From positions 1 through 26,160 of the IMG/VR virus record IMGVR_UViG_3300048836_001182: a stretch of DNA of 26,160 nucleotides; one strand, given 5' to 3'. The position numbers and the translations under genes are program-made. This document shows, piece by piece, positions 1-26,160 of this stretch. The notes beneath the pieces were generated by a model that had not been told where the DNA came from, did not search any database, and saw nothing but the letters and a program-made list of their open reading frames with translations. Numbering within the stretch: the stretch's first letter is position 1; each line of letters begins with the position of its first letter. Source of the stretch: a virus.

Positions 1-1068
1 ATGGGAACGATCACCCCTCGCCGGCGGGCCGACGGCTCGACAGGATACACCGCCCAGATTCGGCTCAAGCACCAGGGCAAGGTCGTCCACTCCGAAGTGG
101 AGACCTTCAGCAACCGGGCGCTGGCCAAGGAATGGCTGAGCCGCCGCGAGAACGCCCTGCAGGCGCAGAAGGCCCGAGGTGAGCCCGTCGGCCGTCGAAT
201 GACCCTGGGCGAGCTCGTGGGCTGGTACGAGGGCCGGGAGCGCCCTGACCAGCCCTGGGGCCGGTCGAAGCGGGCCGACTTGGCCAGGCTGAAGGCCGGC
301 ACGCTCAAGGACCGGAAGGTCGAGGACCTGGCACGCCCGGACTTCATAGCCTACGTGGAGGCCCGCCGCGCCGCCGGCGCCGGGCCGGCCACGGCGGCCA
401 ACGACATCATTTGGCTGCGCTCGGTGTTCAAGGCGGCTGCAGCAGTCCTGGGAACGCCGGTGCCGATCGCCGCCCTGGATGAGGCAGCCGAGTACTTGCG
501 ATCGGCCCGGGTCGTGGCCAAATCCCGCAGCCGCGATCGCCGGGTCACGACCGAAGAAGAGAAGCGGATCCTCGAGCACCTGGCCAAGCGCGATCGCCGC
601 GGCGAGATCCCGATGGTCGACGTCGTCCAGTTCGCCCTGCTGACGTGCCGGCGGCAGGAAGAGATCACGCGCTTGCAGTGGATGGATCTTGCGAAGGGGA
701 GGAGCACCGCCCTGCTGCGCGACGCCAAACACCCACGGCGAAAGCTGGGCAACCACCGCACGTTCCGGGTGCCGGCCGATGCCTGGGCGATCATCGATCG
801 CCAGCCGAAGGTTGTCCTCGAGGACGGCAGCGAGGATCCGCGGATATTCCCGTTCAACCCGAAGTCGATCGGCGCGGCGTTCACCAGGTGCGTGCAGTTC
901 CTGGGGATCGGCGACCTGCACTTCCACGACCTGCGGCACGAGGCCACGAGCCGGCTGTTTGAAAGGGGCTACTCAATTCAGGAAGTGGCGCAGTTCTCGC
1001 TGCACGAATCGTGGACGACTCTCAAGCGGTATACGCACCTAAGGCCTGAAGACGTCCCGGAGCGCTGA
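1..1068 (+). CDS. int: Tyrosine-family phage integrase
   Basis: Site-specific recombinase that would integrate and excise the phage at att sites. The C-terminal catalytic domain has the full tyrosine-recombinase set: R218 in LLTCRRQEEI, K243 (or K248) in DAKHPRRK, the HDLRH box with H309 and R312, H335, and the nucleophile Y344 in LKRYTH. Residues 1-65 resemble an arm-type DNA-binding region and about 70-165 a core-binding SAM-like domain. The length of 355 aa is normal. The ATG is the very first base of the window, so an upstream start or ribosome site cannot be judged. It converges with the minus-strand protease gene, 17 bp from its stop, which leaves no room for an attachment site on that side; att presumably lies left of base 1. 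Confidence 0.95.
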   Translation: MGTITPRRRADGSTGYTAQIRLKHQGKVVHSEVETFSNRALAKEWLSRRENALQAQKARGEPVGRRMTLGELVGWYEGRERPDQPWGRSKRADLARLKAGTLKDRKVEDLARPDFIAYVEARRAAGAGPATAANDIIWLRSVFKAAAAVLGTPVPIAALDEAAEYLRSARVVAKSRSRDRRVTTEEEKRILEHLAKRDRRGEIPMVDVVQFALLTCRRQEEITRLQWMDLAKGRSTALLRDAKHPRRKLGNHRTFRVPADAWAIIDRQPKVVLEDGSEDPRIFPFNPKSIGAAFTRCVQFLGIGDLHFHDLRHEATSRLFERGYSIQEVAQFSLHESWTTLKRYTHLRPEDVPER

Positions 1069-1085
1069 TCGGCGACGGCCTAACA

Positions 1086-2000
1086 TCAAGCTGGAACTGC
1101 CGCCGCCCCGGACACGTAGGTCATGCCGTCGTGATTCTCGATGATTTTGACGGCGGCGGTATTGCTGAAAGTGTGAGTGTACGTGTGGTGCAACGACAAC
1201 ACCGCATCCTGAAGCTTCTGGTCGTCCTCGAGCTTTACAACATTGAGGCCTAGGTCGGCCGCCTGCTGGCACGTGATATGGCGGTTGTGGCTTTTCGAGG
1301 TCGATTGCTTTCCCAGCAAATCGGCAATTTGCTCGACCTTCTCGTCTTTCAACGGGTCGTCTTTGAGCATGCAGTCGCTTAGTACTTTCCGAAGCAGGCT
1401 GTCCGACCAGTCGACCCAATGTTGGCAGCTCGTGATCAAAGTCGGCCAGAACTTGCCCAGAATCGGCTCCCAAAGGCCGATCGCATTCGGGTTGTTCAGT
1501 ATCTCGTTCCGCGCATTTGCGAACTCTTCTAACAGTCCTTGAGCAGGCATGCCGTTGATCTGCGGGTCAACAGGTCCAATGCTCGACTGCCGACCCATTA
1601 TGATCTGCCTGCAGGATACGGCCATCAGCGTGCCGCCAGACATTGCAAGCTGCGGAATGATCGCGCGAATGTTCCCGTCGTACAGTGAATGCAGATAGTT
1701 AATTAGCGACTCAGTCGCAGCAACATCGCCGCCCGGCGTGTGCAGGATAAGGTCGAGTCCCTTTTCCCGTTTCATGTTGTGCGAGCAAGTCATGAAGCCG
1801 GTGAGGTCAGCGTCGTCAATGCCGAAATTAATGTGCTGACTGTTCTGGAGTTGCGGCTTCTGAAGCCATCCGGAGTAGTACGCCAGAGTGTTCCTACCGG
1901 TGTGCTTCGACACGCCTTTTAGATACTTGAGTCGAAGATGGTCGAAAGGGCTTTTGTTGTTGGCTTGAAGCTCGCCTAGAATCTCATTCCAGTTCGCCAT
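1086..2000 (-). CDS. SDH-type ClpP-fold serine protease (S49/SppA-like)
   Basis: Predicted soluble serine protease of the ClpP/crotonase fold, closest to the serine dehydrogenase proteinase (SDH) family. The core reads HTPGGDVAATESLINYL (residues 87-103), IIPQLAMSGGTLMA with likely nucleophile S121, then SSIGPVDPQ (139-147), the usual order for SDH/SppA proteases. H241 and the segment CQQAADLGL (244-252) resemble the C-terminal part of the family. No signal peptide or membrane helix is visible, so it should act in the cytoplasm. Its start overlaps the end of the 69-aa gene by 17 bp, so the two are probably co-translated. It is not a known structural or lysis gene and sits with other cargo beside the integrase, so a lysogenic-conversion or anti-phage role is possible but unproven. 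Substrate unknown. Confidence 0.8.
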   Translation of the reverse strand: MANWNEILGELQANNKSPFDHLRLKYLKGVSKHTGRNTLAYYSGWLQKPQLQNSQHINFGIDDADLTGFMTCSHNMKREKGLDLILHTPGGDVAATESLINYLHSLYDGNIRAIIPQLAMSGGTLMAVSCRQIIMGRQSSIGPVDPQINGMPAQGLLEEFANARNEILNNPNAIGLWEPILGKFWPTLITSCQHWVDWSDSLLRKVLSDCMLKDDPLKDEKVEQIADLLGKQSTSKSHNRHITCQQAADLGLNVVKLEDDQKLQDAVLSLHHTYTHTFSNTAAVKIIENHDGMTYVSGAAAVPA

Positions 2001-2193
2001 TCTTTCTCTCGCCCAAGAGGTTTCCGGTGCCGTCAGAGGTCACCGTCCGATACTTCACCTTGGGGGGAGTGGATCCGAAAAAACCATAAGCGGGTGCGCC
2101 GACCCAATTGCGACCACCCGAATGATCTCGCCGCTGCACCATCAAGCGGTCGAAGACCTTCTCTGCAATATCACGCTGAGTTGATTTGTCCAT
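1984..2193 (-). CDS. Hypothetical 69-aa protein upstream of the SDH protease
   Basis: I do not recognise the family. The N-terminus (DKSTQRDIAEKVFDRLM) looks helical and could be a short DNA- or protein-binding segment. The middle is rich in Gly, aromatic and basic residues, and the end is charged. The ATG at 2193 is preceded on the minus strand by AGGGGAGAGCGAGC, a good ribosome site. Its last 17 bp overlap the protease start, which suggests one transcript and a functional link, perhaps as adaptor or regulator of the protease. That link is inferred from position only. Confidence 0.6.
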   Translation of the reverse strand: MDKSTQRDIAEKVFDRLMVQRRDHSGGRNWVGAPAYGFFGSTPPKVKYRTVTSDGTGNLLGERKNGELE

Positions 2194-2212
2194 GCTCGCT
2201 CTCCCCTAGCGG

Positions 2213-2228
2213 GGGCACTCTAGTGCCC
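2213..2228. promoter_or_regulatory. Inverted repeat upstream of the 69-aa/protease pair
   Basis: Perfect palindrome GGGCACT-CT-AGTGCCC with 7-bp arms, about 20 bp upstream of the start codon at 2193. The position fits an operator for a dimeric repressor in the 5' leader of the two-gene unit. There is no T-run, so a terminator is less likely. Function is inferred. Confidence 0.4.
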
Positions 2229-2273
2229 AAATGACACCATAGCAACACGGAAGTTCCCATGAACAGCGGCCAT

Positions 2274-2292
2274 GTCTCAGGGTCGCTGAGAC
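2274..2292. promoter_or_regulatory. Inverted repeat GTCTCAG-N5-CTGAGAC
   Basis: Perfect 7-bp arms around a 5-nt spacer. It lies just past the stop of the decayed gene (2309) and about 80 bp upstream of the 69-aa gene, so it could be an operator or a hairpin between transcripts. The half-site GTCTCA/TGAGAC recurs in a second inverted repeat at 3035-3051. Confidence 0.4.
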
Positions 2293-2344
2293 CTCTCCGA
2301 CGAGTTAGCTACCCGAGTCTCTGGCCGGCGGCACTGTAAGGGTT

Positions 2345-2431
2345 CCAGCCCACCGAGGTCCGCCCCCTTTCGTGGCTCTGCACCGTGAAGGGGCCGCCGA
2401 CTGCTAGCTCGAGGCTTGTGTTCCATCGCCA
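2345..2431 (-). repeat. Diverged repeat copy B
   Basis: Minus-strand reading begins TGGCGATGG and encodes WRWNTSLELAVGGPFTVQSH followed by ER. It aligns over most of its length with copy A at about 2502-2588. The copies differ at many bases yet keep the protein motif, so the duplication is old. Confidence 0.5.
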
Positions 2432-2501
2432 GGCAGGCCAGGCTTGCCGTGCCCGGTCACTGGCAACTGCCGGTGTCGGTGGGCCCAGCCGCGCGTCAAT
2501 C

Positions 2502-2588
2502 CACCAACCGGGGCCCGTCCACTCTGTCGTGGCTCACGACCGAGAAGGGACCGCCCACGGCCGCCTCGAGGCTGGTGTGGGATAGCCA
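2502..2588 (-). repeat. Diverged repeat copy A
   Basis: Minus-strand reading begins TGGCTATCC and encodes WLSHTSLEAAVGGPFSVVSH followed by DR. The spacing to copy B is about 157 bp, which is not a multiple of three, so the two copies are read in different frames in the present sequence. Confidence 0.5.
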
Positions 2589-2786
2589 GAACGGATTGCC
2601 GTCAAGGACCAGGTGGAACAGCTCCCGCGCCACCACCTGCCTGGCTCACCATCGGGATCCGGACGACGGGTCTCCCGGTAGATCCCGTGGGCCACGATCA
2701 GCTGCCCCGGTCGGCCGACCAGGTGGAGCTCGAGGCGGTAGCGGGCGACGCAGGGGCGCATGGCAAGGGCGCCGGAAAGACCGCCG

Positions 2787-2993
2787 CTAACCGCCGATCG
2801 AGGGCGTGATCGACCTGGTCACGAACAGATAGAGCCCCGCGGCTGCGGCGATCGTCACGATCAACTTGGCAACCCAGAACGCCTGCGCCTTGGCCTCGCG
2901 TGCGGTCAACCGGCCACAACGTTCACACACCTTGTCCCGCTTAAGCTGCATGAAGCCGCAGTGGGCACAGGAAATTGTTCGGCACCTGGGCAC
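2787..2993 (-). CDS. Small zinc-ribbon membrane protein
   Basis: A 68-aa protein with two CxxC knuckles (C9/C12 and C23/C26) that should bind one zinc ion, then one hydrophobic helix at about 39-58 (FWVAKLIVTIAAAAGLYLFV) and a short polar tail. This makes it a likely inner-membrane protein with a cytoplasmic zinc ribbon. The start is GTG at 2993, chosen because AGGAG lies 6 bp upstream. The inverted repeat at 3035-3051 lies about 40 bp upstream of the start, where an operator would be expected. No function can be assigned; similar small proteins are common in phage cargo regions. Confidence 0.65.
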   Translation of the reverse strand: MPRCRTISCAHCGFMQLKRDKVCERCGRLTAREAKAQAFWVAKLIVTIAAAAGLYLFVTRSITPSIGG

Positions 2994-3034
2994 GATTCGC
3001 TCCTCAACAGCAGGGCCAATCCTCTATCGCCGAC

Positions 3035-3051
3035 GTCTCAATAGTTGAGAC
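3035..3051. promoter_or_regulatory. Inverted repeat GTCTCAA-TAG-TTGAGAC
   Basis: Perfect 7-bp arms with a 3-nt centre, about 40 bp upstream of the zinc-ribbon start. It shares the GTCTCA...TGAGAC half-sites with the repeat at 2274-2292 but has a shorter centre. A regulator binding site is plausible. The rest of 3052-3175 contains no gene I can support. Confidence 0.4.
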
Positions 3052-3175
3052 TCCACCCGGCACAGCTTGCCCCGCGCTATCGGCCCGGCGGGGAGGTACG
3101 GAGGGCTTCCGGACGGCAATAACAGTATTTCGGCAAATGGCGTTGTGCGTCTGTAGGAAAAAAATCATAGGTCGA

Positions 3176-4018
3176 TCAGTCAGAGTCTAGCTTGTTGGCG
3201 CGCCAATCGAATTGATCGGGTGAGTGGAATTGAGGCCGCCGAATCCGCTCCAGGTGGTCCAGCCAGAGATCAGTCTCAGGGATCTCTTGATGGTTGTTGA
3301 TGCTCTCTATGATCGGCGCCACGTCATCGACGATCGACATGAACTTGCTCCGCATCTCGTCATCGATAAAGGGAGCGTCTTGCGCGATCTCGTATAGGCG
3401 GGACGGGTAGTCGTTCGCCTTGCTATTGAAGTATGGGTTTCCAATGCGCTCTCTATTGAACAACTGAGCCTGGCGTTCCGCAGCGGACCTCTCCTCCTGC
3501 GTCCCCTTCCTCGAAGCACTTCGCGCAGCGGCTAGGATCGCCTTGTCAAAGCGGTCTCCGATTCCGAAAGCGATGTCCAGCACAAGAAAAGAAGACCAGG
3601 GGCTTAGTGCATTGCGAACCTCTTCCGCAGGCACTTTCAGGCTGATCAATTGGTGCTTTATCTCCCTAGTCATCTCCCATGACTGGCGCACCGTGGGCCC
3701 ACCCATTCGACCTACTCGGGCGAAATTGTCGAGCATGCTCTTCGAGAGGATAGCTGCAAAGTTCCGCAGCTTGTCTAGCACTTCGTCTGCCCTTATGAGC
3801 GTTTCGTCAATTTGCCTCATTTTCGCCTTGAAGCCGAAGGCACTAAGACTCTCCAAAAGCTCCAGCCTTGCTGCGAAGAACGCAACGATGCAAAGCGATC
3901 CACAGGTCGCTGCGAGTGCGGCGTTTCCCCCAATACCATGAACTGTGGCTGCGATTGCCATTGCAGCTGCGAAAAGCAAGACGATGGCATTGCCAAGCGT
4001 CCTAATGAATCGGTCCAT
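3176..4018 (-). CDS. Hypothetical two-helix membrane protein
   Basis: A 280-aa protein of unknown family. It has two N-terminal membrane helices (about 11-28 and 32-50) joined by a short Gly-rich loop, so both termini should face the cytoplasm. A long soluble part follows. Residues about 55-100 (FKAKMRQIDETLIRADEVLD and following) are strongly helical and may form a coiled coil. The C-terminal half is charged, with an aspartate-rich end. Minus-strand AAGGGG lies upstream of the ATG at 4018. It is transcribed away from the exported-protein unit at 4309, with about 290 bp of shared upstream sequence. Base composition is more A/T-rich than the tail genes, which suggests a separate origin. An exclusion or host-modifying role is possible, but nothing in the sequence proves it. 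Confidence 0.65.
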   Translation of the reverse strand: MDRFIRTLGNAIVLLFAAAMAIAATVHGIGGNAALAATCGSLCIVAFFAARLELLESLSAFGFKAKMRQIDETLIRADEVLDKLRNFAAILSKSMLDNFARVGRMGGPTVRQSWEMTREIKHQLISLKVPAEEVRNALSPWSSFLVLDIAFGIGDRFDKAILAAARSASRKGTQEERSAAERQAQLFNRERIGNPYFNSKANDYPSRLYEIAQDAPFIDDEMRSKFMSIVDDVAPIIESINNHQEIPETDLWLDHLERIRRPQFHSPDQFDWRANKLDSD

Positions 4019-4308
4019 TTTCAGCCACCCCTTCTTTTTCGCTCCAATTAATTCATCTGCGCTTTTCCGGTTATCGCAGCCATCAAGAACTCACGATGCG
4101 GCCCCGCCGGCGATAGGAGTCTCGGATGCCAAGCAACGCACTCTGCGAATTCGTGACGCAGTTCACGAATGGCGAAGGCATCTCTCCTCGATGGACCATC
4201 GCAGCAATAATCTGTTAGTTATGCTAACGACGTTAGCAATTGTTTTCTTGCTTAACATCACTAACGCCAGATACCTTCCAACCCAGTATTGAGGCTAACG
4301 AGGAATAA
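4019..4308. promoter_or_regulatory. Divergent intergenic region with CTAACG motifs
   Basis: A/T-rich spacer between two divergent genes. It contains the palindrome GCTAAC-GAC-GTTAGC at 4223-4237 and an overlapping GTTAG...CTAAC pair starting at 4214. Further copies of CTAACG lie at 4261-4266 and 4295-4300. This clustering upstream of the gene at 4309 looks like repeated binding sites. I see no promoter with convincing -35 and -10 boxes. A possible 33-codon ORF lies inside (4191-4292). Confidence 0.4.
4191..4292 (+). CDS. Possible 33-aa single-helix membrane peptide
   Basis: Short ORF from ATG at 4191 encoding one hydrophobic helix (LLVMLTTLAIVFLLNI) with a polar start and end. It stops 16 bp before the ATG at 4309, which would fit an operon. 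The ribosome site (GAAGG, about 12 bp upstream) is poor, and the repeated CTAACG motifs overlap the ORF. It could be a chance ORF in regulatory DNA. Confidence 0.25.
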   Translation: MDHRSNNLLVMLTTLAIVFLLNITNARYLPTQY

Positions 4309-5208
4309 ATGAAGAAGAGCATAGTTCTCACCGTTGCAATCTTGGCAATCGCGGCAGCCGCCGCCGTTTTCCTACTTCGGGACATGCGCGATCCCACTGA
4401 CCGCGCATCTCAGATTCCTGCCAAACCAGCCGAAAATGAACTGCCTATCGACGCTCCGAAGGAGCCGTCCGCTCCAGATGAGCCGAGAATCGTCGCGCCG
4501 GCCCTTGAAACAAGCAATGATTTTGGATTGCAGGTCGCGGTTGCCATTCCGTTGGCGAATGGTGGCGACGCAAAGGCGGCGGATCTGGTCGCACGTGCCT
4601 TTGAGTACTGCAGTTTCTACTCACAATCCTCTGACAAGTTCAAAGCCCACATCGATGCCCTCGCCAGTGCGAGCCCTGATCAGGGCGCCGCACTACGCGC
4701 AGTCGGCAGCAAGATCGAGGAACGCTGCGCCGGGGTCAGTCCGGGCGAGCCGATTACAGATGAAGAAATCCGCCGCTGGCAGGCGATCGCGTCGAAAGGC
4801 GGCCATCTGCCCGCCCTGATTCGAACTGCTGTCACGGACGTCGACTCGGTTTCAGATGAGGAGAAGGGCCAGCTGTTTCGAGCGGCAGCAAACTCTCGTG
4901 AGCCCCAAACAGTGCTTGAGGCGGCGTCTTTGATTAGCTTCGCCGCCGCAGTCGACTATGACGGCCTGCCAGTTGGAGGCGGAGAAATTGATCAGTACGC
5001 CTGGGAGATTGCCGCATGCCGACTGGGCGCTCCATGCGCCCGCGGAAGCCTCTTCATGGATCAACTTTGCCTAAGTGGCGGCGGTTGCAATGCAGCCAGT
5101 TATGAGGACCTGGTTCGCAACCAGTATATCGCGCAAGGCAGTGATGCCTTGCTTGACCAGAAGGTTCGGGCCGTCTTGGCTCATTTGACCGACTCGAAGA
5201 GTCGATAG
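4309..5208 (+). CDS. Hypothetical exported or membrane-anchored protein
   Basis: A 299-aa protein with an N-terminal MKK and hydrophobic helix (about 5-23, IVLTVAILAIAAAAAVFLL). No lipobox cysteine follows, so it is probably a membrane-anchored periplasmic protein. A Pro/Glu/Asp-rich linker (about 25-65) leads to an alpha-helical domain with scattered cysteines, including CRLGAPC and a C-terminal CLSGGGC pair that could form disulphides in the periplasm. The helical pattern recalls Sel1/TPR-like host proteins, but I cannot name a family. GAGG lies 5 bp before the ATG. It is followed 8 bp later by a second exported-protein gene, and both end at the terminator at 5715. A lysogenic-conversion cargo gene is the best guess. 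Confidence 0.7.
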   Translation: MKKSIVLTVAILAIAAAAAVFLLRDMRDPTDRASQIPAKPAENELPIDAPKEPSAPDEPRIVAPALETSNDFGLQVAVAIPLANGGDAKAADLVARAFEYCSFYSQSSDKFKAHIDALASASPDQGAALRAVGSKIEERCAGVSPGEPITDEEIRRWQAIASKGGHLPALIRTAVTDVDSVSDEEKGQLFRAAANSREPQTVLEAASLISFAAAVDYDGLPVGGGEIDQYAWEIAACRLGAPCARGSLFMDQLCLSGGGCNAASYEDLVRNQYIAQGSDALLDQKVRAVLAHLTDSKSR

Positions 5209-5216
5209 GAGTGGGA

Positions 5217-5699
5217 GTGATATATAGAGCAGCACTAGTCATGGTTCTGGCCTTTTTTGGTAGCAGCGCGCAGGCTCAGAACTGCACTACAAGCATTGAT
5301 TTCGACGGACAGGGCTACCGCGATCACCCGAATCTCGACGGCGTCGGTATGGGAAGCCTCGACGTAGAGCGACGGAACGCCACCTACACGGCTGTCGGTG
5401 TCTACAGGACAATCAACGGACCCAACTCCTTGCCAAACCAATCTGTGGTTTGCGTCACCTACGATGACGATTCGACAGAAAAGTTCAAGATAATTTGTCA
5501 GGCAGGGACGGCATGCGTCTCCCCCATCGCGGGTACTTTCCGCGCTCCCAGCAATTGGGGGGGTGCGAGCGCGCCGGGCTGGTACAGCTGGGGTGGCGGC
5601 GGCTGGGTCTACCGCGGACCGGTGGGCTGCATCCACTGTTTTTGGGGTGAAGTGGGCGACGTAACCCCGGCCCCACCGCCCCCTACGATTCCACAGTGA
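5217..5699 (+). CDS. Hypothetical secreted cysteine-containing protein
   Basis: A protein of about 160 aa with a classical signal peptide: hydrophobic ALVMVLAFFG, then SSAQAQN, with probable cleavage after AQA. The mature part has several cysteines, an acidic middle, a Gly/Trp-rich segment (GWYSWGGGGWVYRG) and a Pro-rich C-terminus. No family is recognised. A GTG at 5211 is also in frame. I prefer the GTG at 5217 because AGGAG (5207-5211) lies 5 bp before it. It probably shares a transcript with the gene ending at 5208, so the two proteins may work together in the periplasm or outer membrane. Confidence 0.65.
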   Translation: MIYRAALVMVLAFFGSSAQAQNCTTSIDFDGQGYRDHPNLDGVGMGSLDVERRNATYTAVGVYRTINGPNSLPNQSVVCVTYDDDSTEKFKIICQAGTACVSPIAGTFRAPSNWGGASAPGWYSWGGGGWVYRGPVGCIHCFWGEVGDVTPAPPPPTIPQ

Positions 5700-5714
5700 A
5701 CAGTTAGTTCAAAA

Positions 5715-5746
5715 AAAGAAAGGCCCGCACACGCGGGCCTTTCTTT
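5715..5746. terminator. Bidirectional Rho-independent terminator
   Basis: Perfect 14-bp stem AAAGAAAGGCCCGC / GCGGGCCTTTCTTT with a 4-nt ACAC loop. The stem has T-rich ends on both strands, so it can stop the plus-strand exported-protein unit (ending 5699) and the minus-strand late operon (ending 5832). It is the clearest terminator in the window and marks the border between cargo and late genes. Bases 5747-5831 hold no gene I can support. Confidence 0.9.
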
Positions 5747-5831
5747 GTTGCCGCCCCGCTCGGACTAAAGGGTTAACTAGAGCAATATGCGCAATAGTAG
5801 GAGGACGATCGGGCGGGGTCGGTGGCAAAAT

Positions 5832-6623
5832 TTAGAGGAGTTGAGCCTGCCGGTCATCCCAGCTCTTAATGATCAGCTCGCCGGAGGCATGATCCCGGCC
5901 CTCCCGTCCGACCGTGTACCGGATCTGCAGAGGCACTAGGGCGAACCCCTCGAACACCCGCCGGATCTCCGGATGGTCGTTGATCGACAGCACCGCCCTG
6001 CCCTGCAGCGATCGCATCAGCTCGGCCATGCGCTCGTACTCGCTGAAGGGAAAGTCGACGCCGTAGCCCTCGGTCTCCCAGTAGGGCGGGTCCAGGTAGT
6101 GCAGCGTTGCCGGCCGATCGTAGCGCTGCAGGCAGTCGTGCCACGGCAGGTGCTCGACGATCACGTTGGCCAGGCGCACGTGCGCGGCGCTGAGCTCCTC
6201 CTCGATCCGCAGCAGGTTGAGCTTGGGCCCGTTGCCGCTGGCCACGTAGCCGAAGTTCTGGCCAGAAACCTTCCCGCCGAATGCCAGCTTCTGGAGGTAG
6301 AAGAACCGGGCGGCCCGCTGGATGTCGGTAAGGGTCTCGGGCCGCTCGAGCTGACACCACTCGAACAGCTGCCTCGAGACCAGCGACCACCGGAACATGC
6401 GGACGAATTCTTCCAGGTGGTGTCGCACGCAACGGTAGAGGTTCACCAGCTCGCCGTTGATGTCGTTGAGTACTTCGACTGGCGCCGGCGTCGGCCGCAT
6501 CAGCAGCGCGGCCGCGCCGCCGGCGAAGGCCTCGACGTAGCACTCGTGGGCCGGGAAGTGGGGATAGAGGTGCTTGAGCAGCCGACGCTTGCCGCCTGGC
6601 CAAGGAATGATGGGATTGGGCAT
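5832..6623 (-). CDS. D12-class DNA adenine N6-methyltransferase (Dam-like)
   Basis: Predicted to transfer a methyl group from S-adenosylmethionine to N6 of adenine in a short DNA site. It has the D12/Dam layout: PWPGGK at 7-12, the SAM-binding VEAFAGGAA (30-38), and catalytic DPPY at 178-181. Other conserved family features are NDINGELVNLYRCVR (53-67) and a C-terminal GELIIKSW. The length of 263 aa is typical. No restriction endonuclease gene is next to it, so it looks like an orphan phage methylase, useful against host restriction or for regulation. It is the last gene of the late-operon direction, about 150 bp past the DUF2188 gene and facing the terminator at 5715-5746. The specificity (for example GATC) cannot be read from the sequence. 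Confidence 0.9.
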   Translation of the reverse strand: MPNPIIPWPGGKRRLLKHLYPHFPAHECYVEAFAGGAAALLMRPTPAPVEVLNDINGELVNLYRCVRHHLEEFVRMFRWSLVSRQLFEWCQLERPETLTDIQRAARFFYLQKLAFGGKVSGQNFGYVASGNGPKLNLLRIEEELSAAHVRLANVIVEHLPWHDCLQRYDRPATLHYLDPPYWETEGYGVDFPFSEYERMAELMRSLQGRAVLSINDHPEIRRVFEGFALVPLQIRYTVGREGRDHASGELIIKSWDDRQAQLL

Positions 6624-6774
6624 GTCTCAACCTTTGCGATCCGGATACTGGAGCCTTGCCCCACCTCCGCGGAGGCGGCAGGGCCTTGGCTTGGATCACG
6701 CGGGTTATCGCGTGCGTTCTGGCGGCCGTCGTGGTGTTCCAGCACCGCGGCGGCCGCCCTGTCTTGCGGGGCGG

Positions 6775-7017
6775 CTAGCCCTTCGTGCCTCGAGTGTCGA
6801 GGCCGTAGGTCCGGTTGTCCCGGATCCGGCCATTGCGACCCTTGATGATCAGCTCGTGCGGATCACGGTGCTCGCGCCAGCGCGCCCGGCAATGCCGGGC
6901 GGTGGTCGAAAGGGCTGCGGCCTGGCTCAAGTACTCCAGGTGCTTTCGGCCGTTCACCGATGCAAACCAGCGCCCGTTGCGCTTGTGGAAGCTGATGGTC
7001 CACCGAACTCTCTTCAT
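6775..7017 (-). CDS. DUF2188-type small protein
   Basis: An 80-aa basic protein. A tryptophan-containing start (VRWTISFHKRNGRWFASVNG) is followed by a helix and then ELIIKGRNGRIRDNRTYG, which is the pattern of DUF2188 proteins (a short beta-rich domain with a helix and a terminal GRIR-type strand). Function is unknown. The frame stays open upstream to 7347, but that part is antisense-like shadow over the SPRY gene. I chose the ATG at 7017 because GGAG lies 6 bp before it. The 150 bp between this gene and the methylase has no convincing gene. Confidence 0.65.
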   Translation of the reverse strand: MKRVRWTISFHKRNGRWFASVNGRKHLEYLSQAAALSTTARHCRARWREHRDPHELIIKGRNGRIRDNRTYGLDTRGTKG

Positions 7018-7084
7018 CTCGATCTCCGGCCATGTGAGTAGGTCATCCGAGCTATGGGTCTCTCTGCCGTGCGGACATCTGCTG

Positions 7085-8251
7085 TCAGCTGTCCCAGGCG
7101 CTGAAACCCGAGGGAGGGCTGTAGGCCAATTCCGACGCCTTGAATCGCCCCTCGAATTTTCGTCCGTTGTCATAGGCTGCCAAGGCGGGAAAAAGCGTTC
7201 CCGCGACGCTTGTGAACGCCTCACCAGTCCCGGCAGCCGGGTTTCCGGAGGCTTGGAAGGTGCCATTCTTGGAAAACCAAATTTTTCCGGCTGTGAAGTC
7301 AACGGCCACGCCGATGACCTCGCCCGCCGTCGACCAGCCGGTGCCATAGCTTGCGCCGGAGCCGTTGTGGTACTTGTTCCCGTTTAGCTGATAGAAACCC
7401 CAGCTTGTCGAGCTTGAGCCGGGATAATTGGATGTGCCAAGCGCCGAGGTTGCCACGCCGATCATGGTGTCGCCCGCACCAGAACCCACCATCCTTACCT
7501 CGAAGTAGTATTTGCCTGAGCTCCGGGCCAAGGTCGCGCGCACAAGGCGGAAGGCCGAGGAACTGGTGCACAACGCTGTCTTGAGAAGACCAATAATCTC
7601 GATGTTTGCGTGCTTGTCGGCGGGGTTCCAAAAAACGCCAACGTCAATATCATCGCTAAGCGGCGAGAAGCCAGCTGGCGGCGCATACTTCTGCAAGTTC
7701 GCTGCCGGCATAAAGTCGACGACGGTGCCTTGGTCGTACAGGCCGACGCAGGCGAACCAATCGGTCGCCGAAAGGCCGGTGATGACAGTCGTTTGCGCAG
7801 TGTTCTCTCGGTAGAAGCGAAGCTCGCCGTCGTCGAGGTTTAGTGCGATGCCGACGGTCACATCGACGGCGTAGGATGAGGCGCTGCGGATGGAGCTGTT
7901 GTTGTGGTAAATCAGGCCGTTGATGCCGTTGTATTCGTAGCCGTTGCTGGTGAACCCAGGGTTGTTCGTCAGGCTGCCGGCGGCCTTGAGAATAGCGGCA
8001 AACGAGCGGCTATCCACACTACCGGCGACCAAGCGGATCTCCCAATACCATTTGCCAGCAGCCTTGGATTCCGTTGCTCGTATTACGCGATGCGACGAGC
8101 CACCTGAATTCTTTGTGACGCGCAGGTCGCCAAGACTCAGAGCGAGGTTGCTGGCCATGTCCGACGGATTCAGGAATATCCCGCCACCTGGTCCAGGGCC
8201 CGGTCCCGCCCCTCGAGGTGTAGCCGATCCCAACAAGCCAAGCGGAATCAC
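7085..8251 (-). CDS. Tail-tip protein with two tandem SPRY/lectin-like repeats
   Basis: A 388-aa protein with a short Gly/Pro-rich N-terminal linker (about 11-25) and two copies of one beta-rich domain. Copy 1 (about 27-195) has FLNPSDMASN, GKWYWEIR and VGIALNLDDGELRFYREN. Copy 2 (about 207-388) has FWNPADKHAN, GKYYFEVR and IGVAVDFTAGKIWFSKNG. Each ends in a PPxGFSxxxx motif. The strand patterns and the WYxE / GVxxDxxxGxIxFxxNG signatures match SPRY/B30.2 or concanavalin-like folds, which bind ligands. Its place after the J-like and fibre-type genes suggests a tail-tip receptor-binding or decoration protein. The start is GTG at 8251, overlapping the previous stop as GTGA. Confidence 0.75.
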   Translation of the reverse strand: MIPLGLLGSATPRGAGPGPGPGGGIFLNPSDMASNLALSLGDLRVTKNSGGSSHRVIRATESKAAGKWYWEIRLVAGSVDSRSFAAILKAAGSLTNNPGFTSNGYEYNGINGLIYHNNSSIRSASSYAVDVTVGIALNLDDGELRFYRENTAQTTVITGLSATDWFACVGLYDQGTVVDFMPAANLQKYAPPAGFSPLSDDIDVGVFWNPADKHANIEIIGLLKTALCTSSSAFRLVRATLARSSGKYYFEVRMVGSGAGDTMIGVATSALGTSNYPGSSSTSWGFYQLNGNKYHNGSGASYGTGWSTAGEVIGVAVDFTAGKIWFSKNGTFQASGNPAAGTGEAFTSVAGTLFPALAAYDNGRKFEGRFKASELAYSPPSGFSAWDS

Positions 8252-8703
8252 GGCGCGGCCTCCAGGTTGCCCTCCAGATCCCAGGTGTCGGTGCCCCGCT
8301 TTATGAGGGAAGCCTTCGCCCAGCGTTTCCTCAGCTTCAGGGTCTCGGGCGTGCGGATGGTCACGCCGGTGTCGGCCACAACGGTGGTCTGCCCGACGTC
8401 GTCTTGCCCCAGGTCGATGCGCGTTCCGACCGGGAAAGCCACGCCGCTGTTCGGCGGCACGGTGCAGGTATTTGCCGAGGCGTTGTTCATGGTTACCAGC
8501 TTGAAAGCGTCGGCCAGCACCAACGTGTAACTGGTGCCGGTCTGCACGTTCTCCGGGCTGCGCAAGGCATAGAGCCGAAGGTCCGCCAGGGTCACTTTTC
8601 GGCTGCGGTCTCCGGCGCTCTCGCCGGGCTGTTCAAGCTCGGCCAGGTCGGCGTCGGTAAGCGGCGCTGCCGCGTCGAGGTCGCTGATCTTCAGGTCGGC
8701 CAT
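8248..8703 (-). CDS. Small tail appendage/fibre-type protein
   Basis: A 151-aa protein. The N-terminus (MADLKISDLDAAAPLTDADL) matches the short leader found on many phage tail-appendage proteins. The C-terminal part (about 55-145), with YTLVLADAFKLVTMNNASA, VPPNSGVAFPVGTRID and TWDLEGNL, resembles a beta-rich domain common at the ends of phage fibres. It probably sits at the tail tip with the J-like protein, whose stop is only 3 bp upstream. It overlaps the SPRY gene start, so the two are translationally coupled. Confidence 0.7.
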   Translation of the reverse strand: MADLKISDLDAAAPLTDADLAELEQPGESAGDRSRKVTLADLRLYALRSPENVQTGTSYTLVLADAFKLVTMNNASANTCTVPPNSGVAFPVGTRIDLGQDDVGQTTVVADTGVTIRTPETLKLRKRWAKASLIKRGTDTWDLEGNLEAAP

Positions 8704-8706
8704 GGG

Positions 8707-11571
8707 TTACTCCAAGAGGCGGCCTTCGCCGCTGTCGATGATGCGGTAATCACCCGAGTCGGTGATCCGGCGGCTAAGAGGGGCGGGGTCGTAGGTGAAC
8801 TCTGCGGTGGCCGCCTGCCAGGAAACCAGCCCGTCGCGGATCGCTACGACTTCGATGCGGCCAACGCCGATGCCGGACAGCAATTGGGGTGTCGCACTGG
8901 TGCCGGTGATTCCGCTCTCGGTGTGCTCGATGTCTTCGTCAAGGTAGTAGGTGACGGTATAGGTCGTTCCTGCTTCGGGACCGATGCTGGCCTCGCTCTC
9001 GGAAATGACCTGATCCGCCTGCAGCAGCCGGTCTCGGTGCGCCCAAGTGACGGTGATTTCGCCACGCACGGTTGTCGGATAAGCCCGGTCGGCGCCGATA
9101 CCGTCGCTGAGCCGCAGCAGGCCTGGCGGGTAGGGTCTTGCGAAACGACCAGCCATTTCCAAGGTCAGCGTCGGCGCCAACTCCAGCTCGAGCAGCTGGC
9201 TGGCAGTCCGCGTTCGTACCTTGGCCTCTACGATCTCGCCGTCGCTGTATTCGCGCGTATCGCTGGAGGCGTCACCTTCGTAGAACAGGATGGGCTGGCC
9301 AGCCGGGTGGATCTGCGGGACCGTGTCTGCGCAGCCGCGCGCCAGAGTCAGCGTGCCGTCGCCCGGGTTGATCGCTTCGACGCGGCAGACCTCCTGACCC
9401 CATAACGCGGCTTCGCCAACGGCGACGGCCTCAAGGCCATTGGCCTGCGTCACGGTGAAGTCGGTGTCGGTCTGGCTGGCGCCCTCGACGACGATCGCCG
9501 CGGGGCTCCAATCGCCGCTGCCGCCATCGGCAAATTCCTCACCGCTTGCGCGAGTCCAGAGGTCGTAGTTCACGCCGTTGCCAGGGCGGGCAGCGGCGGT
9601 CAGGAGGAAGCCGGCGTCGTCGCTCAGCGCCGCGCGCTCTCCGGCCGTCAAGCGGCCGACCAGATCAATAAAGCTCGCCTCGAACGCCGCCTGGATATCG
9701 GGGACAGTGGGCACGGGTGAAGGCGACGTATCCACACCCGGCTCGGCGACCACGTAGGTCGTGCTGGGCAGGCCTGAAACATCCTGAAGGGCACGCACGC
9801 TCATCGCGCCTGACCGGCGGACACCGGCGCCGATCTCGCCCAGGACGCACACCATGTCGGCTATACCCCGGCGCGGCGCCTGCAGTCGAAAAATGCGTCC
9901 CGCACGCCAGTTGTAAGGCTTGCGGGTCGTGGTCAGGGTAAAGCGCTTGAGCGGGAGGGATTTCTGACGCAAGTCGCGAGCCCCCACACGCAGTGCCAGG
10001 CTCTCACTGGGGATCTCCGGGTAAGCGATGGTTTCGGCCATCACGCCGCCGGCGGCCTGAATGGCGCCAAGGGCCTGCAGGGGCGTCGTCGTGCGCTTTT
10101 CCTTCTTGATCGGGTCGAACCACTCGATGCCGACCTGGTTAACCGATTCGAGGGGATCCGTCGTTTCCTCGGCGTACTCAAGGATGTCGTCGTCTCCCAG
10201 GATGGGCAGGCTTCCCACGTCGTAGTCCCCGCGCACCAGCATGAGGTAGTACTGCCCATTGGTGCGGCTCTGGCTCAGCGTTGCGCCGATGACGTTGCAG
10301 ATTCGCTGCTGGAATTGCTCGACGGTTTCCGAACCGGCGTCGTATTCCGTGCACAGTCCAAATCCTTCGGCAAACAGACGATCGGCGGCCACAGTGAAGC
10401 TGGCCTCGTTGATCAGATCGACCGGCTCACCCTGCATGTCTTGGCTCGTCAGGCTGTCATAAAGAATGTGCGCTGGGTTCATCCCATAGAAGGGAGGGTC
10501 CGTGGGGATGTAGCGGTAGCCCGGCAGACGAATTCGCGCCAGCCCTGCTGCGATCTCGGTCTGAAAACGGATTTCATTGACCCGCCCGGGCGCCACACTG
10601 ACCGGGATGCTCAAGGTGTTAATTAGCACGCCGGCTCTGTAGACGCGCACCGACCAACGATCCTCTGCGGGCAGGTAGTCGCCTTCGAACTTGTAGACAA
10701 CGCCGAGGTCCAGCGTTCCGTCCGTAAGGGCGATTCCGGTTCCCGAGTCTATTGCCGCGCCCTGCACCCAGAAGGTGGCGCGGCGAATGCCGCCAGGTGC
10801 GTAGATGGACTGCCGGCTGAAATTCAAAATGCCCTTGATGACTTGGGAATCGCTGCTGCTGGGCCCCCAGAAGTACATGACCGCGTTGTCGTCGCTGGTC
10901 GCTTCCTCCAGCGTCACCTCTGCCGAGAAGCCGACCCACTCGCCGGTGGGTCCGAATCGGCGAATAGTGCGGGCTGCGCCTGCGGCGGCGCCGTCGATCT
11001 GGAGCGCCGGTCCCCCCATCGCTGAAACCACGGTGAAGCCAGCCAAGCTGGGGCCACCTTGCGTAGCGTCGTAAGGGTCCAGGCCCGCCGAGAAGGTTTC
11101 CGCAAACGATTCGGCGCTGAGTAGGCCTTCTCCACCCATGCCAATCGCGGCCTTCTCCTCATACCAGCAGACATCGCCGTCCCAGCCCTTCAGGATGCGG
11201 CGCACCTTGAACGCCGCTGGCTTCGGATAGGGATTGAACGCACCATACCGCCCGTTGTAAATGACGGTGGCCCTGCCCCGGTAGGCCGACTGATCCGGGC
11301 CTAGAACGTCCGCCAGCAGCGCGCTGGGCATCTGGTCCTGCGCACCCATCATCACGTGCAGCTGTCCCTTGATGCCGCCTTCGGCCTTTTCTCCTCCCCA
11401 CAGGTTCTCGGCGTTCACCTCGATCACGCCGTTGGTGGTCTGTTCGCCAGCCCACGCGGTCTTGTCGCCGCCTCGGAACTCGAGCAAGGCGTCCAGCGGG
11501 CCGCGGCCGAGACCGAAATGGATCAGCATCGAGTACCAATAGCCGATGGTCGGCTTGCTCTTACTGCCCAT
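8707..11571 (-). CDS. J: Tail tip attachment protein J-like (host specificity)
   Basis: A 954-aa central tail-tip protein of the lambda J type, which forms the tip and contacts the receptor. The N-terminus (GLGRGPLDALLEFRGGDKTA and on) and the central part with PLESVNQVGIEWFDPIKKEK, TIAYPEIPSE and LRQKSLPLKRFTLTTTRKPY fit the Phage-tail_3/J core. Residues about 175-355 look like an inserted beta-sandwich (concanavalin/LamG-like) domain. The C-terminus ends in RRITDSGDYRIIDSGEGRLL followed by E. AGGAGG lies 6 bp before the ATG. It overlaps the preceding 72-aa gene by 11 bp. It is shorter than lambda J (1132 aa), and the receptor-binding part may be shared with the two downstream proteins. Confidence 0.85.
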   Translation of the reverse strand: MGSKSKPTIGYWYSMLIHFGLGRGPLDALLEFRGGDKTAWAGEQTTNGVIEVNAENLWGGEKAEGGIKGQLHVMMGAQDQMPSALLADVLGPDQSAYRGRATVIYNGRYGAFNPYPKPAAFKVRRILKGWDGDVCWYEEKAAIGMGGEGLLSAESFAETFSAGLDPYDATQGGPSLAGFTVVSAMGGPALQIDGAAAGAARTIRRFGPTGEWVGFSAEVTLEEATSDDNAVMYFWGPSSSDSQVIKGILNFSRQSIYAPGGIRRATFWVQGAAIDSGTGIALTDGTLDLGVVYKFEGDYLPAEDRWSVRVYRAGVLINTLSIPVSVAPGRVNEIRFQTEIAAGLARIRLPGYRYIPTDPPFYGMNPAHILYDSLTSQDMQGEPVDLINEASFTVAADRLFAEGFGLCTEYDAGSETVEQFQQRICNVIGATLSQSRTNGQYYLMLVRGDYDVGSLPILGDDDILEYAEETTDPLESVNQVGIEWFDPIKKEKRTTTPLQALGAIQAAGGVMAETIAYPEIPSESLALRVGARDLRQKSLPLKRFTLTTTRKPYNWRAGRIFRLQAPRRGIADMVCVLGEIGAGVRRSGAMSVRALQDVSGLPSTTYVVAEPGVDTSPSPVPTVPDIQAAFEASFIDLVGRLTAGERAALSDDAGFLLTAAARPGNGVNYDLWTRASGEEFADGGSGDWSPAAIVVEGASQTDTDFTVTQANGLEAVAVGEAALWGQEVCRVEAINPGDGTLTLARGCADTVPQIHPAGQPILFYEGDASSDTREYSDGEIVEAKVRTRTASQLLELELAPTLTLEMAGRFARPYPPGLLRLSDGIGADRAYPTTVRGEITVTWAHRDRLLQADQVISESEASIGPEAGTTYTVTYYLDEDIEHTESGITGTSATPQLLSGIGVGRIEVVAIRDGLVSWQAATAEFTYDPAPLSRRITDSGDYRIIDSGEGRLLE

Positions 11572-11779
11572 GCTCGTCCTCCTGACGGGCGTGCTCGACC
11601 AGCTTCAGGGCCATGCCGTCGCCGGTGGCGACCAGCTGCTCGGCGTCGATGCCGTGACGCACGAACTCCGACCAATCCAGACCATGCCGTTGGAACCAGG
11701 CCCGTGCACCGCTGGCGCAGAAGCCCCGGCGAGCGGTGAAGCCGGGCACGGATCGCAGGTGGGCGATGGTCACCTTCAT
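11561..11779 (-). CDS. Conserved small tail-tip protein
   Basis: A 72-aa protein (MKVTIAHLRSVPGFTARRGF...) with a conserved-looking FCASGARAWFQRHGLDWSEF segment and a charged C-terminal helix. Small proteins of this kind are known next to J-like genes in related siphophages, but their role is not established. The reading frame continues upstream, but only as shadow of the membrane-protein gene. The ATG at 11779 overlaps that gene's stop as ATGA, which supports this start. Confidence 0.65.
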   Translation of the reverse strand: MKVTIAHLRSVPGFTARRGFCASGARAWFQRHGLDWSEFVRHGIDAEQLVATGDGMALKLVEHARQEDEHGQ

Positions 11780-12231
11780 TTCTTGCCGCCCTTGGCCTTG
11801 ATCTTCGTCGTACCGGTCTGCTTGAAGCCCAGGATGATCGAGTCCGGGATCCAGACCTCGCCGTAGATGCGCCGGATGCTCTTGCCGTCTTCGGTCACCG
11901 GCACGCTGGCCTTGGCCACCTCGGGATCCTTGGGCTTCGGGCGCATCGCGTAAGACACCAGCGCCGCCACCAGCATGATGGCCAGCTGGATCAGGAAGTT
12001 GACCCACGCCCGCACCACTTCGATCTCGCCCTCGGCCGCCGGCGGCGGCGCCTGCAGGCCGACGTAGGTTACGCACGCGACCACCAGCATCACGGCGGCC
12101 ACCAGCGCGGAGCCGCGCGAGACCAGCTCACGGGTCGGCAGGGCCAACGCGTAGGCGACGTGCAGCCGCGCCTTGGCCAGGCACCAGCGCAGGCTGGGAA
12201 TGCGACGGGAGAGAGGCAGGCGCGGGGTCAT
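11776..12231 (-). CDS. Tail assembly membrane protein (lambda I-like position)
   Basis: A 151-aa protein with two hydrophobic helices (about 40-59, GSALVAAVMLVVACVTYVGL, and about 76-96, WVNFLIQLAIMLVAALVSYAM). After a Lys/Pro-rich turn comes a soluble tail containing RRIYGEVWIPDSIILGFKQT. It sits between the BR0599 protein and the J-like module, where lambda carries gene I, and is probably needed for tip assembly or DNA passage through the inner membrane. The similarity to gpI is by position and topology, not by a clear motif. The ATG at 12231 overlaps the upstream stop as ATGA. The longer open frame up to 12813 is shadow. Confidence 0.65.
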   Translation of the reverse strand: MTPRLPLSRRIPSLRWCLAKARLHVAYALALPTRELVSRGSALVAAVMLVVACVTYVGLQAPPPAAEGEIEVVRAWVNFLIQLAIMLVAALVSYAMRPKPKDPEVAKASVPVTEDGKSIRRIYGEVWIPDSIILGFKQTGTTKIKAKGGKK

Positions 12232-13046
12232 AGCGGCGATCCGTCCATGGGGCTCTTGATGGGCGCGTACACCGCACCGCCGTAGTTCTCTTCGTTCTCG
12301 AAAATGTCGCGGCAGGCAGCGAAGTTGTGCGGGCAGCCCCAGTACGCGGTGACCTCCGAGTCTTCCTCGAGCTGATCGGTGCCGTAGTTCAGGATGATCT
12401 GGTTGCCGGCGTGGGCCATGATGCTGCGGGTCTCGACCTCGCCGTCCGCACGCACGTACTCGACGAAGCCGCCGGCGAGGCGGCCGCTGGGCAATGCGGC
12501 GAACGCATCCGCCTCGAGCGCGATGCCCTCCGCAGCCGTCAGCACGCCCGGCACGGCGAAGTCCGCCTTGTCGAGGTTGCACATGCCGATGCCCTGGGAA
12601 TACACCGCCAGCGGGCAGCCGCGCTGCCACCGCAGGTTCAGGCCGCGGCTGCCGCCGTTGGACCGGGTGGGCTCGCAGTTGAGCTCCATGACGGTGTCGG
12701 TGAAGCGCGCACCGATCACGCGCCCCGTCCACTCCACGACGACCTCGTCGTCGCCGTAGTGCTTGGCCAGCCAGGTCACGAACACCGGGCCGCTCGGCGG
12801 GTACGGCCGCCACCAGGACGTGACGCTGGCGTTGATCGGCAGTGTCAGCTTGACCAGGTTCTTCCGGCGCTCGCTGCTGTCGCGGATCTCCGAGCGCGAC
12901 ACGGCCAGCGGCAGGTAGTCCTCGTCGTCGACGGGGATCTCGCGGTCGGCATCGGTGAACCGGGCCACCACGTTGCCGCGGGCCAAGCGCAGCAGCCCGA
13001 TGGGCCGTCCCATGTTCCGGCTCAGCTCGAGCAGGTTAAAGGTCAC
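12228..13046 (-). CDS. Phage BR0599/DUF2163 tail-tip protein
   Basis: A 272-aa tail-tip protein of the DUF2163 and BR0599 families, related to gene transfer agent and siphophage tail-tip proteins that come before the J-like protein. The diagnostic C-terminal motif is GCPHNFAACRDIFENEENYG (237-256), with C238 and C245 and the family NEENYGG signature. In GTA relatives such cysteines bind an iron-sulphur cluster in the tip; whether this one does is an inference. The start is GTG at 13046, chosen because GGAGG lies 8 bp upstream. The longer open frame to 13370 overlaps the neighbouring gene and is shadow. Confidence 0.85.
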   Translation of the reverse strand: MTFNLLELSRNMGRPIGLLRLARGNVVARFTDADREIPVDDEDYLPLAVSRSEIRDSSERRKNLVKLTLPINASVTSWWRPYPPSGPVFVTWLAKHYGDDEVVVEWTGRVIGARFTDTVMELNCEPTRSNGGSRGLNLRWQRGCPLAVYSQGIGMCNLDKADFAVPGVLTAAEGIALEADAFAALPSGRLAGGFVEYVRADGEVETRSIMAHAGNQIILNYGTDQLEEDSEVTAYWGCPHNFAACRDIFENEENYGGAVYAPIKSPMDGSPL

Positions 13047-13069
13047 GGCGGGTGCCTCCGGCGATGGCG

Positions 13070-14269
13070 TCAGAGATCGGCACGGACGGCCTCCCAGCGC
13101 ATCGAGCACAGACCCAGGCCATCGGCGTCGGTCACGTGGTCGATTTCGACCTGGTCGCTCGCCTGCTGCGACAGGGCCATGAAGCTCACGGCACGGATCG
13201 CCGCGGCAGGCACCTCGACGCCCAGGGCCGCGTTCAGCGTCAGGACCTCGGTGGCGCCTGCGGTGACTGAGTTGGTGATGCGCCGGCAGTAGACCCCGCC
13301 GCCGGCGACCTCGATGCGGATGTCGCGGCGGCCGAGCTGCTGTCGGCCGTAGAGGGAGTAGCCGCACCACTCCACGGTCAGCGACGTCGAGGCCGCGCCG
13401 ATCGTGGAGACCACCTTCAGGTCGGCGTTCCAGCTGGGCACCCAGAGCTCACCCATGCGCCCACGCAGGCCGTAGGCGAGCGATCGGAACGCGGAGTGCT
13501 CCTCCCGCCCGAACAGCTTCCAGGCGTGCGCCTGCGAGCGCTGGGGAAGCCCTGGCAGGTCGAAGGTGGCGATGGTGCCGGTCTCTTCGTCCACGAGCTG
13601 CAGGTCGCGCCCGTAGCGGCTGGCCACGGTGCCGTCCATGTCGGGGCGGATGTCCAGCAGCGGCAGGTCGCGGTACGTCGCCGCCGGCATCACGGCCGGC
13701 CAGTCGCAGGGCTCGTCCACCCGGAACTGCAGCGGGATCCGGCTGGCGTCGTCGTGCCAGGCGGATTCCTCCGAGGCGTCCGGCAGGAACGCCCGGCGCA
13801 CGGGCCAGAGCCGGGCGCCGGCGGACCAGGCCGCCTGCAGGCCGTCGGCCAGCGCCAAGCCTTCGGCCTCAACGGCGTTGATCGTGACCAGCTCCCAGAC
13901 ATCCACGGCCGACCACAGCACCGCTTGACCGCCGGCGACGAAATCAAAGCCGGTCGTGCGACAGGGAATGAACTCGCCGTCCATGGCCACGGCTTCAGCC
14001 AGCACCTGGCCGTCGTGCCAGATCGGCAGCTGCCAGGGCTGGGCGCCGCGGTCGAAGCGCAGGTTGTCGATCACCCGGCGATCGCGCTTGTCGCCGATCA
14101 CGTCGAAGGCGAACGACCGCCGCGGCGCGGTACGCAGCTGGCGCTTCGGGCCGATCCCGCTCGTGGGCGCGACCATCGCATCGGTGAGCCAGGCCAGCGT
14201 CTCGCGCACGGGCTTGCCCCAGTCGGCGGGAAACGGCCAGATCACCGGCTGGCCAGAGGCGAAGCTCAC
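13070..14269 (-). CDS. Distal tail protein, 399 aa
   Basis: A soluble, beta-rich protein with no membrane helices. It lies between tape measure and the BR0599 protein, the usual place of distal-tail or hub proteins. Visible segments include WPFPADWGKPVRETLAWLTD near the start, RSFAFDVIGDKRDRRVID, a central RMGELWVPSW, and RRDIRIEVAGGGVYCRRITN toward the end. GELWVP-type motifs occur in distal tail proteins of related phages. I do not recognise a named family. It overlaps the end of the tape-measure gene by 4 bp and is followed 23 bp later by the BR0599 gene. Confidence 0.65.
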   Translation of the reverse strand: MSFASGQPVIWPFPADWGKPVRETLAWLTDAMVAPTSGIGPKRQLRTAPRRSFAFDVIGDKRDRRVIDNLRFDRGAQPWQLPIWHDGQVLAEAVAMDGEFIPCRTTGFDFVAGGQAVLWSAVDVWELVTINAVEAEGLALADGLQAAWSAGARLWPVRRAFLPDASEESAWHDDASRIPLQFRVDEPCDWPAVMPAATYRDLPLLDIRPDMDGTVASRYGRDLQLVDEETGTIATFDLPGLPQRSQAHAWKLFGREEHSAFRSLAYGLRGRMGELWVPSWNADLKVVSTIGAASTSLTVEWCGYSLYGRQQLGRRDIRIEVAGGGVYCRRITNSVTAGATEVLTLNAALGVEVPAAAIRAVSFMALSQQASDQVEIDHVTDADGLGLCSMRWEAVRADL

Positions 14270-17200
14270 GACTGCAGGCCCTCCCGCACGGCGCTGCTGT
14301 TGTCGAGCACCTTGTTGACCACGGCCTTCTCGAATGCCGGCACTTCAGCCAGGCGCTGGGCGAGCTCGTTGATGTCGAACAGGGTGTAGTTGCGCAGCGT
14401 CAGGCTCGGCGCCGGCATGCCACCGCCCACCAGGCCGCCGCTGGCGTAGCTGAACTTGGGCGAGCGCACTGGCGCGGGCGGCAGCGCCCGGGCGAACCGG
14501 GCGCGGGGGATCTGGCCCGCGTGCAGGGCGCGCATGTAGTCGAGGCCGTACTTGGCGACCGTCTCCTGCGGCATCACGTACTCGCCACGGTGGACGACGC
14601 CGGCGACCTGGTACTTGCCGCCGTAGCCGGTGAAGCCGCCAGCGTCAAAGCCGCCGATCGAGCCGGCCGCGTTCGCAGCCGCTAGCGACTGGGCGGCGAA
14701 CAGCAGTTGGCCAGCTGCGGTGGCGATCGCGGTCGCACCGGGGATCATAGCGCCGGCGGCTACGCCCAGCTGCGTTGCCGGGGCCGCCAGCGCGGTCGCA
14801 CCGGTGCTGAGTGTCGAAGATGCGATCTGCAGGCTTGCGGCAGCGGCGGACGTCGCCGCGGCCGCCTGCTGCTCCCCGCCCTGTCCGCCACCACCGAGCA
14901 TGCCGAGCAAGCCAGACAGCTTCCCGGCCAGCTGCTGCGACCATTCCTGGGCGATGAACTCCGCCACGCCACGCGCCATCGACAGGAAGAACTGCTCGCC
15001 GGCCTCGCGCAGGCTGTTGGTCGCAGTCACCAAGCTGACCAGCGAATTGGAGAACGAACTCTCGAAAGTGTTGGCGATGGTCGTTCGCAGCAGGTCCGTG
15101 GTGGCCGCCATGGACTGCAGCTCGAGCCGCATGCGCTGGACGTTGGCCAGCGCTTCGGGGTTGCCCAGCGCGATCGCTGCGGCTTCCATTTTTGGCAGCA
15201 GCTCGTTGAGCAGCACGGACTGTTCGCGGTAGAGCGCGACGATTTCGCGCTGGGCCCCACCAGCGGTCAGCAGGCCCGCCTGCTGTTGCACCTGGATGGC
15301 CTGCTGGCGCCGCTGGATCTCCCCCATCACCTGCTGCCAGGTGGCCTCGAGCTGCTTTAGATCGTTCTCGGCCTGCTTCAGGCCCAGCAACTGGCTGAAG
15401 CCGGCAGCCTGGTCAGCGCGGCCGGCATTCAGCGCCTGCTGCTGCAGCTGCGTGATGCGCTGCTGGGCGCGCAGGAACTCGGCGTCCGAGGCCTTTCCCT
15501 GCAGGGCGAGGATCTCGAGCTGCGCGTTGGCAAACTCCTTGGCCAGCTCGATCTTGTTGCGCTCGCTGTCGAGCAGCTGCGCGGCGTCGATCAGCTGCTG
15601 CTTCACGCCGGCGCTGTAGTCCTTGTAGCCGCCCTTCGTGATCTCGTAGTAGATCCGGGCGCTTTCCGAAACACGGCCGGTCGCTTCGTCCATCAGGTCC
15701 AGCATGCCGATCTGGCGCCACAGGTTCTCGATCTCGCGCTTCCCGGCGGCCTCGACGTCCTTGCCCGCCTTGGTGGCCTTCTCCCCCTTCTCTTCGTATT
15801 TCTTGATGATCGCGTCGAAGCGGCGCTGGTACGAGCCATCGGTCAGGCGCGGGTCTTCAACGCCACGCGCACGCGCATCAGCCTGGATCGTCTCGAACTC
15901 CTCGAGCAGGGCGTTCAGTTCCCTCTGCCGGGCAATCCCCTTGTCTGCCCGGGCCGTCTCGTCGTCCCACCTGGCACGAACTGCGACCGCATCCGATTCC
16001 AGCTTGCGGCGCTTGGCTTCCTCCGCGGTCAGCTCCTCCGTGACCGCCTTCTCTTCCCGCAGCACCTCCAGTCTGGCGCGCAGGGCCTCCTCGCTGCGAT
16101 CGTCGCGGAGCGCGCCGACGACGAGATTGAGCCCGGGAAGCGAATTCTGCAGCGCATTGAACGTCGTGCTCCGCCTGGCGGCGAGCTCGGCTTCGATGCG
16201 ACGGATCTCCGCGCTGGGATCCGTGCTCCCGATTCCGGCCACCAACAACTTGAACTCGTTGAACGCGCCACTGACCGCCGTGCTAACGGCGAGCCACGTG
16301 CGCTCCAGAAGACCGGCCGATTCACGCATCTCTCTGACCCGGTCTTCATGGACGCGAGCCAGTTCACCCAGTGCGACGCGAACCGCGTCTGTCTTGCGGC
16401 CCTGGTCCTCGAGGGAACGCACGTGCTCGTACACTTCGGTCGTGAGGAAGTTGTACTGCTCGTTCATCTCCACCAGGAACTTCGTCGGTTCCTTGGCAAG
16501 CCGGATGATGTCCTTGGTGGTGTCGTCGATGCTCCGGCCGGTCAGGGTCGCAAGGTTGACCGCAGCCGAAGTTGCGCTGTTGAGCGAATCCCCGGCGATC
16601 CTTCCGGACGCCACCAGCGCCTGCAGCGCCTTGTTGGCGTCCGCGAATTGGCCGGTCTCGCTGCCGACGCTGGAGCTGATCTCGACCAGCTGGCCGGCGG
16701 TCACGCCCGCCGCCTTGCCGGTGGCGATCAGCGCCCGCTCGAAGGCACGAAACTCCAGGTAGCCCTTCACGGCCGCGACCGTCACCACACCAATGCCAGC
16801 AGCCGCGCCAAGCGCCGCAGCACCGACTCCCGAGAGTGCAATCCGTGCCAGCCCTGCCCCGTTGCCGAGCTGCACGATCTGCCGTCCCGCCATGCCCCAC
16901 TGGCCGCTGGCCGAGTAGGTCAGCAGCTGCGTGAGGTTGCGCTGGACGCCGGCGGTCTCGAGGTTCAAGCCACGCAGCGCCCGCGCCTGGTTGTTGATGC
17001 CCTGCACGGAGGCGCGCTGCGCGGCAATGCCAGCCATCGCCTTGTTGTACTGCTCGCGGCTGATGCGGCCTTCGTCGACGGCGCGCTTGAGCTTGACTTC
17101 GTCCGACGCCAGGCGCTGCAGCTGCGCACCGGCCCGGTCATATCGGGACAGGGCGCCGTCGATCGACTTCTGCTGACGGTCCGTGCTGGCGGTCAGCTGC

Positions 17201-17580
17201 TTGTGGCTCTTGTCGAGCTGGCCAAGCGCTTCGTCGTACTCCTCGGCCGTGATCAGGCCCTTGGACATGGCCGCGTCGAGCCGGGCCTCGGTGTCCGCCA
17301 GGTCATCCCAGGATGCGGCGCCCGACTGCAGACGCTCCTGCAGCTCGCGGATCAGCCCGATCTCGGCGGCGATCGCCTGCTGCGTGAGTCGGCTGGTCTG
17401 GGCGTAGGCCTGGCTGCCGGTGCTCTCGCTGGAGGTTCCGACCTTGGCCAGTTCGCTGGAGGCGCCGGCGGCGGCGTCCTCGATCTTTTCGAGGTTGCCC
17501 TGGATCTGTTCCAGACCTTTCTGCGCCGAAGCGAACTCGGCGCGCATGCGCATTTCGATCTGGAAGTCGCGGTTGCTCAC
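14266..17580 (-). CDS. H: Tail length tape measure protein
   Basis: A 1104-aa protein that sets tail length and probably enters the cell envelope during injection. The N-terminal 230 residues are helical with repeated turns GLITAEEYDEAL and GRISREQYNKAM. A hydrophobic, Ala/Gly-rich segment lies at about 240-275. Long coiled-coil stretches run from about 460 to 860, with an Ala-rich hydrophobic stretch at about 885-960. The C-terminus has the lambda-H signature GGKYQVAGVVHRGEYV (987-1002). It is longer than lambda gpH (853 aa); at about 0.15 nm per residue a tail near 165 nm is expected, which is only an estimate. The GTG at 17580 follows GGGAG by 7 bp and starts 1 bp after the GT stop. Confidence 0.92.
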   Translation of the reverse strand: MSNRDFQIEMRMRAEFASAQKGLEQIQGNLEKIEDAAAGASSELAKVGTSSESTGSQAYAQTSRLTQQAIAAEIGLIRELQERLQSGAASWDDLADTEARLDAAMSKGLITAEEYDEALGQLDKSHKQLTASTDRQQKSIDGALSRYDRAGAQLQRLASDEVKLKRAVDEGRISREQYNKAMAGIAAQRASVQGINNQARALRGLNLETAGVQRNLTQLLTYSASGQWGMAGRQIVQLGNGAGLARIALSGVGAAALGAAAGIGVVTVAAVKGYLEFRAFERALIATGKAAGVTAGQLVEISSSVGSETGQFADANKALQALVASGRIAGDSLNSATSAAVNLATLTGRSIDDTTKDIIRLAKEPTKFLVEMNEQYNFLTTEVYEHVRSLEDQGRKTDAVRVALGELARVHEDRVREMRESAGLLERTWLAVSTAVSGAFNEFKLLVAGIGSTDPSAEIRRIEAELAARRSTTFNALQNSLPGLNLVVGALRDDRSEEALRARLEVLREEKAVTEELTAEEAKRRKLESDAVAVRARWDDETARADKGIARQRELNALLEEFETIQADARARGVEDPRLTDGSYQRRFDAIIKKYEEKGEKATKAGKDVEAAGKREIENLWRQIGMLDLMDEATGRVSESARIYYEITKGGYKDYSAGVKQQLIDAAQLLDSERNKIELAKEFANAQLEILALQGKASDAEFLRAQQRITQLQQQALNAGRADQAAGFSQLLGLKQAENDLKQLEATWQQVMGEIQRRQQAIQVQQQAGLLTAGGAQREIVALYREQSVLLNELLPKMEAAAIALGNPEALANVQRMRLELQSMAATTDLLRTTIANTFESSFSNSLVSLVTATNSLREAGEQFFLSMARGVAEFIAQEWSQQLAGKLSGLLGMLGGGGQGGEQQAAAATSAAAASLQIASSTLSTGATALAAPATQLGVAAGAMIPGATAIATAAGQLLFAAQSLAAANAAGSIGGFDAGGFTGYGGKYQVAGVVHRGEYVMPQETVAKYGLDYMRALHAGQIPRARFARALPPAPVRSPKFSYASGGLVGGGMPAPSLTLRNYTLFDINELAQRLAEVPAFEKAVVNKVLDNSSAVREGLQS

Positions 17581-17581
17581 C

Positions 17582-18231
17582 TCAATTCTCCCGGAGTTTC
17601 TTCATGAACGCGATCGCTTCCTTGCTGCCGGTGAACCCATGCATTACCGCTTCAATGCTGGCCGCCTGACGCTTGTTCTCGGCCCGGACCGCAGCCGCGT
17701 ACCACAGGTTCAGTTGCCGCTCGGTGCACCGTCCGAGGCGGTCTGCGTCGCCGAATCCGGCGCGGGCGAGGCAGACGAAGACGTCGGACCACTTGACGCT
17801 GTCGCCAGCCTTGCCTCCCGCATCGACACCACCGCCTCGCGCACGAAAAAACCCGCGTTCACTCCGAACCAGGTGGACATGAACAGCTCGGCCGAGTTGC
17901 CCTTCAGGCCCGCCACCCACTCCGGCTCGACGTCGGCCGACAGCGCCGCCGCCGGGATCACCTGGTCACGGTGAACACCGAACAGCCGGCGCACGCGGTC
18001 GTAGCGCAGGTCTTTGCCGATGGTCTTCGCCATGTCGTCGATGAACCCCGTCAGCCGGTGCGCGACCTCGAGGCCCTCGAAGAACCCGTACTCGCGGATC
18101 CGCACCTGACGGCCGTCGATCGGCAGCTCGATGTCCGGCTGCATGACCGCCAACTCGGCCGCCGCCTCGGAGGCGGCGACCGCGGAAGAGCCGACCGGCT
18201 CCTTGCCGGCCGGAGGGAGCTTCCTGGCCAT
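17582..18231 (-). CDS. GT: Tail assembly chaperone GT, made by -1 frameshift
   Basis: Predicted 216-aa fusion, the counterpart of lambda gpG-T. Ribosomes reading the G-like frame slip back one base at 17845-17854 after F129. They then read 87 more codons in the -1 frame (RARGGGVDAGGKAG...WSDVFVCLARAGFG...AFMKKLREN) to the stop at 17582. The extension is a credible protein with a helical C-terminal half and has no good start of its own near the overlap. In lambda the T part recruits the tail tube protein onto the tape measure coated by G. Here the fusion ends just before the tape-measure GTG and begins just after the tail tube gene, the conserved position for this pair. Confidence 0.8.
17710..18231 (-). 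CDS. G: Tail assembly chaperone G-like
   Basis: A 173-aa unshifted product. Chaperones of this class coat the tape measure protein during tail assembly and are absent from the virion. The core (about 30-130) is acidic and helical, with DIELPIDGRQVRIREYGFFE and VEPEWVAGLKGNSAELFM. After the slippery site the zero frame turns into a low-complexity Ser/Ala/Thr tail (TASSGPTSSSASPAPDSATQ), typical of the short readout past a frameshift site. The ATG at 18231 overlaps the tail-tube stop as TGATG. Confidence 0.8.
   Translation of the reverse strand: MARKLPPAGKEPVGSSAVAASEAAAELAVMQPDIELPIDGRQVRIREYGFFEGLEVAHRLTGFIDDMAKTIGKDLRYDRVRRLFGVHRDQVIPAAALSADVEPEWVAGLKGNSAELFMSTWFGVNAGFFVREAVVSMREARLATASSGPTSSSASPAPDSATQTASDGAPSGN
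17845..17854 (-). promoter_or_regulatory. Programmed -1 frameshift slippery site
   Basis: Minus-strand GGGTTTTTTC. In the zero frame (GCG GGT TTT TTC) it offers two overlapping X-XXY-YYZ heptamers, G-GGT-TTT and T-TTT-TTC. A -1 slip at either joins the G and T frames. It lies where lambda-like tail chaperone genes carry such sites. Confidence 0.8.
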
Positions 18232-18986
18232 CAGCTTTCGGGCGCCAGGTCCATGTAGCCGAACCCGCCGAACGTCGCATCCAGCGCGGCCTCGGCGTCG
18301 TAGAGCGCCGTGCCCTCGAGGGTGATCTCGCCGAAGGTATCGTTGAGCAGGGCCAGCTCGCTGATCGGGTTGAACTGCACCCGGTACAGCGCCACCCGCA
18401 CCGGCTTGCCGGAGATGGTGTCGACGCCGTGCAGGTAGAAGTAGCGCTCCGGCGGCTGTGCACTGAACATCGGCATGCGCGTGAACTGCTCGTGCGTGTA
18501 GCTGGCCAGCAGCGGCTGCACGTAGCCCGCCACCGAGTTGATGGCCACGATGCCGCCGGCGGCGTTCTCGAGCGTGTAGTCGTCCGGGTCGACCGTGGCG
18601 GCCGGGTCCTCGCTGTCCTTGAGCGAGAGCAGCGTGATGCCGGACGGCTTGCCCAGCACCAGGCGATCGCCGGGCACCAGGCCCGCGGGCAGCGGCTCGT
18701 CCACGACGGCGGCGCCGGCGACGTTGTTGGCCGTGGCGAACAGCCCCAGCTGCAGGTTCGCCGGCGTGGCGTAGCGCAGCACCAGGCTCAGGTTGACCGA
18801 GGTCGACGTGCGCATGCGTGCCGACTGCAGGCGCTGGCCCGAGAAGGTCTCGGTCCGATCCTCGTTCTCGGTGGCGAAGGCAAGGTTGCAGCTGGTGGCA
18901 TCACCCACCCAGCGCAGGTTGCCGGGCTTGCCGCCGGCGAGGCGGGTGCCGAGTTCGATCCGGCCCTGGAAGCTGAAGTCTTTCAT
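18231..18986 (-). CDS. V: Major tail tube protein
   Basis: A 251-aa beta-rich protein upstream of the G/GT chaperones and tape measure, which fits the main tube subunit. The start (MKDFSFQGRIELGTRLAGGK) and segments such as VNLSLVLRYATPANLQLGLF and FGEITLEGTALYDAEAALDA fit tail-tube proteins with an N-terminal loop and strands. The lambda name V is by position and size (lambda gpV is 246 aa). GGAG lies 8 bp before the ATG at 18986. The stop overlaps the chaperone start (TGATG), allowing coupled expression. Confidence 0.8.
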   Translation of the reverse strand: MKDFSFQGRIELGTRLAGGKPGNLRWVGDATSCNLAFATENEDRTETFSGQRLQSARMRTSTSVNLSLVLRYATPANLQLGLFATANNVAGAAVVDEPLPAGLVPGDRLVLGKPSGITLLSLKDSEDPAATVDPDDYTLENAAGGIVAINSVAGYVQPLLASYTHEQFTRMPMFSAQPPERYFYLHGVDTISGKPVRVALYRVQFNPISELALLNDTFGEITLEGTALYDAEAALDATFGGFGYMDLAPES

Positions 18987-19015
18987 CGCGATTTCTCCGG
19001 TGGTGGGGCGATGGG

Positions 19016-19603
19016 TCAGGAACCCGGACGGGCCGGGCGTTGGTAGAACGAGGTGAGCAGGCGGTCGATTTCGTCGCCGAGCACGCCGGCGGCAAAGTCA
19101 GCCAGGCGTTCCGGGCGGCGGCCCTTGGCCAGCATCTGGGCGACGGTCGCGCCGTAGTGCGTCACCAGCGGCTGGCGACGCTTTCCTTCGTAGCGGCCCT
19201 TGGTCATCAAGCGCTTTTCGCCCTCGCGCGAGACGGCTTGGACGTTGCCGCTGAGCAGCCTGGCCATGAACGCGCCCGGGTACAGCGAACGCCGGCCGCG
19301 GAAGATGGCGGCGGTGACGCCCTTGCGCGTCTGGCGGGCCCCGAACTGGCTCAGGCCGACGCCGCGCCAGTGGCCGGTCACGCGCACGCGGTCGCGATTG
19401 AGGCTGAGGCTCAGGTCTTTGCGAACGCGATCGGCGCGGATGTTGTACTCGGCCTGGATGTCGCGGCGCGCCTGCACGAGCAGGCGCCGCGCCAGCGTCT
19501 GGATGGCGCGCTTTTGCAGGAAGGGCAGCTGAGTCGTGATGCCTTTGAGGTTTCGCGAGGCCGCCAGTGCACCCTGCAGCTCGAAGTTGCGGTTGCGGCT
19601 CAT
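19016..19603 (-). CDS. Z: Minor tail protein Z-like (tail completion)
   Basis: A 195-aa basic protein matching the Minor_tail_Z pattern. It has a helical N-terminal half (LPFLQKRAIQTLARRLLVQA) and a middle with GARQTRKGVTAAIFRGRR and YPGAFMARL. In lambda gpZ helps connect tail and head. The frame is open to an ATG at 19636, but the ATG at 19603 overlaps the previous stop as ATGA, like the other genes of this operon, so I chose it. Confidence 0.8.
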   Translation of the reverse strand: MSRNRNFELQGALAASRNLKGITTQLPFLQKRAIQTLARRLLVQARRDIQAEYNIRADRVRKDLSLSLNRDRVRVTGHWRGVGLSQFGARQTRKGVTAAIFRGRRSLYPGAFMARLLSGNVQAVSREGEKRLMTKGRYEGKRRQPLVTHYGATVAQMLAKGRRPERLADFAAGVLGDEIDRLLTSFYQRPARPGS

Positions 19604-20016
19604 CGGCGGAACCCTGTCTCGAACATGGACTGGCACGCCATCACCGGCAGACCGTCGGGCTTTTCCAGGAACACGGTCTCGCTGAACTTCATCGGCAGCG
19701 CCGCTGCCGGGGGCTTGAACCCGTCGAGGCTGCGTTCGATGTCATCGGCGAGCGCCTCGATGAGCCCGTGCGCGTTGGCCAGCGACACCGGCAGTTGCCC
19801 TTCGATGATCACTGTGAGCTCGCGTTCGCTCGGGATCCCGGCGCGGACGATGTTGGCATTCCACAAGGAGAGGAATGGGGCTGTGCACACGCCCTGGCTT
19901 TCCTCGACGCGCACGTCGAGGCCGGCGTCGGTGTGGTACCCATTGGCGACCAGCACGGTCTGCAGGCGCGCCTGCAGGCCCAGGAGAATCTGGCGGCTGA
20001 TGATGGGCTCAGCCAT
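19600..20016 (-). CDS. U: Tail terminator protein (U-like)
   Basis: A 138-aa protein. A helical start (ISRQILLGLQARLQTVLVAN) is followed by strands LDVRVEES and ELTVIIEGQLPVSLANAHGL and a helix IEALADDIERSL. Size, order (between head-tail joining and Z) and the alpha-beta pattern fit the tail terminator that caps the tube at the head end. Naming is by position more than motif. It overlaps the previous gene by 8 bp and the Z-like gene by 4 bp. Confidence 0.65.
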   Translation of the reverse strand: MAEPIISRQILLGLQARLQTVLVANGYHTDAGLDVRVEESQGVCTAPFLSLWNANIVRAGIPSERELTVIIEGQLPVSLANAHGLIEALADDIERSLDGFKPPAAALPMKFSETVFLEKPDGLPVMACQSMFETGFRR

Positions 20017-20299
20017 ACAGCACCGCCTCGGCGACGTAGCCGTCGTCGCGGATTACCTTCTGAACCGTCCGGGTTTCGGTGCCCACCGTCAGCAGATCGC
20101 TGGACCGGGGACGGAACTGCGCCACCCGGAACTTCGCGACCGTGACCTGGCCGACCGACTGGCCGTGGTCGCCAAGCATTTCCTGGCCTTCGTCGATCAC
20201 GACCAGGACGGGCACGGCCGGGCCGGCGCCGCGCATCACGCTGCCGTCGACACCGAAGGTCTCGAACAGGGCCGAGTGCATGTCGTCAAAGTCGGTCAC
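20009..20299 (-). CDS. Head-tail joining protein (FII-like)
   Basis: A 96-aa beta-rich protein (MTDFDDMHSALFETFGVDGS, then VLVVIDEGQEMLG and a RTVQKVIRDDGYVAEAVLYG end). The size and the closing beta segment match small head-tail joining proteins of the lambda FII/Phage_attach kind. The start is GTG at 20299; its GTGA overlaps the stop of the original Rz1-like frame at 20296-20298. It lies directly before the tail terminator gene. Confidence 0.65.
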   Translation of the reverse strand: MTDFDDMHSALFETFGVDGSVMRGAGPAVPVLVVIDEGQEMLGDHGQSVGQVTVAKFRVAQFRPRSSDLLTVGTETRTVQKVIRDDGYVAEAVLYG

Positions 20300-20437
20300 T
20301 GGATGATCACTCCCTGCGCCTCAAGGCGGTCCAGGCAGCGGGTGCACGCGGTGCGCTTCACTTCGCAGCGGCGCAGCTTGCCGCTCAACGCGGCGACGGT
20401 GTTGTCGGCCAGGTCGTCCCAAGCATCGGGATCGGCG
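20296..20437 (-). pseudogene. Out-of-frame C-terminus of the Rz1/LysC-like lipoprotein
   Basis: The -1 frame reads DPDAWDDLADNTVAALSGKL, then RRCEVKRTACTRCLDRLEAQ and GVIIQ to a TGA at 20296-20298. The CEVxRxAC...CLDRLxxxGVI pattern is what LysC-like outer spanins carry at this point. A TGA lies just upstream in this frame and no start is present. One missing base near 20434-20437 (GCGCCGATCCC, perhaps once GCGCCCGATCCC) would join the halves into a protein of about 100 aa. Confidence 0.6.
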
Positions 20438-20597
20438 CGTCACCCTCCCAGCGCACGCCGGTGTCGCCCGTCTTGTCGACACAGGGCTCGTAGCAGAGGT
20501 CAGCGCACTGCGCCTGCACCGGCCGCGTCTCGGGCACCTCACGCTGGCAGCCGGTGAGCAGCACCAGCGCCAGGGCGATCAGCAGCAGCCGAATCAC
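20385..20597 (-). CDS. Rz1/LysC-like lipoprotein (outer spanin), apparently frameshifted
   Basis: A 70-aa product with a lipoprotein signal (MIRLLLIALALVLLTGC, lipobox LTGC, C17). The mature part begins QREVPETRPVQAQCADLCYE and has extra cysteines, as in LysC/Rz1-like outer spanins. Outer spanins bridge to the inner spanin through the periplasm to disrupt the outer membrane. The start overlaps the Rz-like stop as ATGA. The end looks unnatural: after GDAP the frame turns into PMLGTTWPTTPSPR and stops, while the expected LysC-type C-terminus is encoded one frame away down to 20296. See the next feature. Confidence 0.65.
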   Translation of the reverse strand: MIRLLLIALALVLLTGCQREVPETRPVQAQCADLCYEPCVDKTGDTGVRWEGDAPIPMLGTTWPTTPSPR

Positions 20598-20968
20598 GGC
20601 GACACCTCACCGGCCAGGCCGCGGTTGACGGCGTCCATGCGACCCTGCCCCGGTGCGCAGCCCAAGGCCAGCGGTGCAGCCGCGGCGGCTTCGCGGTAGA
20701 CAAACTTGACCGGGCGGGCGCGCTCGGCGATCAGCTCGAGCTCGCCGAGGATCTCGGTGCGCTCGATGTTGCGCTGGCCGGCCAGGGTCTCGTTTATCGC
20801 GTGTGCCTTGGCGAGGCCCGCGTTCTCGCGCTGCAGCTGCTCGAGCTTGCTAGTGTTCTTGGCCTCGCCGCTGGCCACGCCGGCGCGGAACAGCTGCAGC
20901 GCGTTGCCGCCCAGGCTCAGTGCCAGGGCGAGCCCGAGGCCCGCGAGCAGCTTGGCGCCGACGATCAT
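20594..20968 (-). CDS. Rz-like inner-membrane spanin
   Basis: A 124-aa protein with one N-terminal membrane anchor (about 5-27) followed by a helical periplasmic part (KLEQLQRENAGLAKAHAINE, RNIERTEILGELELIAERAR) that can form a coiled coil. This is the design of gram-negative Rz-type inner spanins, which pair with an outer-membrane lipoprotein at the last step of lysis. The Rz1-like gene overlaps its end. The ATG at 20968 overlaps the upstream stop as ATGA. The open frame up to 21208 is shadow. Confidence 0.7.
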   Translation of the reverse strand: MIVGAKLLAGLGLALALSLGGNALQLFRAGVASGEAKNTSKLEQLQRENAGLAKAHAINETLAGQRNIERTEILGELELIAERARPVKFVYREAAAAAPLALGCAPGQGRMDAVNRGLAGEVSP

Positions 20969-21309
20969 CGCGCCCGCCTGTCGGCGCCGGGCACCGTGTC
21001 GGGGCGGCGGCGATCGCCGCGCAGCAGGTAGCTCAACCACTCCGCGCTGCGGCTGAGGTAGATCAAGGTGACGCCCAGCACCATGGCTAGACTCAGCAGA
21101 TCCACTGGAAGGCCGGCCAACAGCCGGAACGCATGCATGCCGGCGCCGGCGCCGACGAGCACCAGGCCAAGCGCCCGAACGTGGTGGCGCAGGCAAGTCG
21201 CCCAGCACTGGCCGCGCTCGCAGCGCGGCATGTCATTGAGCTCGACCACCACCGCGTAGAGCAGCAGGGCCGAGGCCAGTACCGCAAACGTGATCAGCAG
21301 CCAGGTCAT
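20965..21309 (-). CDS. Small membrane protein of the lysis cassette
   Basis: A 114-aa protein with about three hydrophobic helices (about 2-24, 46-65, 70-86), a cysteine-containing loop (MPRCERGQCWATC) between the first two, and a very basic C-terminus (RGDRRRPDTVPGADRRAR). It lies between the likely holin and the Rz-like gene. It may be a second holin, antiholin or pinholin-type protein. No family is recognised. Confidence 0.6.
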   Translation of the reverse strand: MTWLLITFAVLASALLLYAVVVELNDMPRCERGQCWATCLRHHVRALGLVLVGAGAGMHAFRLLAGLPVDLLSLAMVLGVTLIYLSRSAEWLSYLLRGDRRRPDTVPGADRRAR

Positions 21310-21731
21310 GGGTCTTTACCCCCGGGAGACTCGCGGGCGCCCAGCCGGGCGGCCAAAGCACGCACCAGCTCAGGAAGCTTCTCGACGGCGGCGGGCACGG
21401 CCCACCGAAGCGTGAAGCCCAGCACCAACGCCAGGGCCGCGGCCGGCGCGTTGCCCAGCCAGCCGAACATCGGCAAGTGCGGGAGCAGCGCGCTGATGCC
21501 GGCCGCCAGGAACGCGTTCACCACGGTGGTGACCAGCAGGCGCCGACGCGGAGTGATCGGCTCGCCGTAGGCAATGCCGAGCAGCGCGCCGGTGAGGCCG
21601 GCCAGCAGCACGTTGAGCGGCACGCCGATGAAGGCGGTCGTCGAGTCCCAGCTGAGCAAGGCCCCAAGCCAGGCAAGACCGGCCGTGGTCTTGAGCTGAA
21701 GCATCTCGTTGGCTGCGTGCCGGTAGGGCAT
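21306..21731 (-). CDS. Putative holin
   Basis: A 141-aa protein with three to four hydrophobic segments (about 15-53, 66-86, 95-114) and a basic C-terminus (KLPELVRALAARLGARESPG). Size, topology and its place between the amidase and spanin genes fit a holin that forms inner-membrane holes and releases or activates the endolysin. The ATG at 21731 is the first good start for the membrane domain; an internal ATG at codon 10 could give a dual start as in lambda S, but this is untested. The upstream open frame to 22052 is shadow over the amidase and the 71-aa gene. Confidence 0.7.
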   Translation of the reverse strand: MPYRHAANEMLQLKTTAGLAWLGALLSWDSTTAFIGVPLNVLLAGLTGALLGIAYGEPITPRRRLLVTTVVNAFLAAGISALLPHLPMFGWLGNAPAAALALVLGFTLRWAVPAAVEKLPELVRALAARLGARESPGGKDP

Positions 21732-21736
21732 GGTGT

Positions 21737-21952
21737 TTACTCTCCCGGCCAGCGGTCGGTCTCGCCGATCAACCAGGCGAACGACGACAGGCAGATCAGG
21801 ATGGCCAGCCCGAGGCTGACCGACAGGGCGGACTGGCTCAGGCAGCCAAGCAGCACCAGCAGGACGCCCATCAGCACCAGCGCGAGAATGGCCTGGCGCG
21901 AACGGCGCCAGAGCCGGGCGTAGCCATCGAGCATGCGTTCGAACACGTTCAC
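21737..21952 (-). CDS. Small two-helix membrane protein of the lysis cassette
   Basis: A 71-aa protein with a basic N-terminal segment (YARLWRRSRQ) and two hydrophobic helices (about 21-38 and 43-62), ending in ETDRWPGE. It could be an antiholin or small holin. I chose the GTG at 21952 because it overlaps the amidase stop as GTGA, like its neighbours; a longer frame runs up to 22027 inside the amidase gene. It ends 5 bp before the holin ATG. Confidence 0.6.
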   Translation of the reverse strand: MNVFERMLDGYARLWRRSRQAILALVLMGVLLVLLGCLSQSALSVSLGLAILICLSSFAWLIGETDRWPGE

Positions 21953-22422
21953 GCGCTGGCCTCCGGGTTGATTCCACGGGCGCGGCACCAGGCCGCAACG
22001 TCGAAGCTGGGGCATTCCTTGAGCCACTCGTCGCGAGTGACCACGCCGTCACGGTTGCGATCCGGACTCAGGTCCCGGTGCCCGCAGATGCGGGTGCCGG
22101 GGTACTCCGAACGCAGCCGCACCAGCAGCTGCTCGAGCGCGACCGCCTGCTGGGCCGTGACGGTGTCCCTGGCGCGGCCGTCCGTGCCGACGCCGCCCAC
22201 CACGCAGATCCCGATCGAGAGCGCGTTGTGGTTGGCCACGTGCGCTCCGGCGACACGGTCCTGACGGCCCTTCTCGACCGTGCCGTTGAGCCGGATCACG
22301 TAGTGGTAGCCGATCCCGGCCCAGCCCTTGTCGCGATGCCAGCGGTCAATCTCCGCCCGGCCGATGTCGCGGCCGGGCGGAGTGGCGCTGCAGTGCACGA
22401 CGAGGGTCTTGATCAGGCGCAT
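21949..22422 (-). CDS. Endolysin: N-acetylmuramoyl-L-alanine amidase (Amidase_2)
   Basis: A zinc amidase that cuts the bond between N-acetylmuramic acid and L-alanine in peptidoglycan at lysis. A single 157-aa domain like T7 lysozyme. Probable zinc ligands are H10 (TLVVHCS), H115 (CGHRDLSPD) and C137 (KECPSFD). Y39 in GYHYVIR and K135 match the T7 catalytic Tyr and Lys by spacing. There is no signal peptide, so it needs a holin. Residues 121-132 (DRNRDGVVTRDE) form a canonical EF-hand-like loop between the last two zinc ligands, suggesting calcium binding; similar insertions are known in some related phage amidases. It opens the lysis cassette and is followed by membrane proteins. Confidence 0.93.
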   Translation of the reverse strand: MRLIKTLVVHCSATPPGRDIGRAEIDRWHRDKGWAGIGYHYVIRLNGTVEKGRQDRVAGAHVANHNALSIGICVVGGVGTDGRARDTVTAQQAVALEQLLVRLRSEYPGTRICGHRDLSPDRNRDGVVTRDEWLKECPSFDVAAWCRARGINPEASA

Positions 22423-22439
22423 GGCGTCAGGGCGTCCGG

Positions 22440-22823
22440 TCAGCCGCCGGCGGTCAGGGTGGCGTTGCCCGGGGTCAGGATGACCACGCAGCTGGTCTGG
22501 CCGTCCGTGCCCGCCTCCGCGGCCACCGCGGCCCCGGTCAGGTCACCCGCCGCCGGGGTGGCCGCCGAGTCGTCGAACGCGCCCACGCCGCTGCCGGCGC
22601 TGACGTCGAAGACGAGCTTCTCGCCGACGCCGAAGACGGCGCCCGACACCTTGGGCGCGGTGACCTTGCCGGTGACCTGGCAGGCGCCGGTGGCGCCGGG
22701 GGCGATGTCGGCGATCGCGACGGCGAGGATGTGGCCAGCGGCGAAGAGCCGACCGGACGGGATGGTCGTGCCGCCGCCGTTGGTGTAGTTGATGGTGCTG
22801 CCGTTGTCGACTGCGTTCTTCAT
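22440..22823 (-). CDS. DUF2190 capsid cement/decoration protein
   Basis: A 127-aa Gly/Ala/Thr-rich beta protein. It has the DUF2190 layout: N-terminal MKNAVDNGSTINYTNGGGTT, then GHILAVAIADIAPGATGACQ, VFGVGEKLVFDVSAG and a C-terminal VILTPGNATL strand. Proteins of this family decorate or stabilise capsids next to the major capsid gene. GGAG lies 7 bp before the ATG. The gene follows the capsid gene by about 98 bp that contain a strong hairpin (22888-22915). Confidence 0.85.
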   Translation of the reverse strand: MKNAVDNGSTINYTNGGGTTIPSGRLFAAGHILAVAIADIAPGATGACQVTGKVTAPKVSGAVFGVGEKLVFDVSAGSGVGAFDDSAATPAAGDLTGAAVAAEAGTDGQTSCVVILTPGNATLTAGG

Positions 22824-22887
22824 GTCGTTCTCCGAAATGACCGGTCGAAGTGACCAGTTGGAAAGGTGGGGTGAAGCAGGCCCGGAT

Positions 22888-22915
22888 CTGGCGGCGCCCG
22901 GACGGGCGCCGCCAG
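22888..22915. terminator. Strong hairpin after the capsid gene
   Basis: Perfect 12-bp stem CTGGCGGCGCCC / GGGCGCCGCCAG with a 4-nt loop, 6 bp past the capsid stop on the minus strand. There is no T-run, so full termination is unlikely. It could weaken read-through or protect the 3' end of capsid mRNA, raising capsid output over downstream genes. Confidence 0.5.
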
Positions 22916-22921
22916 CTCAGG

Positions 22922-24292
22922 TCACTCCGGCTGCGGCCAGGCCGTCGGCGCGGCGCCGGCGTTCTTGAACAGGCCGCGATGGTCAATCGCCTTGGCGCCG
23001 AACACGTGGCGGCACTTGACCTGCAGGCCGTCCACCTCGAAGCCCGCCTTCGACTCGGTAAACACACCCTCGTGGCCTTCGAGGTAGGCGTACTCGATGG
23101 TGTCCACGCCCGCCGGATCGGCCGCCAGGAAGTAGGCGGTCTGGCTGGAATCGTGCAGGCGCGGCTCCTCGATCGGCGTCAGCGACGGACCGATGACGTT
23201 CTTGTCCTGGGCACGCGCCGCGGCGAAGCCGGCACCGGTGACCTTGAGCGCCGCCTCGTACAGATCCGGCGGCACGATCAGGAAGCGCGGACGGACCGTG
23301 ATGTAGCGGCCCTCGAGGCCCTTCTGCAGCAGCATCATCTTGCGGGCTTCGGCCAGCGGGCTCGCCACCGCCGGGTCGGGATGCACGGCGTCGATCAGCG
23401 CCGCGGCGGTGCCCAGGTTGCCGTGGGCGCCGTCGAACAGGGCGATGTTGTCCGACATCACCGCGTTGGCGGTGAGCACGCCGTAGACGATGTCGCTCTC
23501 GAGGTCGCCAGCCGAGGCACCGAACGCCATCGGGATGCTGGTCAGCGCGTTGAGGTCGTCGTTGATGATGGTTTCCCAGGTGATGGCCACGATGCGGCCG
23601 TACTTCTGCACCCGGTACTTCTCGGCGCCATCGGTGAAGGTGCCGAACTCGTACTCGGCGCCCTCGAGCACGCGCTTGAGGTTGGGTGCACCGGACAGCT
23701 GCACGCGGCTGACTTCCTTGAAGTCGGGCAGCGTGGCCTGGCGGGTCCAGGGAACGAAGGTCCGCGACGTGCCCTCGTAGCCGCGGCGCAGGGTCTTGGT
23801 GATCACCGCCTCGAGGATGTTCGGGAAGTCGCTGGTGGACTGCAGGGCCTTGATCGCCACTTCGCCGCGGGACATGCCACGGGTGCGCTGGCCGGCGCGC
23901 TCGACGCAGTCGCGAGCCAGGTCCATGAGCGTGAACCCACGGAACTGCGTCGACCGCTCGTCGTGCTTGAACGCCTGCGGGTCCTTGCGGTTGAGCGTCG
24001 CCAGGATCGCGCCTTCGCGATACGTCGCGGTCTCGTCGCGGGTGATCTCGGTGCGGTGGTTGCCGGCGATCGGCGTGGTGTCCTTGCCAAGGAAGTCGAG
24101 CAGCTGGGTGCTGGCGGCCTCCGGCGTGGTTTCCTGGTTGTCCTCGCAGGCGGTCTGCAGCGCCTTCAGCGCGGCGCCGTCGAGGTCCTGGCGGGACAGG
24201 AACGGGCTGAACTTGGCGCGGATGGCTTCACGGCGGGCCTTGTCGGCCGCCAGGACGGCCTTGGCCTGCGCCTTCTTCTCTTCTTCGGTCAT
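22922..24292 (-). CDS. Possible free major capsid protein from an internal start
   Basis: In-frame ATG at 24292 (residue 300 of the fusion, MTEEEKKAQAK) preceded by its own ribosome site GGAG at 24301-24304, 8 bp away. Starting here gives 456 aa: the helical scaffolding segment plus the full capsid domain, without protease or linker. The domain border and the ribosome site coincide, so two products at different levels are likely, as with the nested lambda C/Nu3 genes. It is not proven by sequence alone. Confidence 0.5.
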   Translation of the reverse strand: MTEEEKKAQAKAVLAADKARREAIRAKFSPFLSRQDLDGAALKALQTACEDNQETTPEAASTQLLDFLGKDTTPIAGNHRTEITRDETATYREGAILATLNRKDPQAFKHDERSTQFRGFTLMDLARDCVERAGQRTRGMSRGEVAIKALQSTSDFPNILEAVITKTLRRGYEGTSRTFVPWTRQATLPDFKEVSRVQLSGAPNLKRVLEGAEYEFGTFTDGAEKYRVQKYGRIVAITWETIINDDLNALTSIPMAFGASAGDLESDIVYGVLTANAVMSDNIALFDGAHGNLGTAAALIDAVHPDPAVASPLAEARKMMLLQKGLEGRYITVRPRFLIVPPDLYEAALKVTGAGFAAARAQDKNVIGPSLTPIEEPRLHDSSQTAYFLAADPAGVDTIEYAYLEGHEGVFTESKAGFEVDGLQVKCRHVFGAKAIDHRGLFKNAGAAPTAWPQPE

Positions 24293-25189
24293 GACGGTTT
24301 CTCCGGGGTCGTTACCGGCGGGCGCCGGCGTGGTGTTTCCAGCCGATGCGGCCGGAGTTGCGGGGGCGGGCGCGGTGACGCGCGGCGCGGAAGGGGTAGC
24401 AGCAGGCGCCGGGGCCATGCGCAGGGCAGCGGCCACGGCCAGGCCGGCATAGCGGGCGGGGGCGCCGCGGGCGCTGATCCGCTCGAGCAGCTGGCTGGCG
24501 AACTGGCGCGCGGACTCGTCGGGCTCGGCGGACTCTTCCTGCGGCTCGGCAACGGCGTCGGCAAAGCCCTCGGCCACCGCTTCATCGCCGGTGTAGTAGT
24601 GGTCTTCGCCGTCCTGGAGCAGCGCGAGGATGGCCTCGGTGGTCTTGCCAGACTTCGCCACGTAGGCAGCCGCCATCGACTCGCTGAACTTGTCCAGGAT
24701 GTCCGCGTACTTCCGCAGCTCCTTGGCGTTGCCCATGATCCCGCCCCAGGGCGCATGGATCATCAGCAGCGACGCCGGCGGCATGGTCACGGTGTCGCCC
24801 GCCATGGCGATCAGCGAGGCGGCGGACATCGCGACACCGTCGACGGTGACGGCCTTGGTCGCCGGGTGGCGCTTGAGCGCGTTGTAGATCGCCATGCCAT
24901 CGGCGACGCTGCCGCCATAGCTGTTGATCCGGACATTGATGGTGGCCACGGAGTCATCGAGGGCGTTGAGCTGCTCTGCCACCGATTGGGCCGTGACCGA
25001 CTCGCCCCACCAGCTGTCGCCGATGTCGCCGTAGATCATCAGCTCGTAGGCGTCGGCCTGGTTGGCGACCGGCCGCAGGGACATGCACGGATCGATGGCC
25101 GGGCGATCACGCGAGGTGCGCGGCGCGCCCATGACGGCGGTGGCGTAGAGGCCTGCGAGCAGGGCGACGTGCAGAGCATGCTTTTTCAT
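22922..25189 (-). CDS. ClpP-type prohead protease fused to major capsid protein
   Basis: A 755-aa fusion. Residues about 45-215 form a ClpP-fold protease that would process the prohead: INSYGGSVADGMAIYNALKR, nucleophile S122 in GVAMSAASLIAMAG, H145 in LLMIHAPWGG and probable D196 in DGEDHYYTGDEAVAEGFAD. A Pro/Ala-rich linker spans about 255-297. Residues about 300-390 are helical and charged like a scaffolding (delta) segment. The rest is the capsid subunit, with FVPWTRQATLPDFKEVSRVQ, VAITWETIINDDLNALTSIP and VRPRFLIVPPDLYEAALKV. The N-terminus (MKKHALHVALLAGLYATAVMGAP) looks like a signal peptide, which is odd for a head protein. The ATG at 25189 has GGAG 7 bp upstream and overlaps the portal stop as TGATG. 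A second start at 24292 may make free capsid subunit. Confidence 0.88.
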   Translation of the reverse strand: MKKHALHVALLAGLYATAVMGAPRTSRDRPAIDPCMSLRPVANQADAYELMIYGDIGDSWWGESVTAQSVAEQLNALDDSVATINVRINSYGGSVADGMAIYNALKRHPATKAVTVDGVAMSAASLIAMAGDTVTMPPASLLMIHAPWGGIMGNAKELRKYADILDKFSESMAAAYVAKSGKTTEAILALLQDGEDHYYTGDEAVAEGFADAVAEPQEESAEPDESARQFASQLLERISARGAPARYAGLAVAAALRMAPAPAATPSAPRVTAPAPATPAASAGNTTPAPAGNDPGETVMTEEEKKAQAKAVLAADKARREAIRAKFSPFLSRQDLDGAALKALQTACEDNQETTPEAASTQLLDFLGKDTTPIAGNHRTEITRDETATYREGAILATLNRKDPQAFKHDERSTQFRGFTLMDLARDCVERAGQRTRGMSRGEVAIKALQSTSDFPNILEAVITKTLRRGYEGTSRTFVPWTRQATLPDFKEVSRVQLSGAPNLKRVLEGAEYEFGTFTDGAEKYRVQKYGRIVAITWETIINDDLNALTSIPMAFGASAGDLESDIVYGVLTANAVMSDNIALFDGAHGNLGTAAALIDAVHPDPAVASPLAEARKMMLLQKGLEGRYITVRPRFLIVPPDLYEAALKVTGAGFAAARAQDKNVIGPSLTPIEEPRLHDSSQTAYFLAADPAGVDTIEYAYLEGHEGVFTESKAGFEVDGLQVKCRHVFGAKAIDHRGLFKNAGAAPTAWPQPE
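24301..24304 (-). promoter_or_regulatory. Internal ribosome binding site (GGAG)
   Basis: Minus-strand CCCGGAGAAACCGTCATG inside the protease-capsid gene. The GGAG core and 8-bp spacing match the operon's other genes, such as the tail tube and DUF2190. It decides the start of the putative free capsid protein. Confidence 0.5.
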
Positions 25190-26160
25190 CAGTTGTCTCC
25201 GGTGCTGACCAGGCGCATGCGCGCAAGGCGCTGGCGCGGAATGCGTTTCGGCGCTTCGTCGGTGTCGTCGTCGTCTTTGGTGACGCTGGCGCTGGCGGAC
25301 TTGTCGTTGGCGATGTCGCTGTCGAACTTGATGCCAAGCTCGGCGGCCAGTTCACGCTCGCGGGCGATTTCCTCGAACACGTCCTGGAGGCGACCGCCGC
25401 GCTCAGCGATGGTCTGCGTGAGCGATTGCACGCCGGTTCGCGCGAGCACGCGGATGCCGTTGGCTTCCTTGAGCGGATCGATCCAGGGCATCTTCGGACC
25501 TCGGAACGAGGCCTGCGCGACCGAGTCGCGGCGGATGTGCGCAGGCACGTTGAGTTGGCCCGCGAGGATCGCCGTCTCGACAAAGCGCTCCCAGATCGGC
25601 TGGACGAAGCGAGAAACGAAGGTCTGCGTCATCATTCGGTAGCCGTCGTAGGCTTCGACCAGCTCCTGGCGTTGCGCCGAGTAAGTGCCGTCGTAGTCGC
25701 CAGTCAGGCTCGAGTGGCTCAGGCCGATGCCGCGGGACACGGCGCGCAGCATGGCGGTGCGGAACTGCTCGAGGATGGTGTTGGGCCGCTTCGGGTCCAC
25801 CATCTCGATTGACTCGCCCGGGGCGCAGTCGGTGAACAGCGCACCCGCCTCGAGCAGGAAGTCGCGATCGGCCGGCTGGCCATCTTCACCGACCGCCGCC
25901 ACCCAGCCTTCCATGTTCACATCGCGCTTGATATAGGCGGCAATGCGCGCCGCGATGCGCGCTGCCGTGCGCTCGGACTCTTCGTAGTCCTTGATATCGA
26001 GCAGTCGGTCAATGGCGCTGGCGAACAGACTGATGCCGCGCAGGCCGGACAGGCGCCGGCGTACGGCTACGTGCAAGAAACGCTCGGCCGGCACGCGCTT
26101 GATGTCCTGGTTGTTGAACCAGGCGCCGGCGCCGGGATGGGTCTTGTGGACGTAGTAGGC
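25189..26160 (-). CDS. Portal protein, lambda family (partial, open at right edge)
   Basis: The C-terminal 323 residues of a portal protein, which forms the dodecameric DNA gate at the head vertex. The frame is open to the window end, starting AYYVHKTHPGAGAWFNNQDI, so the first part is missing. Recognisable lambda-B features are VPAERFLHVAVRRRLSGLRG, ISLFASAIDRLLDIKDYEES, GLSHSSLTGDYDGTYSAQRQ and PIWERFVETAILAGQL. The C-terminus is charged (KDDDDTDEAPKRIPRQRL). The GTG at 26094 is in frame but is not the start, because the coherent portal sequence continues upstream. The stop overlaps the protease-capsid ATG as TGATG. Confidence 0.9.
   Translation of the reverse strand, partial: AYYVHKTHPGAGAWFNNQDIKRVPAERFLHVAVRRRLSGLRGISLFASAIDRLLDIKDYEESERTAARIAARIAAYIKRDVNMEGWVAAVGEDGQPADRDFLLEAGALFTDCAPGESIEMVDPKRPNTILEQFRTAMLRAVSRGIGLSHSSLTGDYDGTYSAQRQELVEAYDGYRMMTQTFVSRFVQPIWERFVETAILAGQLNVPAHIRRDSVAQASFRGPKMPWIDPLKEANGIRVLARTGVQSLTQTIAERGGRLQDVFEEIARERELAAELGIKFDSDIANDKSASASVTKDDDDTDEAPKRIPRQRLARMRLVSTGDN

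What the first reader, a model, noticed from the sequence alone, without database searches (positions are those of the whole stretch)
1086..2193. SDH-type protease and a coupled 69-aa protein as phage cargo
A ClpP-fold SDH-like serine protease with an intact AMSGG nucleophile motif sits beside the integrase, overlapped by a small gene and preceded by an operator-like palindrome. It has no place in head, tail or lysis functions. A small-protein/protease pair with tight coupling could be a toxin-type or anti-phage module, but nothing proves that.
Basis: partly seen in the sequence, partly recalled or inferred. Interest (0 to 1): 0.52.

Follow-up and report, generated by a model that had tools for sequence, protein, structure and literature searches.

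The report
Mobile protease and its hypervariable partner
A phage carries a two-gene cassette, a ClpP-shaped protease plus a tiny, fast-changing partner protein, and relatives of this cassette travel on phages, plasmids and transposons across bacteria, which suggests an undescribed protective or toxin-like module.

Summary
Window 1086-2000(-) encodes a 304-aa ClpP-fold SDH-type serine protease and 1984-2193(-) a 69-aa protein that overlaps it by 17 nt, beside a convergent integrase. The pair is not peculiar to this phage. Relatives occur in 128 IMG/VR stretches, at least 579 genome-contig stretches, 7 phage records and 37 plasmids (4 of these near full length). A small gene of about 67 codons abuts or overlaps the protease in nearly all representatives. 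Its sequence is hypervariable but under purifying selection in the close pairs tested; in some loci it lies downstream instead. A blind profile search of 12,483 frames found its relatives almost only next to the protease. The cassette is moron-like cargo in E. coli prophages (42 of 5426 genomes) and a passenger of intact IS1-family elements, so it is general mobile cargo, sporadic and not housekeeping. No library or paper searched names a function. Best reading: a toxin/defence-type cassette, a soluble protease restrained by its co-made partner. That is inferred: toxicity, inhibition and anti-phage activity are untested, and enrichment beside defence genes was not clear. The window's own 69-aa protein is a divergent member, placed mainly by position.

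The parts
1086..2000 (-). SDH-type ClpP-fold serine protease, 304 aa; Ser121 nucleophile, Gly90-Gly91 oxyanion motif
   Evidence: (phrog_11747 4.4e-85)
1984..2193 (-). 69-aa small partner protein, translated before the protease
   Evidence: positional partner in relatives; weak similarity to the partner in the closest relative L011 (phmmer E 0.26 against best shuffled 0.61; shared YRTV..xGTG by eye)
1984..2000 (-). 17-nt overlap of the two genes (likely translational coupling)
   Evidence: in 33 of 76 examined pairs the genes overlap or abut and in 40 more the gap is 1-20 nt
2199..2207 (-). purine-rich Shine-Dalgarno-like stretch before the 69-aa ORF
   Evidence: read by eye; not tested
2213..2228 (.). 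perfect 7-bp inverted repeat, possible operator or hairpin
   Evidence: not conserved in relatives
1..1068 (+). convergent tyrosine integrase (context, not part of the cassette)

Best explanation
A mobile two-gene cassette of toxin/antitoxin or abortive-infection type. SHOWN: a conserved ClpP-fold serine protease with invariant nucleophile is encoded together with a hypervariable small protein (median 67 aa), usually upstream, sometimes downstream, and the two travel together on prophages, plasmids and IS1-family elements. INFERRED: the co-translated small protein binds the protease, probably with its C-terminal hydrophobic/Ser/Thr-rich strand lying in the substrate cleft like a detached propeptide inhibitor, and keeps it silent. 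An invader (another phage, or a rival element that changes or destroys the partner) frees the protease, which cuts a host or phage protein and stops the infection, to the benefit of the lysogen or its kin. The partner's rapid divergence would reflect its role as the sensing side.
For: Pair conserved across phyla. Partner under purifying selection, dN/dS 0.11-0.24 where dS was estimable, in enterobacterial and related types. Partner relatives in a blind search of 12,483 frames lie next to the protease in 24 of 25 hits at E<10; 14 of 15 among hits from loci not used for training, where 2.7% is expected. Gene order can invert while the partner is kept. Nucleophile invariant, 103 of 103. Sporadic distribution. 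Moron-like unit in E. coli prophages. Passenger of IS1-family elements with 8-bp duplications. No conserved third gene: the next gene is co-directional within 100 nt in only 16 of 104 loci.
Against: No toxicity, inhibition or phage-plating data exist here. PADLOC has no match, and defence-gene neighbours are not clearly enriched over random regions of the same genomes (181 against 141 PADLOC families in 205 against 205 proteins). A folded read-through fusion of partner and protease gave no confident docking (partner block means of pLDDT 36-76). One relative (L086) has no partner that I could find. The window's own partner is not hit by the partner profile.
Confidence: 0.38

Rival explanations
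1. The small protein is the dedicated substrate or activator, not the inhibitor: the protease cleaves its Ser/Thr-rich C-terminal segment to release an active peptide, or needs the partner to reach its targets (adaptor).
For: Hypervariability with a recurrent hydrophobic-x-Ser/Thr strand near the C-terminus, as a cleavage segment could show; the partner tail has very low predicted confidence, as if disordered; no AAA+ partner gene recurs nearby.
Against: No recurrent exporter, modification enzyme or receptor gene beside the pair; dN/dS 0.11-0.24 shows most of the small protein is constrained in close relatives.
Confidence: 0.25
2. A counter-defence or host-takeover protease: the mobile element uses it to destroy host immunity proteins or regulators on entry or at induction.
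For: Carried by phages, plasmids and IS elements; some cellular copies have restriction, Ssp or other PADLOC-family neighbours.
Against: In E. coli prophages it sits between lysis genes and terminase with a terminator-like site after it, rather than among early genes; IS1 passengers have no infection phase.
Confidence: 0.15
3. General stress or protein-processing peptidase that mobile elements happen to carry, with the small protein a folding chaperone.
For: ClpP/SppA-like fold; tight gene coupling.
Against: Sporadic presence and mobility argue against a housekeeping role.
Confidence: 0.12
4. A virion or head-maturation protease of the phage, displaced in the genome.
For: Weak profile similarity to phage head-maturation proteases (phrog_53 5.3e-08, NF045542 4.7e-06).
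Against: The window has its own head protease/capsid fusion; most annotated relatives sit outside head modules, and some in IS elements and plasmids; the Porphyromonas copy does lie between portal/adaptor and tail genes.
Confidence: 0.03

Closest known systems
SDH-type ClpP-like serine proteinases (Pfam PF01972; NCBIfam NF047768)
   Same: Central domain, oxyanion PGG and nucleophile region match above the Pfam cut-off; E. coli relatives carry this name in RefSeq.
   Different: NF047768 scored 95 bits against a cut-off of 250; only residues 78-162 match the Pfam profile; distinct N- and C-terminal parts and a regular small partner.
PHROG 11747 (function unknown)
   Same: Near full-length match of the protease, 4.4e-85.
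   Different: The PHROG has no function and does not describe the small partner.
ClpP (family S14)
   Same: Best solved fold, Z 13.6, 172 aligned, rmsd 4.0.
   Different: 12% identity; extra C-terminal part beyond residue 262; no AAA+ gene recurs nearby; catalytic His position not identified.
1510-N/NfeD and SppA (S49)
   Same: Profile similarity (2deo, E 0.00086) with the nucleophile serines aligned (that the 1510-N serine there is its nucleophile is recalled); SppA among the top Foldseek hits.
   Different: No membrane segment evident; the stretch holding the S49 lysine lies outside the alignment, so a Ser-Lys dyad is not shown.
Lit protease of the e14 prophage (recalled; only search listings seen)
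   Same: Prophage-encoded protease acting in abortive infection: an analogy of function only.
   Different: Different fold and mechanism; Lit is triggered by a phage capsid peptide and has no operon partner of this kind.
Type II toxin-antitoxin operons with protease-like toxins such as RosmerTA (recalled)
   Same: Two tightly coupled genes, small one usually first, sporadic and mobile.
   Different: The small protein shows no DNA-binding or known antitoxin family; toxicity untested.

Membership tests
Pfam PF01972 SDH_protease | Profile score above gathering cut-off | tested here: met
   80.2 bits against 31.3, residues 78-162
NCBIfam NF047768 SDH family Clp fold serine proteinase | Equivalog score cut-off of 250 bits | tested here: not met
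   95 bits
PHROG 11747 | Near full-length profile match | tested here: met
   4.4e-85, residues 17-298 of 304
ClpP (S14) | ClpP fold | tested here: met
   Z 13.6 to ClpP chains
ClpP (S14) | Ser-His-Asp triad in ClpP positions and an AAA+ partner | tested here: inconclusive
S49 SppA/NfeD | Ser-Lys dyad | tested here: inconclusive
   Alignment to 1510-N ends before the lysine; position 183 is K in 87 of 103 relatives, position 285 in 103 of 103
Phage head-maturation protease | Located in the head module as the phage's only such protease | tested here: not met
   Separate head protease/capsid fusion at 22922-25189; most annotated relatives outside head modules
Type II toxin-antitoxin system | Two-gene operon, small partner tightly coupled to effector, mobile and sporadic | tested here: met
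Type II toxin-antitoxin system | Effector toxic alone and neutralised by bound partner | not testable with these tools
   needs expression and binding assays
Known anti-phage defence systems (PADLOC-DB 2.0.0) | Match to a defence protein model | tested here: not met
   no family at E up to 1 for protease or partner
Anti-phage defence island gene | Enriched next to known defence genes | tested here: inconclusive
   205 neighbours: 181 PADLOC families; 205 control proteins: 141; strong restriction and Ssp hits near some copies

The most novel reading that the evidence does not exclude
A new class of mobile immunity or addiction cassette in which a self-contained ClpP-fold protease, without any AAA+ unfoldase, is held inactive by a co-translated, hypervariable inhibitor-like peptide that doubles as the phage sensor; the same two genes, in either order, are traded among phages, plasmids, IS1-family transposons and chromosomes across bacterial phyla.
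Probability: 0.25. Interest if true: 0.85.

Novelty: new variant of a known kind. Interest (0 to 1): 0.6.

Why it matters
A widespread, strictly linked two-gene cassette whose small partner is often unannotated (for example in the E. coli RefSeq regions seen here) has been hidden by its size and divergence. If it is an immunity or addiction module it would be a ClpP-fold effector with a hypervariable controller, and the E. coli prophage version makes it directly testable in laboratory strains.

Tried and rejected
Head-maturation protease: rejected, the phage has its own. Housekeeping peptidase: rejected by sporadic distribution. Conserved operator: the palindrome exists but is not shared. Conserved third gene: none; recurrent neighbours were integrase-like proteins (by eye; clusters of 7 and 4 loci), an IS1-type transposase (6 loci) and an antisense small gene beside it (5 loci). 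Defence-island enrichment: not decisive; I scanned 205 of 219 neighbour proteins of 38 loci and 205 of 214 control proteins; the counts are of PADLOC families, which a single helicase or Wadjet-type gene can inflate, so they are a rough measure. PHROG scans of the same neighbours gave few phage genes, among them several terminases and two integrases. Complex modelling by a read-through fusion: no confident docking; a first fusion alignment (A9) was dropped because its small-only rows were misaligned. A partner profile did not reach the window's own 69-aa protein. tblastn in the phage collection: none at E up to 1 for the 69-aa protein or for the L117 partner. Literature: ten searches, listings only apart from one passage of PMC12419801 (unrelated); none describes the pair; bioRxiv and most subscription papers are not covered. 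Rows dropped before counts: L020/L021 (same contigs as L002/L003) and six relatives whose reading from the matched start was short or stop-interrupted (L009, L127, L134, L146, L148, L157). Four of the 110 representatives, with under 150 nt upstream, were left out of the 106, and those with under 400 nt upstream out of the 100.

Full report
WHAT IS THERE. The record is a 26,160-base virus record (the loci tables show the same IMG/VR type of record). On the minus strand a 69-aa ORF (2193-1984) overlaps by 17 nt the start of a 304-aa ORF (2000-1086), which ends 17 nt from a convergent integrase (1-1068, +). The 304-aa protein matches Pfam SDH_protease above cut-off, falls below the NCBIfam SDH equivalog cut-off, and matches the functionally unknown PHROG 11747 over nearly its full length. 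PADLOC gives nothing at E up to 1 for either protein. The small protein has no Pfam, NCBIfam or convincing PHROG match.

FOLD. With 95 sequences in the alignment AlphaFold gives pLDDT 94.7 and pTM 0.92. The second look with VIA-align ranks ClpP chains first at Z 13.6, with 172 residues aligned at rmsd 4.0. Foldseek lists ClpP and SppA, and among viral predictions giant-virus SDH proteinases. Ser121, Asp83, His87, Gly90, Gly91, Ser139, Asp145, Trp177, His238, Glu258, Gln264, His271, His272 and Lys285 are invariant in 103 of 103 aligned sequences. A profile aligns the nucleophile with a serine of 1510-N. The general base was not assigned. I see no long hydrophobic segment in the protease, so it is probably cytosolic (inference from the sequence and model).

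THE PAIR IS CONSERVED. The genome titles span many bacterial phyla and one archaeal MAG (L146, whose protease reading is short). From 168 starting points 110 representatives at 80% identity were made. Of 106 with at least 150 nt upstream, 100 have an ORF of at least 45 aa ending between -100 and +45 of the protease start. With a stricter rule the count is 90 of 100, against a shuffled mean of 17.2 (sd 3.6, max 27) and 154 of 332 for other large genes. Of 76 partners examined (75 clustered ones and the window's), 33 overlap or abut the protease, 40 lie 1-20 nt away and 3 further; the median length is 67 aa.

THE PARTNER IS A REAL, FAST-CHANGING PROTEIN. phmmer at E<0.01 joins 63, 10 and 2 of the candidate ORFs (single linkage, so loose). 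In the 11 of 14 close pairs with estimable dS, dN/dS is 0.11-0.24, with dS saturated in several and some pairs nearly duplicates. These pairs are of enterobacterial and related types, not the window's type. Recurrent features, read by eye, are an N-terminal helix-like stretch such as EIxxVFxxLGL or EFYxxxGI and a later segment of the kind YSxST or YRTVTxxGTG. In a blind search with a profile from 16 partners over 12,483 stop-to-stop frames of both strands of 110 loci, 25 hits at E<10 were 20 upstream-adjacent, 4 downstream-adjacent and 1 elsewhere. Among hits from loci not in the training set 14 of 15 were adjacent, where 2.7% is expected (binomial 1.6e-21, treating loci as independent, which they are not fully). 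Five rounds of iteration gave up to 6 non-adjacent hits at E<10, but every frame included in the profile was adjacent.

ORDER CAN INVERT. In L122, L141, L152 and L165, where no convincing upstream partner is seen, the same kind of small protein starts directly after the protease. L073 and L139 look similar by eye. In L086 I found none. Loss of order with retention of the partner argues for a functional bond rather than a chance neighbour.

IT MOVES. In E. coli, 42 of 5426 genomes carry the L048-type pair, all on chromosomes; in the two regions I opened it lies in prophages between lysis genes and terminase, and the small gene is not annotated. A terminator-like hairpin follows the protease (L171 13173-13192). 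In L172 another terminator-like sequence precedes the small gene at 5940-5959 (read by eye). Two of the listed partial matches in other E. coli prophages (H68, H69) end close to the downstream hairpin (query 2599 and 2610, that is L172 7198 and 7209). Over the representatives a terminator-like site lies within 140 nt after the protease in 15 of 109, against 0.7 expected. In L007, L132, L161 and L160 the pair lies inside IS1-family elements of 2424-2849 bp with matching terminal repeats. The 8-bp target duplications are perfect in L007, L132 and L161 and 7 of 8 in L160 (L007's transposase is annotated as IS1 family). My ORF scan missed the partner of L132 and L161 because it runs further into the protease; both have one when read by eye. 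Porphyromonas, Shewanella Mu-like and Gordonia phages and a Klebsiella plasmid-borne prophage-like region carry the protease in other places. Sampled prevalence is 5 of 274 and 7 of 295 genomes, including the centre genome of each sample.

WHAT IT DOES. No tool or paper gives a function. The features (two coupled genes, one an enzyme with strictly conserved nucleophile, one small and fast-evolving, sporadic, carried by many vehicles) are those of toxin-antitoxin and defence cassettes, and I rate that reading at 0.38. Evidence that would have strengthened it was mixed. Neighbours of 38 cellular copies include Type I, II, IIG and IV restriction, SspB and other PADLOC families with very strong scores, but random stretches of the same genomes also gave many. 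An attempt to model the complex through a read-through fusion of an enterobacterial-type pair showed a folded protease and a poorly predicted partner with no confident contact. The mechanism of restraint is therefore inference.

THE WINDOW'S OWN COPY. Its protease is a regular member; the closest relative found is L011 at 63% identity. Its 69-aa partner is divergent. It is tied to the family by position and overlap and by a short segment shared with L011's partner, with weak support (phmmer E 0.26; not hit by the profile). The palindrome upstream is present but is at best an untested operator.

VERDICT. The conserved partner, the inverted gene order and the IS1 and prophage contexts make it a stronger and broader finding than stated. 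The toxin or anti-phage role remains a hypothesis that simple laboratory-strain experiments can settle.

Noticed in passing
L007 4806-7439, L132 3836-6259, L161 3676-6524, L160 3927-6462: IS1-family elements carrying the protease pair as passenger, with 8-bp target duplications (7 of 8 in L160) and, in L007, L132 and L160, a further small antisense gene with a GGxARA-type motif after the protease.
   Followed up: partly
window 5832-6623 (-): Orphan Dam-family D12 adenine methyltransferase in the phage (PF02086 2.3e-22; phrog_56 1e-92).
   Followed up: no
window 4309-5208 (+) and 5211-5699 (+): Two plus-strand genes with N-terminal hydrophobic (secretion-like) segments and no convincing family match, possible lysogenic-conversion cargo.
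   Followed up: no
window 3176-4018 (-): 280-aa protein with hydrophobic N-terminal segments and no Pfam, NCBIfam, PADLOC or PHROG match.
   Followed up: no
L171 and L172 (E. coli prophages): The 66-aa partner ORF beside the annotated SDH protease is unannotated in these RefSeq regions.
   Followed up: partly
L009, L127, L134, L146, L148, L157: Protease readings that are short or stop-interrupted from the matched start, possible decayed copies or start errors.
   Followed up: no
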